Shown: piece by piece, positions 1 through 64,000 of the stretch
How positions within the stretch are numbered: the stretch's first letter is position 1
Layout of the letters: the number at the start of each line of letters is the position of its first letter
NCBI GenBank assembly: GCA_003009755.1
Contig: PXUB01000043.1
Coordinates: 1 to 64,000 of the forward strand
Length of the DNA: 64,000 nucleotides
Source of the DNA: Thermoplasmatales archaeon SW_10_69_26
GTDB taxonomy: Archaea > Thermoplasmatota > SW-10-69-26
Direction of reading: 5' to 3'
Notes under the pieces: model-generated
What the model was told of the DNA's origin: nothing
What the model saw: the letters and a program-made list of their open reading frames with translations, nothing else
The model's database searches: none
Made by a program: the position numbers and the translations under genes

Positions 1-164
1 TCTGCCAAGGGACGGTCTGGGCCGCGCAGAACACCACCGACGGCTGGCGCTCGGACGTCGTGTTGGAGACCGACCACCGGATCCCGTCGTTCGGCGTGGA
101 CGAGGCCGGCGAGGTGTCGATCGTCACGCACGATGGGACCGTGCAGCGGATCGTCGAGGGGTGA
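1..164 (+). CDS. C-terminal fragment of a PQQ-dependent/glucose-sorbosone dehydrogenase-like beta-propeller protein (5' truncated by window edge)
   Basis: Frame starting at base 3 reads CQGTVWAAQNTTDGWRSDVVLETDHRIPSFGVDEAGEVSIVTHDGTVQRIVEG*; resembles the 'ISSFGEDEDGELYV.D..GTIYRI' C-terminus of GSDH-type propellers. Confidence 0.5.
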   Translation, partial: CQGTVWAAQNTTDGWRSDVVLETDHRIPSFGVDEAGEVSIVTHDGTVQRIVEG

Positions 165-229
165 TAGTCCAGACTGGACTAATACTGGCCCCCTCAGGGG
201 ATCTTTCTCTCCTCGCCCCCGTGTCTGAG

Positions 230-1345
230 CTAATCTTGCCCCAGCTCACCCAGCTTTTGTTGGATCCCTTTAGGTCCATCTCCGCCGGGGACAGCGTCTT
301 CACCCACTCCCAGATGTTCCCGGCAGTAGAAATCAGCGAGGGCTCGACCGCACTCCTTCTGTACTTTCAGTTCATCCTTCCCTTTTTGATGATGTTGACG
401 GTGGCCGTAGAGCTGGGTTAGATAACGATACTCGACAACATAATCACTGCCGTCCTCCCGAGCTAGCCCGGCCGCTGACAGGAATTCTAACGCACTCCTC
501 ACCCAGGAAACACGCACTGCGTCCCCTTCGAGATACCAGTCATTTAGTCTGTCAGCCAGATCCTCTGGTGTTACGTCAACCTCCATGGTCTTCTGGGGGT
601 TTTGGAGGCGCCAAGTTTCGCGCTGTTCTTCGGTCAAAAGATCGTAGAAGATCCGCGTCCAAAGATGAACGGCCATATAGAGAGGGGGCGGCTCATCATT
701 ACAAAGAACCTCCTTGGCCTTCGTTTCAACGAAGTGCTTTGGATAGACCTCAATGGCTTCACGATCATTGACCAGGATTTTTTCTAAGCTCTTCTCCCTT
801 GGTAGAGTTTCATCTTGGAAGGAGGCATCCTGTCCTGGGACGATCCGGAAAACATAACGTGATTTGACTGAGGAGCTATCGTACGAGGCGTCCACTACAT
901 TTAGGGCTCCATCTAGGTCCACCCCGTTCTCCTCTACATATGAGACAATACGGTCCGTGATTTGGTAAGCTGCTCCTGGGTCGAAGAGGAGCAGAAGCAT
1001 GTCTTGACTCTCGGGGGTACCGAACTGGGTTTCAGACTGACGGAGAGACAGGGTTTGGTCATATTTAACCAGCTGCTCTATCTCCGTCTCTAGGCCCTTC
1101 TTGCTCTGTGGAAAGGTCCGTTTAATCTCCCCTATAATTCCATAACTGCCAAAGTTAATCGTGAAGTCAGGCGTTAGTCCAGTGTCTGGGTCCTCCGGGT
1201 AACGATCAAAATAGGCATCGTCTCCAAAGCTATAATTTATGAAGGATTGCCAGCAAGAGACTATATCGACCGTTTGATCATATTCACGAAAGGCCTTCCG
1301 GAGTTCGTCAACGCATGAATGGAAGGCCTCCGCTTCCTCCGGCAT
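230..1345 (-). CDS. uncharacterised protein with PD-(D/E)XK nuclease-like motif
   Basis: 371-aa ORF, lower GC than flanks; 'TPDFTINFGSYGIIGEIKRTFPQSKKGLETEIEQLVKYDQTL' fits D-x(n)-E-x-K. Confidence 0.6.
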   Translation of the reverse strand: MPEEAEAFHSCVDELRKAFREYDQTVDIVSCWQSFINYSFGDDAYFDRYPEDPDTGLTPDFTINFGSYGIIGEIKRTFPQSKKGLETEIEQLVKYDQTLSLRQSETQFGTPESQDMLLLLFDPGAAYQITDRIVSYVEENGVDLDGALNVVDASYDSSSVKSRYVFRIVPGQDASFQDETLPREKSLEKILVNDREAIEVYPKHFVETKAKEVLCNDEPPPLYMAVHLWTRIFYDLLTEEQRETWRLQNPQKTMEVDVTPEDLADRLNDWYLEGDAVRVSWVRSALEFLSAAGLAREDGSDYVVEYRYLTQLYGHRQHHQKGKDELKVQKECGRALADFYCREHLGVGEDAVPGGDGPKGIQQKLGELGQD

Positions 1346-1350
1346 GGTAA

Positions 1351-2463
1351 TCAGGCCGTGGAAAGGAAATCTTCCATTTCGTAATCTGAATGGTCTGGTT
1401 CTTCAACCGAGCCTTCTTGGAATTCCTTGAAGATCCCCTCCAGAAGTCTTGAGAAGGAGTAGAGGGACCCCTTGAAATTGGGGAGGATTGAAAGGCGGTC
1501 GCGGTCTGTCACAAAGACTTCGAATGATGACCCATCATTTAGATCCAGAAACGAAGCATGGAGATAGGGGTTCTCGTGGAAGACGGCAAGGGATCCGCGT
1601 GAAAGGGAAGAGAGGGCCTCTATGAGGCGCTGGTTGTCCCCCTCTTCTTCGAGCGCTGGTTGCTCAAATACAACCTCTATGGGCCGCGCTTCTTCTGAGG
1701 ATGCACTCCTTGCGCGGTTGCGAAGAAGGTCCGCCTTCTCCTGTGAGGCTGCCGCCAGTCGAGGGAGGAAAAGAGACTGTAGTAATGAGGCGTTCCCTCC
1801 GTAGAAATACGACGTGCCGTCCCGGGAAAGGAAGGCATGAAGGCTGTCCGGTCCCTCCAGGGTAAATTCGACCTTATCAACATACATCCGTTGCGCTTGA
1901 GCTGTGTTAAAGAGGTCTCTGAAGGGTCTCTTCTTGAAGGTAATCTCGCCTTCTTCGTCATGGGAATAGAGTACTGCTTTCTGGACCGTTAATTGCCCGT
2001 CTGCTTGATTCTCCAGTTCAGCGAGTAGCTCTCGGAGTTCCTCAGATGTAGAGTATGCTGGGGTCGCGTGGGGTCGATACTGGTCAAGGAAACGAATCAG
2101 ACCCTTTTCGAAGAAATCGCGGTCCTCGCTGGTAAATGCGGTCCAGATGTTGTCTTCTTGGTTTTTGAAGAATCCAAAATGTCCCTGGACGTACCGCTCT
2201 CCCCGGCGGAGATCCTCTCGCTTGATTGTGCGGATGAGTTCCACAGTATAAAGCCCTTCATGACTTTTGGTTGAGAGTTCGAAGCCTTTCGGTGTCCAAG
2301 ACTCTACCAGGTCGTCAAAAGGCCGGTCACAAGTGAAGGTTCGAAACCAAGACTTGTAATTTTTTTCTCTTTTGGCTAGCGCGGTAAACGCTCTCCATAT
2401 ATTCGCTTGATTGAGATCCTCAAGCTCCGGATTCAAATGCTGGAGGACCTCAAGCTCCCGCAT
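1351..2463 (-). CDS. uncharacterised protein, first gene of a two-gene cassette with the PD-(D/E)XK-like gene
   Basis: 370-aa ORF, same strand, 5-nt gap to the downstream gene, lower GC than flanks; no family recognised. Confidence 0.6.
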   Translation of the reverse strand: MRELEVLQHLNPELEDLNQANIWRAFTALAKREKNYKSWFRTFTCDRPFDDLVESWTPKGFELSTKSHEGLYTVELIRTIKREDLRRGERYVQGHFGFFKNQEDNIWTAFTSEDRDFFEKGLIRFLDQYRPHATPAYSTSEELRELLAELENQADGQLTVQKAVLYSHDEEGEITFKKRPFRDLFNTAQAQRMYVDKVEFTLEGPDSLHAFLSRDGTSYFYGGNASLLQSLFLPRLAAASQEKADLLRNRARSASSEEARPIEVVFEQPALEEEGDNQRLIEALSSLSRGSLAVFHENPYLHASFLDLNDGSSFEVFVTDRDRLSILPNFKGSLYSFSRLLEGIFKEFQEGSVEEPDHSDYEMEDFLSTA

Positions 2464-2538
2464 CTACGGGCCCTTTACTCGGTTATTCGGTATCATTCTA
2501 TGGGTGGACCGTGTGAACGTAGGTCGGCCACCTTTCGT

Positions 2539-4485
2539 TCAGGCGTGCTCGAGCCGTGGGACGGCGTTGGCCTGTGCCCGTCGGTTCTCGACCTCGTCGG
2601 CGAGCATCTCGGCGAAATCGGCGATGTCGACATCGTCCAGGGTGCGTTCCTCGTGGTCGCGCAGGCTGACCGTGCCGGCCTCGGCCTCGTCGTCGCCCAC
2701 GATCATCATGTAGGGCACGTTGTCGTCGTGGCCGCGGCGGATCTTGTTGCCGATCGTCTCCGAGCGGTCGGCCACCTCGACCCGGAACTCGCCCAGCTCG
2801 TCGGCGACCTCGTGGGCGTAGTCGACGTGGTCGTCGCTGATCGGCAGCACGCGGGCCTGCTCGGGGGCCAGCCAGGGCGGGAAGTTGCCGCCGAAGTGCT
2901 CGATGACGACGGCCATGAACCGCTCGAAGCTGCCCAGGAAGGCGCGGTGGATCATGATCGGGCGGTGGAACTCGTCGTCCTCGCCGCGATAGGTGAGATC
3001 CAGTCGCTCGGGCAGGTTGTAGTCGAGCTGGATCGTGGGGCCATCCCACTCGCGGCCGAGGGCGTCGACCATCTTCATGTCGATCTTGGGGCCGTAGAAG
3101 GCCGCGTCCTCGGGCTCGAGCTCCCAGTCGAGGTCGCTGTCCTCGAGCACCTGCCGCAGCGTGGCCTCGCTGTCCTCCCAGATCTCGTCGCTGCCGATGG
3201 ACTTGTCCGGGTTCTTCGTGGCCAGCGCGACGCGCGCCTCCATGTCGAACACGTCGAGGATGTGGATCGCGGTCTCCAGCAGCTGGGTGACCTCGTCCTC
3301 GATCTGGTCGGGCCGGCAGAAGACGTGCCCGTCGTCCTGCGTGAAGCCCCACACGCGCAACAGGCCGGACAGCTCGCCGTGCTGTTCCTTGCGGTAGACG
3401 GTCCCGTGCTCGCAGTAGCGGATCGGCAGGTCGCGGTAGCTGCGGGTCTCGCGGTCGTAGATGAGGGAGTGCGCCGGGCAGTTCATCGGCTTGAGCGCGA
3501 ACTCGCGCTCGCCCTGCTCCCAGTGGAACATGTCGTCGATGTAGTTCTCGTAGTGCCCGGTCTTCTGCCACAGCTCGGTCCGGTAGAGGTGGGGGCTGCG
3601 GACGTACTCGTGGCCGATCTCGGCGTTGATCTCCTCGGCGAAGCTCTCCAGCTCCCGGTAGATCGCGGTGCCCTCGGGCCCGAACAGCGGAAGGCCGGGG
3701 CCGACGAGCTCCTCGGTCTGGAAGATCCCCATCTCTTGGCCGATCTTGCGGTGGTCGCGCTCCTTGGCCTTGCGGCGCTTCTCGAGGAAGTCCTCCAGCT
3801 CGTCCTCGGTCGGGAACGCCGTCCCGTACACGCGGGTCAGGGTTTCCCGGTCCTCGTCACCGCGCCAGTAGGCGCTGGAGACCTGCAGGAGCTTGAAGGC
3901 GCCGATCTCGCCGGTCGAGGCGACGTGGGGTCCCTTGCACAGATCCTCGAACTCGGCCTGCTGGTAGAAGCTGACCTCCTCCTCGCCGGCCGCCTCGTTC
4001 TCGAGGATCTCCCGCTTGAACGGGTTGTCCTCGTAGTACTCCTCGGCCTCCGTGCGCTTCATGGAGAAGCGCTCGACCGGATGGTCGGCGTCGACGATGT
4101 CCGCCATCTCCTCCTCGATCCGGTCCAGGTCCTCGCGGTCGAGGTCGGCCTCGGCGATGTCGTAGTAGAAGCCCTCGTCGGTCCAGGGCCCGATCGTCAG
4201 CTTGGCCTCGGGGAAGTGCCGGAGAAGAGCTTGCGCGAAAGCGTGCGCGCACGTGTGGCGTAGCGCATCGAGGTACTCGTCGTCGCTTTCGGTGACGATC
4301 CGCAGCCGGCTCTCGTCCTGGACAGGCTCCTCCTTGGCGACGAGTTCACCGTCGAGCTCGCCGGCCACCGTGTCCCGGCCCAGGCCCTCGCCGATCTCGT
4401 AGGCGACGTCCTCGACCGTGGAACCCTCGGGGACCTCGAGCGTCGAATCGTCGGGTAGGCGGATCGTGATTGCCAAGGCGATCAC
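2539..4485 (-). CDS. thrS: threonyl-tRNA synthetase (bacterial-type with TGS and HxxxH editing domain)
   Basis: 648 aa; TGS-like N-terminus, HTCAH (HxxxH), [14 protein letters not shown], class II motifs '[10 protein letters not shown]', '[14 protein letters not shown]'. Confidence 0.95.
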
Positions 4486-4951
4486 CGCACCCCGCGTCGG
4501 GGCAGCCTCCCAGCACGCGGTCCGGGAAATAAACCATCGGGTCGGGGCCGGAGTCCGCTGGCGGGGCAGCCGGCAGCTCCTTGCCCGAACAGCCCGCTCG
4601 GCCGGCGATGAATCGCGTCCTGCTGGATGCCGAGTCCGACCCCTCCTGCGAGGTCCGCGATGGATGGATCCAGCCTCAGCGTGTCCCGGGTCGACGACGG
4701 GGGGCTGACCCCCTTCGAAGCCGGCGAGGTCCCCCGGCGCTGGGCCTGCTCGTGGGGGCTCGCGGGGCCGGGGATCCCCCGGCGGGCAGCTAAAAGCTGG
4801 CCGCGCGCTGCCTGTCCGAGGACCCCTGCCAGGTGCACGCCCACGGCGAGGCCCACGGAGGCTCGTTCCCAGTGGCTAGGCCCGCGGCTGGGACCGTCTT
4901 CCGGTGAAAGGGTCTTAAGCACCCAGGGTTTTGCCGTGGTCAAGAGCCACG

Positions 4952-5851
4952 ATGTCCGACTACCAAGTGTTCCTCAACGGCGAGTTCGTCCCCGAGGACG
5001 AGGCCAAGATCAGCGTCTTCGACCACGGCTTCCTGTACGGGGACGGATGCTTCGAGGGGATCCGCGCCTACGAGGGGAACGTGTTCAAGCTCGACGAGCA
5101 CTTGGATCGGTTCTACACCTCGGCCAAGGCGCTCGACCTCACGCCGCCCTACGAGCAGGCTGAGATGAAGGACCTCGTCCTCGAGGCCTGCCGGGTCAAC
5201 GAGCTCGAGGACGCCTACATCCGGCCGATCTACTCCCGCGGCGTCGGCGACCTCGGCCTCGACCCCCGCAAGTGCGACGAGGTCACGACGGTCATCATCG
5301 CCCGCGAGTTCCCCCGTCTGTACGGCCCCGAGCTCTACGAGGAGGGCCTCTCGATCGCGACCGTCTCCACGCGTCGCAACCCGCCCGAGTGCCTGTCGCC
5401 GAACATCAAGTCGATGAACTACCTCAACAACATCCTCGGCAAGATCGAGGCCAACCAGCTCGGCGTCGACGAGGGCCTCATGCTCGACACAAAGGGCTTC
5501 GTGAGCGAGGCCACCGCGGACAACTTCTTCATCGTGGACGACGGCGAGGTCGTCACGCCGCCCTACCACAACAGCCTGCGTGGCATCACCCGCCAGTCCG
5601 CCATGGACGTCGCCGAGCGCGAGGGCCTGCCGGTCACCGAGAAGCCGATCACGCAGTTCGACGTCTACGCCGCCGACGAGGCCTTCATGACGGGCACGGC
5701 GGCCGAGATCGCGCCGATCGTCGAGGTCGACGGCCGCGAGATCGGCGACGGCAACCCCGGCGAGATCACCAAGCAGCTCATGGACGCCTTCGAGAAGGTC
5801 ACCCGGACCGAGGGCACCCCGATCTACCCGAAGGAAACCGTCGAGGCCTAG
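4952..5851 (+). CDS. ilvE: branched-chain amino acid aminotransferase
   Basis: [53 protein letters not shown]; class IV aminotransferase motifs; start set at the internal ATG. Confidence 0.93.
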
Positions 5852-6006
5852 CCGGTTCGCCGCCTTCGGGTAGCCAGCCCCCTCAGCCCAGGTCGCCTCA
5901 GCCACCGGCTCGCGGCGACCGAGCAGCATGGTCCCACGGCTGGGAGGTCCAGAGATGAGGAGAAGAGAGGCGAGGCCCGCGAGGGCCTCAATGGAGATCT
6001 CTCGGC

Positions 6007-6429
6007 CTACTGGCAGTGGCCGACGGTGACGCGGACCGAGGTCTCGCCGGCCTCGACCGTCTCGTCGACGAAGCACGGCGGCGGGATCGGCGAGCCCGTC
6101 GTCGCGAGCGTCACGTCGCAGTCGTCGGCGCCGGGAACCTCGCCGAAGCTGCAGGCAACCGGACCCACCTCACAGTTGGGCGGGTACTGCAGGTCGCAGA
6201 CCGGACCGGTCTCCGCCTCGCAGTCGTCCGCGGCGGGCGTGTGCCCGAAGTTGCAGTCGACCGGGCCGACGCTACACTGCGGAGGGTCCTGCAGGTCGCA
6301 GACCTCCTTCGCCTCGTCGCTGACGTCGACCGTCGCGTCCGTCGTCGGTTCGTCGACGGCGGCGGAGGCCGGGGTCACCATCAGTCCAAGCGCAACAACG
6401 ACTCCCAGGATCATAGCAGCCTTCTTCAT
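6007..6429 (-). CDS. small secreted Cys-rich repeat protein
   Basis: Signal peptide MKKAAMILGVVVALGLMVTPASA; two tandem repeats VCDLQxPPxCxVGPVxCxFGxxPxADDC. Confidence 0.7.
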   Translation of the reverse strand: MKKAAMILGVVVALGLMVTPASAAVDEPTTDATVDVSDEAKEVCDLQDPPQCSVGPVDCNFGHTPAADDCEAETGPVCDLQYPPNCEVGPVACSFGEVPGADDCDVTLATTGSPIPPPCFVDETVEAGETSVRVTVGHCQ

Positions 6430-6526
6430 CTTCGATCACTGGAGCCCGTCAGGGCCCGGCCGGTGAATCCAGGCCGCCGGGGAAAGGTTTCCGCCTTGCC
6501 GCCACCGCCGGCCCGGTAACCCAAAC

Positions 6527-6555
6527 GGCGAGGTTCTAAACGTGTCTCAGTTGGG
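6527..6555 (+). repeat. 29-nt exact dispersed repeat D, copy 1
   Basis: GGCGAGGTTCTAAACGTGTCTCAGTTGGG; exact reverse complement at 33000-33028. Confidence 0.9.
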
Positions 6556-6563
6556 GGGGGGGC

Positions 6564-7166
6564 TCAGAAGAACCAGAGGATGCCCTCGGTGCCGAAGGCC
6601 AACGCTGCCACGCGGATCATCGTGCCGCCGACGCTGGCCATGTAGGTGACGGGATCCGGCAGATCGATGAGCTTGCCGATCGCGATCCCGGAGAACGAGC
6701 CGGTCGTCGGGATCGGGATCGTGATGAACAGGGCCAGGCCGGGTCCGCTGGCCACACGCAACCAGGGGAACCGCTTCCAGAGGCTGTGGGCGCGTTCGCG
6801 GGTCTTCTCCACGCGACGTTCGACCCAGCCGAACCGGACCAGGTGGTCGATGTTCCAGACCCAGAACATCGTCAACCAGAGGTCGAAGTAAGTGACGAGG
6901 GCGATCACCCACAGCGGGTCGAGGCCGAGCAGCGAGACGCCGGCCAGCGGGCCCGCGTCGATCCCGCCCGGCACGAGGTAGATCGCGATGAAGGTGAACA
7001 CGTTGCGCCGCAGCTCGGGTTCCAGCGCCAGCAACAGCACCGCCACGCCCGCGAGCACGCCGGCGACGGGGAGCCCGATCTTGGACAGCGCCCGCCACCC
7101 GGTCGGCGGTTCGATCGGTTCCAAGCGGCCAAGCCGGCCGCGTTCGTCACCGTCGGTGGCGGACAC
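6564..7166 (-). CDS. membrane protein, small multidrug export (Sm_multidrug_ex)-like
   Basis: Multiple TM segments; 'IPIPTTGSFSGIAIGKLIDLPDPVTYMASVGGTMIR' resembles the conserved motif of this family. Confidence 0.6.
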   Translation of the reverse strand: MSATDGDERGRLGRLEPIEPPTGWRALSKIGLPVAGVLAGVAVLLLALEPELRRNVFTFIAIYLVPGGIDAGPLAGVSLLGLDPLWVIALVTYFDLWLTMFWVWNIDHLVRFGWVERRVEKTRERAHSLWKRFPWLRVASGPGLALFITIPIPTTGSFSGIAIGKLIDLPDPVTYMASVGGTMIRVAALAFGTEGILWFF

Positions 7167-7768
7167 GTGCGCTCACGTCCGGCAACGGCCCGATCCCTAA
7201 GGGCTTTCAGGCTGACGGTGGGCGTGGAGCCCAACAGGCCCCCCTGCGGTTTGGAGTGGGCCTGGGCGGGGGCGCGTCCGTCCCCACGTCCTTCCTCCCC
7301 CCCCCAACACACCTGCGCCCCCGCCCACCTCCCTTCGTTCGACTCTTGTACGGAACCGTACACGTCCGCTGGGGCAAACTTGAAGACGAACCGTGAGAAA
7401 GTAACGGTGCTGTCCGGCCCCGGTTGGCCGGCTTCCCACCACGTAGGCGGCCCGGGAGCCCTCTCGCCTCCCAAGCCTCCCAACAGCCTCCCAAGCCTCC
7501 TGACATGGCCCCTGGGCCGCCTCGACCCTTCCTTCTCACATCGACTCCCTCAGGGCTCCCATCGCGAGAACCTCGCCAGCGCGCGCTGGCGGTGTCGCGC
7601 TGCGTCGGAAGCCCGCAGGGGGATTCCTTCCTCGCGCTCCTTGCCAGCAGTGAAGATGGGCGGCGTCGATCTTGCGTGCCCGGCCTCGTCCAGTCGTTCG
7701 GGCGGGCCTCCTTCCTCGTCTGCTGGTCCCCGACGCCTCAGACTTGGTGCGGTGGACCCGCAACCTGG

Positions 7769-7965
7769 CTCGGTCCGCCCCCTCGGTCGTCGATGTTCGG
7801 CGGCCTCGCGACAGCCTCTCGATCGGGTATCCCTGCGGGCGCGATCGGTGCGCAGCCTGGCTCGGGGTTCGACCGTCCTGCATCAGCGGGCGGGGCCGGA
7901 AGGTATTTGTAGGGCGTATCGGCCGCTGTCTCGTAGACGATGATTGCTGCGGGGAGACCCGCGGT
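7769..7965 (+). repeat. intergenic repeat family A, copy 1
   Basis: Shares a 31-nt exact block (7769-7799) and a 63-nt block (7903-7965, ~5 mismatches) with 33112-33361. Confidence 0.85.
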
Positions 7966-8047
7966 AGCCTCCTCTGCATCCCCGACACCCGCAGCCCAGT
8001 CTCTCGCTCGACAGCGTGGACTGGACTGTGGCCAGCCGATCCGGCGG

Positions 8048-8884
8048 TCAGGGTCCGTCCTCGCCGTCGTCGACGCGGGTCTGGGGCTCCTCGTTGGCGA
8101 GGAAGCGCGTGGTGGCCTCGACGAGCGGGTGCTGGCCCTGATCGAGAATCTCGACGTCGCTGAGCGAGGACAGGCCGGCGGCGCGGGCGTTGCGCTCGAG
8201 GCCGAGCTCGATGTCGCGGTCGAGCTGGAGCACGTAGGCGTCGAGGTTGCGTTTGTCCATGCGCAGGGCTGCGATCACGCGGTGGTGGCCGTCGACGAGG
8301 ATCGGCTGGGGTTCCTTGTCGATCACGAGGATCGGCTCGGCCAGGCCTCGCAGCAGCTCCAGCCGGCGGCCCTCGAGCTCGTCGCCGTAGATCCGCTTCT
8401 GCGTCGGCAACAGTCCCCGCACGGAGACGGGGCGCTCGACGACGTCGATGTCGACGTCGTAGAGGTTCTGGAGCGTGGTCCGCAGCTTCTCCATCTTGGA
8501 GGGCGTGACGCGCTCGATCTGACCGCGGATGACGTCCGTCGTCGAGATGACGCCGACCATCAGGCCTTGGTCGTCGACGACCGGTAGCTCCTTGACGCCC
8601 ATGCGGAAGAGGATCCGGGCGGCGTCGTCGAGGGACATCTCGGGGTGGGCGACGACCGTTCCCTTGGCGATCACGGAGCGCAGCGGCTTTTGCCGGTCCT
8701 CGAGGTGCCGCAACAGCTCCTTGGGGGTCACGAACCCGACGAGCCGACGGCCTTGGGCCACGGGGAGCCCGACGTGGCCCTCCCTCGTGATCCGCTCGAT
8801 GGCCTCGTCGACCGTCAGATCCGGGGACAGCGACACGACGTGCTCGGTCATGTAGTCCCGGACGCGCTCCTTCTCGGAGGCCAC
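8048..8884 (-). CDS. CBS-pair plus ParB-like nuclease domain protein
   Basis: 'VRDYMTEHVVSLSPDLTVDEAIERI', 'LPVVDDQGLMVGVISTTDVI' (CBS pair), then 'EPILVIDKEPQPILVDGHHRVIAALRM' (ParB-like). Start GTG at 8884 or ATG at 8851. Confidence 0.8.
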   Translation of the reverse strand: MASEKERVRDYMTEHVVSLSPDLTVDEAIERITREGHVGLPVAQGRRLVGFVTPKELLRHLEDRQKPLRSVIAKGTVVAHPEMSLDDAARILFRMGVKELPVVDDQGLMVGVISTTDVIRGQIERVTPSKMEKLRTTLQNLYDVDIDVVERPVSVRGLLPTQKRIYGDELEGRRLELLRGLAEPILVIDKEPQPILVDGHHRVIAALRMDKRNLDAYVLQLDRDIELGLERNARAAGLSSLSDVEILDQGQHPLVEATTRFLANEEPQTRVDDGEDGP

Positions 8885-8977
8885 ACGAAGCCCAGCGGGC
8901 GTGCCCGGCAAGTGGCTTTCGCCTGCCGATGCCCGAGCGAAGAGGGGACGTTCCCCGGAGGACCACCCTTGGCGTAA

Positions 8978-9031
8978 ACTATATACACGATAGAGTACAA
9001 GTTCTGGGCAGCGGTGTAAAGGATGTTTACA
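8978..9031 (+). promoter_or_regulatory. TATA-like box plus inverted repeat at the start of the HTH-PafA/Dop-like operon
   Basis: 'ACTATATACAC' at ~8978-8988; TGTAAA-GGATG-TTTACA at 9015-9031 spans the ATG at 9023, a candidate autoregulatory operator. Confidence 0.45.
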
Positions 9032-9373
9032 GAGTGGTTCGGCGGCGCGCCTCACGCCCGGGTCTTCGACTTCCTGGCAGAGGAGCCCCAGGTCGATTGC
9101 ACGATCACCGACATCAGCCGCGGCGCCGACGTGGCCCGCCCGACCGTGTACAAGGTCATCGACGACTTCCAGGAGCAGGATCTCGTCGTCGAGACCCGTC
9201 AGGTCGGCAACTCCCGGCTGTTCCAGCTCGATCTGGAGAACCGCACCGTGCACGACCTGCTCTGGGTGCTCGAGCCCGAGATCGAGGAGCCAGCCTTCAC
9301 CGACGTCGACCTGGCCGGCCCAGAGGCCGAGGAGGCCCCGCGCGCATCCGGCCGAACGAAGAGGAAGCGGTAG
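9023..9373 (+). CDS. winged-HTH transcriptional regulator
   Basis: 116 aa; 'CTITDISRGADVARPTVYKVIDDFQEQDLVVETRQVGNSRLFQLD' wHTH pattern; 18 nt upstream of the PafA/Dop-like gene. Confidence 0.75.
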   Translation: MFTEWFGGAPHARVFDFLAEEPQVDCTITDISRGADVARPTVYKVIDDFQEQDLVVETRQVGNSRLFQLDLENRTVHDLLWVLEPEIEEPAFTDVDLAGPEAEEAPRASGRTKRKR

Positions 9374-9391
9374 CGAGGACGAGGTGAGCCC

Positions 9392-10672
9392 ATGGACGAC
9401 ATGATCCAAGGCACCGAGCACGAGTACACGTTGTACTCGGACAAGCTCAACCCGCGCGGGGTCGACCCCCACCGCCTAGCCTTGGATGTCCTCTGGCGCT
9501 CGAACCTGGGCGCCGAGGGCGAGTTCCTCCGCAACGGCTCGCGGGCCTACTTCGACGTGGGCCACCTCGAGATCGCGACCTCCGAGGCGCTGTCCCCCCA
9601 AGAGCTGGTGGCCTACGAGAAGGCCGGCGACCGCATGGTCGACACCGTCCGGCTCAAGCTCGAGGAGGCCCACGGGGTCAAGATCGACGCCTACAAGAAC
9701 AACACCGACCCCGACGGCGTCTCCTACGGCAGCCACGAGAACTACTGCGTCCCCCGCGACGTCGACTTCCCCGACGAGTACCTGCACAAGCTGGCGCCCC
9801 ACCTCGTCTCGCGTATGATCTACACCGGCGCCGGCGACTTCATCGACCACCAGTACGTGCTCTCGCCCTGCGCCTACCTGACCAGCCAGCTCGTGTCCGG
9901 CGGCAACCTCTCGAACACGGGCGTGCTCCACACGCGCGACGAGCCGCACGCCGATCCCGAGCGCTTCCGACGGCTGCACGTCATCATCGGCGACGCCCTC
10001 ATGGCCGAGCCGGCGATCCTGCTGCGCCACTTCACGACGCAGGGCATCCTGCAGGCGATCCACGCGGGCCTGATCGAGGACCCGCCCGAGCTCGCCAGTC
10101 CCCTGGAGGACATGTGGCACAACGTCGAGCATTACGAGCCCGACCAATGGAGCTTCGCCACCAAGGGCGGCGACGAGATCACACCGATGCAGATCCAGCG
10201 GTACTACCTCGAGAAGGTCGAACAGCTCGTCGAGACGCCCGAGGAGCAGGACGCCTTCGACCGCTGGGAGGCCGTGCTCGACGAGTTCGAGGGCGACGTC
10301 GACACCGACGAGCTCGGCAAGAGCGTCGAATGGGTGGCCCGCCTCAACGAGATCGAGCGGCAAAAGGACCGCAAGGGCCACGAGGAGTTCGTCGAGATGG
10401 CGGCTGCCAAGCAGTACTCCGAGCTCCACACCAACCGCGGCCTCTACTGGCGCCGCGAGCGCGAGGGGCTCACCGAGCGCGTCGTCACCGACAGCCAGGT
10501 CAAGAAGGCGATGGAGAAACCCCCGCACACCCGTGCGACGGCCAGAACCGAACTGCTTACCACTTACGAAGTGACGACAGCCGACTGGAGCGAGGTCCGC
10601 GTGCTGACCGAAGACGGCGGAACAGAGCGTCTCCGCCTGATGGACCCGTACGATCCCGAATTGGAGGTGTGA
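9392..10672 (+). CDS. PafA/Dop family (Pup ligase / Pup deamidase) homologue
   Basis: GTEHEYTL (cf. GIETEYG/F), [19 protein letters not shown] (cf. [20 protein letters not shown]), [17 protein letters not shown] (cf. KNNTDSAGNSYGCHENY), [27 protein letters not shown] (cf. [27 protein letters not shown]). Confidence 0.9.
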   Translation: [426 protein letters not shown]

Positions 10673-10674
10673 AC

Positions 10675-10854
10675 ATGAGCAAGAAACTGAAGAAGAAGGA
10701 CAAGCAAGACGACGAAGACTCGGTCGACCTGGACGTCGGAGACTCCTTCGACGTCTCCGAGGCCAAGGACGAGGACTTCGACCTCGACCTCGACAGCGCC
10801 CGGTTCCAGGGCAAGAAGGGTCAGGCCGGGACTCGCACGCGCTCGGGCAGCTAG
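10675..10854 (+). CDS. 59-aa acidic small protein, candidate Pup-like modifier
   Basis: ATG 2 nt after the stop of the PafA/Dop-like gene; MSKKLKKKDKQDDEDSVDLDVGDSFDVSEAKDEDFDLDLDSARFQGKKGQAGTRTRSGS. Size, acidity and adjacency fit Pup; there is no terminal GGQ/GGE. Confidence 0.6.
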   Translation: MSKKLKKKDKQDDEDSVDLDVGDSFDVSEAKDEDFDLDLDSARFQGKKGQAGTRTRSGS

Positions 10855-11344
10855 CTCGCTGATGCGAGCAGCTTCCCGCCCAGCGAGCCGGGAGGGCCCC
10901 CGCACAGTTGCGTCGCTCTCACAGGGGCGGTCTTCCCGGGTTGCAGGGTGGGAAAAGCGATCGATGCCCGGGAAGATCTCCAAGCCGACAACCCGCCCCT
11001 CGTGAGCACCGGCCGACCGAGGGCTGGCCCGCTCTTCCTCGAACATTCTCGGCCCAGCAGGCCGGATCGGTCACGATGCCGCAGGAGGCCTGCTGGAATC
11101 ACCTCCGAGAACAAAGCTGGGGAAGCCAACGCTGCCCCGCCCTCCAATCTCAATATCAAAAGGTTCCGAGACATCACCCGGCGAGTCGTAATCTACGGCC
11201 TAAATCGAACACCGTGGTCCGAGCAGAGGGATGCTTTGGCTGAAGATGTCGCCGAGGACGCGGGCCCCTCGCCTCCGCGCTTCGATGGGGGCGTGCTCGG
11301 TCCTCGGACCCTCCAGTCACCGTCGCCGGGTAGAGCCTCCACAA

Positions 11345-11378
11345 TGAAAAGAAAGAAAGGACAGGCCCAGGGCCTGTC
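11345..11378 (-). terminator. intrinsic terminator-like hairpin plus T-rich tract for the 11393-12358 gene
   Basis: On the minus strand GACAGGCCCTGGGCCTGTC is followed by CTTTCTTTCTTTTC, directly downstream of the stop at 11393. Confidence 0.6.
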
Positions 11379-11392
11379 TGAAGGTGGAAGCA

Positions 11393-12358
11393 TCATGTGA
11401 CGGCCGGGACGAGGTGGCGGTACGTCGAGTAACTTCCCGTCAGCCGATCACCAGATCCATCGAAGCAGGGACCCTCGAAGACGTAGACAGGGAAGACGTC
11501 ATCTTGTCCGGTGTCCAGAGGAGGGAAATAATACTCGATGTTGGCCTTCTTAACGTGGGCGTCCGCGCAGGCTCCAGGGCGGTAGATCTTCCCCTGTCCC
11601 TCGTGAGCGCGGTCCTCGGCCGCCTCGACCGAGATCGTCTCCCTCTCGCCGACCTGTGCGAGGTCGGGCCAGATCTTGAGGACGTGCGAGACCTCGCCAC
11701 CGTCGGCGAACTCGACACCCAGCTTGGCTCCCGGACCGATCCCCTCGTAGCTGTCGACGGTCCGTGAGAAGCGAACCTGGATGGCCGTCCGGTAGATCTC
11801 CTCGTCCACGGTCGAGTTGGGCTCGCCGGAGGTCTCCGCGACGCGTGCCTCGGTCCACGTCACCGCCGAATCCTCGAGGCTGACGTCAGACGCCGGGGGC
11901 ATGAGATCGCTGTCCTCCAGGGTCTCCTGCGCCATCCGGACCGCCTGGTTCTCAGGCGGAAGATCGGGATCCTGGCCGTTGGCGATCTTCTCCATTGCTC
12001 GGTCGTCATAGCCGTCGTGGGAGAAGGAGATCTTGTCCGCGCTTGCCTGGGAGATCACACGGGCTTGGGACGCCTCATCCGCCACGATGAACGCGTCCAT
12101 CGTCACATCGTACTCGACGTTGGTGTCTGCGAGGCCGAGGGACGTGGCAAGCGACACCGCCGCCGCTGCATCGTTGTTCGATGACTCGTAGGTATACACA
12201 GCAAGGGAACGCTGGGCGGATGCCCCCGATGTTTCCCACGTCCCCGCGGGCTCTTCCACCGACCGAGACGCTGGGAAGCCCGTGTCGACGTCGGATTCCT
12301 CTACAGGCACCGTCGACGAGCTCGCGAGCGCAATGCCTCCGACACCCAGAATCGCCAA
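11393..12358 (-). CDS. secreted protein of unknown function
   Basis: Hydrophobic N-terminus (AILGVGGIALASS; upstream codons read LKKRIVTAVVL, so the start may be further upstream); 321 aa; no family recognised. Confidence 0.65.
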   Translation of the reverse strand: MAILGVGGIALASSSTVPVEESDVDTGFPASRSVEEPAGTWETSGASAQRSLAVYTYESSNNDAAAAVSLATSLGLADTNVEYDVTMDAFIVADEASQARVISQASADKISFSHDGYDDRAMEKIANGQDPDLPPENQAVRMAQETLEDSDLMPPASDVSLEDSAVTWTEARVAETSGEPNSTVDEEIYRTAIQVRFSRTVDSYEGIGPGAKLGVEFADGGEVSHVLKIWPDLAQVGERETISVEAAEDRAHEGQGKIYRPGACADAHVKKANIEYYFPPLDTGQDDVFPVYVFEGPCFDGSGDRLTGSYSTYRHLVPAVT

Positions 12359-12668
12359 AACAACCGCCGTAACGATTCTCTTCTTCAGTTGTATCGCCTC
12401 CTTCTACCTGCAGTCGTGGTAGATCACGGACGGATTACCGTCATGCAGGGTGTCGGAGTCGGGGCCCCCTCCCACCGTGCATGTAGTCGTTCTTGTATCT
12501 TTCGTCCTCTGCGATGATCGTCTGTGTCGTTCCTGACGGCTGTGAGTAAACGCCCCCTCCATGGCTTTCCGTCCAGGCGTCCCAACTTTGTCTCCCCCCT
12601 CCGCCGAAGGACGTTCCGGTAGTCCGGGGTCGCCGCGTTCGTCTCCCAGACCGGTGAGCTGACGTGGC

Positions 12669-13520
12669 GTGAGAACCATCAGGAAAGAAGTGATCGACGC
12701 ACAGCAGGGACCTCGATCCCGGGTAGAGGGGGGACAGCTGGGGCCGGCGATCTCCAGCGTGTCGGGGTTCCTTTTCTTGCTTGGAGTCTATGTTTACGCT
12801 TCTTCGATGGGCCTTGGCCCCATCGTGGAGCAGCATCTCCTTCCTGCGCTGATCCCATCGGCGATCGGCATCGTGAGCCTTTTCGTGTTGCGTTCCTCCC
12901 GCAGCCTTGGAGGGGATCTGGGAGTCTCCACTCTCGTCGTGGTTCTACTCCTTATCGTAGACTCGCTGCACAGTTCCCCGTTCTCGCCTGCCCTCCTGGC
13001 CTACGCCCTGGCCGCCACGGGGGCTCTCCCGGTTCTAGGGGTCGCCGTCCGACGCTTCGCGCGCCCATCGCGAGCTCGCCGACGCCTAAGTCTAGCCTCC
13101 GTCTTCGTCTTCTCTTGCCTCTTCTGGGGGCTGTTGGCCGTGGGTCTCCGAGTAGGTCTTGCCACTGCTGTCGGTCTCTGTCTTTTCCTCATTGGCGGTA
13201 TTCTTGGCATATACTCGAGGAAATTCAAGACGGCCGGCGAGGGAGAGCGTCTCCTTGCAGGCCTCATCGCGTCGGTTTCCGGTCTGTCCCTTATCTGGGT
13301 CCTGGCTTTTCGGTGGTGTTTCGCATGGCCCCTACGTCTCTCGGTCTTGCCGCCGGTGTTCGCCGGCCTCCTGGCGGTAGGGTTGCAGCGACGAAGCGGC
13401 CCTGGCGGTGGCGAACGGGCGGCGGATGGCTTCTTCGTCTTCGTCAAGACCTCCTTTCTCTTTCTGCTGCTCCTCTTCGTCTATCCGCTGTTGGCCCCGC
13501 TCTCGCTCCTCTGTCTGTAG
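12669..13520 (+). CDS. multi-pass membrane protein of unknown function
   Basis: 283 aa with repeated hydrophobic segments. Confidence 0.6.
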   Translation: MRTIRKEVIDAQQGPRSRVEGGQLGPAISSVSGFLFLLGVYVYASSMGLGPIVEQHLLPALIPSAIGIVSLFVLRSSRSLGGDLGVSTLVVVLLLIVDSLHSSPFSPALLAYALAATGALPVLGVAVRRFARPSRARRRLSLASVFVFSCLFWGLLAVGLRVGLATAVGLCLFLIGGILGIYSRKFKTAGEGERLLAGLIASVSGLSLIWVLAFRWCFAWPLRLSVLPPVFAGLLAVGLQRRSGPGGGERAADGFFVFVKTSFLFLLLLFVYPLLAPLSLLCL

Positions 13521-13922
13521 GCCGTTCTCTGGCCTCGCCTCGAAGCTAGCGTGACGTGACGACCTGTCCCAAGAACCAACATCCGGATGTTGTGCGCTAC
13601 CTGCTTGCCCACGATCTCGTTTCCTCAAGCGGTCGGATCCCGACAATGCAGCCGATCCCCGAACGTGGCCTTGGTCGGGGCACGTTCGGGATGGCGAAGT
13701 CGCCTGCTTCACGTGGAGGTAGGCTTCCGGGTCGGCGAAGGTTGCTCCCGGGAATTGGATGACCAGCTCGGCGATGGGAGGTGTGCTTGGTGCGAGGCCG
13801 TCCGCGGTGCTCCGCGGACCGGCCCGCCGGCCCGACTCGCCCCAGCTTGACCGCTGGCGTGCAACCCGCCGATCGGGCCGACGTCCCCTTCTTTTTTAAG
13901 ATAGCTCACTTACCCCCCTCGA

Positions 13923-14609
13923 GTGCGAGTGGCGCTCCTCTCGGACGTGCACTCGAACGTGCACGCCCTACGGGCGGTCCTCGACGACATCGACCGCGTG
14001 GCCCCGGACGAGATCGCGTTCTTGGGCGACGCCGTCGGTTACAATGCCCACCCTGGGGAGTGCCTCGAACTGCTCCGCGAACGATGCGGTGCGATGGTCC
14101 TCGGCAACCACGACGAAGCCGTCGTCGAGGGCGGCGAGGAGCTGTTCACCGCCGCCGCGCGCGCCGGGGTCGAGCACAGCCGCGACCGGCTGGACGCCGA
14201 AGCGATGGCGTTCCTCCGCGAGGTCCCCCGCCAGACCGAGATCGACGGCATCCACCTCGTCCACGGCAGTCCCCGGGGACCCACGACGGAGTACGTGTTC
14301 CCCGACACGCACCCCGAGTCGCTGCAGCAGATCGTGGATCACCCCAGCGTCGGGGATGCTGCTCTCGTCGCGATGGGGCACACCCACGTGCCGTTCGTCC
14401 GCGACATCGACGGCCTGACCGTGCTCAACGTCGGCAGCGTCGGCCAGCCCCGCGACGGCGATCCGCGGCCCTGCTGGGCCCTCGTGGACACCGACGGGCC
14501 CGAGGTCGAGATCCGCCGCGTCGAGTACGACATCGAGGCTGCCGTCGCCGACGTGCGCAAGGCCGACCTCCCCGCTCGGACCGCGACACGCCTCTACGAG
14601 GGGCGGTGA
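13923..14609 (+). CDS. metallophosphoesterase (YfcE/MJ0936-like phosphodiesterase)
   Basis: SDVHSN, GDAVGYN, GNHD, HGSP, GHTH motifs; TTTTTTAAG TATA-like box ~20 nt upstream. Confidence 0.88.
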   Translation: MRVALLSDVHSNVHALRAVLDDIDRVAPDEIAFLGDAVGYNAHPGECLELLRERCGAMVLGNHDEAVVEGGEELFTAAARAGVEHSRDRLDAEAMAFLREVPRQTEIDGIHLVHGSPRGPTTEYVFPDTHPESLQQIVDHPSVGDAALVAMGHTHVPFVRDIDGLTVLNVGSVGQPRDGDPRPCWALVDTDGPEVEIRRVEYDIEAAVADVRKADLPARTATRLYEGR

Positions 14610-14673
14610 GAGGCTCTGCGAGCCCGCGTCCTCTGCGGTGATCCTCTGTTGCAAGCCTCAGCCACGTCGAGCC

Positions 14674-15957
14674 TCACGCGACCGGGACGATCTCCCCGTC
14701 CAGCTCGTCGACCTCGTCCTCGACCTTGCTGACCTGGGCGCTCGACAGCGCCACGCGCGCGGTCACGGTCGAGGTCTCCTCGACGCCCTCGAGTTCGCCC
14801 ATGTGATCGAGCTTGTCGATGAGGGCGTAGGCGTCCCCGCTGTAGGGCAGATCGATGTCGACGACCTGGCGGTCGGGGATGGCCCCGCGGATGGCCGTCA
14901 ACAGCTCGTCGACCCCGTCGCCGGTGCGCGCCGACACGGTGCGGAACCGATCGCCCAGGCCGTGTGCTTGAGCCACGGTGGCCCAATCGCGGTCGGGGGC
15001 CTGGTCGGTCTTGTTGATCACGAGGAAGATGTTCTCGGCCAGGTCCAGCCGGCCGCGGTCCGCCAGGAACCCGCGCAGGATGTCGAGGCTGGACGACAGC
15101 TTGCGTTCGACGTCCTCCATCGGGTCGGACCCGTCGACGACGAGCAGGACCAGATCGGAGAAGGCGACCTCCTCCAACGTCGCGTGGAAGGCCTCGACGA
15201 GCCAGGGTGGCAAATCCTCGATGAACCCGACCGTGTCCGTCATCAGGATCCGGCTGTTCGAGGCTCCGTCGGCGACGACGCGTCGCGTGCGGGTCTCCAG
15301 CGTCGAGAACAGGCGGTTCTCGGTCGTGACGTGAGCCTCCGTCAGGGCATTGAGCAGCGTGGACTTGCCCGCGTTCGTGTACCCGGCCAGCGAGATCTGC
15401 CAGAAACCGCCGTGCCGGCGATGCTTGCGGCGGACCTGGCGGTCCTGCTTGAGGCTGTCGAGCTCGCTCTCGATCTGCTTCATCCGCCCCTCGAGGTGGC
15501 GGACCTGGGTCTCGTAGGCGGTGGCACCCCCGGCCTGGTACCCGGCACGCTCGCCGTGCTTGAGCTGGCGCAGCTCTTCTCGGACGAGCGGCAGCTCGTA
15601 CTCGAGGCGAGCGAGCTCGACCTGCAGCTTGGCCTCCTCGTTGTCGGCCCGGTCCGCGAAGATCTCCAAAATCAGGCGGACCCGATCGAGCACGGTCACG
15701 TCGAGCTCGTTCTCCAAGCGAAGGACCTGGTCGGGATCGAGGTCGCCGGCGACCACCGCGACGTCCGCCTCGACCGCCCCCTCCGCGATGTCCCGCGAGA
15801 GCTGCTCGATCCGGCCGCGTCCCAGGAACGTCTGGGGGTCGGGATGGGCGCGGTTCTGGACTTGCACCGAGGTCACGATGTAGCCCAGGGAGGAGATCAG
15901 GGCGCGCATCTCGGAGAGGTCCTCCGAGAGGGCCAGGATGACCGCCTTGCGTCGCAT
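14674..15957 (-). CDS. hflX: GTPase HflX
   Basis: N-terminal HflX domain (FLGRGRIEQLS), GYTNAGKSTLLNAL P-loop, DTVGFI, NKTD. Confidence 0.93.
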   Translation of the reverse strand: MRRKAVILALSEDLSEMRALISSLGYIVTSVQVQNRAHPDPQTFLGRGRIEQLSRDIAEGAVEADVAVVAGDLDPDQVLRLENELDVTVLDRVRLILEIFADRADNEEAKLQVELARLEYELPLVREELRQLKHGERAGYQAGGATAYETQVRHLEGRMKQIESELDSLKQDRQVRRKHRRHGGFWQISLAGYTNAGKSTLLNALTEAHVTTENRLFSTLETRTRRVVADGASNSRILMTDTVGFIEDLPPWLVEAFHATLEEVAFSDLVLLVVDGSDPMEDVERKLSSSLDILRGFLADRGRLDLAENIFLVINKTDQAPDRDWATVAQAHGLGDRFRTVSARTGDGVDELLTAIRGAIPDRQVVDIDLPYSGDAYALIDKLDHMGELEGVEETSTVTARVALSSAQVSKVEDEVDELDGEIVPVA

Positions 15958-16210
15958 CGGAGTCGTGTTGGAATGGGTCCGTTCAAGGTATAAAGTCCCT
16001 CCTGGGGGGCCTATCTCGGATCATCGTCTCGCTGTGCTGACTTCGGTTCCTCGGGACAGTCTCTGGACCTTTCTGCAAATAGAATCCGGAACGTGAGCAA
16101 GGTCTCGGTCTCCCTCTTGCGCGATTCCTTCGCGTGCAACAACTCTACTTGGCGAACATATCGACCTTCTTTAAGTGAGACATAAACCACCCCTATCTGC
16201 CGGGCGGTGG

Positions 16211-16230
16211 TTCCACTCGAAATGGTGGGG
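16211..16230 (+). promoter_or_regulatory. candidate origin recognition box-like motif upstream of orc1/cdc6
   Basis: TTCCACTCGAAATGGTGGGG resembles the archaeal mini-ORB pattern (TTCCAnTnGAAAn..GGGG) in the orc1 upstream intergenic region. Confidence 0.35.
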
Positions 16231-16382
16231 CCACCGACTCTTGGAACTTTCCGAACCAGGGTGCGGGAAAACCTTTAGTCAACCGCGGCAGTTGGCGGCC
16301 CACGCGCCGAGCCCGCTGAGTTTGCCCGTCGCTGATCGCGAGGGGGAGGGCCGTTTGGGGAGCCTAAGCGCGGAAAGGAGGA

Positions 16383-17645
16383 GTGGACACTCTGTCAAAT
16401 GACCAGCTGTTCGACCCGTTCCTGGACACCGAGCCGATCTTCAAGGACCGAGAGGTTCTGCGACCGTCCTACACACCGGAGGAGCTGCCGCATCGAGACG
16501 AGCAGATCGATCAACTCGCCTCGGTGCTGGTGGCGGCCGTCCGGGGCGAGACTCCGAGCAACGTCTTCATCTACGGCAAGACCGGCACCGGCAAGACGGC
16601 ATCGACGAAGTACGTGGGGGAGGAGCTCGTCGATGCCGGTCAGGACCGCGACGTGCCGATCAACTTCATCTACGTCAACTGCGAAGTCGTGGACACGCAG
16701 TACCGGGCGCTCACCCACATCACGAACCATCTCGTGAACGACTGGGACGAGCGGGTCCCCTTCACCGGATGGCCGACCGACGAGGTGTACGCCAAGCTCC
16801 GCGAGCGCCTGGAGGCTTCCGAGGGGGTCACGATCATCGTCCTCGACGAGGTCGACAACCTCGTCTTCAAGGACGGCGACGGTCTCCTGTACAACCTCTG
16901 CCGCGTGAACGAGGACATGGAGGAAGCCAAGGTCAGCCTCATCGGCATCTCCAACGACCTCCGGTTCACCGACTTCCTGGACCCCCGCGTGCGGTCCTCC
17001 TTGGGGGAAGAGGAGATCGTCTTCCCGCCCTACAACGCCGACCAGCTGCGCGACATCCTGCAACAGCGCGCCGACATCGGCTTCCACGATGCCAAGCTCG
17101 ACGACGACGTCATCCCGCTGTGCGCCGCCTTCGCCGCCCAAGAGCACGGGGACGCCCGCCGCGCGCTCGACCTGCTGCGCGTGGCCGGCGAGCTCACCGA
17201 ACGCGAGGACTCCGAGCGCACGACCCAGGACCACGTCCGCAAGGCCCAGAACAAGATCGAGCTCGACCGCATCACGGAGGTCGTCCGCACCCTTCCGATG
17301 CAGAGCAAGGTCCTGTTGCTGGCGATCCTCCTCGGCGAGGAGAACAACTCCAGCGAGACCGACCGCCAGGCGCTCATCACCGGCGAGGTCTACGACATCT
17401 ACGAGGAGCTGTGCCAGGCGGCCGACATCGACGTCCTCACCCAGCGCCGCATCACCGACCTGATCAGCGAGCTGGACATGCTGGGCCTGATCAACGCCCA
17501 GGTCAAATCCAAGGGACGCTACGGACGCACCAAGGAGATCCAGATGAGCGTCCCGCTCGACGGCACCAAGTCCGTGCTCCGCGAGGACCCCACCATCGAC
17601 GAGATCGCGGACTACAACCCGAACCGCCAGGCCCGCCTGATCTGA
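16383..17645 (+). CDS. orc1/cdc6: Orc1/Cdc6 replication initiator
   Basis: GKTGTGKTASTKYV Walker A, IIVLDEVDNL Walker B, 'LIGISNDLRFTDFLDPRVRSSLGEEEIVFPPY', C-terminal WHD. Confidence 0.95.
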   Translation: MDTLSNDQLFDPFLDTEPIFKDREVLRPSYTPEELPHRDEQIDQLASVLVAAVRGETPSNVFIYGKTGTGKTASTKYVGEELVDAGQDRDVPINFIYVNCEVVDTQYRALTHITNHLVNDWDERVPFTGWPTDEVYAKLRERLEASEGVTIIVLDEVDNLVFKDGDGLLYNLCRVNEDMEEAKVSLIGISNDLRFTDFLDPRVRSSLGEEEIVFPPYNADQLRDILQQRADIGFHDAKLDDDVIPLCAAFAAQEHGDARRALDLLRVAGELTEREDSERTTQDHVRKAQNKIELDRITEVVRTLPMQSKVLLLAILLGEENNSSETDRQALITGEVYDIYEELCQAADIDVLTQRRITDLISELDMLGLINAQVKSKGRYGRTKEIQMSVPLDGTKSVLREDPTIDEIADYNPNRQARLI

Positions 17646-17733
17646 ACCGTGGGCACCGAGGCCCGCCCGCCGGGGCCACCCCCCGGTGGGTCACGGCCGC
17701 GGGTTTCTTAAGCCGTCACGACAACCGTCCCGC

Positions 17734-18741
17734 GTGGGCGGTCTCCGCGACTACGTCTACATCGCGCTCGCCGTCGTCGCCGTCTTCGGCGTGCTGTTCG
17801 CCGTCACCGGCAGCTGGCCCCCGGTCCTGACGGTGCAGTCGAACTCGATGATGCACGTCAACGAGACCGAATACCGCGCCGGCCAGGGGCACGCCCGGGC
17901 CGAGGACGTCGGCTTCGGTCGCACCGGGACGATCGACCCCGGAGACCTCGTGCTCGTCGAAAGCGTCGACGACCCCGAGGACATCGAGACCTTCGCCGGC
18001 AGCGACGACACCCGCTATGGCGACGACGGCGACGCGCTCGTCTTCCAGCGCACCGGCTCCGGCACCGACCTCACCATCGTGCACCGAGCGATGACCTACG
18101 TCGAGGCCGAAGGCGAGGGCGACAACCGGACCTACACCGTCGAATGGACCGAGGAATGGCTGCTCCCGCCCGAGGAGCTGGCCACGTGCAGCCGCGAGCC
18201 GTCCTTCAGGTGCACGTTCGACGAACGCGGTGTGTTCATCCCCGAGATCGGCGTGTTCGAGTGCCCGCAAAGCGGCCCGCCGTCGCGGGGCGGCCTCGGC
18301 GAGTCACGGTGCGAGAACCCCACGCCCAAGCCGTTCCTGGGCTCGGGGTTCCTGACGAAAGGTGACAACGAGGCCACGAACCCCGGCGCCGATCAGGCGC
18401 CCACCCGTCGGGGCGAGACGGCCCTGAACCCCCAACCGGTCGTCATGGAGCAGATCCGAGGCGTGGCGCGCGGCGAGCTGCCGGCGCTCGGTGTCTGGAA
18501 GGTCGCCTTCTCCGGCACCCAGATCCACAACGCCGAGGTCCAGAACCACGACTACTTCCTGCGCATCGGCAACATGGTCGCCCCCGCCGACGTCTGGGCC
18601 CTGGCCTTCGGCGAGCTCGTTGCGATCAGCGCCTCACCGATCGCGACCACGATCGGCCGCCAGCTGTGGGAGGGTCGAGACGAGGAGCGGGTCCCGGAGC
18701 TGTCCGTGCTCCGCCGCGCCGCCGAGGGCAAGGAAACGTAG
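17734..18741 (+). CDS. archaeal S26-family signal peptidase-like protein (copy 1)
   Basis: N-terminal TM, 'VQSNSMMHV', 'GTIDPGDLVLV', 'IVHRAMTYV', 'GFLTKGDNEATN..AD'; GTG start at 17734. Confidence 0.8.
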   Translation: MGGLRDYVYIALAVVAVFGVLFAVTGSWPPVLTVQSNSMMHVNETEYRAGQGHARAEDVGFGRTGTIDPGDLVLVESVDDPEDIETFAGSDDTRYGDDGDALVFQRTGSGTDLTIVHRAMTYVEAEGEGDNRTYTVEWTEEWLLPPEELATCSREPSFRCTFDERGVFIPEIGVFECPQSGPPSRGGLGESRCENPTPKPFLGSGFLTKGDNEATNPGADQAPTRRGETALNPQPVVMEQIRGVARGELPALGVWKVAFSGTQIHNAEVQNHDYFLRIGNMVAPADVWALAFGELVAISASPIATTIGRQLWEGRDEERVPELSVLRRAAEGKET

Positions 18742-18848
18742 ACCGCCGTCGGGGGATCTTGGGCAGCTTGGAACGTTCCCACGCCAGCGGCTTACCAATG
18801 CGTTATCGCGTCTGGAAGTTCCGTGGGCCCGGGGCTTCTTGATGTCGC

Positions 18849-18967
18849 GTCATCGGCTTGTGGAACGTCATCGCGTTCGGGGGGCTTCGCGGATACCGCG
18901 GCCCCCTTTTTGATGGAACGTTCCTGCTTGACTGCGTCTGCACGGATACCGCGGGACGGAAAGTTTC
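18849..18967 (-). repeat. ~120-bp two-hairpin repeat element, copy C4
   Basis: Minus strand GAAACTTTCCGTCCCGCGGTATCCG...AAAAAGGGGGCCGCGGTATCCGCGAAGCCCCCC...AAGCCGATGAC aligns to the copies at 26991, 27114 and 49960. Confidence 0.85.
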
Positions 18968-19010
18968 GAGGGCAACCGTTTTCAGTCTGGTCAGCCTCGC
19001 CTGGGCTACG

Positions 19011-20033
19011 ATGAGCGACGGGGACAGCCTGGCCCGCGACTTGCTCGTAGCGGCGGCGGTCGTGGGCGGCATCATCCTGGCCCTCGTCCTCTACACGGGC
19101 AACTGGCCACCGCCGGTCGTCGTCGAGTCCAACTCGATGATGCACGTCGACGAGGCCGAGTACGAGGGCAACGTCGGCGACACTCGCGCCGAGGACGTCC
19201 CCTTCGGCCGAGCCGGTACCATCGATCCCGGCGACCTCGTCCTCGTCAAGCAGTTCGACACGGTCGAGTCGATCTCCACCTACGCCGACGAGGAGGAGTC
19301 ACGCTACGGGAGCGTAGGCGAGGTCGTCGTCTACTTCCCCGGTGGCGACCAGCGACGGACGCCGATCATCCACCGGGCCATGACCTACGTGCAGGTCGAC
19401 GACACCTCGGAGGGCCCGCGGACCTACGAGGTCCGCTGGCACAGCGACTGGGACCGCAACGTCGGGTGCGACAGCCCCGACGACAACGAGTGCGTCCAAC
19501 CGGGCGAGTGCTCGGAGAACGGCCGCGGGCGCCTCACCTGCACGTTCGAGCACGGGTTCCGCCTGCCGGCGTTGCTTCGCAAAGGCGGCTCGCACGTCTA
19601 CCAGCCGAGCAACTCCGGATTCATCACGCAGGGCGACAACGTCGCGGGCAACCAAGCCCCCGACCAGGCCACGCCGGCCTTCGACCGCGGCCCGGTCGAG
19701 GGCGAGTGGATCAAGGGCGTGGCGCGCGGCGAGCTGCCATGGTTCGGCCTGATCAAGCTCGCCGTCACCGGCGAGCCGGGGAACACGGTCGGCGTCCGCG
19801 ACCATCCGTACTATGCCACGATCGGCTTCATGACGGCGGCCCAGGACCTGTGGGTCATGCTCGTCGTGGGGCTCGGCGTCGTCGCCTTCGCCCCCGTCGG
19901 CGTCGACTACGGGATCCACCTCGTCCGCCGGCGGCTGTCCACCGACCGTCGACCACCACCGGGAACCCGGGAGACGACGGCTCCCCCCGAGGAAGAGGCC
20001 GCTGGCGACGAGGTCCGCATCGACCTCGAGTAG
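19011..20033 (+). CDS. archaeal S26-family signal peptidase-like protein (copy 2)
   Basis: MSDGDSLARDLLVAAAVVGG TM, 'VESNSMMHV', 'GTIDPGDLVLV', 'PIIHRAMTYV', 'GFITQGDNVAGNQAPD'; paralogue of the preceding gene. Confidence 0.82.
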   Translation: MSDGDSLARDLLVAAAVVGGIILALVLYTGNWPPPVVVESNSMMHVDEAEYEGNVGDTRAEDVPFGRAGTIDPGDLVLVKQFDTVESISTYADEEESRYGSVGEVVVYFPGGDQRRTPIIHRAMTYVQVDDTSEGPRTYEVRWHSDWDRNVGCDSPDDNECVQPGECSENGRGRLTCTFEHGFRLPALLRKGGSHVYQPSNSGFITQGDNVAGNQAPDQATPAFDRGPVEGEWIKGVARGELPWFGLIKLAVTGEPGNTVGVRDHPYYATIGFMTAAQDLWVMLVVGLGVVAFAPVGVDYGIHLVRRRLSTDRRPPPGTRETTAPPEEEAAGDEVRIDLE

Positions 20034-20162
20034 CCCGCGTTCACTGGGGTGGGGGCGCAGGCTTTTTCCTCCCGAGCCGCATCCCGCCTCGCGGGCCCGA
20101 CCTCGACGTCACCGGCCACCGCTGGCGGCCGGGTCGCCCCCACGGGGCAAGAGGGGAGTGGG

Positions 20163-22001
20163 ATGGACCAGGAAACGATCGTCAAGTTCCTATCGGAGCG
20201 CGGAACCCTCGTCCAGCCCGAGGCTCTCGACTACCTCTCGCAGCTGTCGGAACCGATGGACCGGCTCGAGGAGGGCCTGGGCCGCGGCCACGAGGTCCCC
20301 TTCGTCCTCACCGTCGACCACGTCCGCCGGATGCTCGACGGGGCCGACGAGGAACCGGCCGAACCCGACCGCCTACCCGAACCCGACGTCCGGGAGGCCC
20401 AACCCCCCCAAAGCGAGACCGAGAGCCCGCCCTCGCCCTCGACGGGGGAGCCCGAGGACGACGCCGGGCCCGTCCGCGGGGACCCGCTCGGCCGCTCGCC
20501 CGAGCCCGACACCGGGACGCAGCCGGACCCACCCAGCGGTGGCCCTCCCCGCCCGGACCCGCCGGACGAGCAACCCAGCCAGGCCGAGACGCGGACGAAC
20601 GGCGGCACCGCGAGCCCGCAGGTCCCCGAGAACCCGCCGAGGGCGGACCCCGCCACCAGCGACTCCTCGGCCCAGACCGAACGCCAGGTCGCCCAGGCCG
20701 CCGCCGAGCAGGTCAAAGTCGAGCTCGACATCACCGGCGAGAGCACCTGCGAGGGCACGATCGACGACTTCACGAAGCTCTTCCGCGACCGCTACAACAA
20801 GATGCGCAGCCTGCTGCGCAAGCGCCGCGACGTGCGCAGCGCCGTGCGCATCGGCGACCTCGACAAGGGCGGCCAGGAGAAAGCCGTCATCGGGCTCGTC
20901 GACGACGTGAAGACGACGAAGAACGGCCACCGCATCCTCACGCTCGAGGACGACACCGGCCAACTCGTCGCCCTCGCCCAGAAGGACGAGCAACGCCTGC
21001 TCGAGCTCTCCGACCGCCTGCTGCTCGACGAGGTCGTCGGCGTCACCGGCGAGCTCGTCCGCGGCCGCCGAGGCGACGACCTGTTCATCGTCGAGGAGAT
21101 CGTCCGCCCCGACGTTCGCATGGACCGCGATCCCAGCGGCGGCGGCCCCGGCTCGGTCGTGTTCGCCTCCGACGTCCACCTGGGCGCGGACACGTTCATG
21201 CGCGACGGCTGGGACACCTTCATCGACTGGCTGGCCGACCGCGTCGCCACCCGGCCCGGCGAGGACGGCGTCCGCTACCTCGTCGTGCCTGGCGACCTCG
21301 TCGAAGGTGTCGGTGTCTACCCCGGGCAAGAGGAGATCCTGCGCATCGAAGACATCTACGACCAGTACGCCGCGGCCGCCAAGACGCTCGAGCGGTTGCC
21401 CGACGATCTGCACATCATCGTGCAGCCGGGCAACCACGACGCCGTCCGCCCGGCCGAACCCCAGCCCGCGCTACCCGAGCAGATCCAGGACCTGTTCGGC
21501 CCGAACGTCGACTTCGTCGCCAACCCCTGCCGGCTGTCGATCACCGGCGTCGAGACGCTGCTGTACCACGGCGTCTCCCTGTTCGACTACTTCGAGGCCC
21601 TGTCCAACTGCGATCTCACGAAACCGGTGGAAACGATGGAGGAGATGCTGCGCCGCCGCCACCTGTGCCCGCCCTTCGGCGGTGAGACCCCGCTGGCCCC
21701 CGAACACGAGGACCACCTCGTCATCGACCCCGTGCCCGACATCTTCGTCACCGGGCACGTGCACGCCGCCCGCACCGGCGAGTACCGGGGCTCGCGACTC
21801 GTCAACGCCGCCACCTGGCAAGCCCAGACCGACTTCCAACGCATGCGCGGCTTCGATCCCGACCCCTGCCGCGCCTTCGAGGTCGACCTCGAGACGCTCG
21901 GCGTCACCACCTGGAAGTTCGACCACGCCGAGGGTACCGGCGAGGCCAAGCCCGTGACCGAGGACGTCTCCCGCGAGAAGCTCGGGGCGGTGAACGGATG
22001 A
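20163..22001 (+). CDS. polB: DNA polymerase D small subunit DP1 (exonuclease)
   Basis: OB-fold region plus calcineurin-like phosphoesterase 'FASDVHLGADTF', 'VPGDLVEG', 'QPGNHD', 'VTGHVH'; overlaps the DP2 start by 4 nt. Confidence 0.92.
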   Translation: MDQETIVKFLSERGTLVQPEALDYLSQLSEPMDRLEEGLGRGHEVPFVLTVDHVRRMLDGADEEPAEPDRLPEPDVREAQPPQSETESPPSPSTGEPEDDAGPVRGDPLGRSPEPDTGTQPDPPSGGPPRPDPPDEQPSQAETRTNGGTASPQVPENPPRADPATSDSSAQTERQVAQAAAEQVKVELDITGESTCEGTIDDFTKLFRDRYNKMRSLLRKRRDVRSAVRIGDLDKGGQEKAVIGLVDDVKTTKNGHRILTLEDDTGQLVALAQKDEQRLLELSDRLLLDEVVGVTGELVRGRRGDDLFIVEEIVRPDVRMDRDPSGGGPGSVVFASDVHLGADTFMRDGWDTFIDWLADRVATRPGEDGVRYLVVPGDLVEGVGVYPGQEEILRIEDIYDQYAAAAKTLERLPDDLHIIVQPGNHDAVRPAEPQPALPEQIQDLFGPNVDFVANPCRLSITGVETLLYHGVSLFDYFEALSNCDLTKPVETMEEMLRRRHLCPPFGGETPLAPEHEDHLVIDPVPDIFVTGHVHAARTGEYRGSRLVNAATWQAQTDFQRMRGFDPDPCRAFEVDLETLGVTTWKFDHAEGTGEAKPVTEDVSREKLGAVNG

Positions 22002-25000
22002 CCTCCGGCTACTTCGACTCCCAGACCACCACGCCCTCGATCGATCCCGAGGATCTCGACGAGCACCGCATCGAGACCGACGGGGTGGACGTCCACGCCG
22101 AGAACCTCGGCGCCCAGCGCGCCTACTTCGAGCGCATCACCGAGGAGGCCCATCGCTCCTTCGACATCGCCAAGCAAGCCCGCCGGCGCGGGTTCGATCC
22201 CGAGCTCGAACCCGAGATCCCTTTCGCCGAGGACCTGGCCTCCCGCGTGGAGGCCCTCGTCGGCCCCGAGGGCGTCGCCGAGCGGATTCGCGAGCTCGCC
22301 GACGAGTACGACCGCGAGAACCTCGCCCTCACGATCAGCAAGGAGATCGCCGAGGAGCGCTTCGGCGAGCACGAGGGTCCCGAAAGCGCCCTCGACCAAG
22401 CCATCCGCACCGGGCTGGCGATCCTCACCGAGGGCATCCTCGTCGCCCCGCTGGAGGGCGTCGCCGAGGTCAGGGTCCGCGAGAACAACGACGGCACCCA
22501 GTACGCGGACGTCTACTTCGCCGGCCCGATCCGCGCCGCCGGCGGAACCGGGCAAGCCCTCAGCGTGCTCATCGCCGACGTCGTCCGCCGCGAGCTCGGG
22601 CTCGGCGCCTGGCAGGCCACCGAGGCCGAGGTCGAGCGGATGAAAGAGGAGGTCCCCGCCTACAAGCGGGCCCAGGGCCTCCAGTACACGCCTCCGCCCG
22701 AGGAGATCGAGGCCATCATCGCCAACCTCCCCGTCGGCGTCAACGGCGAGGGCACCGAATCCGAGGAGGTCTCCGGCTACCGCGATCTGCCCCGGGTCGA
22801 GACCAACCAGCTGCGCGGGGGCGCCTGCCTCGTCGTGGCCGAAGGCCTGACCCTCAAAGCCCCGAAGATCCTCAAGCACGTGGACCACCTCGGCCTCGAG
22901 GGCTGGGGCTTCCTCGACCAGCTCGTCGGCGGGGGCGACGACGAGGGCGACGCGGGCGAGGACGACACGACCGAGATCAAGCCCGTCGAGACGTTCATCA
23001 AGGAGCTCACCGCCGGCCGCCCGGTGTTCAGCCACCCGATGGCGACCGGCGGCTTCCGCCTGCGCTACGGCCGCGTGCGCAACGCCGGTCTCGCCGCGAC
23101 CGCCGTCCACCCCGCCCTCACCGTGCTCGTGGACGATTTCCTCGCCGTCGGCACCCAGCTCAAGGTCGAACGCCCCGGCAAGGGCACGATCGTGACGCCC
23201 TGCGACGAGGTCGAACCCCCGATCGTGCGCCTCACCGACGGCACCGTCCGGGAGGTCGACAGCGTCGAGGAGGCCCGCGAGCTCGGCATCACGGTCGACA
23301 AGATCCTCGACCTGGGCGAGATGCTGGTGCCCTACGGCGAGTTCCTCGAGAACAACAAGCCGCTGCCCCGGAGCGCCTGGTGCTCGGAGTGGTGGACCAA
23401 GCTCCTCGAGGACCAGGGCGAGGACGTGCCCGAGATCCGCGACGCCCAGCCCGCGCTGGCCTTCGCCGTCGCCGAAGACACCGGCACCCCGCTGCATCCG
23501 CGCTTCACGCTGATGTGGCACGACGTCGACCGCGAGGCGATCGTCACCCTCGTCGACGCCATGGACGAGGCCCGCCTCGAGGCCGGCCGCCTCGTGCTGC
23601 CCCGCGAGGAGGACGTCAAGCACACCCTTGAGGCCTTGGGCGCCACGCACGAGGTCACCGGGGACGACGAGCTCCGCCTGGACCCCCGCTGCTCGGTGCC
23701 CGTCCTCCGCGGCGCCGGCTACCGCGTCGACGAGGACCAGCTCGTCCGCGCCGAGGAACCGCCCGCCGACCTCGAGGACCCCCAGGCGTTGGCCGAGCAC
23801 CTCTCCGGCGTCCCCCTGGAACGCAAGGCGCCCTGCCGCATCGGCGCCCGCATGGGCCGACCCGAGAAGGCCGCCGAGCGCGAGATGAGCCCGCTCGTCC
23901 ACGGCCTGTTCCCGATCGGCAACGCCGGCGGCCTGCAACGCAAGATCGGCGACGCTGCCAACAAGGGCACGATCGGGTCCACCGGCGACGAAGCCTTCGA
24001 CACGATCGACGTCGGCCAACGCGAGTGCTCGAACTGCGAGATCGAGACGCTCAAGCTCGACTGCCCCGAGTGCGGCGGCCGCACCCGCCCCACCGACGCC
24101 GAGTGGCCCGAGCCCGCCGAGATCGAGCTCGGCGACCTCGTGGACGAGGCCCTCGACCGGCTGGAGCTCAACCGGCTGCCGGACCCGGTCAAGGGCGTGC
24201 AGGGCCTCACCAGCCAGAGGAAGCTGCCCGAACCGATCGAGAAGGCCATCTTGCGCGCCGAGCACGACGTCAGCGCGTTCAAGGACGGCACCTGCCGCCA
24301 CGACATGACCGACCTGCCCCTCACCGAGTTCCGCCCCGCCGAGATCGGCACCCCTGTCGAGAAGCTGCACGAGCTCGGCTACACCCACGACGTCCGCGGC
24401 GACGAGCTCACCGACCCCGACCAGCTCGTCGATCTGCACGTTCAGGACGTCGTCGTCAACGAGGGCGCGCTGGAGTACATGGCGCGCGTTGCCGACTTCG
24501 TCGACGACCTGTTGACCCGCCTCTACGGGATCGAGGCCTTCTACGACCTCGACGACCCCGAGGACCTGGTCGGGCACCTCGCCGTCGGCCTCGCCCCGCA
24601 CACCAGCGGCGGCGTCCTGTGCCGCATCATCGGCACCACGAAGGCCGCTGGCCACTTCGGCCACCCCTTCTTCCACGCCGCCAAGCGGCGGAACTGCTTC
24701 ACAGGTGACACCGAACTCCTCGTCTACGACGACGGCGAGGCTCGCAAAACCCGCCTCGACGAGCTCGTGGACCCCGCCGTCGAGGACAGGGGCCGTCCGA
24801 TCGACGCCCACGGCACCGAGGCCGCCGAGCCCGACGACGAGCTCGCGGTCCTCTCGCTGGACCCCGACACCGGCCAACCCACCCGCCACCCGGTGACCAA
24901 GCTCATCCGCGGCCGCACCCAGGAGTGGGTCGAGATCGAGACCACCACCCACCGCTCGATCACCGTCACTCCCGACCACGAGATCCTCGTCGAGCGCGAG

Positions 25001-26968
25001 GGCCAGCTCACCCACGTCCCCGCCAGCGAGGTCGAGGAGGGCGATCAGGTCCCCGTGGGCACCAGCCTCCCCCGCGACCCGGACCGGCCCGCGTTCAACC
25101 TCGCCCGCCGACTGCACGCAGCCGCACCCGACGAGGCCCTCCGACTGCGCGGGGCCGACGACTGGCTTCGCGGCAAGCTCGAGTCGTTGGGCCTCGACGA
25201 GGCCCAACGCCTCACCGACGCCGAGGACAGCCTCCGCAACTCTCCCGCCCGGTGGGCCCGATCGCTGCCGCTGGAACACTACGCCCACCTCGTCGAGGCC
25301 GGCCACGCCCGGTGGGACGAGATCCCCGACAGCGCCGAGGTCGGCATCGAGCGCGACCACGCCCGTCTGCCCGCCTACCTGCAGGCCGACGACGAGCTCG
25401 CCCGGCTGCTCGGCCTGTACCTCTCCGAGGGCCACGCCCGATCCACCGACTCGGCCCACCAACTGAGCTGGCGGGCCAACGAGCCCGAGCTGGGGGGCAA
25501 GGTCGAGAGCCTCGTCCGCCGCGTCTTCGGGATCGAGCCGACCGTCGAGGAGGACGGCACGACGGTCATGCTTTGTTCCAAGCTCGCCTACCTCCTCCTC
25601 GTCGAGATCTGGGAGACCGGCGAGGACGCCGAGGACAAGCGCGTCCCGGGCTGGTGCTTCGGACTCCCCGAGTCCGGGATCCAAGCGCTGCTCGGCGGGT
25701 TCTTCGACGGCGACGGCAGCCTCAACCACGACCCGCCTCGCCTGCGCTTCGCCAGCAAGAACCGACGACTCCTCGAGGACGTCGCCACGCTGTTGCAGGC
25801 CGTGGGCGTGTTCTCCCGCTTTAACCCCGGCTCGCCCCGCGAGCCCGGCACCTCCCTCGAACAGCGCTCCGAGGAGACCGACGCCGAAGCTCCCGACCCA
25901 CTCGATCCGGTCCACCAGCTCGTGCTGACGGGCCGCGACATCAAGCTGTTCGCCTCGCTCGTCCACACCGACCACCCCACCAAGCGCGACCGCCTGGCGG
26001 CCCTCTCCGTCGAGCAGGACACCGGCCGATGGATCCAAGGCGGCGGCGTCACGGAGCAAGCCGACGAGCGCGCCCACCACCTCCTCGACCGCGTGGACAG
26101 CGTCGAGACCCGCGAGGCCGGCGACGAGCCCACCTACTGCCTCGACATCGACACCGGCAGCGCGGACCTCGCCACCAAGAACGTGCTCCTCGGCAACGGT
26201 CTCTACCAGATCCGCTGCGACGGCGACGAGGACTGCCTGATGTTGCTGATGGACGGCCTGCTGAACTTCTCGCGGGCCTACCTGCCCAGCAACCGCGGCG
26301 GCCAGATGGACGCCCCGCTCACGCTGTCGATCCGCGTCGACCCCGAGGAGATCGACGGCGAGGCGCACAACGTCGAGACCGTCGAGGAGTACCCGCTGGC
26401 GTTCTTCGAAGCGACCCGCGAACACCCCGGCCCCAAGGAGGTCGCCGAGCACGTCGAGATCGTCGAGGACCGGCTGGGCACCCCCGAGCAGTACGACCGC
26501 CTGGCCGCCACCCACGACACCGCCAGTTTCGACGAAGGCCCCCGCCTATCCGCCTACAAGACGATCGACTCGATGGAGGAGAAGATGGAGGGCCAGCTCG
26601 GGCTCGCCGAGCGCCTACGCGCCGTCGACGCCGGCGACGTCGCCTCCCGCGTGATCTGCGACCACTTCATGCCGGACATCATCGGGAACCTCAAGGCCTT
26701 CTCCCGGCAGACCGTCCGCTGCGCCAAGTGCAACTCCAAGTACCGGCGCGTGCCGCTGTCCGGCCGCTGCCGCAAGTGCAAGAACAAGCTGACGATGACC
26801 GTGCACGAGGCCAGCGTCAAGAAGTACATCGACGTCGCGCGCGAGGTCGCGCGCAACTACGCCGTCGACGACTACACCCAGCAGCGGCTCGAGCTCGTCG
26901 AGGACTCGATCGAGAGCCTCTTCGAGAACGACAAGGTCGAGAAGGCGCAGCTCACCGACTTCATGTAG
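21998..26968 (+). CDS. polC: DNA polymerase D large subunit DP2, intein-containing
   Basis: 1656 aa; 'GPIRAAGGTGQALSVLIADVVRR', 'HPFFHAAKRRN|...|CDGDEDCLMLLMDGLLNFSRAYLPSNRGGQMDAPL', C-terminal Zn-finger cysteines. Confidence 0.95.
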   Translation: MTSGYFDSQTTTPSIDPEDLDEHRIETDGVDVHAENLGAQRAYFERITEEAHRSFDIAKQARRRGFDPELEPEIPFAEDLASRVEALVGPEGVAERIRELADEYDRENLALTISKEIAEERFGEHEGPESALDQAIRTGLAILTEGILVAPLEGVAEVRVRENNDGTQYADVYFAGPIRAAGGTGQALSVLIADVVRRELGLGAWQATEAEVERMKEEVPAYKRAQGLQYTPPPEEIEAIIANLPVGVNGEGTESEEVSGYRDLPRVETNQLRGGACLVVAEGLTLKAPKILKHVDHLGLEGWGFLDQLVGGGDDEGDAGEDDTTEIKPVETFIKELTAGRPVFSHPMATGGFRLRYGRVRNAGLAATAVHPALTVLVDDFLAVGTQLKVERPGKGTIVTPCDEVEPPIVRLTDGTVREVDSVEEARELGITVDKILDLGEMLVPYGEFLENNKPLPRSAWCSEWWTKLLEDQGEDVPEIRDAQPALAFAVAEDTGTPLHPRFTLMWHDVDREAIVTLVDAMDEARLEAGRLVLPREEDVKHTLEALGATHEVTGDDELRLDPRCSVPVLRGAGYRVDEDQLVRAEEPPADLEDPQALAEHLSGVPLERKAPCRIGARMGRPEKAAEREMSPLVHGLFPIGNAGGLQRKIGDAANKGTIGSTGDEAFDTIDVGQRECSNCEIETLKLDCPECGGRTRPTDAEWPEPAEIELGDLVDEALDRLELNRLPDPVKGVQGLTSQRKLPEPIEKAILRAEHDVSAFKDGTCRHDMTDLPLTEFRPAEIGTPVEKLHELGYTHDVRGDELTDPDQLVDLHVQDVVVNEGALEYMARVADFVDDLLTRLYGIEAFYDLDDPEDLVGHLAVGLAPHTSGGVLCRIIGTTKAAGHFGHPFFHAAKRRNCFTGDTELLVYDDGEARKTRLDELVDPAVEDRGRPIDAHGTEAAEPDDELAVLSLDPDTGQPTRHPVTKLIRGRTQEWVEIETTTHRSITVTPDHEILVEREGQLTHVPASEVEEGDQVPVGTSLPRDPDRPAFNLARRLHAAAPDEALRLRGADDWLRGKLESLGLDEAQRLTDAEDSLRNSPARWARSLPLEHYAHLVEAGHARWDEIPDSAEVGIERDHARLPAYLQADDELARLLGLYLSEGHARSTDSAHQLSWRANEPELGGKVESLVRRVFGIEPTVEEDGTTVMLCSKLAYLLLVEIWETGEDAEDKRVPGWCFGLPESGIQALLGGFFDGDGSLNHDPPRLRFASKNRRLLEDVATLLQAVGVFSRFNPGSPREPGTSLEQRSEETDAEAPDPLDPVHQLVLTGRDIKLFASLVHTDHPTKRDRLAALSVEQDTGRWIQGGGVTEQADERAHHLLDRVDSVETREAGDEPTYCLDIDTGSADLATKNVLLGNGLYQIRCDGDEDCLMLLMDGLLNFSRAYLPSNRGGQMDAPLTLSIRVDPEEIDGEAHNVETVEEYPLAFFEATREHPGPKEVAEHVEIVEDRLGTPEQYDRLAATHDTASFDEGPRLSAYKTIDSMEEKMEGQLGLAERLRAVDAGDVASRVICDHFMPDIIGNLKAFSRQTVRCAKCNSKYRRVPLSGRCRKCKNKLTMTVHEASVKKYIDVAREVARNYAVDDYTQQRLELVEDSIESLFENDKVEKAQLTDFM
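24695..26215 (+). other. intein (507 aa) with DOD/LAGLIDADG homing endonuclease in the DP2 active-site motif
   Basis: Begins CFTGDTELLVYDDG after KRRN; endonuclease blocks 'ARLLGLYLSEGHA' and 'ALLGGFFDGDGSLN'; ends CLDIDTGSADLATKNVLLGNGLYQIR before CDGDEDC. Confidence 0.9.
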
Positions 26969-26990
26969 CTCGGGGAGGTCGGCTGCCTCG

Positions 26991-27110
26991 GAAAATTTCC
27001 GCTTCTGCGGTGTCCGCGTCATGTGGTGGGCGAGGAAATTTTCATCAAAACGGGGGGCAGCGGTATACCCGTAGCCCCCCGGACGAACGCCGTTACCGTG
27101 AGCCGATGAC
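26991..27110 (+). repeat. ~120-bp two-hairpin repeat element, copy C1
   Basis: GAAAATTTCCGCTTCTGCGGTGTCCGCG...GAGGAAATTTTCATCAAAACGGGGGGCAGCGGTATACCCGTAGCCCCCCGG...GAGCCGATGAC. Confidence 0.92.
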
Positions 27111-27113
27111 ACA

Positions 27114-27233
27114 GAAAATTTCCGCTTCTACGGTGTCCGCGTCACGCGGTGGGCCAGGAATTCCTCGTCAAAACGGGGGGCAGCGGTATACCCGTAGCCC
27201 CCCGGACGAACTCCGCTACCGTCGGCCGATGGC
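27114..27233 (+). repeat. ~120-bp two-hairpin repeat element, copy C2 (tandem to C1)
   Basis: Near-identical 120-nt direct repeat of C1, 3-nt spacer. Confidence 0.92.
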
Positions 27234-27425
27234 CCAGACCCTTGCTGTATCCCTCTCCATCTCCCCGTCTCTGTGCCTCCGTGATAGGCGTACCCACCGC
27301 GACCGTGTTGTTCGTCAACCGGACGCCGCCTCCCGTCGGCCGGGGCGCGGAGCCGTCCCAGGAATGAACCGTCCGCAGGGAACGTACCGCGTAACAGCCT
27401 TAAGAGGAGCCGGGATAAGGCCGAC

Positions 27426-28883
27426 GTGATGACCTGGGACGGCCCCCTCGATCGCGTCGACGAGTACACGTACGAGATCCCCGCCTCGTACAAGAAGGAG
27501 ATGCGCGTCCCCGGGCGGGTGTACGCCAGCGAGGGGATGCTCGACCAGATCCTCGAGGACAACGCGATGGAGCAGGTCGCCAACGTCGCGACGCTGCCCG
27601 GCATCGTGGACGCCTCGATGGCGATGCCCGACATCCACTGGGGCTACGGCTTCCCCATCGGCGGGGTCGCTGCCTTCGACGTCGAGGAGGGCATCATCAG
27701 CCCCGGCGGCGTCGGCTACGACATCAACTGCGGCGTCCGCCTCGTCCGCACCGGCCTCACCGCCGACGAGGTCGAACCCAAGATCGACGAGCTCATCGAC
27801 ACGCTGTTCGCGTACTGCCCCTCCGGCGTCGGCGAGGACTCCCAGGTCTCGTTCTCCAAGAGCGAACTCGAGGACATCCTCACCCACGGCGTCCCCCACC
27901 TCGTCGAGCAAGGCTACGGCTGGGAGGACGACCCGGCGCACATCGAGCACGACGGCGCCCACCCCGACGCTGCGCACGAGTACGCCTCCAAGAAGGCCAA
28001 GGAGCGCGGCCGCACCCAGATCGGCACGCTGGGCGCCGGCAACCACTTCCTCGAGATCCAGCAGGTCGGCGACATCGTCCGCTCCGAGGAAGCCGAGGCC
28101 TTCGGCTTCACCGAGCCCGGCCAGATCGTGTTGATGATCCACTCCGGCTCGCGCGGCTTCGGCCACCAGGTCTGCACCGACTACCTCAAGCGCATGGAGC
28201 GCTCGCGCGAGGGCATGGCAGACGAGCTCGTCGACAAGCAGCTCGCCTGCGCCCCCTTCACCAGCGACGTCGGCCAACACTACTACGGCGCGATGTGCGC
28301 GGCGATCAACTACGCGTTCGCCAACCGCCAGATGCTGACCCACCAGGCCCGGCAAGCCTTCGGCGACGTCTTCGGCGAAGGCCCCGACCGGCTCGGCATG
28401 GACATCGTCTACGACGTCGCCCACAACATCGCCAAGCGCGAAACCCACCAGGTCGACGGCGGAGAGCGCGACGTGCTCGTCCACCGCAAGGGCGCCACGC
28501 GCGCGTACCCGTCCGGCCACGTCGACGTCTCCGGGGACTACCGCGACGTCGGCCAGCCGGTGATCATCCCCGGCTCGATGGGCACCTGCTCGTGGGTGCT
28601 CGCCGGCGAGCACGGCTCGATGAAGCGCTCGTTCGGCTCCACCTGCCACGGCGCCGGCCGCAAGATGTCCCGCACCGAGGCCAAGAACACCTGGCGAGGC
28701 CGGACCCTCGTCGAGGACCTCGGCGACCGCGGCATCAAGGTCAAGCCTGCCAGCATGCGCGTCGCCGCCGAGGAGGCCCCCGGCGCCTACAAGGACGTCT
28801 CCGGCGTCGTCGACACCTGCGAGGGCCTGGGCATCTCGAAGAAGGTCACCAAGCTCGACCCCGTCGGCGTCATCAAGGGCTGA
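27426..28883 (+). CDS. rtcB: RNA-splicing ligase RtcB
   Basis: 485 aa; 'MPDIHWGYGFPIGGVAAFD', 'GGVGYDINCGVR', 'GTLGAGNHFLEIQ', 'HSGSRGFGH', 'GSMGTCSWVL', 'HGAGRKMSRTEA'. Confidence 0.96.
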   Translation: MMTWDGPLDRVDEYTYEIPASYKKEMRVPGRVYASEGMLDQILEDNAMEQVANVATLPGIVDASMAMPDIHWGYGFPIGGVAAFDVEEGIISPGGVGYDINCGVRLVRTGLTADEVEPKIDELIDTLFAYCPSGVGEDSQVSFSKSELEDILTHGVPHLVEQGYGWEDDPAHIEHDGAHPDAAHEYASKKAKERGRTQIGTLGAGNHFLEIQQVGDIVRSEEAEAFGFTEPGQIVLMIHSGSRGFGHQVCTDYLKRMERSREGMADELVDKQLACAPFTSDVGQHYYGAMCAAINYAFANRQMLTHQARQAFGDVFGEGPDRLGMDIVYDVAHNIAKRETHQVDGGERDVLVHRKGATRAYPSGHVDVSGDYRDVGQPVIIPGSMGTCSWVLAGEHGSMKRSFGSTCHGAGRKMSRTEAKNTWRGRTLVEDLGDRGIKVKPASMRVAAEEAPGAYKDVSGVVDTCEGLGISKKVTKLDPVGVIKG

Positions 28884-29035
28884 AGATTTTCTTTTTCTAG
28901 GGGCCTTGGCGCCTCTCGACCGGGGAAAAGAAGATCTTCGCCGTAAAGGAAAACCCCGGTCGAGAGCGATGCAGGCCCCATCGGCGTTGGTCTTTGACGC
29001 GGTTGGATCTTCGCGCAGGACTATCGTCACCTGAC
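28884..29035 (+). repeat. intergenic repeat family B, copy 1 (after rtcB)
   Basis: T-rich tract and 'CTTGGCGCCTC', then a 72-nt core (28964-29035) ~80% identical by eye to the copy after archease. Confidence 0.7.
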
Positions 29036-29232
29036 GGGCTGACCGTGCTCGAAGGTCTCGACGCCTGACCATCTCTCGGGAAAAGAGGCGTTCCGGCATG
29101 GCCGAGCAACGGGCCCGCCGATCCGTCGTCGGGCCAACGATGCTCGCGATCGCCGCGCGCCGTGTGAGGCCATACCTCGGACGTGGCAGAAGAACGAAAA
29201 GAGTGCAAGGGCGGACCACGGTGGGGCATACC

Positions 29233-29934
29233 ATGAGAGATGCGCTGATCGTCGTCTCGGAAGAGGGGTACTGGGGCGAAGAGCTGCTGGAGACGCTCGA
29301 AGGTCTCGACGACGCGGGCTTCGACGTCGAGATCGCCACGCCCAGCGGTCGCTACCCGCTGGTCGACCCCCGCAGCGCCGACCCGAACGAGGTCGGGGCC
29401 CTGATGGCCGAGCGCGTCGAGGAGCTGGAGGACGACCCCCGGCTCGAGGATCCCACACCGCTGCACGAGACCAGCGCCGACGACGTCGACGCCGTCGTCT
29501 TCCCCGGCGGTCACGGCACCGTCTGGGACGTCAACTAGGACGCCGACGCCCGCCGCCTGCTACGCGAGGCCGTCGAAGGGCCCGCCCGGGCGCTCGTCGT
29601 CTGCCACGCCGTCGGCCTCGTCGCCTTCACCCGGATGAGGGACGGGTCCCTGCTAGCCGAGGGTCGCGAGGTCACCGGCTTCCCGAACGCCTGGGAGGAC
29701 GAGATCGTCGACGAGAACGAGTGCATGCCCGACGGCACCAAGCTGCCCTACCGCATCGAGGACGAGATCAAGGCCGCCGACGGCAAGTGGGACGCCCAGA
29801 TCAGCGAGGACACGAGCGTCAAGGTCGACGGCGACCTCGTCACCTCCCGCGGCCCGGCCAGCAGCGAGGAGGCGATCAACACGCTGCTCGACGAGATGGG
29901 TATCGAACGCGGAAGCGGCGAGGACCACGAGTGA
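29233..29934 (+). pseudogene. DJ-1/PfpI family protein interrupted by one in-frame TAG (29536-29538)
   Basis: MRDALIVVSEEGYWGEELLETLEGLDDAGFDVEIATPSG...VVFPGGHGTVWDVN*DADARRLLREAVEGPARALVVCHAVGLVAF...; same frame and intact on both sides. Confidence 0.85.
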
Positions 29935-30011
29935 CCTCGTCGGAACCCGTCCGGTGACGATCGTCCTGTGCGGAGGCGGCGGATCCGCGGGGCCGGGAGC
30001 GATCGACGACG

Positions 30012-30467
30012 CTATCGTTCCGCCGGGTCGTCGAGGTCCAAGCCCTCCTCCCGCAACAGCTCGCGGACCCGCAGCCCCAGGTCGTCGCGGGCCCGGCGGA
30101 ACGCCGCCAACTGCCCGCCCTCTGGATTGTCGATCTCCCACTGCTCCGGCGAGAGACCCTCGAAGATCGGATCGTCGACGAGACCGGGTCCGATGGCCAC
30201 GACGGCGTCGGCGGCCTCCAGCTGGGCCCGCTGCACGGGGGCGGGCGCGATCCCGGTTGTGTCGATCCCGACCTCCCGAAGCGCCGTCAACGCACCCGGC
30301 AGGATCCGCCCATCGGGGTTGGTGCCCGCGCTGGCAGCCGCGACCTCGGGCGAGACCCCCTCCGCGATCGCCGCCGCCATCGGGCTCAACGCGTTGCACC
30401 GCTGGCACACGAACGCCAGCTCGACCCCCGACTCCGGCATGAGACCATCAACGACCGCCGACGGCAA
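30012..30467 (-). CDS. low-molecular-weight phosphotyrosine phosphatase/arsenate reductase-like protein with degenerate P-loop
   Basis: 'LAFVCQRCNALSPMAAAIAEG...SAGTNPDGRILPGALTALREVGID'; LMW-PTP layout but no C-x5-R. Confidence 0.65.
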   Translation of the reverse strand: MPSAVVDGLMPESGVELAFVCQRCNALSPMAAAIAEGVSPEVAAASAGTNPDGRILPGALTALREVGIDTTGIAPAPVQRAQLEAADAVVAIGPGLVDDPIFEGLSPEQWEIDNPEGGQLAAFRRARDDLGLRVRELLREEGLDLDDPAER

Positions 30468-30534
30468 GAGCGTTCCGAACCCCTCGGCGCGAGATGGCAG
30501 GCTTTTTCAGTCCTGTCGTCGCTCCACTTTCCGC

Positions 30535-30816
30535 ATGGGGGAGCAGGTTTCTTTCGCCTCGACGGGGGTCCTCGCCCTCGTCGCCGCGGTCGTTCTCGTC
30601 CCGATCGCCATCGTGCAGGTCCTCGGAGCTGGGCTCACGGAAGGCCTGCTCGTCGCGCTCGTCGTGGTCCCCATCCTCCTGGCGGCCCTCTGGGTGTACG
30701 TCGACGCTCGTCGGCGAGCCGACGACCACGCCTGGCTGTGGACGATTGTCACGCTGGCGTTGCCGCTCGTCGGCCTGATCGTCTACCTGGGCGTCCGGGC
30801 GATCGACACCCGCTAG
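30535..30816 (+). CDS. small membrane protein
   Basis: 93 aa MGEQVSFASTGVLALVAAVVLVPIAIVQVLG... three hydrophobic segments, PLDN-like 'VDARRRADDHAWLWTIVTLALPLVGLIVYLGVR'. Confidence 0.65.
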   Translation: MGEQVSFASTGVLALVAAVVLVPIAIVQVLGAGLTEGLLVALVVVPILLAALWVYVDARRRADDHAWLWTIVTLALPLVGLIVYLGVRAIDTR

Positions 30817-30839
30817 ACTATCGGTTTTGTTTTGCTTAC

Positions 30840-31157
30840 GCCCCCGCGCCGGTCTCGGGAGACCGGGTACGGTCTCCCGAGAGGACGAGCTCGGAGGGCT
30901 CGTGCGAGGGAGAGTGGCAAGGTCGCGGAGCCCGAGGACGGGAACCCTCGAGGGTTGTCGACGGACACTGCCCGAAACAGCGATCCGGGCGAATCCAGCG
31001 ATCGGTCACCGGCCGATCGGTGGAGAATACGGATCTCCGATTCGTGTGAACCGTCGTCTCGGCTTCGCGTTTTCACCGCCTGAGGCCGAGCGAGAGCTTA
31101 CCCCAAGCACAGCCGGCAGTCTAGTCCTCGGCCGGCTCGGCCACGCCAAGGGGCTCA
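30840..31157 (+). ncRNA. candidate structured RNA region (identity unknown)
   Basis: 12-bp perfect inverted repeat TCTCGGGAGACC-GGGTAC-GGTCTCCCGAGA (30853-30882); AACCCTCGAGGGTT; CGACGG-ACAC/GTGT-GAA-CCGTCG enclosing CGATCGG..CCGATCG and GGAGA..TCTCC; no plausible ORF. Confidence 0.35.
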
Positions 31158-31183
31158 AGTAGGGGCGGACGGCTGGCTACCTC

Positions 31184-31828
31184 GTGTCCGCCCGGAAGCC
31201 TCCCTCCTCGCTCGGCGACCTCGCCATCTCGATCGAGCAGCGCGAAGACGGACTCCGCATCCTCGAGGACGAGGTCTCGATCGCCGTCGACTTCGACGGT
31301 GTCCTCTTCGAGCAATCTCGCCACGTGCGCGATCTCTTCCAGGAGGTCCACGGGATCGATCCCGGCCCGGTCGACGAGTGGCCCTGCGAGCTCACCGAGC
31401 ACCCGCCGATCAAGGACGAGGGCCTGACCAAGGAGGACACCTGGGAGGTCTTCCACGCCGTCCACAACGATATCGAGCGGCACCGCGACGACCCGCTCGA
31501 CCCCGACACGACGACGGTGCTGGCCGAGCTCCGAGCTGCGGGTCACGAGGTCGAGATCGTCACCGCTCGCGATCCAGTCAGCCGCGAGCCGACCCGCTTC
31601 TTCCTCGAACGCAACGAGATCCCCCACGACCGACTCGTCATGGGGGACAACGCGAAGACCGGCTGGGACGTGCTCGTCGACGACCTCCCCCCGCACGTCG
31701 AGCGCGTCGCCGCCGACGGCTCGCTGGGCCTCCTGCACGACCAACCGTACAACCGGGCCTACGAGACCGACGGCAACCCTCGCCGGGTCGCCTCCTTCGA
31801 GGAGCTTGGGGCCCTGTTCGGCCACTGA
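31184..31828 (+). CDS. HAD-superfamily hydrolase
   Basis: 'VSIAVDFDGVLFEQSRHVRD', 'AAGHEVEIVTARD', 'LVDDLPPHVE'. Confidence 0.75.
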   Translation: MSARKPPSSLGDLAISIEQREDGLRILEDEVSIAVDFDGVLFEQSRHVRDLFQEVHGIDPGPVDEWPCELTEHPPIKDEGLTKEDTWEVFHAVHNDIERHRDDPLDPDTTTVLAELRAAGHEVEIVTARDPVSREPTRFFLERNEIPHDRLVMGDNAKTGWDVLVDDLPPHVERVAADGSLGLLHDQPYNRAYETDGNPRRVASFEELGALFGH

Positions 31829-31977
31829 TCCTCCCGGCTGTGGCCACCGCTTCCCGGCCCGCTCCACCGGAACCGCACGACGTAAGTGCCTACCGGGTCG
31901 GGGCTCGCCACGGGTAAGGGCACCGACGGAAGTGACTTATGCGAGTAGGCTCCATATATGGTTGTCCGCGTCGTGTA

Positions 31978-32676
31978 GGACGCGTGGACGGTCCGACCTC
32001 TCGCGTTGGTTGGTCCCCGCGGCGGGTTCGCCCGCCGGAGAGCGCGCTCGCGAGGGTGCGCGATGGGGCCAGGCGGGATCGGCTCACAGCCGATACCGTC
32101 GGACGGTGGAGCCCCGGTTCGCCGGGCGTGCCGCTGGCCACCCGGACACATCCGTGTCCGCGGGCTACCCGTCAGGGTCCGGGCGTCGCAGGCGCCCTCA
32201 AGCCCGCACGCGAAGAACGGCGTGTCGATCGAGGCGTGCGCTCCCGCGCGCGTCGAGAGAGCACGTGCGGAGGGCCGTGAAGCAAGGCCCCGGTTCGCCG
32301 GGGCAAGGAGGTGTGCCGAAACGGCGAACCTCTCGAGCTGACCGGCCGGTCTTCGGCGTGCGAACCGGGAAGGGCTCGCGCCCGTTCCGGGTGCCCGCCT
32401 CTTGGGTGGGCGAGGCGTGGTGAGCTTCGCGCTGGCCACGCAACAAGGGCCGCAAGGCCCGCGGGCCGACCGGAGATCGGTCGTTCCGTGGCACGCACCC
32501 GCATCTGCCTGACACCGAGCGATCGGTGCTCCTGCGGGTCGACCGTGCAGCCGCCCGGGTCTGTCCCGCTTCGCGGGAAGGGGCCCGAAGGCAGCGGTCC
32601 CGTGGCCGCCTTCGATGGTCGCGGAGACGTTCGGAGAGGAGTCCGAGCGGGTCAAGCCCGCTCCCGCCACGCGTCC
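31978..32676 (+). ncRNA. candidate ~700-nt highly structured ncRNA
   Basis: Closing helix GGACGCGTGG (31978-31987)/CCACGCGTCC (32667-32676); GGCGGG-TTCG-CCCGCC, GCCCCGG-TTCG-CCGGGGC, GGGCC-GCAA-GGCCC, CACCGA-GCGA-TCGGTG and others; CATATATG ~25 nt upstream; CTTTTCCTCCCC after the 3' helix. Confidence 0.6.
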
Positions 32677-32999
32677 GCGCGGTGCGGCTTTTCCTCCCCA
32701 CCTCTGCTCCCTCAGGGACTCCCGCCGCGAGGGCCTTCGGCTCGCCCGGTGGGAGGCCCTCGCTCGGTCCGTCCCTTCGGTCGCAGAGGTTCGTCGGCCT
32801 CGGCGAAGGGGGATGGGGGGTGTCGGTCTGCATCGAGGTACCGCAAGGGCGGGGTTCTGTAGCTGTCTCAGCCAGACGGAGTCTATTTGATCTTCAAGGC
32901 CTCTACGGCTATATCCGGCCCCTTCATCGCTTCAGCCGTCACGATCGCTTCGAGCGACAAAAGTCCGTGGTGGAGGGCCTTGTTGTCGCTAGTTCCTCT

Positions 33000-33028
33000 C
33001 CCAACTGAGACACGTTTAGAACCTCGCC
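33000..33028 (-). repeat. 29-nt exact dispersed repeat D, copy 2
   Basis: CCCAACTGAGACACGTTTAGAACCTCGCC on the plus strand. Confidence 0.9.
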
Positions 33029-33111
33029 CCAGGGGTACCTCTGCTTCGAGCTCCTTGCCAGCGGCGAACCTGACGCCGGGCCCTTCGGCCGGCGCCTGAA
33101 GGGGCGCTTGC

Positions 33112-33361
33112 CTCGGTCCGCCCCCTCGGTCGTCGATGTTCGTCGCAGCGCTATCTCGCCTGACGGGTTCCGGCGTGGCGTCGCTCTCGACGATCGAGGA
33201 CCCTTAGCCGTAGTGGGTCCCGGCCGGCAGGGTCACCTGGACCGAGTTCGCGGTGTCTTGACGGTTGCTCGTCTCCGATGCGACCTGATGCCCGAAACGT
33301 ATTTGTATCACATATCGACCGCTGTCTCGTAGACGATGATTGCTGCGGGGAGACCCGCGGT
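33112..33361 (+). repeat. intergenic repeat family A, copy 2
   Basis: CTCGGTCCGCCCCCTCGGTCGTCGATGTTCG and GTATTTGTAT...CCGCTGTCTCGTAGACGATGATTGCTGCGGGGAGACCCGCGGT. Confidence 0.85.
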
Positions 33362-33444
33362 GATCTTCTTTCGCCGACCGTCATCAACCAGCTCAGATCA
33401 TCGCTCGCGCGAGCGTTAGCCTGATCTTCCTGCGCCCCGAGGCC

Positions 33445-34740
33445 CTAGCGGCCGGCGACGCGCGGACCCTCGGCTTGCGCGTCGTCGAGCACCTCGGCGA
33501 TCTCGGCCTCGGCGTGGGCCGGCGTTCCCCCAGTCACGCGAGCCTCGACGCGGGTCCCGATGGGGAGCTGTTCGGGCAACACCACCGGATCGTAGGCGCC
33601 GGTCCGGGCCTGCGAGGTCCCCTCGACCACGTGCTCGACGACGGTGGCCTCCACCGTCTGACCCGCCAGGCGGCTGCGGTGGGCCCTCTGCAGGCGGTCG
33701 CGGACCTCGCTCAGTTCGCGCGATCGATCCTTCACGAGCCCGCCGTCCAGCTGGTCGAGCTCGGCGGCCGGCGTGCCGGGCCGCGGGCTGAACCTCGTGA
33801 CGTTCACGTGACCGGGCCAGGTCCCTTCGAGCAGATCCACGGTGGCTCGATGGTCGGCCTCGGTCTCGGTCGGGTACCCCACGATCACGTCGGTCGCGAT
33901 CGTGACCTCGCCGAGCACCTCGCGCGCCCGCTCGCACACGTGCTCGAAGTCCTCGACCGAGTGCTCGCGGTCCATCGCGTCCAGCACGTCGTCCGAGCCG
34001 GACTGCACCGGGACGTGCAGGAAGTTGTACACGTTGGGGTGGTCCATCGCCTCGAGCAGGTCGTCGAGGAACGGGATGCCGAGGAACGGATTCAGCATGC
34101 CGATCCGGATGCGGGCCCGGTCGGGCACCTCGCGCACGGCCTCGACGAGATCGGCCAGGTTGTGGCCGCGGTCCTGCCCGTAGGCGCCGGTGTCCATGCT
34201 CGTCAGCCGGATCTCGGTGGCGCCCCGGTCGACGGCGTCCTGGACCGCGTCCTGGATCGACTCGATCGGGTAGGAGCGCAGGCCGGGCCGGGCGAGCTTC
34301 GTGATGCAGAACGTGCAGTTGCCCAGACATCCGTCGTTGATGACGATCGTGGCGATGCCGTCCTCCAGCGTGCGCGGCAGGCCCGCCTTGTCGACGGGCG
34401 CGGGCGTGAACCGCCCCTCCTCGAGCAGCGGAACGAGCTGGTCGAGGTTCGAGGGCGGCAGCACGAGCGCGTGCGGGGCGATCTCGTGCACCTTGCCGGG
34501 TTGGGCGCTGGCCATGCAGCCGGACACGACGAGCGTGTCCACCTGCTCGTCCAAGGCTTGGATGCGTTCGACCATGCGGCGCTGGGTCTTGTCCACGACG
34601 GTGCAGGTGACGAGCACGGCTGCGTCGGCCCGAGCCGGCTCCTCGACGAGCTCGTGACCGGCCCGACGGGCCAGAGCCTCCATCGTGGAGCCCTCGGCCT
34701 GCGTCGTCGCGCAGCCGTACACCTCGACGTGGACGCGCAC
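33445..34740 (-). CDS. MiaB-like tRNA threonylcarbamoyladenosine methylthiotransferase (radical SAM, archaeal/CDKAL1-like)
   Basis: 'VHVEVYGCATTQAEGS', 'VSGCMA', 'INDGCLGNCTFCITKLARPGLRSYP', 'LNPF', 'HVPVQSGSDDVLDAMDREHSVEDF', C-terminal TRAM-like region. Confidence 0.9.
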   Translation of the reverse strand: MRVHVEVYGCATTQAEGSTMEALARRAGHELVEEPARADAAVLVTCTVVDKTQRRMVERIQALDEQVDTLVVSGCMASAQPGKVHEIAPHALVLPPSNLDQLVPLLEEGRFTPAPVDKAGLPRTLEDGIATIVINDGCLGNCTFCITKLARPGLRSYPIESIQDAVQDAVDRGATEIRLTSMDTGAYGQDRGHNLADLVEAVREVPDRARIRIGMLNPFLGIPFLDDLLEAMDHPNVYNFLHVPVQSGSDDVLDAMDREHSVEDFEHVCERAREVLGEVTIATDVIVGYPTETEADHRATVDLLEGTWPGHVNVTRFSPRPGTPAAELDQLDGGLVKDRSRELSEVRDRLQRAHRSRLAGQTVEATVVEHVVEGTSQARTGAYDPVVLPEQLPIGTRVEARVTGGTPAHAEAEIAEVLDDAQAEGPRVAGR

Positions 34741-34924
34741 GCCTCCTCCAGCCCGGTCGCCGGCTTGAACCCTTGGCCTTGCAACGTCGGTTGGGCGAAC
34801 CGTTTAACCGTCCTCCAGCGTATCCCGCGAGTGGGAGGACCACCGTGGGAGGAAACCTGCCCCGACCCGAGGCCGCCCGACGATCGATGCAGCAAGCCAT
34901 CCACCGCCCGCCGGAGGTTCGGCG

Positions 34925-37186
34925 ATGAAGACCCGCAGCCTCGTCGTCGGGTTGGCCCTCGTGACGGCCGGGTTCACGCTGGCCGCCAACGGTGTGCAGG
35001 CCGCCGATGGCACCGGCTGCCTGACCCCGCTCGACATCAGCTTCGTGCTCGACCGGTCCGGCAGCATGTCCGGCGACCCGATCGAGACGGCCCGCGATGG
35101 CGCAAGCGAGCTCGCTCGCAGCCTGTCCGACGTCGAGCAGTCCGGGCTCGTCTCCTACTCGTCCTCCGCCACGCTCGACCAACCGCTGGGCTTCGACCAC
35201 GAGGCCACCGCGACGGCGATCGAGAGCCTCACCGCCGGCGGCGGCACGGCCACGGGCGACGCCATCGACCTCGCCCACGACGACATCCAGACCAACGCCC
35301 GCGCTGGCGTCGACGACGTGATGATCCTCCTGACGGACGGCATCACGAACGAGGGCAGCGACCCGGTCGTCCAAGCCCAGGCGGCCAAGGACGACGGCGT
35401 CGAGATCTACGCCATCGGGCTCGGCTCGGGCATCAACACCCAGGACCTGCAGCAGATCGCCTCCGACCCGACCGAGGAGCACTTCTTCCACCCCACGTCC
35501 ACGGAGGAGCTGTTGGAGGTCTTCCAGACGTTGACCCAACGCCTGGGCCAAGCTGCGACGGGCGAGGCTCACGCCCTCCGCGGCCAGGGCTCGGCTGACA
35601 GCGGCGACCGCGTCATCGTGGACCCGGTCTCCCAGGCGAAAAGCCCGCCCGACGAGACGCGCTCGAGGGCCCAGACCGTCGTCCCCGCTGGCCCCTACAC
35701 CGTCGAGATGAACCTCGTCGAGGACGCCAGCCAGGCCGATACGAGCAACGAGCGGACCAGCGCGACCTCGACGGCGCGCATCTCGTCCCTCGAGATCCGC
35801 AACGAGACGACCACGCTCGTCGCCGCCGACACGCTGCAAGCCCGTGCCCACAGCCAAGCGACGCCGGCCGGCGCCCAGACCAGCGACGACGGCACACGGC
35901 TGGCCGGGCTCGAGATTCTCGGCGAGACCGTCGAGGCGACCGTCCCCCCGAACACCGTCGTCCCCATCAGCGAGGACACCCAGATCGTCCTCAACGAGCA
36001 GATCACCGACGAGGCCGAGGACTACGCCTCCCTGCGCGTCAACCTCGTCCACCTCACCACCGAGCTGCCGGACGGCGGCTCGCTGGAGCTGGTCGTCTCC
36101 TCGGCCTACGCGGCCGCCGAGTGCGATTCGCCCCGCGCGGTCACCAGCCTCGCCGATGCCGCGGACCCGCCGATCCGCTACGAGGGCCCCGACGAGGAGA
36201 CCACCTACGAGGAGGCCACCGTCAACCGCGGCGGGTGCGCCAGCAACACCGTCGCCGTCAGCGGCAGCGGCTGCGCCGCCGGCGCGGCCGCCCTCTCGGC
36301 CTTCGGCCCCGCCGACTCCCCGCTGGGCGTGGCCGTCAGCGGCACGGACGAGAGCCAGGCCAACACGGGCGCCGCCGTCTCCGGCTTCGGTCCCTCGAAC
36401 GCCGGCGTCGGCGTCGCGATCAGCGGCACCGACTCGGCCACGGCGCCGGTCGGGGCTGCCGTCTCGGGCACCGGGCCTGCCGAGGGAGCCGCCGCCGCGT
36501 CCGGCACCGGTGACGCCGTCGGCGTGGCTGCCGTGTCCGGCACCGGCGACACGACCGGGCTCGTCCTGTTCAGCCTCACCGGCGAGTGCAACGAGATGGC
36601 CTGCTACGACGTGCAGCCGACCAACGACGCCCACGCCTGGACGCTGGCCCTCGCGGGCGACGGTTCCGCGCGGACCCACGTCGGCGCCTCCGTCGCCGGC
36701 ACCGGCACCGCCTCCAACGAGATCGCGGGCGCGGCCGTCTCCGGCACCGGGCCCGCCACGTCTCCGATCGGGGCCGCCGTCTCCGGGACGGGACCGGCCG
36801 AGGCCGGGCTCGGGGCTGCCGCCAGCGGGACGAACGACGCCTCCGGCGTCGCCGCCGTCTCCGGCACCGGGGACACCGAGGGCCTGGTCCTGTTCAGCGC
36901 CACCGGCGACTGCAGCGACCGGGACTGCTACGAGATCAACCCGACCGGCGAGGCCGACGCCTGGACGATGGCCGTCTCCGCCACCGACCCCTCGACGGCC
37001 GCCGTCGGCGTCGCCGTGACCGGCACCGACGACGCCCGTACCGACACCGGGGTCGCCGCCTCCGGCACCGATAGCGCCTACGCCGGCACCGGCGTCGGTG
37101 TCAGCGGCTGCACCGGCGTCCAGTTCGACCTGATCTTGATCGGCGGATCCCAGCCCTCGCCGGTGCCCGTGTGCGCCATCCCGTGA
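34925..37186 (+). CDS. secreted vWA-domain protein with C-terminal 'AAVSGTG' repeat region
   Basis: Signal peptide; MIDAS 'FVLDRSGSMSG'; C-terminal iterated G(A/V)AVSGTGxA units and two Cys-containing modules (TGLVLFSLTGECNEMACYDVQPT / EGLVLFSATGDCSDRDCYEINPT). Confidence 0.85.
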   Translation: MKTRSLVVGLALVTAGFTLAANGVQAADGTGCLTPLDISFVLDRSGSMSGDPIETARDGASELARSLSDVEQSGLVSYSSSATLDQPLGFDHEATATAIESLTAGGGTATGDAIDLAHDDIQTNARAGVDDVMILLTDGITNEGSDPVVQAQAAKDDGVEIYAIGLGSGINTQDLQQIASDPTEEHFFHPTSTEELLEVFQTLTQRLGQAATGEAHALRGQGSADSGDRVIVDPVSQAKSPPDETRSRAQTVVPAGPYTVEMNLVEDASQADTSNERTSATSTARISSLEIRNETTTLVAADTLQARAHSQATPAGAQTSDDGTRLAGLEILGETVEATVPPNTVVPISEDTQIVLNEQITDEAEDYASLRVNLVHLTTELPDGGSLELVVSSAYAAAECDSPRAVTSLADAADPPIRYEGPDEETTYEEATVNRGGCASNTVAVSGSGCAAGAAALSAFGPADSPLGVAVSGTDESQANTGAAVSGFGPSNAGVGVAISGTDSATAPVGAAVSGTGPAEGAAAASGTGDAVGVAAVSGTGDTTGLVLFSLTGECNEMACYDVQPTNDAHAWTLALAGDGSARTHVGASVAGTGTASNEIAGAAVSGTGPATSPIGAAVSGTGPAEAGLGAAASGTNDASGVAAVSGTGDTEGLVLFSATGDCSDRDCYEINPTGEADAWTMAVSATDPSTAAVGVAVTGTDDARTDTGVAASGTDSAYAGTGVGVSGCTGVQFDLILIGGSQPSPVPVCAIP

Positions 37187-37233
37187 TGTCGGACCCGCAA
37201 CCTTGATGCCGGCGGGCCCGCCAACGGCCTCCC

Positions 37234-38280
37234 GTGGACGCCCAGGCCTGGCTCGAGGACAACGCCCGGTTCCCCGTCCCCGACGGCGAGTTCGCCTGCC
37301 GGGAAGGCTGCGGCTTCTGCTGCACCTACCCGCCCAAGGTCGACGACGATCGCCTGGCCGCGATCGAGGCGGCCCGCGGCGACACGCCGACCGGGACCGA
37401 CGCCCACGGCAACACGCGCCTCGCACTGCAAGGCGGATGCGGGGGCTGCGTCCTCCTCCAGGATCGCCGATGCCAAGCCCACGAGAACCGCCCCGACCAC
37501 TGCCGGTTCTTCCCCTTCCACATCTACTTCGGTCGCGAGGTGGTCGTCGTCGCCGACCGCGTGTGCCCGGGCATCGCTCCCGACGACGCCGACCGAGGCC
37601 CCCACGAGCCCGCCTCGCGGTACCCCGCCTGGGAGCAACCGCGCGAGATCGAGGCCGCCGGCAGGGACGTGCTCACCGCCGCCGACCCCGAGGAGCTCGA
37701 GGGCCGAGCCCGCCAGGCTCGCGAAGCCCACGAGGCCGTCGAGGCGCAGGCCCGCTGGGCCGACGACTGGCGCGAGCCGGCCCACGCGGTCGAGGACCAC
37801 CTCGAGACCGCCGAGGCCACCCCCCGCGCCTGGCAGCTGGCGACCGAGGCCTTCCAGGCCCGCGAGCTGGCTCACCTGCCCACGACCGTGATCCCGGGCA
37901 AGCAGGGCTTCGAGTGGCGGGCTTGGCGCATCGCCGAGGAGCGGCTGCACCGCCTACGTTTCGACGAGGCCGGTCGCACGAAGCTCGTCGGCACCGCGCC
38001 TGTGCCCGAGGCGCCCGAGGACGACCTCGCGCCGGTCGTGGCCGAGACGCTGGCGGCGCTGGCCGAGCTGGAACCGTTCGTCGGCGCCTGCATGCACCAC
38101 GTCGAGCAGGGCCGCTCGATGGACGAGGCGGTCCAACGGCGACTGGCCGACGTCGCCGCCGGGCTCAGCCTGCACGCCGACCTGCTCCGGGCCGAAGATC
38201 TGCCCGTCACGACGGCCTGGCTGCGCTCCGTCTACGAGCCGGAGTTCTTCACGCTCGAGACCCTGGGCGAGTGGCTCTAG
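37234..38280 (+). CDS. YkgJ-family Cys-rich (zinc/iron-chelating) protein
   Basis: 'FACREGCGFCCTYPPKV...GGCGGCVLLQDRRCQAHENRPDHCRFFPFHI'; GTG start. Confidence 0.8.
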   Translation: MDAQAWLEDNARFPVPDGEFACREGCGFCCTYPPKVDDDRLAAIEAARGDTPTGTDAHGNTRLALQGGCGGCVLLQDRRCQAHENRPDHCRFFPFHIYFGREVVVVADRVCPGIAPDDADRGPHEPASRYPAWEQPREIEAAGRDVLTAADPEELEGRARQAREAHEAVEAQARWADDWREPAHAVEDHLETAEATPRAWQLATEAFQARELAHLPTTVIPGKQGFEWRAWRIAEERLHRLRFDEAGRTKLVGTAPVPEAPEDDLAPVVAETLAALAELEPFVGACMHHVEQGRSMDEAVQRRLADVAAGLSLHADLLRAEDLPVTTAWLRSVYEPEFFTLETLGEWL

Positions 38281-38711
38281 GCTCGGGCGGCCTGCAGCTC
38301 GGCGCGCACGGACTGCGCGAGGCCCGCCTCGTCGACCTCGACCTCGCCTTGCGCTTGGAACAGCGCGTGGATCGGACCGTGGCGGTCGCTGTCCCATCGT
38401 GGCACGATGTGCAGGTGGGCGTGGGGAACCTCCTGGCCGGCGGCCGAGCCCTCGTTCCACGCCATCGTGGCCCCGTCGGCGCCCACCGCCTCCTGCACGG
38501 CGCCGGCGATCTCGGGCACCGGCCGGAAGTAGCGGCCCGCCAGATCGGGGTCCAGATCCGAGACGCGCTCGACGTGCTCGCGCGGGACGACGAGCGTGTG
38601 GCCCTCCGCGAGCGGGTTCGCGTCGAGGAAGGCGACCACGTCCTCGTCCTCGTAGACCCGCTCGGCCGGGATCTCGCCCTCGATGATCTTGCAGAAGATG
38701 CACTCCGACAT
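38277..38711 (-). CDS. HIT-family hydrolase
   Basis: MSECIFCKIIEGEIPAERVYEDEDVVAFLD...HAHLHIVPR. Confidence 0.93.
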   Translation of the reverse strand: MSECIFCKIIEGEIPAERVYEDEDVVAFLDANPLAEGHTLVVPREHVERVSDLDPDLAGRYFRPVPEIAGAVQEAVGADGATMAWNEGSAAGQEVPHAHLHIVPRWDSDRHGPIHALFQAQGEVEVDEAGLAQSVRAELQAARA

Positions 38712-38770
38712 GGTCGCGTGGCCAACAACTGCCCCCCAACCTATAAGCCGTCGGTGGACCACCGTCGACC

Positions 38771-39652
38771 GTGGCCCGAGGCTGGCTTCCCGCGGCCTCC
38801 ACCCTGGCGGTGCGAGGTCTGCTCGTCCTGGCCGGCGCCCTCGTCGTCGCCACCGGCGCCTACGCCGTCTTCCACCTGGCGCCCGCCAGCCTCGACCCCG
38901 AACCGGGCCAGACGCAGGCGGTCACCGAACGCGTCGCGTACTGGACCCCCGAGGACGGCCACCAGCAGATCCTGCGCCCCCGCACCGATCACGTCCGCCA
39001 GGACGCGGATGGGCTCGAGCTCGTCCGTCGGTTGCAGGGGACCCATTCCCCACGCGGCGGCCAGTTCCAGGTCGATCTCGGCGACCGCTGGCGGCTGGCC
39101 GAGGAACCGGCCGCTTACGCCGCGTTCCCGCCCACACCGGTCTGGGAGGAACCGCCGGAGACCGTGCACGTCGGCGTCCCCTGGCAGACCGAGGACGGCA
39201 AGCGGATCGGCGGCTTCGACGACTTCCAGCGGCTGCACGAGACCGAACGCGACGGGCTCGCCCTCGTCAAGTACGAGGCTCGCGAACCCAGCCAGTTCCT
39301 CGTCGACGGCGACCAGGTCTGGTTCCGCACCGCCGTGCGGACGGCCCTCGTCGAGCCCGTCACCGGGACCGTCGTCGACTACCACGACGAGGAGACCCTG
39401 TGGACGGCGCCGCTCGAGGGGCCCGACATCGTGCACGAGATCCAGCCTCCGCGCGAGAACCGTGAGAAGGTCTGGGAGGCGACCGTGGAGCCGACGCCCG
39501 CCTCCCAGCAGCAGCGCGTCGAGCAGGCCGAGCAAACGCGCGAGGACCACCTCGAGCACGTGCTCGCGCTCGCGGTGCCCGCGCTCCTGGCAGGCGAGCT
39601 GTTGATGGGTGCAGGCATCACCGGCCGGCCCAAGCGTTGGCTGAGCCGGTGA
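38771..39652 (+). CDS. membrane-anchored protein, possibly PorA/DUF3068-like
   Basis: N- and C-terminal TM segments; 'LVEPVTGTVVDYHDEETLWTAP'. Confidence 0.55.
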   Translation: MARGWLPAASTLAVRGLLVLAGALVVATGAYAVFHLAPASLDPEPGQTQAVTERVAYWTPEDGHQQILRPRTDHVRQDADGLELVRRLQGTHSPRGGQFQVDLGDRWRLAEEPAAYAAFPPTPVWEEPPETVHVGVPWQTEDGKRIGGFDDFQRLHETERDGLALVKYEAREPSQFLVDGDQVWFRTAVRTALVEPVTGTVVDYHDEETLWTAPLEGPDIVHEIQPPRENREKVWEATVEPTPASQQQRVEQAEQTREDHLEHVLALAVPALLAGELLMGAGITGRPKRWLSR

Positions 39653-39789
39653 GGACACCGACGATCGTCCCCCGCCACCAGGTCGGCCCTTGGCCGAGAT
39701 AGGCTCTATGACGGAGAGGAAGCCTTGCACCGAGTTGTCCCTCATCCGCTTTCTATGGGGGCCGGTGAGCCAGGGTTCGGGGAGAAACC

Positions 39790-40923
39790 ATGCGCGATGG
39801 AACAACCACGGCAACGAAGATGCAAGCCCTGGTGGTCGGGCTGATCACAATGTTCGGGCTGGCCCCGATCGCCAGTGCGGGCGCGAGCACCGCCGACGAC
39901 GCCGCCGTCTCGCAGGGCGCGGACGAACCGGCCGAGGTAGGCGCCCAGCCGATGGACGGCGACGGCGAGGAACGCGAGAACGTGACGATCCGCGTGATGA
40001 AGCACGTCTGCACGCCGTCCGTGCAGAACATCGACGACTTCGAGAGCGTCGACCCGAACGGCGACGGTCAGACGACGTTCGCCGACAAGGTCCTGGCCTG
40101 TCCGACCGTCGTGCAGCCGGGCGACGAGTACGTCGACGGCGCCGTCTCGTTCGACGACAAGCACGAGATGCAGTTCGAGATCGAGGACGAGAACGGTGAC
40201 GTGCACACGATCGAGGACGCGACCTTCCAGCAGCAGCAGGTCTGTGAGAGCGAGGACGCCAGCGAGGACGAGGACGCCGCCACCGCCGCCCTCGGCGCCG
40301 ACGTGAGCGGTGACGGCGACCAAGACGACTGCCTGGACACCTCGCTGTACGTCTACGAAGGCGTCGCCGACGGGGAGGTCACCGTGACCGAGACCCAGAC
40401 CCCCGGCCTGACCGAGCCGGGCGCCCTGGAGTTCACGCCCCAGGCGCTGAACCCGAACAACGACGCCGACACGCTGCTCGAGGAGGAGAACGAGGTCTTC
40501 GCCGACGACAACATGGTCGAGCTGCGGACGACGGAGGACGACAACGGGGCCATCACCCTGCACCTCTACAACTTCGCCGTCTGCCCGACCGTGACCGCCA
40601 CCGCCAACGATGGCCCGACCAACCGCCTGTCGTGGAGCGCCGTCGACGAGGCGGACAGCTACCACGTCTATCGGGCCACCGCGGACGGTGAGATGGAGCA
40701 GATCGCCACCGTCGACGGTAACACCACGACCTTCGACGACGGCGACGTCGAGGAGGACGTGACGTACCGCTACCAGGTCACCGCGATGGTGGACGGCGAG
40801 GAGACCGAGGCCTGCAACACGGCCGAGGTCACCGCGATCCCGGTGTTCTCCAGCGGCGCCGCCGTCGCGTCCGCTGCCGTGCTCGGGATCGGCGTCTACG
40901 CGGCCACGCGCCGCACGAGCTGA
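39790..40923 (+). CDS. secreted/cell-surface protein with fibronectin type III-like domain and C-terminal TM
   Basis: Signal peptide; 'NRLSWSAVDEADSYHVYRATADGEMEQIATVDGNTTTFDDGDVEEDVTYRYQVTAM'; C-terminal TM then RRTS. Confidence 0.7.
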   Translation: MRDGTTTATKMQALVVGLITMFGLAPIASAGASTADDAAVSQGADEPAEVGAQPMDGDGEERENVTIRVMKHVCTPSVQNIDDFESVDPNGDGQTTFADKVLACPTVVQPGDEYVDGAVSFDDKHEMQFEIEDENGDVHTIEDATFQQQQVCESEDASEDEDAATAALGADVSGDGDQDDCLDTSLYVYEGVADGEVTVTETQTPGLTEPGALEFTPQALNPNNDADTLLEEENEVFADDNMVELRTTEDDNGAITLHLYNFAVCPTVTATANDGPTNRLSWSAVDEADSYHVYRATADGEMEQIATVDGNTTTFDDGDVEEDVTYRYQVTAMVDGEETEACNTAEVTAIPVFSSGAAVASAAVLGIGVYAATRRTS

Positions 40924-41012
40924 CCGGCGCCGCTCGGCCCGCCTAGGGGCCTCCGCACCGCTGCGGGGGCCTCCTTGCTTCTTCCTTTCTCCAGCCTCCC
41001 ACGGCTGTCTCG

Positions 41013-41312
41013 CTATCGCAGCTGGAACCCCTCGTCACGCAAGATGTCCGGGACCCGGTCCGTGTGATCGCCCTGGAGCTCGATCGTGCCGTCCTCGACC
41101 GTGCCTCCGGTCGCCAGTTGCTTCTTCAACCGCGAGGCGAGATCGTCGAGATCGATCACGTCTGTCGAGAAACCGTCCACGATCGTGACGGCTTTCCCGT
41201 ACCGGCGGGACTCGGTCCGGACGTTCAACTGCTGAGCTTCCTTGTCGAGCTCCTCGTCGATGCCGAGCTCTTCGGGAAGGCCTGCGATGCTGGCAAGGTC
41301 GTCGTCTGCCAC
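41013..41312 (-). CDS. translation initiation factor SUI1/eIF1
   Basis: 'YGKAVTIVDGFSTDVIDLDDLASRLKKQLATGGTVEDGTIELQGDHTDRVPDILRDEGF'; GTG start at 41312. Confidence 0.93.
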   Translation of the reverse strand: MADDDLASIAGLPEELGIDEELDKEAQQLNVRTESRRYGKAVTIVDGFSTDVIDLDDLASRLKKQLATGGTVEDGTIELQGDHTDRVPDILRDEGFQLR

Positions 41313-41332
41313 GTGAGGTTGTGGCGTACCCC

Positions 41333-41629
41333 TCACACATGTAGCTTTCGCCGGGCCCCCGAGCCGGACCTCACGACCCGGCGACGACCTGGACCCCGAT
41401 CCCGTTGCCGGAACGCCAGGTGGTAGAGCCCGATCGTCGGCCGGGGGCGCTCGGGAGCCTGCGGGGCGTGCTCAAGCACCAGCTCGAAACCGCCGCCAGC
41501 TGGCGCGAGCACGAGCTCGTCGCGTCCCGCGACCGGCTGCAGACCGAACACGTCCTCGCGGAAGCCCCGCTGGGCGGCCCGATCGGCGACCCGATAGCGG
41601 ACGGCGCGCAGCGGCGATCGCTCGGCCAC
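41333..41629 (-). pseudogene. truncated glyoxalase/VOC-family (CatE-like) fragment
   Basis: 'VRYRVADRAAQRGFREDVFGLQPVAGRDELVLAPAGGGFELVLEHAPQAPERPRPTIGLYHLAFRQRDRG' then ends; only an N-terminal VOC module. Confidence 0.6.
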
Positions 41630-41705
41630 GCAGCGTGAAGGCCCTGGGCCGGGTTCAGCCCTCGCCCGAGCAAGGCCTTTTGCCGGCGGCCGCGTTGCCC
41701 GGCTC

Positions 41706-42125
41706 GTGAGCTCCTTCCGCATCGTCGAACACACCGCCGACGTCGGCCTCGAGGCCGAAGCCGACACGCTCGAGGGGGCTGTCGTCGCGCTCGTCGAGGG
41801 CTTCGGCGAGCTCGTCTGTCCCGAGGGTGAGGTCCAGGCGAGGGAGGAGCGGACCGTGTCGGTCGAGGCGCCCGACCTCGACGACCTCGTCGTCGACTTG
41901 CTCGACGAGCTCAACTACGTCCACCAGGTCGACCGCTTCGTGCCCGCCGGCGGGACGGCGAGGATCGAGAAGACGGCCGAGGGCTACCGCGTCCGGCTGC
42001 AGGCGACCGGCGAGGGCTACGACCGCGAGGCCCACGGCCACCTCATGGAGATCAAGGCGACCACCTACCACGGCCTCGAGGTCGAGGACGAGCCCGGGCG
42101 GATCGCTGTGCTGTTCGACGTGTAG
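41706..42125 (+). CDS. archease (RtcB activator)
   Basis: 'FRIVEHTADVGLEAEADTLEGAVVALVEGFGELV...LLDELNYVHQVDRFVP...AHGHLMEIKATTYHGLEVE'; GTG start. Confidence 0.95.
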   Translation: MSSFRIVEHTADVGLEAEADTLEGAVVALVEGFGELVCPEGEVQAREERTVSVEAPDLDDLVVDLLDELNYVHQVDRFVPAGGTARIEKTAEGYRVRLQATGEGYDREAHGHLMEIKATTYHGLEVEDEPGRIAVLFDV

Positions 42126-42338
42126 AGCATTTTTCTTTCAACGGGGGCTTGGCGCCTCCCGAGGGGGGACAAAGAAAAATCCTCGGCAACGATCTGGCCG
42201 AAGCGGCGCTTCGGCCGCTCCGGAGACCGTGACATCAACGTCGGTCGCCGGAAGAAACCCACTCAGGAGCGATGCAGCCCCCAACGGCATTGATCTTGGG
42301 CGCTGTTGGACCTTCGCGCAGGGTCATCGCTGCCTGAC
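42126..42338 (+). repeat. intergenic repeat family B, copy 2 (after archease)
   Basis: T-rich tract, 'CTTGGCGCCTC', insert with GGCCGAAGC-GGC-GCTTCGGCC hairpin, then core 42267-42338 ~80% identical by eye to 28964-29035. Confidence 0.7.
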
Positions 42339-42512
42339 CCGTCCCTGTGCGGTCACGATGGTGCCCCGCCGCTGGTCGTCCTCCCTGGGCTCCTCTTCGT
42401 TCCCGCTCTTCGGTGTGTTCCTTCCCCACCGCGTCCGTGGAGCTGATCGGCCGTCACGCAATACCTTGGGCTGCGAGGTCGAGGGTGCGAAGAAAGTGAG
42501 CGGGACGTCCAC

Positions 42513-42575
42513 GCCGGGTCGCCCGTAGCAATCACACTCTACGAGACAGCGGCCGGTAGGTCATACAAAAGAGTA
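42513..42575 (-). repeat. diverged copy of intergenic repeat family A (copy 3)
   Basis: Minus strand ...TTTTGTATGACCTACCGGCCGCTGTCTCGTAGAGTGTGATTGCTACGGG... Confidence 0.6.
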
Positions 42576-42642
42576 ACGGGTAGGGGGGGCGAGGTGAGCG
42601 CCGGCCCGCCCGCGCGTCGGTACCCACCGACCTAACCTTGCC

Positions 42643-43083
42643 TCAAGACAGGGGCTCGCTTTGCAGCGTAGCCTCGACCTCGATCTCGAGCTCGTCGAGC
42701 GCTCCGGACACCGGGCACTGATCCTCGGCGTCCTCGGCGAAGGTTCGGAACTCGTCGGCGTCGATGCCGGGCACGCTGCCCCTCGTCGACAGGACCACAC
42801 GCGTGATCTCGGGGCCCTCGTCCATGTCCAACTCGACCGTTGCGTCCGTCTCGATCGAGTTCGGCTGGTGGCCCTCCCTCGTCAATAGCTGGGTGAGAGC
42901 CATCGAGTAGCAGGCGGCGTGGGCGGCGCCGATCAGCTCCTCCGGGTTCGTGTTGTTCCCCGTCTCGAACCGGCTGGCCGTGTCGTAGGGCGCATCGAGC
43001 ACGCCGGACTCCGTGGACACGTTGCCTCCCCCAGTCTCGAGATCGCCCGTCCATCGAGCCGTACCACGTCGCTTGATCGTCAT
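42643..43083 (-). CDS. OsmC/Ohr-family protein
   Basis: 'GNNTNPEELIGAAHAACYSMALTQLL...FAEDAEDQCPVSGAL'; both family cysteines present; start MTIKRRG. Confidence 0.88.
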   Translation of the reverse strand: MTIKRRGTARWTGDLETGGGNVSTESGVLDAPYDTASRFETGNNTNPEELIGAAHAACYSMALTQLLTREGHQPNSIETDATVELDMDEGPEITRVVLSTRGSVPGIDADEFRTFAEDAEDQCPVSGALDELEIEVEATLQSEPLS

Positions 43084-43189
43084 GGCGAGACGACGAGACC
43101 GTTTCGCGATGGATGAATCCTCTACGAGGGATGTTTCGCCGGCCAAACGATCGCTGAGCCGGGACGGTGGACGTTGGGCTTGGCACGTC

Positions 43190-43624
43190 TCAGCCGGGGG
43201 TCGGCGTCTGCAGGAACGCCTCGACCTCGATCGCTGGGGACAGGATGCCGGACACCAAGCTCTCCTCGCTCGCCCGGTGGGCGAGCCTCACGAAGCTCTC
43301 CTCGTCGATCGCGTCGGCTCGGCCCTACGTGACGAGCCGGACCGACGTAATCTCGCCTCCGTCGGCGTCGAGCTCGACGTCGGCCTCGGTCCGCACGTTG
43401 TCCGGCTCGTAGCCCTCTCGCTGGAGCACATCGGTCAACGCCATCGAGCAGCAGACGGTGTGGGCGGCCGCGATCAGCTCCTCGGGGTTCCTGTGCTCCC
43501 CGTCGGCGAACCGGCTGGCCGCGTCGAAGGCTGCCTGGAGGACGCCGCTGTCCGTCGACAGGGTGCCCTCGCCGGTGTCGAGGTCGCCTTGCCACCGGGC
43601 CGTCCCGCGCCGTTTGCGTGTCAC
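43190..43624 (-). pseudogene. OsmC-family paralogue with in-frame TAG (43325-43327)
   Basis: MTRKRRGTARWQGDL...RNPEELIAAAHTVCCSMALTDVLQREGYEPDNVRTEADVELDADGGEITSVRLVT*GRADAIDEESFVRLAHRASEESLVSGILSPAIEVEAFLQTPTPG*; second Cys lost. Confidence 0.8.
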
Positions 43625-43732
43625 GGCGACGGCAGAGCTGGCCGCCTCGAGAGTCCTGCACGGTCGGCGCTTGGCGTGGCCAAGCGGTCGCTTGCAACGC
43701 CCGGTGAAGCTAGCCGACCGGCGACCGGGGGC

Positions 43733-44905
43733 TCACCTGTCCAGCGCTTCGCCGCCGATGAGGACCTTGTGGATCTCGTTGGTGCCCTCGTAGATGCCGC
43801 AGATCTTGGCGTCGCGGAAGTACCGCTCGACCGGGTACTCGCTGGAGTAGCCGTTGCCACCGTGGACCTGCACGGCGCGCTCGGTCACGTCCATGACGGC
43901 TTCGGCGGCGTGCAACTTGGCCGTCGACACGGCCTGGGCGTTGTCCTGGCCCTGGTCGGCCATCCAGGCGGCCTTCCAGACGAGCAGGCGGCTGGTCTCG
44001 ATCTGCTGGTGCATGTAGGCCAGGTGCTCGCGCACGAGCTGGAAGTCGCCGATGCGGCGGCCGAAGGCCTCGCGGTCCTCGGCGTAGTCGAGGCTGGCCT
44101 CGTAGGCGGCGCGCGCGATCCCGACAGCGCCGGCGGCCACCGACAGCCGGCCCTTCTGCAGGATCGCGTTCGCGATGTCCCAGCCGTCGCCGATCTCGCC
44201 GAGCATGTTCTCCTCGGGCACCCAGCAGTCGTTCGTGATGAGCTCGGCGGTGTGGCTGGCGCGAAGCCCGAGCTTGTCGTTGCCCATCACGGTGCCGGTC
44301 GAGAAGCCCTCGCGCTCGGTCTCGACGACGAACGCGGCCAGCTGGGACTCCTTGTCGGAGGGATCGTAGCTGGAGCCCTCCTCGCCCACGCGGGCGAACA
44401 CGACCACGTAGTCGGCGCGGTCGCCGTCGGAGATCCACATCTTCTTGCCGTTCAGGCGGTAGCCGTCCTCGTCCGGCGTGGCGGTCGTCTCCATCGCCTT
44501 GGCGTCCGAGCCGGACTCGTGCTCGGTGAGCGCCCAGGCGCCCCGCATCTCGCCGGTGCAGATCTCCGGCAGGTAGCGTTGCTTTTGCTCCTCGTCACCG
44601 AACATCTCCACCGTGTTCCCGAACAGGGAGGTGTTCACGCTGAACGTGGTCCGCAGCGACGAGCACCCGGCGCCCAACTCCTCGGTCAGCAGCGCGTACG
44701 TCAGGTCGTCGACGCCGGCGCCGCCGTAGTCCTCGCCGATCGGCGCGCCCAGCAGGCCCAGCTTGCCCGCCTCGCGGACGACCTCGTCGGGGATCTCACC
44801 CTGCTCCTCCCACTCCTCGACGTTCGGCGCGACGTGCTTGTCGACGAAGTCGCGCGCCGTCTTGCGGATCATCTCCTGTTCCTGGGTCAGCTCGAAGTCG
44901 ACCAT
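43733..44905 (-). CDS. acyl-CoA dehydrogenase
   Basis: 390 aa; 'GAWALTEHESGSDAKAMETTA', 'LGLRASHTAELITNDCWVP', 'QVHGGNGYSSEYPVERYFRDAKICGIYEGTNEI'. Confidence 0.95.
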   Translation of the reverse strand: MVDFELTQEQEMIRKTARDFVDKHVAPNVEEWEEQGEIPDEVVREAGKLGLLGAPIGEDYGGAGVDDLTYALLTEELGAGCSSLRTTFSVNTSLFGNTVEMFGDEEQKQRYLPEICTGEMRGAWALTEHESGSDAKAMETTATPDEDGYRLNGKKMWISDGDRADYVVVFARVGEEGSSYDPSDKESQLAAFVVETEREGFSTGTVMGNDKLGLRASHTAELITNDCWVPEENMLGEIGDGWDIANAILQKGRLSVAAGAVGIARAAYEASLDYAEDREAFGRRIGDFQLVREHLAYMHQQIETSRLLVWKAAWMADQGQDNAQAVSTAKLHAAEAVMDVTERAVQVHGGNGYSSEYPVERYFRDAKICGIYEGTNEIHKVLIGGEALDR

Positions 44906-45068
44906 GGGCGCACCTACGGCTCGACCAGACGGGGCTCTCTACTTGAAGGGCCGGTGGCGGAGCCCCTGCGAAGACACGCTTGGGCCCCCGGACGGGCGGC
45001 CTGCCCCGTCCCAACCCCGAGTTGGGCAAAACCTTTCTTCCACTGCTGCGTCGAGCCAAGCGGTCGGG

Positions 45069-47114
45069 GTGCTGCCGGAGGAGGCGCTGATCAAGGCCGC
45101 CGCAAGCCTGCTCAGCGGAGCCATCGGCATCTTCGTGCTCGCCAGCTCGAGCCGGCGAGCCGCCAACGTGTTCCTCGCGGCCTTCGTGTTCCTGCTCGCC
45201 GGGAACCAATTCGCCGAGACGATGCGGGTCTTGGGGCTCCCCGGCACGCTGGCGAACAGCTCCTGGTTCCGCATCGCCTCGGTCTTCGCCTTCCTCGATC
45301 CGCTGGCCCTGTACGCCTTCGGGTCGGTGTTCCCGGAACGCAACCGCCTCAACGACCCCAGGCTCCTGGCTCTCGTCGCCTCGTTCTGCTCGGGGTTGGC
45401 GCTTTGCGCGGGCTTCCTCGGTCCCGACGTGTGGCTGGGGACGGCTGGCGACCGGCTGCTGACGGTGTGGGCCTTCGGGACCCTCGCGATCTACGGCGCC
45501 GTGCTCTTCGAAGCCCTTCGCCAGATCCGCGCCAAGCCCGTCGACTCGGCCTACGCCAAGCTCGCCCCCGCCCTGTGCGTGATCACGATCCCGGCGGTCG
45601 CCCGCCTGGGGCGTCCCGTCTGGGGCGCCGTGGGCTGGACGGGCATCCTGCCGCCCAGCTTGCACTTCCTCGCGTTCGGTCTGCTCACCATCGGGATCGC
45701 GGCCTGGGTCGTCGGGACCGCGATCTCGCTCCCGGACGAGGCACGGATCCCCCGCCGGCTGTTGATCGGCGGAGCCGTCGGTGGCCTCCTGTTCGCCGTG
45801 GTCTCCAAACCCTACATCGCGTTCGAGCCGCTCCGGCAGCTCGGCTACAGCCCGGGCGGATGGTTCCCGGACTACGTGAACGGCGGCGGGGACGCGTTGA
45901 AGCTTTTGACCTTCGGCGTGCTCGCGTCCGCGGCCGTGCTGCGGAACCAGATGCTCGACCTCAGCTTGAGCAGCCGACGGTGGGCGGCCCGCGTCCTGTC
46001 GGCCGTGCTCGTCCTCGGCGGCATCGGGATCGTCGCCGTCGCGACCTCGGAGATCCTGGGCGAGGGCGGCCCGCTGGCTCAGCCGGCCATCCTCGCCCTG
46101 TTCGTCGTCGTGCTAGTCTCGACGGAAGGGTTCCGCCGGCTCGTGGACACCATCGGGGAGAAGGCCTACGGCGTCCCACGAGGCTCCCAGCGGGAGGACC
46201 GCATCGACGCCTACCGTGCCGCCGTCGAGCAAGCCGTCGAGGAGGACCGCGTGCTCGGCTCCGACCCGCGATTGCGGCGGCTTCGGGAGGAGCTCGAGAT
46301 CGACGATCGCACCGCCCACGTCCTCGAGCGCATGGCCGGGTCCACCGCCAGCGGCGGTCCGCTGCAACCCGGCGAGACGATCGACGGTCGCTACAGCATC
46401 GATTCCTTCGTCAGCCGCGGCTCGGCCGGCCGGATCTTCCGCGCCCACGACGAGCTGCTCGATCGCGACGTGGCGATCAAGGAGCTGTTGCACGGCGGCC
46501 CTCACGAGAGCGCTCGCGCCCTCGAGGAGGCACGGCTGGCGGGCCGCCTGGAGCACCCGAACATCGTCACCCTCCACGACATCGTCACGTCTCCCGGCGC
46601 CTCCCTGCTCGTCACCGAGTTCGTCCCCGGTCCCACGCTGGCCGATCGTCTGGAGGACCGGGGCCCCTTCGGGCTCGACGAGCTGTTGGACGTCGTCGAC
46701 GGGATCTTGTCCGGCCTGGAAGCCGTGCACGATCAGGACGTCGTCCACGGCGACCTGAAGCCCGCCAACGTCCTCTTGGCCGAGGGCGAGGTCCCCAAGA
46801 TCGCCGACTTCGGCACCTCTCGCGTGGCCGACGGCGGCACCCGACACGCTCTCGGCGACGAGCGCGCCCACGAGGGGACCCCCGCCTACATGGCGCCCGA
46901 GCAAAAGCGGGGCCAGCCGCCGACGGTCGCCTCGGATCTGTACGCCGTGGCCACCTTGACCGACGAGATCGCCGAGCATCCGCTCCCCGAGCCGATCGAG
47001 CGCGTGCTCGGTGTCGCGCGCGCCCGAAACCCCGACGATCGGTACCGCTCGGCGACCGCGATGCGGGAGGCGCTTCGCGAGGCTCAGCGGGCCGACCTCA
47101 CGAGCGGAAGATGA
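45069..47114 (+). CDS. multi-TM membrane protein with C-terminal PknB-like Ser/Thr protein kinase domain
   Basis: N-terminal ~7+ TM helices; kinase 'DRDVAIKELL', 'VVHGDLKPANVLL', 'KIADFGTSR', 'GTPAYMAPEQ'; GTG start. Confidence 0.88.
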   Translation: MLPEEALIKAAASLLSGAIGIFVLASSSRRAANVFLAAFVFLLAGNQFAETMRVLGLPGTLANSSWFRIASVFAFLDPLALYAFGSVFPERNRLNDPRLLALVASFCSGLALCAGFLGPDVWLGTAGDRLLTVWAFGTLAIYGAVLFEALRQIRAKPVDSAYAKLAPALCVITIPAVARLGRPVWGAVGWTGILPPSLHFLAFGLLTIGIAAWVVGTAISLPDEARIPRRLLIGGAVGGLLFAVVSKPYIAFEPLRQLGYSPGGWFPDYVNGGGDALKLLTFGVLASAAVLRNQMLDLSLSSRRWAARVLSAVLVLGGIGIVAVATSEILGEGGPLAQPAILALFVVVLVSTEGFRRLVDTIGEKAYGVPRGSQREDRIDAYRAAVEQAVEEDRVLGSDPRLRRLREELEIDDRTAHVLERMAGSTASGGPLQPGETIDGRYSIDSFVSRGSAGRIFRAHDELLDRDVAIKELLHGGPHESARALEEARLAGRLEHPNIVTLHDIVTSPGASLLVTEFVPGPTLADRLEDRGPFGLDELLDVVDGILSGLEAVHDQDVVHGDLKPANVLLAEGEVPKIADFGTSRVADGGTRHALGDERAHEGTPAYMAPEQKRGQPPTVASDLYAVATLTDEIAEHPLPEPIERVLGVARARNPDDRYRSATAMREALREAQRADLTSGR

Positions 47115-47814
47115 GCGTGCTCTTCCCGGCCTGGATGACGTCACCTGGCTCCAGCTCGTGCTCCTCGTCGGCCGACAGCTGGCATCCGTTCACGATGGTC
47201 CCGTTCCGGCTGTCCGGCAGATCGCGGATCCGGTGACCATCGGGACCGGTCTCCACGAGAGCGTTCTCCGCGCTGACGAACGGATCGGAAGGCAAGGACA
47301 CGCTCAGCCCTCGGTTGCGGCCCAGCACCCACCGATCGCGTTCGGCGGGATCCAGGGCGAACACGCGTCCTTCGGGCACGCCCTTGACGAGGACGAGGTG
47401 AGGGCCCTCGGCCTCGATCTCGCCGAGCACGGGGTCGCCCTGCACGGTCCCCTGGCTGGGGTCCTCGGCGGGGGTCAGCCGGGCCAGATCCCGCAGCTCC
47501 TCCGCCATGGCGAACACCCGCTGGTTGTTCAGCATGTACTCAGTCGTCTCCCCGTATTCGCGTTGAGCCTGCCGGGAGACGACCGCGCCCGCGTCCATCA
47601 GCTTGACCAGGTGGCTTTTGACCGTCTGGCGGGCCAGCGGTTTCTGCCGTTCGGCCTCCGGCTTCCGCAGCTCGATCTCCGTCAACGTCTGCGGATCCCG
47701 CAGGAGGGCCAACAGCCGCAACCGGGTCGGGTTGGCCAGCGGATCCAGGTTCTCAGCGAGCCGGACGAGATGCTGATCGTCGGCCGACCTCACGGCATCC
47801 AAGCCCCCGACCAT
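47098..47814 (-). CDS. winged-HTH plus FHA domain protein
   Basis: wHTH 'LANPTRLRLLALLRDPQTLTEIELR...ARQTVKSHLVKLMDAG'; FHA 'WVLGRNRGLSVSLPSDPFVSAENALVETGPDGHRIRDLPDSRNGTIVNG'. Confidence 0.85.
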   Translation of the reverse strand: MVGGLDAVRSADDQHLVRLAENLDPLANPTRLRLLALLRDPQTLTEIELRKPEAERQKPLARQTVKSHLVKLMDAGAVVSRQAQREYGETTEYMLNNQRVFAMAEELRDLARLTPAEDPSQGTVQGDPVLGEIEAEGPHLVLVKGVPEGRVFALDPAERDRWVLGRNRGLSVSLPSDPFVSAENALVETGPDGHRIRDLPDSRNGTIVNGCQLSADEEHELEPGDVIQAGKSTLIFRS

Positions 47815-48144
47815 GTCGTGCCTCCCCAAGGCGAACCCATCGACCCCCCATCGGCTTGGGGACCCTTCAGCGTTCGGCTCCCCGCGGGCGCTGCAGACAC
47901 GCCCCGCTGGGAGGCGTCGAGAGCTGAAGGAGAGGGGGATCCACGCCCCGCCTGGGGCGGGCGACGGGGCACCGCGACCGCACGCGAGGCGTGGAGGTGA
48001 TCGAAGGTCGGACCCTGGGGGTCCTCGGACGGAACAGCCCAGGCTCCCTGCGGACCGGGCAGGCCCCAGCCCTACAACCCCATCAACCGGGCGCCCGGCA
48101 CGTCAACCTATGCAGCCACCCGGCTGCCTCCGCGCTCCGCCGGC

Positions 48145-48612
48145 TCAGTCCTCGACCTCGAGGATCGCGCCGATCTCCACCGCCGTGTCCAGCGGAAGCA
48201 CGTTGCACCCGACCGCGAACCGCGAGTGCCGGCCGGCCGGACCGAAGACGTCGCCGAACAGCTCGCTGGCCCCGTTCACGACGCTCGGCTGCTGGGTGAA
48301 ATCGTCCGCCGACGCCACGAAGCCCTCCACGCGCACGACGCGGTTGACCCGCGATAGGTCGCCGACCGCGTCCTTCACGGCGGCGAGGATGTTGACAGCG
48401 CACCGCTGGGCCGCCTCCTTGGCGGCCTCGAGGCTCACGTCGTCCCCGACGCGGCCGGTCGCGAGCAGCTGGCCCTCCTCGTCGGTCGGTAGCTGCCCGC
48501 TCACGTACACCGTGTTCGCCTCGGTCTCGACGGCGGGCACGTAGTCGGCCACCGGGTCGGCCACGTCCGGCAGATCGATGCCCATCTCCTCCAGCTTCGC
48601 CTCGGGGTCCAT
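48145..48612 (-). CDS. Rid (YjgF/YER057c) family protein
   Basis: 'VSGQLPTDEEGQLLATGRVGDDVSLEAAKEAAQRCAVNILAAVKDAVGDLSRVNRVVRVEGFVASADDF'. Confidence 0.87.
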   Translation of the reverse strand: MDPEAKLEEMGIDLPDVADPVADYVPAVETEANTVYVSGQLPTDEEGQLLATGRVGDDVSLEAAKEAAQRCAVNILAAVKDAVGDLSRVNRVVRVEGFVASADDFTQQPSVVNGASELFGDVFGPAGRHSRFAVGCNVLPLDTAVEIGAILEVED

Positions 48613-48742
48613 GCGCGGGGGAGTGCCGACCCGCGGCATCAGGCTTGCGGGGCCCGGCGGTGCCAGAAGAGGCTTCGTCCGCGTGGTGGGACCCCGGTTC
48701 CTCTCCGTGGGCTCAAGTAGGCCGACCCGCTCAGCGCCTCCC

Positions 48743-49483
48743 GTGTCCCACCCGCTGCCCGACGGTGTCGACCTCGAAGCGTGCTTGTTCGGCGGCCAGG
48801 CGTTCACCTGGTGGTCCGCCGACGACACGATCGAGGGCCTGACGCGCGGGACTCGCGTCTCGATCGACCCCGTGCGAGGCACCTGGACCTCGACCCCCGA
48901 CCGAGACGAGGGTTTCCTGGCCGCCTACCTCGGCCGCGAGCGGACGCGGCCTCGCGCACTGGCCGAGGACCCCGATCTGGGGGCCCTCGCGCGCCGCATG
49001 CCGGGCCTGCGCCTGCTCGACCAGGATCCCTGGGAGGGCACGCTGGCGTTCATGATCAGCCCCGCCAACAACGTCCCCCGCATCCAGGCCACGATCGCCA
49101 AGCTATGCCGGCGCCTGGGCGACCCGGTCGACGGCACGGCCGCCGTGCCGGGCCCCCAGGCGGTCGCCGACGCCGAGCGCCCGATCGAGGCCGCCCACGA
49201 CCGGCTCGTGGAGCTCGACGGCGTCGGACCCAAGGTCGCCGAATGCATCCTCTGCTACGCGCTCGGGTTCGATCGGGCCTTCCCCGTCGACCGCTGGGTG
49301 GCCCGCGCCGGCGAACATCTGCTCGGCGAGGAGCCCACGACCGAAGCGGCACGCCAGCGATGGGGGGACGATGCGGCGATGGCCCAGCAGGTCGTCTTCC
49401 ACGGCGCCCGCAAGGGCTACGTCGACGGGATCGAGGCCAGCCCCGTGGCCGGCTTCGACGCCTGGCGCAGCGTCGAAGTCTGA
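48743..49483 (+). CDS. OGG1/AlkA-like HhH-GPD DNA glycosylase
   Basis: 'GGQAFTWW', 'LLDQDPWEGTLAFMISPANNVPRIQATI', 'ELDGVGPKVAECILCYALGFDRAFPVDRWV' (HhH plus catalytic Asp). Confidence 0.88.
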   Translation: MSHPLPDGVDLEACLFGGQAFTWWSADDTIEGLTRGTRVSIDPVRGTWTSTPDRDEGFLAAYLGRERTRPRALAEDPDLGALARRMPGLRLLDQDPWEGTLAFMISPANNVPRIQATIAKLCRRLGDPVDGTAAVPGPQAVADAERPIEAAHDRLVELDGVGPKVAECILCYALGFDRAFPVDRWVARAGEHLLGEEPTTEAARQRWGDDAAMAQQVVFHGARKGYVDGIEASPVAGFDAWRSVEV

Positions 49484-49665
49484 GGCGCGGTCGGGAGGGA
49501 ACACGCAGGAGAGCCGAGGGCCAGAGGGCAGCAGAGGGGAAGGCGAGGGACAGGCGAGGGCGGGCAGAGGAGTAAAGCAGGCCACGACGGAGGATCGCAG
49601 GGGACGGGCAAGCCGATCGCGTCACCGGCCCAGGCAAGGTCCTCGCGGACGGGATGGCGAACAGC

Positions 49666-49990
49666 GCCATCGGCTTGCATTGCGTGATGGCGGTTGAGGG
49701 ATGCGGGGCGTGGGTTAGACCTTGCCGGCCTCGATCGGTGCCATCGGCCTGCGTTGCGAGATCGCGGTCGCGAATCTGAAGCCACGGGCGGAGGGGCTGG
49801 GCGACGACCAGCGCCATCGGCCTGCGTCGCGTGATGGCGGTTGAGGGATGCGGGGCGTGGCGTAGACCTTGCCGGCCTCGATCGGTGCCATCGGCCTGCG
49901 TTGCGAGATCGCGGTCGCGAATCTGAAGCCACGAGCGGAGGGGTTGGGCGACGACCAGCGCCATCGGCCTGCGTTGCGTCATCGCGGTTG
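49666..49990 (+). repeat. tandem satellite, 73/74-nt subunit (five copies), 147-nt higher-order period
   Basis: GCCATCGGCyTGCrTtGCGnsATsGCGGT at ~49666, 49740, 49813, 49887, 49960; intervening sequences alternate between two types. Confidence 0.9.
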
Positions 49991-50080
49991 AGGGGGATCG
50001 CAGATACCGCTCCCCCTCTTTTTGTTGAAAATTTCCTCGCCAATTGCCCGCACGCGGACACCGCGGGACCGGAAATTTTC
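49960..50080 (-). repeat. ~120-bp two-hairpin repeat element, copy C3
   Basis: Minus strand GAAAATTTCCGGTCCCGCGGTGTCCGCG...GAGGAAATTTTCAACAAAAAGAGGGGGAGCGGTATCTGCGATCCCCCTC...CAGGCCGATGGC. Confidence 0.9.
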
Positions 50081-50129
50081 TGTCCGAACCTTCTTCCGCG
50101 TGCCTCCGATTGCGGCCTCGAGGGTCAGG

Positions 50130-50597
50130 ATGCACGAAGACGCCGTCGAGGGCCGCACCGTCGGCGAGGTGTACGAGGACGATCTCCGGCGGGGAGCCAT
50201 CGTCAGCGACTCCACGCCCCTCGTGAACCTCGTCGAGACGTTGGACTTCCAGGACCTCGAGGCCCTCTACGTCGTCGACGCCCGCGAGATCTACTACGGC
50301 CTTTTGACCCGCTCGGACCTGCTCGGCTGGCTCGAGCAGGAGCTGGCCGCCCCGCAGACCCGGACCGGCTTCCCCTGGGACCGCGTCGGCGAAGCGATCG
50401 AGGGAGCCCACGCCGGCGACGCCGTCAACCCCGACAGCCGCAACGTGCCCGTCGAACCCCGCGACCCGCTCGACCGGGCCCTGCGCAACATGATGCAGGC
50501 CTCCGTGACCGTCGTCCCCGTGCTCGATCCCGACGGCGGCATCGAGGGCGAGCTGTCGTTGACGCGCGTGCTACGCGAGGTCCACGACAACCGCTGA
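50130..50597 (+). CDS. CBS-domain protein
   Basis: 'GAIVSDSTPLVNLVETLDFQDLEALYVVDAREIYYGLLTRSDLLGWLEQEL' and 'VEPRDPLDRALRNMMQASVTVVPVLDPDGGIEGELSLTRVLREV'. Confidence 0.75.
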   Translation: MHEDAVEGRTVGEVYEDDLRRGAIVSDSTPLVNLVETLDFQDLEALYVVDAREIYYGLLTRSDLLGWLEQELAAPQTRTGFPWDRVGEAIEGAHAGDAVNPDSRNVPVEPRDPLDRALRNMMQASVTVVPVLDPDGGIEGELSLTRVLREVHDNR

Positions 50598-51050
50598 CGG
50601 TTGCGAGGGGCACGCGGAGAAGCAGAGGACGGCGGTGCGAAGTGGATCCCGGTGCCCTTGCCGGCCAGCGTGGGCTTTGCCGGCCACGGAGCCGCCGGCG
50701 TCGATCTGCTGCACGAGGGTGCCCACGACGGTCACGAGCGGAGCCATCACGAGCGAGAGCCCGTCCAGGCGGAGCGCTGGCTCGACGCCCGACATCGGCA
50801 CCCAACGGGTCGCCTCGACGAGGGGCCGCCCCGCCGCGACGGTGGGCGTCCCCGCGATGACGACGGCGGCCACCCCGGCGGGGACGGGCGCCGTCAGCCA
50901 GCCCGAGCGATCCCCGACGAGGCGTTGGGCGAGCAAAGCCAGCGGTGCGAGGACGAAGCCCGCGAGCACCGCGATCGTCAACATCACGATGGGCCCCGCC
51001 GAGCATCCGACGAGCCCCCGCACGGCATCCGGCGAGGTCGGGGTTGCCAT
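50571..51050 (-). pseudogene. truncated MrpA/NuoL-like antiporter N-terminal fragment
   Basis: 'LAGFVLAPLALLAQRLVG...WVPMSGVEPALRLDGLSLVMAPLVTVVGTLV' matches the N-terminus of MrpA/NuoL-type subunits (PW.P..G....RLDGLS), then becomes unrelated sequence. Confidence 0.55.
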
Positions 51051-51178
51051 CCCCTGTCCAGGTGCTCCAGTCGAAGCAAGCGGCGGCTTGGCTGGGGCCA
51101 CCCAACGGTTATCTGCCCCCATCGGATAGCTGGCGCTGGGTGCTTCCCTTGGCCTCCCAGCTTGGACCCGCATCCCAC

Positions 51179-51562
51179 GTGCTCGCCATCGTCGACGGTT
51201 CCGAGGAGAACCGCGAAGCCGCCGTCGCCGGCGCCGACCTGCTCGCCGCCACGCCTGGCCTCCAGTTCACCGTCCTCGCCTCCGCCGACGTCGCCCAACC
51301 GGCCGGTAGCCCCGAAGCCACCGATCTCGCATCGACGAACGGCTCCGGCGCGCTCCTGCAACGCGCGCCACAGACCTCGAAGGTCGTGGAGGCGACGCGA
51401 GCGATCGAGGACCGCGGCCTGACGACGCGGATGCGGACGGTCGAGGGCGACCTCGTCGAGCGCGCGATCGAGGTCGCGGCCGCCCACGATCTCGTCGTCC
51501 TCCCGCCCTCGATGGCCGACCGTGCCGACGAGTTCCCTGTCCCGACGCTCGTCGCCCCCTGA
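51179..51562 (+). CDS. universal stress protein (UspA)-like
   Basis: 'VLAIVDGSEENREAAVAGADLLA...VVEATRAIEDRGLTTRMRTVEGDLVERAIEVAAAHDLVVLPPS'. Confidence 0.55.
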   Translation: MLAIVDGSEENREAAVAGADLLAATPGLQFTVLASADVAQPAGSPEATDLASTNGSGALLQRAPQTSKVVEATRAIEDRGLTTRMRTVEGDLVERAIEVAAAHDLVVLPPSMADRADEFPVPTLVAP

Positions 51563-51619
51563 GGTGGCGATCCGGCCCGGCCCGAGGGCTAAGTAGACCG
51601 GTCTCCATCAGCGGCATCC

Positions 51620-52558
51620 ATGTCCACGATCCTCGTCAACGACCCGATCCACGAAGCCGGCATCCAACGCCTCGAGGAGGCCGGTCACGACGTCGTCCAG
51701 GGCCCGCTCGAGGGCAAACGGCGCGAGCAGGTGCTCGGCGAAGCTCGGGCCGCGATCGTGCGCTCGGGCACGACGGTCGACGAGGCGCTCCTCGACGAAG
51801 CTCCCGAGCTCGAGGTCGTGGCTCGGGCTGGCGTCGGCGTGGACAACATCGACCTCGACGCCTGCGAGGCCCGCGACGTGACCGTGTTCAACACGCCGGA
51901 CGCCTCCACGAACGCGGTCGCCGAGCTGACGCTGGCCCACATGCTGTCCGTCGCCCGGCACTTCCCCCGCGCCCAGCGCGCCATGCCGCAAGGCGAGTGG
52001 CCGAAAAGCGACTGCCGGGGCGTCGAGCTGTCCGGCCGCACGCTGGGGCTGGTCGGCATCGGCCGGATCGGGGCCCGCGTCGCCGAGCTCGCCCAAGCCT
52101 TCGGCATGGACGTCCACGCCCACGATCCCTACGTGGACGAGGCCCGGGCCGACGAGCTGGGCATCCAGCTGCACGAGGACCCCGGGGCCATGGCGGCCCA
52201 CCTCGACGTCGTGTCCGTGCACACCCCGCTGACGCCGGAAACCGAGGGCCTCGTCGGCGGGGCCTTCTTCGACGCTGCCGAGGCTCCCCTCGTCGTCGTC
52301 AACTGCGCCCGCGGCGGCGTCGTCGACGAGGACGCGCTGCGGGGGGCCCTCGAGCAGGGCACCGTCGCCGGCGCCGGGCTCGACGTCTACGAGACCGAGC
52401 CCCCCGAGGACCGCGAGCTCCTCCAGCATCCTCGCGTGTCGACGACCCCGCACATCGGTGCGCAGACCGACGAGGCCCAGCGCGCCTGCGCGAGGCTGGC
52501 CGCCGACGGCATCCTGGCGATCTTCGACGGCAGCGAGCCCGACACGCGGATCGTGTAG
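51620..52558 (+). CDS. serA: D-3-phosphoglycerate dehydrogenase (short form)/2-hydroxyacid dehydrogenase
   Basis: 'RAGVGVDNIDLDACEARDVTVFNTPDASTNAVAELTLAHML', 'LGLVGIGRIGARVAELAQAFGM', 'VNCARGGVVDEDAL', 'TPHIGAQTDEAQ'. Confidence 0.92.
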   Translation: MSTILVNDPIHEAGIQRLEEAGHDVVQGPLEGKRREQVLGEARAAIVRSGTTVDEALLDEAPELEVVARAGVGVDNIDLDACEARDVTVFNTPDASTNAVAELTLAHMLSVARHFPRAQRAMPQGEWPKSDCRGVELSGRTLGLVGIGRIGARVAELAQAFGMDVHAHDPYVDEARADELGIQLHEDPGAMAAHLDVVSVHTPLTPETEGLVGGAFFDAAEAPLVVVNCARGGVVDEDALRGALEQGTVAGAGLDVYETEPPEDRELLQHPRVSTTPHIGAQTDEAQRACARLAADGILAIFDGSEPDTRIV

Positions 52559-52855
52559 GACGGCCACGCCTGATCGGCTTCGCAACGTCGACCTTGCGCC
52601 TGCGTGACGTTGAAGCGTGTCGCAGGCTTGGATTTCGATGGGCCGACCGGACGGCGGTCCCGGTTCCTCCCAACCACCGGGGCGCCTTCGCCGATGCAAG
52701 GGTCGGCGGAGCTTGCTCCGGGGGGCGGGCCGGGGGGTCCCGGCCCGCCCGCCTCCCTTCGTTCCTCTCATCGACACCGGTCGTGCAACGTTCCCGTTAC
52801 CGCACGGTCAACCTTTTCCCGGTGATGGAGCGTGGTTTCTATCGAGGCGATTCGA

Positions 52856-53437
52856 ATGAACCTTGGACACGTGGCTGCTGGCTTCCTCGCGCTCACGCTC
52901 GTCGTTCCCGCCGGGGCGGCGGCCCCGCTGATCGACCAGATCGACAACGGTGGTTTCGAGGACGACCTCGCCGAGTGGCGGGTCGTCGATGGCGACGTCA
53001 GCGCGGATGGCGTCCCCTTCGAGGGTTCGGGGGCGGCGAAGCTGAACGCCGTCGGCGGGACGACGACCACCACGCTGGCGCAGGAGGTCTCCCTGGACAA
53101 CGACGATGCGCCGATCGTGCCGAACGCCGAGTACGAGATCGCGTTCGCGGCCGTGCTGAACGACGGCTCGGAGAACTCCGCGGCCGCGAGCCCGGACGTC
53201 TTCGGCCAGATCGTCTGGAAGAACGCCCTCGGCGAAACCACCGACGTCGACAGGGTCGAGATCACCGACACCGACGACTACGTCGAGTACAGCCAGACGT
53301 TCGACGCTCCCGAGGACGCGACCGCGGCCGACATCCAGTTCCACGTCGTCCGCGAGAACCTCGAGGACCCCACCGACGCCAACCTGCAGGTCGACGCCGT
53401 CGCGTTCGGCCCCGCCGACCCGACCGGGTCGGTCTAG
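52856..53437 (+). CDS. secreted protein with carbohydrate-binding-module-like beta-sandwich
   Basis: Signal peptide; 'IDNGGFEDDLAEWRVVDGDVSADGVPFEGSGAAKLNA...EYEIAFAAVL...FDAPEDATAADIQFHV'. Confidence 0.65.
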   Translation: MNLGHVAAGFLALTLVVPAGAAAPLIDQIDNGGFEDDLAEWRVVDGDVSADGVPFEGSGAAKLNAVGGTTTTTLAQEVSLDNDDAPIVPNAEYEIAFAAVLNDGSENSAAASPDVFGQIVWKNALGETTDVDRVEITDTDDYVEYSQTFDAPEDATAADIQFHVVRENLEDPTDANLQVDAVAFGPADPTGSV

Positions 53438-53543
53438 ATTCGGTCCACGGTCTCCGGCCAGGGGAGACACGACGGTGGCACCGCGGGCCGAACGCTCCAA
53501 CCGTCAATTCCCCTGGCCCTAACCGTTTTGCCGGGCCCTATGG

Positions 53544-54326
53544 TTGGGCCGGGTGGACATGTCTGGGAACAGCACGGTCCGTACGCTGGCAGCGTCCCTC
53601 GCGGCGCTGCTGCTGATGCTGAGCACGTTCGCCGGTGGCGCCGCGGCCGCGGGCGAAGACAACGGCGACGAGATCTCGGACGTCGCAGAGGAGAAGCTAT
53701 CGACCACCAACTGCCTGCAGGTCTACATCGAGGAGCAGGCGGGCCCGGCGACCGTCACGTACAACTGCGGCGCCGGCGCCGACGTGGACGAGGACTGGCG
53801 TCCGAGCGAGGAGGCCTCGGCCGCCGGTCCGCCGCCCTGTGACGACGACACCCGCGTCGAAGCCGGTCCGTTCACCGTCTACCGCGAGGGCTTCTTCTGC
53901 GAGCCCCGCGTTGATTACGACGAGGACTGGGAGCCCAGCGTGCCGACGAGCACGACCAAGCCCGAGTGCTCGGAGCTCGACGGTGACTCCCAGGTGGGCC
54001 CGGTCACCGTGACCGTCGACGACACCTGCCGAACCTCGGCCACGGTCAACGAATCCTGGTCGCCGGTTTCCGAGACGACGGACGTGGACCCGCCGCAGAC
54101 CTCCCCGCCGAACTGCTTCTACATCTACTACGAGCGGCAGGCCGGCCCGGTGACGGTGGTCATGACGTCCTCGTGCTCCGGGAACGTCGAGGTCGACGAG
54201 GAGTGGCGGCCGAGCCTCTCGTCCACCGACGACGACTCCTCGCCCTCCGACCACCCGGTGAAGTGCACGCTCGACGCCAACGACAACCGCGAGATCTTCT
54301 ACTGCATCTTCGGTAAGCCCTGGTAG
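53544..54326 (+). CDS. secreted protein with four tandem Cys/'AGPVTV...DEDWRPS' repeats
   Basis: Signal peptide; repeats C.QVYIEEQAGPATVTYNCGAGADVDEDWRPS / ...VEAGPFTVYREGFFCEPRVDYDEDWEPS / ...VGPVTVTVDDTCRTSATVNESWSP / CFYIYYERQAGPVTVVMTSSCSGNVEVDEEWRPS. Confidence 0.8.
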   Translation: MGRVDMSGNSTVRTLAASLAALLLMLSTFAGGAAAAGEDNGDEISDVAEEKLSTTNCLQVYIEEQAGPATVTYNCGAGADVDEDWRPSEEASAAGPPPCDDDTRVEAGPFTVYREGFFCEPRVDYDEDWEPSVPTSTTKPECSELDGDSQVGPVTVTVDDTCRTSATVNESWSPVSETTDVDPPQTSPPNCFYIYYERQAGPVTVVMTSSCSGNVEVDEEWRPSLSSTDDDSSPSDHPVKCTLDANDNREIFYCIFGKPW

Positions 54327-54519
54327 GCCGACGCCGGGTCGCCGGCTTCTCTCCTCTTTTTCCTCCTTCTCCTCCTCTTGCCTCGGTCAGCCTCGAGGTT
54401 GACCCGGCTGCGATCGATAGAGCCGGCCAGCGGCCGCTACTCGCGGCCCAACAGCCGCGTCTCCCTGGTACGATGACCACCGATACATTCCTATATCACC
54501 GCCCTTTTGCCCGGCCCGA

Positions 54520-54891
54520 ATGGCCGGAATCCCCGAGCCATACCTCCCTGTCGCCATCATGACGGGGATCGGCGTGGCCGTCGTGTTCATCGCCGTCGCT
54601 CTCTCGCGGTTCATCACCCCCAGCCGGCCGAGCCGCGAGAAGCTCACCGCCTACGAGTGCGGTGAGGAACCCGTCGGTTCGGGTCGCGGACCCGTCGACA
54701 TCCAGTTCTACCTGTACGTTCTCGTCTTCCTCATCCTGGATCTTGAGGCGGTCTTCCTCATCCCGTTCGTCGTCGACTTCGCGAACCTCGGTACGAAGGC
54801 CATCGTGACGATGGCTGTGTTCGTCTTCCTGTTGCTCGACGGCTGGATCTACGCGATACAGAAGGGGGCTCTCGAATGGCAAGGATCGTGA
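54520..54891 (+). CDS. nuoA: NADH-quinone oxidoreductase subunit A
   Basis: '[39 protein letters not shown]'. Confidence 0.95.
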
Positions 54892-55472
54892 AGTCCGGCA
54901 GCCCCGAGGAGGGGGTCTTCCTCACCTCGGTCGACAAGATGCTGAAATGGGGCCGCGCGAACTCGCTGTGGCCGATGCAGTTCGGCCTGGCCTGTTGCGC
55001 CATCGAGATGATGGCCACCATGGGCCCCCACCACGACATCGCCCGCTTCGGCTCCGAGGTCTTCCGCGCGACCCCGCGCCAGGCCGACCTCATGATCGTG
55101 CCGGGCACCGTCTGCAAGAAGATGGCCCCGCGCGTGCGCAAGCTGTACGACCAGATGCCCGAGCCGAAGTACGTCATCGCGATGGGCGCCTGCGCCTCCT
55201 GCGGTGGCCCCTACCAGAACTCGTACAGCGTCGTCCAGGGCGTCGACAAGGTCATCCCCGTCGACGTCTACGTCCCCGGCTGTCCGCCCCGTCCCGAGGC
55301 GCTGCTCGACGGGCTCCAGCGTCTGCAGGAGAAGATCCAGCAGGACCCCGAGCCCGCCATCCGGTTCGCCAAGGACACCGAGGACACCGAAGAGCTGACC
55401 TCCGAACGAGAGGCCAAACAGCGCCGCGACTGGGAGCTTGGCCCCTCCGAGTTGGGAGGGGAACCGGCTTGA
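54876..55472 (+). CDS. nuoB: NADH-quinone oxidoreductase subunit B
   Basis: '[16 protein letters not shown]...[27 protein letters not shown]...[15 protein letters not shown]...[19 protein letters not shown]'. Confidence 0.97.
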
Positions 55473-56110
55473 GCCTGGCCGACGATGTCATCGACACGGT
55501 CCAGGAGCACGTGATCGAGGAGGATGTCCAGAAGGACAAGCCCCTCCTCGTGACCGATCCCGAGGGCCTTCGCGACGTCATGGCCGAAGCCCAGGACGCG
55601 GGCTTCGACCACCTGTGCTTCGTCACGGCCGTCGACTGGCCGAAGGACGAGATCGAGGACAACGCCGCCTGGCTCGGCTTCACCGAAGAGCGCGAGGTCG
55701 AGGACCCCGACGACGAGGAGGACGAGGACGCCACCGAGACCGTCCCCGTCGAATCGAAGGGCTGGCACCTCGACGACGTCGACGACGGCCTCATGGAGGT
55801 CGTCTACAACCTCTACTCCTACGACGAGGGCGACCATCTGGCCGTCCAGGTCTGGGTGCCGCGCGAGGTCGACCAGTGCTCGGTCCCGACTGTCAGCGAC
55901 CTCTGGGCCGGTGCCAACTGGCACGAGCGAGAGGTCTTCGACCTCTACGGAGTCACCTTCGAGGGTCACCCCGACATGAAACGCATCTTCATGCCCGAGG
56001 ACTGGGAGGGTCACCCCCACAGGAAGGACTACGACCTCGGGGAGCAGCAGTACATCTACCGCGAGGACGGCATCGACAAGGTGACCAAGGACGCCGGGAA
56101 GGGGTGGTAG
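55469..56110 (+). CDS. nuoC: NADH-quinone oxidoreductase subunit C
   Basis: '[47 protein letters not shown]'; TTG start inferred. Confidence 0.93.
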
Positions 56111-56112
56111 CT

Positions 56113-57264
56113 TTGGCCGAACAGCAGACCCCGAGCGAACAGACCCCCAAGCGTCGCCTCATGACGCTCAACGTCGGACCCCAGCACCCCGCCACGCACG
56201 GCGTGCTGCGGATGAAGATGCTGCTCGACGGCGAGCGCATCGTCGACGCCGAACCGATCATCGGGTACCTGCACCGGGGCAGCGAACGCCTCGGCGAGAT
56301 GGGTACCTACCTCCAATTCATCCCGTACACCGACCGCATGGACTACCTGGCGGCCATCCACAACAACATGGCCTTCGTCCATGCCTGCGAGAAGCTCGCG
56401 GACCTCGACGTGCCCCCGCGCGCCAACGTCCTGCGAGTGCTCGCCCAGGAGATCAACCGCGTCGCGAGCCACCTCATCTGGATGGGGACCTTCGGCATCG
56501 ACATCGGCGCGATGACGACCTTCTTCTGGTGCTTCCGCGACCGCGAGCGGGCGCTGCGCCTGCTCGAGCGCATGACCGGGACCCGCCTGACGTACTCCTA
56601 CATGCGCTTCGGCGGCGTCAAGCACGACGTCGACGAGGATTGGATCCAGGACACCCGCGAGTGGGTGGATCAGGTCCGCGAGGGCATCCAGGAGCTCGAC
56701 GACCTGCTCACCGAGAACGATATCTTCGTCGCCCGCACCAAGGGCACCGGCGTCGTCTCGACCGAGCAGGCGATCGACTACGGCATGACCGGCCCCAACC
56801 TGCGGGCCACCGGCAAGGCGTTCGACCTCCGCAAGGAGGAGCCCTACGCCAGCTACGAGACCTACGACTTCGACGTGCCGACCAGCGACGAGGGCGACGT
56901 GTTCGCCCGGTACGCCTGCCGCATGGCGGAGATCGAGGAGTCCCTCGGCATCGTCGAGCAAGCCTGCGACCGCTGGGCCGACGCCGAGGGCAACCACCTC
57001 AGCCGCGAGGTCGGCGAGGGCTCCAGCCAGTTCCGGTGGAGCCCGCCGGAGGGCGAAGCCTACGGCCGCATCGAGTCTCCGCGCGGCGAGCTGGGCTGCC
57101 TGGTCGTCTCCGACGGCAGCAACCAGCCCTACCGCGTGAAGATGCGCGCCCACTCGTTCTCCAACCTGTCCGCGATCTCCGAGCTCGCTCGCGGCGAGCT
57201 CATCCAGGACGCCATCATCACGCTGGGTAGCTTGGACATCGTGCTGGGGGACATCGACCGATGA
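56113..57264 (+). CDS. nuoD: NADH-quinone oxidoreductase subunit D
   Basis: 'LNVGPQHPATHGVLRMKMLLDGERIVDAEPIIGYLHRGSERL...GRIESPRGELGCLVVSDGSNQPYRVKMRAHSF'; TTG start inferred. Confidence 0.95.
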   Translation: MAEQQTPSEQTPKRRLMTLNVGPQHPATHGVLRMKMLLDGERIVDAEPIIGYLHRGSERLGEMGTYLQFIPYTDRMDYLAAIHNNMAFVHACEKLADLDVPPRANVLRVLAQEINRVASHLIWMGTFGIDIGAMTTFFWCFRDRERALRLLERMTGTRLTYSYMRFGGVKHDVDEDWIQDTREWVDQVREGIQELDDLLTENDIFVARTKGTGVVSTEQAIDYGMTGPNLRATGKAFDLRKEEPYASYETYDFDVPTSDEGDVFARYACRMAEIEESLGIVEQACDRWADAEGNHLSREVGEGSSQFRWSPPEGEAYGRIESPRGELGCLVVSDGSNQPYRVKMRAHSFSNLSAISELARGELIQDAIITLGSLDIVLGDIDR

Positions 57265-58277
57265 CCGCCGTCGAGTGGCTCACCGCGCAACTCGCCCCGC
57301 TCGTCGGACAAAGCTGGGCCGTCCTCGTGGTCTACCTCGCCCTGTCCGCGGCCACGATCGGCTTCGTGCTCGCTGCCGCCCCCGGCCTCGTCTGGGGCAT
57401 GCGCAAGGTGATGGGCCACGTCCAGCACCGCACCGGTCCCTACCGCGTGGGCCCCTTCGGCCTGCTGCAACCGGTCGCCGACGGCATCAAGCTCGTCAGC
57501 AAGGAGGACATCGTCCCGGCCGGCGTCGACGAGTTCTCCTGGAAGCTGGCCGTCTACGTGCTCCCGGTCCCGGTCTTCATCGTGTTCCTGTTCATCCCCT
57601 GGCACCCGGGCTTCGTCGTCTCCAACGTCGCGACGGGCATCGTGCTGCTGCTCGCCGTCGCCGCCATCTCACCCGTCGGTGAGGTCCTCGCCGGCTGGGG
57701 ATCCAACAACAAGTACAGCGTGCTCGGCGGCCTGCGCGCGGCCGCGATGGACGTCGCCTACGAGGTCCCGCTCGTGCTCGCCGCCGCCAGCGTCGTCATC
57801 CTCACCGGTTCCATGGAGATGCAGGCCATCGTGGAGGCCCAGCAAGGCGTCTGGTTCTTCCTCGTCCAACCGATCGGCCTGTTCATCTTCCTGATCGCCG
57901 GCCTCGCCAAGATCGGCGTGGCCCCCGTCGACCTCGCCGAGGCCGAGTCCGAGTTCGTGGCCGGGTTCCACACTGAGTACTCCGGCATGCGGTTCGGCCT
58001 GCTGTTCTTGACCCTGTTCGCCAACATCATCCTCATCTCGCTGCTGACCAGCATCCTGTTCCTCGGTGGCTGGCAGGCGCCCTTGGGCCTGTTCGACGGC
58101 GTCTGGTGGTTGCTGGCCAAGACGGTGGTGATCGCCGTGTTCCTGTTGACCACGTGGTTCACGCTGCCGAGGGTCCGGGTCGACCAGTTCATGAACCTCG
58201 GCTGGAAGCTCCTGTTCCCGCTGGCCCTCGTGAACATGGTCATCGCGGGCGTGCTCGCGAAAGGAGGTATCGTCTAA
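57261..58277 (+). CDS. nuoH: NADH-quinone oxidoreductase subunit H
   Basis: 'HRTGPYRVGPFGLLQPVADGIKLVSKEDIVP', 'DLAEAESEFVAGFHTEYSGMRFGL'. Confidence 0.96.
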   Translation: MTAVEWLTAQLAPLVGQSWAVLVVYLALSAATIGFVLAAAPGLVWGMRKVMGHVQHRTGPYRVGPFGLLQPVADGIKLVSKEDIVPAGVDEFSWKLAVYVLPVPVFIVFLFIPWHPGFVVSNVATGIVLLLAVAAISPVGEVLAGWGSNNKYSVLGGLRAAAMDVAYEVPLVLAAASVVILTGSMEMQAIVEAQQGVWFFLVQPIGLFIFLIAGLAKIGVAPVDLAEAESEFVAGFHTEYSGMRFGLLFLTLFANIILISLLTSILFLGGWQAPLGLFDGVWWLLAKTVVIAVFLLTTWFTLPRVRVDQFMNLGWKLLFPLALVNMVIAGVLAKGGIV

Positions 58278-58723
58278 TGTCCGTCTCGCTCGTCGGCATC
58301 CTGAAGAGCTTCAAGCAGACGATCAAGCGCCTCTTCTCGAAGCCGGTCACGGTGCACTACCCCGAGGAGACGGCTCCGATCTCGGAGCGGTTCCGGGGCC
58401 GCATCGTGCTCGACATGGAGGCCTGCATCGGCTGCACCCTGTGCTCGCAGGCGTGCCCGAACGGCACCGACTGCATGCAGGTCATCCCCGGCCGAGAGCA
58501 GGCGAACAACAAGCGCGGTCTCTGGCCGCGCGTCAACGTCGTCCAATGCATGTACTGCGGCCTCTGCGAAGAGGTCTGCCCGACGGACGCGATCTTCCTC
58601 ACGCCCGAGTTCCGAACCTCCCGCACCGACCGCGGCGAGTTCGACTACGACGCCATCCAGCTGTCCAAGACCGAGGCCGAGCTGACGATGGAAGGGCAAA
58701 AGGAGCTCGAGGGAGGGCTCTAG
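58277..58723 (+). CDS. nuoI: NADH-quinone oxidoreductase subunit I (2x4Fe-4S)
   Basis: 'CIGCTLCSQACPNGTDCMQV' and 'CMYCGLCEEVCPTDAI'. Confidence 0.95.
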   Translation: MSVSLVGILKSFKQTIKRLFSKPVTVHYPEETAPISERFRGRIVLDMEACIGCTLCSQACPNGTDCMQVIPGREQANNKRGLWPRVNVVQCMYCGLCEEVCPTDAIFLTPEFRTSRTDRGEFDYDAIQLSKTEAELTMEGQKELEGGL

Positions 58724-58751
58724 GCCCATGCAAGAAGGGAGGGGGGGCTAA

Positions 58752-59231
58752 GTGCTCGACGAGATCGTCTTCCTCGTCCTCGCCGCGATCACCGTCTTCG
58801 GGGCGCTCAAGGTCGTCTCCGAGGACGAGCCCGTGCACGCCGCGATCTTCTTGGGGCTCGTGCTGCTCGGTGTCGCCGGCATCTACCTGACGCTCAGCGC
58901 CGAGTTCCTGGCCGCCATCCAGATCCTCATCTACGTCGGCGCTGTCACGACGCTGATCCTGTTCGCCGTGATGCTCACCACGCACGCCTCGCCGATGGAG
59001 GGCTTCGCCGAGGACCGGACCCCTCTGGCCGCGCTCGGCGTCGACGCCCCCAAGGGCATGGACGTCGAGGAGGTCGAAGAGGTGCCTGAGGGCGTCGAGA
59101 CCGTCGAAGAGGCCGAACGCGAGGCCGACCGCGAAGGCAGCGGCCACACGATCAAGAAGGAGGGCGCCGAGCCCGAGGCCGACGACGAGGCCGACACCGA
59201 CGAGGACGACGAGACCGGAGGACGAGCCTGA
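58752..59231 (+). CDS. nuoJ: NADH-quinone oxidoreductase subunit J, N-terminal part, with long acidic tail
   Basis: 'DEIVFLVLAAITVFGALKVVSEDEPVHAAIFLGLVLLGVAGIYLTLSAEFLAAIQILIYVGAVTTLILFAVMLT'. Confidence 0.9.
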   Translation: MLDEIVFLVLAAITVFGALKVVSEDEPVHAAIFLGLVLLGVAGIYLTLSAEFLAAIQILIYVGAVTTLILFAVMLTTHASPMEGFAEDRTPLAALGVDAPKGMDVEEVEEVPEGVETVEEAEREADREGSGHTIKKEGAEPEADDEADTDEDDETGGRA

Positions 59232-59503
59232 TGACCACGATCACCCGCGACGACATCCACCTCGTCGTCGCCATCTTCCTCGGTTCGCTGATCGCCGTCC
59301 AAGCCTGGGACGTCAGCGACGTCGAACCGATGCAGCAGGTCTGGGGCGCCGAACCGACCGGGATCGAATCCGTGACCGGCATCGCCGAGAACCTCTACAC
59401 GACGTGGGCGATGCCCTTCGAGGTTCTGAGCGTGCTCCTGCTCGTCGCCCTCGTCGGCGGGCTGGCGCTCGCGCTGCGTGAAGAGGAAGGAGGCATCGTC
59501 TGA
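59231..59503 (+). CDS. NuoJ C-terminal-like membrane subunit (split J)
   Basis: 'YTTWAMPFEVLSVLLLVALVGGLALALREEEGGIV' between J and K in the operon. Confidence 0.8.
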   Translation: MTTITRDDIHLVVAIFLGSLIAVQAWDVSDVEPMQQVWGAEPTGIESVTGIAENLYTTWAMPFEVLSVLLLVALVGGLALALREEEGGIV

Positions 59504-59814
59504 TGGCCGTCGAGCTCGCCACCTGGTGGTACGTGGCCCTGTCCGGTACCCTGTTCGCCATCGGTACCTGGGGCCTGATGAACCGGGACAACGCGATCAT
59601 GATCCTGATGAGCATCGAGCTGTTGCTCAACGCAGCCAACATCAACTTCGCCGCCTTCTCGGCGGCCCACGGCGCCCAAGACGGGTTCACCTTCGCGCTG
59701 TTCAGCATCGCGATCGCCGCCGGCGAAGCCGCCGTCGGGCTCGCGATCTTCGTCAACCTGTTCCGGCTGCAGGACTCCGTGGACGTCTCGAAGGCCACGC
59801 TGTTGAGGGGGTGA
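59503..59814 (+). CDS. nuoK: NADH-quinone oxidoreductase subunit K
   Basis: 'YVALSGTLFAIGTWGLMNRDNAIMILMSIELLLNAANINFAAFS'. Confidence 0.95.
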   Translation: MAVELATWWYVALSGTLFAIGTWGLMNRDNAIMILMSIELLLNAANINFAAFSAAHGAQDGFTFALFSIAIAAGEAAVGLAIFVNLFRLQDSVDVSKATLLRG

Positions 59815-59820
59815 GAAGAC

Positions 59821-61854
59821 ATGGTGATGGAGTACGCTTGGCTGATCCCTGCGCTACCGCTGGCCGCTTTCGTCCTCGTCACCCTGTTCGGATCGCGGCT
59901 GCCCGAACGCGGCGGCTACATCTCCGCGGGCGCCATCGTCGCGAGCGGCGCCCTGGCCGTCTACACCGCCTGGGAAAGCTGGGGCCGGCTCACCGAGAGC
60001 TTCCGAGGCGAGCACGGTCACTGGGGGGAGGCCTTCACGTGGACCTTCCAGGACGCGCTCGGCACCGCCTGGCTCGAGGCGGGCAACTTCGTCTTCGATC
60101 TGGGCGTCTACCTCGACAGCATCACCGCTTGGCTGCTCGGCGCCGTCGGCATCCTGACCGCCGGCATCGCCCTCTACTCGATCGGGTACATCCGCCCCGA
60201 GAAGGAGGGTTACCACCTCGACGACGGCAGCCCCATCCACGTCGACGGCCGCCAGCGCTACTACGCCGCGCTCGCGCTGTTCGTCGGCTCGATGCTGGGC
60301 TTCGTGCTCGGCTCGAACCTGCTCGAGATGTTCGTCTTCTGGGAGCTGATGGGCCTTTGCTCGTACCTGCTCATCGGCTTCTGGTACGCCAAGCCCTCCG
60401 CGGCTGCGGCGGCCAAGAAGGCCTTCCTCGTCACGCGCGTCGGGGACGTGTTCTTCCTCGGCGGGCTCGTCACCCTCGCCGTCATCTTCGGCGACGCCGT
60501 CGGGAGCGCCGTCGCTTTGGACCTGTCGACCCTGCTCGACACCGCGACGATCGAAGCCGTCGCCGCCGCCCACCCGACCGCGCTGGGCCTGTCGGTGCTC
60601 GGCCTGTTCCTCGGCGCCGTCGGCAAGTCCGCCCAGCTGCCTCTCCACGTCTGGCTGCCTGACGCGATGGAGGGTCCGACGACCGTCTCCGCGCTCATCC
60701 ACGCTGCCACGATGGTCAAGGCCGGCGTCTTCCTCGTCGCCCGGTTCTTCCCGCTGTTCGACGCCGTCCCCTGGGTGCTCTACACCGTCGCCGTCGTCGG
60801 CGCCGTGACCGCGTTCGTCGCCGCCACGATGGCCGTCGTGAACTACGACATCAAGCGCGTGCTGGCGTTCTCGACGATCAGCCAGCTCGGCTACATGTTC
60901 ATGGGCCTGGGCGTCGGCGCCGCCGTCGCCGGCGGGTTCGCCGCCGGCCTGTTCCACCTGCTCAACCACGCCTTCTTCAAGGCGCTGTTGTTCCTGTGCG
61001 CCGGCGCCGTCGGGTTCGCGCTCCACAACTACGACATGCGCGACTTCGGCGGCCTCAAGGAGTACATGCCGATCACGGCGTGGACGATGCTGGCGGCCAC
61101 CTTGGCCATCAGCGGCATCCCGCCGTTCAGCGGCTTCTTCAGCAAGGACGAGCTGCTGGCCGAGGCCTTCCTCGCCGGCAAAGAGCACGCCCTGTTCTAC
61201 GGCGTCTGGGCGCTGGCCCTCGTCACCGCCGGCCTGACGGCCTACTACATGTTCCGCCTGTGGTTCATGACGTTCCTCGGCGACTACCGAGGCGACCACG
61301 AGGAGGAGCTGGCCGACGGGACGTGGCACATGAACCTCGTGCTCGGCGTGTTCGCCGTCTTCACGCTCGTCACCGGCTTCGCCGTGTTCTTCGCCTCCGA
61401 CAACCTGCTGTTCCACCACGCCCTCGAGGTGACGCCTGCCAAGCTGGTCACCAGCTGGAAGACCTACCTCAGCCTGGGCGTGGCAGGCGCCGGCATCGCG
61501 TTGGCCTGGACCCGCTATGGACCGGACAACGTCGAGGATCACCTCACACCGGTCGGCGAAGAGACCGGCGCCGAGGGCGTCATGATCGACCGCTACTACG
61601 TGACCGAGGCCTACTACAAGGCCACCGACGCCATCGTGCTCGGCCTCGCCCGCCTGTTCGACGCCTTCGACACCCACGTCGTCGACTGGTCCGTGGACGC
61701 CATCGGCCGCTTCAACGACTGGATGGGTCGCGTCGGCAGCCGCTGGCAGACCGGCCGCGTCAGCGACTACGCCACCTGGATCCTCTCCGGGCTGCTGGCG
61801 TTCGTCGTGATCGTCGTCTACATCCTCCGCTACACCATCGGGAGGGGTATCTGA
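59821..61854 (+). CDS. nuoL: NADH-quinone oxidoreductase subunit L
   Basis: 677 aa; 'FVFWELMGLCSYLLIGFWY', 'AQLPLHVWLPDAMEGPTTVSALIHAATMVKAGVFL'. Confidence 0.96.
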   Translation: MVMEYAWLIPALPLAAFVLVTLFGSRLPERGGYISAGAIVASGALAVYTAWESWGRLTESFRGEHGHWGEAFTWTFQDALGTAWLEAGNFVFDLGVYLDSITAWLLGAVGILTAGIALYSIGYIRPEKEGYHLDDGSPIHVDGRQRYYAALALFVGSMLGFVLGSNLLEMFVFWELMGLCSYLLIGFWYAKPSAAAAAKKAFLVTRVGDVFFLGGLVTLAVIFGDAVGSAVALDLSTLLDTATIEAVAAAHPTALGLSVLGLFLGAVGKSAQLPLHVWLPDAMEGPTTVSALIHAATMVKAGVFLVARFFPLFDAVPWVLYTVAVVGAVTAFVAATMAVVNYDIKRVLAFSTISQLGYMFMGLGVGAAVAGGFAAGLFHLLNHAFFKALLFLCAGAVGFALHNYDMRDFGGLKEYMPITAWTMLAATLAISGIPPFSGFFSKDELLAEAFLAGKEHALFYGVWALALVTAGLTAYYMFRLWFMTFLGDYRGDHEEELADGTWHMNLVLGVFAVFTLVTGFAVFFASDNLLFHHALEVTPAKLVTSWKTYLSLGVAGAGIALAWTRYGPDNVEDHLTPVGEETGAEGVMIDRYYVTEAYYKATDAIVLGLARLFDAFDTHVVDWSVDAIGRFNDWMGRVGSRWQTGRVSDYATWILSGLLAFVVIVVYILRYTIGRGI

Positions 61855-61855
61855 C

Positions 61856-63337
61856 ATGACCGTCCCCTGGCTCTCCATCGCGATCTTCACGCCCCTGGTC
61901 GGCGCCGTGCTCACGATGCTCGCCGGCCGCCGCCAGATCGGCCGTGTCGTCTCGCTGATCGCCAGCGTCGTCCCGCTCGGCATCGGCGCCGGCGTGCTCG
62001 CCCGCACGCCCGGCATCGACGACTTCGTGCTGAAGGAATCGATCGCCTGGGTCAGCACCGACAGCCTCACGATCACGTACACGATGGCGCTGGACGGCCT
62101 CTCGGCGCCGTTGTTCGCGCTGACGGCGCTCCTCGTCGCAGCCGCGATCCTGTTCAGCTGGGAGGAGACCAAGCGTCCGCTCAGCTTCTTCGCGCTGCTG
62201 CTCGTCCTCGAGACGAGCGTGCTGGGCGTGTTCGCCGCGTTGGACCTGTTCGTGTTCTACGTGTTCTGGGAGTTCGTCCTCATCCCGATGTTCTTCCTCA
62301 TCGCGATCTGGGGCGGGGCTCACCGTCGCTACGCAGCGACGAAGTTCTTCGTCTACACGTTCCTCGCCTCGCTCGTGATGCTGCTGGGCTTCATGGGCAT
62401 GTACTTCGGCCTGCCCGATGGGGTCCCGGCGACGTTCAACTTCCTCGAGCTCCAGCAGTACACAGCCGGCTTCAGCGTCGAGCTGCAGATCCTGCTCTTC
62501 GTGGCCCTGCTCGTCGGGTTCGCCGTCAAGATGCCCGTCGTGCCCGTGCACACCTGGCTGCCCTGGGCCCACGTCGAGGCGCCGACCGCCGGCTCGGTCC
62601 TGCTGGCCGGCGTGCTGTTGAAGATGGGCGCCTACGGCCTGATCCGGTTCGCCATCGGCGCCTTCCCGTTCGCTGCCGTCAAGCTCGCGCCGTTGTTGCT
62701 CGTGATCGGCATCGTGTCGATCCTGTACGCGGCGTTGGTCTGCTTGGCGCAGAACGACCTCAAGCGGATGGTCGCCTTCTCCTCGATCTCCCACATGGGC
62801 GTCGCGATGCTGGGCATCGCGACCCTGAACGAGATCGGGTTCATGGGCGCCATCTACATGCTCATCGCGCACGGCCTGCTCAGCCCGCTGGCCTTCATGA
62901 TGTGCGGCTCGATCCAGCACGGCTGGGGCACGCGCGAGATCGACAAGCTCGGCGGCATCATGCAGAAGACGCCCACCATGGGCACCTTCACGATGGCCGC
63001 CTTCATCGGCTCCCTCGGCTTCCCCGGCTTCGCCGGGTTCATCGCCGAGATCGCGGTCCTCGTCGGCACCTACCAGGCGTTCGGCTGGATCGTGATCTTC
63101 CCCCTGCTCGGCGTCGTGTTGACCGCCGGCTACTACATCTGGGCCATCCAGCGCGCCCTCCACGGCGAGCTGACCGCCGAGCACGCCGACAGCGCGCACG
63201 AGATGCCGTTCTACGAGACGGCGGCCGTCGGCGTGCTCACGTTCTTCGCCATCGTCTATGGCGTCTGGCCCGCGCTGCTCACCGAGCACATCAACCCGTT
63301 CGTCGAAGGCCTGCTCTCCACCGTGGGGGTGATCTGA
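61856..63337 (+). CDS. nuoM: NADH-quinone oxidoreductase subunit M
   Basis: 493 aa; 'YVFWEFVLIPMFFLIAIWG', 'MPVVPVHTWLPWAHVEAPTAGSVLLAGVLLKMGAYGLIRF'. Confidence 0.96.
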   Translation: MTVPWLSIAIFTPLVGAVLTMLAGRRQIGRVVSLIASVVPLGIGAGVLARTPGIDDFVLKESIAWVSTDSLTITYTMALDGLSAPLFALTALLVAAAILFSWEETKRPLSFFALLLVLETSVLGVFAALDLFVFYVFWEFVLIPMFFLIAIWGGAHRRYAATKFFVYTFLASLVMLLGFMGMYFGLPDGVPATFNFLELQQYTAGFSVELQILLFVALLVGFAVKMPVVPVHTWLPWAHVEAPTAGSVLLAGVLLKMGAYGLIRFAIGAFPFAAVKLAPLLLVIGIVSILYAALVCLAQNDLKRMVAFSSISHMGVAMLGIATLNEIGFMGAIYMLIAHGLLSPLAFMMCGSIQHGWGTREIDKLGGIMQKTPTMGTFTMAAFIGSLGFPGFAGFIAEIAVLVGTYQAFGWIVIFPLLGVVLTAGYYIWAIQRALHGELTAEHADSAHEMPFYETAAVGVLTFFAIVYGVWPALLTEHINPFVEGLLSTVGVI

Positions 63338-63338
63338 C

Positions 63339-64000
63339 GTGGTGATGGAGATGATCGGCGGACTGCTGCCGGAGCTCAGCCTCATCGCCGGCTCGTTCGT
63401 CATCCTGTTGGCGATGGCGCGCATCGACGAGGGCCGCTGGCCGGCCACCGTGGCCTTCGTCTCCCTGGCCTTCGCTTCCCTGTTCACGCTCGCGCAGCTC
63501 ACCGAGCTGCCCGGCCTGGGGTTCGTGCCGCAATCCGGCACCGTGCTGGACGTGTACGAGATCTCGGTGTTCGCCGCCCTGCTGAAGCTTTTGTTCCTCG
63601 TCGGGACGGCGATCGTCGTCCTCGCCTCACCGGGCTACATGGACCGCGCCTCGATGCAGGCCGAGTACTACTCCATGCTGCTCCTGGCGACGATCGGCAT
63701 GATGATCGTCGCCTCCAGCCAGGACATGCTGACCCTGTTCCTGGGCGTCGAGGTGACGAGCTTCGCCAGCTACATCCTCGCCGGCTCGTTCAAGTCCGAA
63801 CCGACGAGCGGCGAAGCTGCGACGAAGTACTTCATCACGGGCGCGTTGAGCTCCTCGCTCGTCATCTTCGGCATGTCGCTGTTGTACGGCAGCGCTGGCA
63901 CGCTGACCTTCGCCGGCCTCGCCGAGTTCTGGGCCGGCCAGGTGGAACGCTACGCCAGCCTGGGCCAGCCGGCGCTGTACCTGTTCATGTATGAGCCGAT
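63339..64000 (+). CDS. nuoN: NADH-quinone oxidoreductase subunit N (3' truncated by window)
   Basis: 'MEMIGGLLPELSLIAGSFVILL...FLGVEVTSFASYILAGSFKSEPTSGEAATKYFITGALSSSLVIFGMSLLYG'. Confidence 0.9.
   Translation, partial: MVMEMIGGLLPELSLIAGSFVILLAMARIDEGRWPATVAFVSLAFASLFTLAQLTELPGLGFVPQSGTVLDVYEISVFAALLKLLFLVGTAIVVLASPGYMDRASMQAEYYSMLLLATIGMMIVASSQDMLTLFLGVEVTSFASYILAGSFKSEPTSGEAATKYFITGALSSSLVIFGMSLLYGSAGTLTFAGLAEFWAGQVERYASLGQPALYLFMYEP

Follow-up and report, generated by a model that had tools for sequence, protein, structure and literature searches.

A putative pupylation-like modifier with an embedded Gln/Glu encoded beside a Pup-ligase-family gene in Thermoplasmatota-like archaea

INTRODUCTION

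Can a small protein serve as a Pup-like modifier if the Gln through which it would be conjugated is not its last residue? The question is raised by a 64,000-nucleotide stretch of DNA from Thermoplasmatales archaeon SW_10_69_26 (contig PXUB01000043.1), which was analyzed as a whole and is called the window here. A single Pup-ligase-family enzyme, the proposed ligase, is encoded in it (9392..10672, + strand; PF03136, E=2.4e-87), followed by an open reading frame for 59 amino acids (10675..10854, +), the proposed archaeal Pup-like modifier. Searches of open-access papers, a set that leaves out most subscription papers and preprints, turned up none that assigns the enzyme or Pup to archaea of this group. 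Considering the genomic context, the homologue family, and the residue chemistry together, the small protein is probably a pupylation-like tag that the PafA-family enzyme attaches by the side chain of Gln50 (or Glu), a residue embedded in the tag.

RESULTS AND DISCUSSION

A small gene coupled to the ligase gene

The start codon (ATG) of the small gene lies at 10675, 2 nt beyond the stop codon of the ligase gene (10670-10672), and a Shine-Dalgarno-like GGAGGTG is located within the end of the ligase gene (10663..10669, +). The translation is MSKKLKKKDKQDDEDSVDLDVGDSFDVSEAKDEDFDLDLDSARFQGKKGQAGTRTRSGS, followed by the stop. The Lys-rich head, the Asp/Glu-rich body, the internal KKGQ, and the nine residues beyond it that the earlier note had described are all present in this product. 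The small protein was predicted to be disordered, and its structure model was of low confidence and without strands. Directly upstream of the ligase gene is a gene for a small MarR/wHTH regulator (9023..9373, +; PF12802), which occupies the same place in other class members.

Homologues of the small protein formed a family of 23 members from Thermoplasmatota-like MAGs, nearly all of which adjoin a ligase gene. The open reading frame is not due to chance, considering these ligase-adjacent homologues elsewhere and a codon pattern of purifying selection. The PF03136 ligase was detected in all seven genomes of the window's class and in 8 of 392 genomes sampled from the phylum. A profile search of the same 392 genomes recovered the small protein in exactly seven, namely those with an intact ligase (the eighth ligase is interrupted by a contig end), and the next best match had an E value of 0.0855. 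Treating genomes as independent, the chance that all seven small-protein genomes would fall among the eight ligase genomes is 3e-14. The distance between the two genes can vary, with the small protein encoded ∼2 kb downstream of the ligase in G004 and on the ligase contig but ∼130 kb away in G005. A scan of named genomes revealed 26 ligase loci, nearly all in archaeal MAGs and most with a small gene directly downstream, while plasmid and phage collections yielded two records and one record, respectively, all taken to be bacterial. One bacteriophage-labelled record (L092; MT835496.1) carries ARC, Dop, Pup, and PafA genes and looks like a bacterial contig.

Other genes recur downstream of the small protein. 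An M16 peptidase gene with an HWVEH motif was observed at seven loci (L029, L035, L036, L038, L040, L041, and L047), followed at L047 by a second M16-like gene; a presenilin/signal-peptide-peptidase-like gene was observed at L002, L004, and L095 (on a Pfam basis for L004 only); and a LAGLIDADG-type open frame lies directly downstream at L030 and similar sister-group loci (on a Pfam basis for L030 only). Elsewhere in the window, two adjacent similar proteins with signal-peptidase-like starts are encoded at 17686-20033.

An embedded Gln/Glu column and a constrained tail

Pup bears a C-terminal G[EQ] signature (PMC2588565). The archaeal small protein does not have Gln or Glu as its last residue, although, like Pup, it is linked to a gene for a PF03136 enzyme. 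None of the 23 members matched the Pup models of Pfam and NCBIfam, and the family profile had no match in the PDB. The loose likeness to the Pup tail to which the earlier note had pointed falls within chance for the window protein (shuffle p 0.41-0.82; hhalign probability to Pup, 0.5%). In the absence of detectable Pup homology, the statement that the protein works like Pup rests on context and residue chemistry, and the statement that it is a Pup fails.

The earlier note had called for a conserved Gln or Glu among homologues, and one was indeed found: the column of Gln50 (codon at 10822..10824, +), the proposed conjugation residue, is restricted to these two residues, as in the G[EQ] signature of Pup, with Gln in 13 and Glu in 10 of the 23 distinct sequences and no other residue. 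On the ligase tree, at least five Gln/Glu switches are forced, and seven are counted by parsimony; the chance that five random single-base nonsynonymous changes would all toggle Gln and Glu is ∼6e-5 if targets are assumed to be equal.

Beyond Gln50, the window protein has a nine-residue extension, AGTRTRSGS (10825..10851, +), the first five residues of which are under purifying selection according to pN/pS. The corresponding segment across the family consists of AGTRT or GGDRR and a further 1 to 4 residues and is under strong purifying selection, there being six residues beyond the Gln/Glu in the sister group and nine in the window's class and in L027. In the sister group, pN/pS directly after the Gln/Glu was 0.02, which makes this one of the most tightly constrained regions of the protein, while values in the window's class were 0.00 within the motif and 0.13 after Gln50. 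Selection of this kind indicates that the extension matters but does not tell how it is used.

A single PF03136 enzyme outside the PafA and Dop clades

The window enzyme scored nearly equally as PafA and as Dop and far below both equivalog cutoffs (for PafA, TIGR03686, 242.6 bits against a cutoff of 551.3). In phylogenetic analysis, the archaeal enzymes formed one clade (support, 100/100) separate from PafA and Dop. Both results weigh against the pupylation-like reading. They keep the catalytic Asp, which in the window enzyme is Asp55 (codon at 9554..9556, +), aligned to the catalytic Asp64 of Corynebacterium glutamicum PafA (4bjr, D64N). An AF2 model of the window enzyme (pTM 0.86) superposed on Dop and PafA (4bjr) with TM scores of 0.87 and 0.84, respectively. 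Ten sister-group genomes contained one full-length PF03136 gene apiece, and the additional matches in two of them were partial.

ATPase and proteasome genes

An ATPase gene of the pup_AAA (ARC/Mpa) type was detected at E≤1e-78 in five of the eight ligase genomes and in none of the other 384 phylum genomes. Most loci have the order ATPase-ligase-small protein, and in the sister group the ATPase gene lies just upstream of the ligase gene. The ATPase at L029 scored 364 bits as pup_AAA versus 276 as PAN; the scores of the sister-locus ATPases (364, 339, and 323 bits) are below the TIGR03689 cutoff of 504.75, yet this family was the best-scoring one for each, and in a small tree these proteins formed their own clade. 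Genes for 20S proteasome subunits were present in all seven genomes of the window's class.

Weighing against the pupylation-like reading, the class search recovered no ARC-type gene in the assemblies of the window's genome (G000) or G006, and none was recovered in G003 at E≤1e-78. Its absence from the window's lineage is not proven, since the G000 assembly has a completeness of 95% and the C45 match in it groups with PAN. The FEN1 neighborhood was also inspected for an ARC gene. In G000, no FEN1-like gene comes closer than a 40% match, and what adjoins FEN1 in G006, ahead of the contig end, is a start of lipoprotein-like rather than ARC type.

Taken together, the linkage, the phyletic match, and the presence of an ATPase gene of the ARC type speak for a modifier system resembling that of Pup. 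The reading of the small protein as a candidate modifier in the earlier note is partly supported; Pup sequence homology and a significant tail match were not found.

How the small protein may be used

We infer a route of four steps. The single PafA-family enzyme would activate the side-chain carboxylate of Gln50/Glu with ATP, deamidation would come before activation where the residue is Gln, the activated residue would be joined to lysines of target proteins, and the tagged proteins may reach the 20S proteasome by way of the ARC/Mpa-type ATPase in genomes that have one. The Gln/Glu might be used either internally or after proteolytic exposure, and we give each of these two routes a little over one chance in three. 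If a peptidase cut off the segment after Gln50, the Gln left at the C terminus could follow the canonical Pup route of deamidation and ligation; the chemistry would equal that known for Pup, and the conserved segment could be the protease site. However, no protease is a universal neighbor, and M16 genes stand beside some sister-group loci only. The M16 peptidase was rejected as a general processing enzyme, being missing from all seven genomes of the window's class. Proteolytic exposure is also at odds with the position of Arg201, a weak salt-bridge partner of Pup's C terminus (PMC8599861), which is Arg in all nine bacterial sequences but Thr in all 13 archaeal ones (Thr176 in the window enzyme). 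The same replacement favors ligation of the internal side chain without cleavage, which would yield a branched tag whose tail stays free, as does the strong constraint on the post-Gln segment in the sister group. Against internal ligation, no precedent for the use of an internal Glu by enzymes of this family turned up in the open-access papers searched, and the change from Arg to Thr may have other causes. We only tentatively suggest, giving it about one chance in three, that tagging occurs at the internal Gln/Glu, that the conjugates keep a free conserved tail, and that the Arg-to-Thr change gives room for the continuing chain.

Tagging aside, the small protein might be a non-covalent adaptor or regulator of the enzyme, with which gene adjacency in itself and the nonsignificant Pup-tail match are compatible; we consider this unlikely, because repeated switches within a column restricted to Gln/Glu are difficult to account for unless the side chain takes part in chemistry. 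Slightly more doubtful still is a Dop-like role for the enzyme, as a deamidase or hydrolase with the small protein as its substrate. In phmmer searches with the window enzyme, Dop chains scored above PafA chains, and the top Foldseek match of its model was Dop. However, the Dop-loop, which occurs in all Dop orthologs and is missing from PafA homologs (PMC8599861), is absent from the archaeal enzymes, in which the region spans 35 residues, compared with 37 to 38 in PafA and 75 to 79 in Dop. Moreover, at positions listed for this comparison (PMC7947786), the archaeal enzymes are PafA-like at Ala37 (12/13), Val65, Gly66, Ser194, and Asp439, while other listed positions are mixed or different. The enzyme is also retained in species that encode Glu, indicating that its role is not only deamidation.

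If the small protein is indeed a pupylation-like tag, such tagging would extend to archaea, and to lineages in which a single intact enzyme represents the family, and the residue of attachment would differ from the end of the tag. The use of an internal Glu by this enzyme family would become testable, with a bearing on the origins of PafA and Dop.

Comparison with known systems

Among small modifier and carrier proteins, the family differs from beta-grasp ubiquitin-like proteins and SAMP in having no strands (in a low-confidence model) and no terminal Gly-Gly. LysW-type amino-group carrier proteins are small and acidic, end in EDWGE, and carry groups on a Glu side chain; the window protein, in contrast, lacks both Cys and a C-terminal EDWGE, and its enzyme belongs to PF03136.

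A single run of genes in a Patescibacteria MAG (L046:3991-10358), a putative example of the UBact-type systems of other bacteria, encodes two PF03136 enzymes and two proteasome-type subunits along with an ATPase and a small protein that ends in EKSGE. This locus resembles the archaeal ones in its ATPase, in its PF03136 enzymes, and in the Gly-Gln/Glu tail of its small protein, but it has two enzymes, and its small protein, which has no detectable homology to the archaeal one, terminates at Glu.

The actinobacterial system of Pup, PafA, Dop, and Mpa/ARC differs from that described here in its hosts and in its modifier, to which the archaeal small protein shows no detectable homology; in the archaea, moreover, the Gln/Glu is embedded, and each genome has one intact enzyme and no separate Dop. 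Pup is likewise disordered (PMC5286830), and the two systems have in common a PF03136 enzyme, a small disordered partner, and a Gln/Glu near the end of that partner, together with 20S proteasome genes and, in most of the relatives, a gene for a pup_AAA-type ATPase, as in the actinobacterial Pup-proteasome system.
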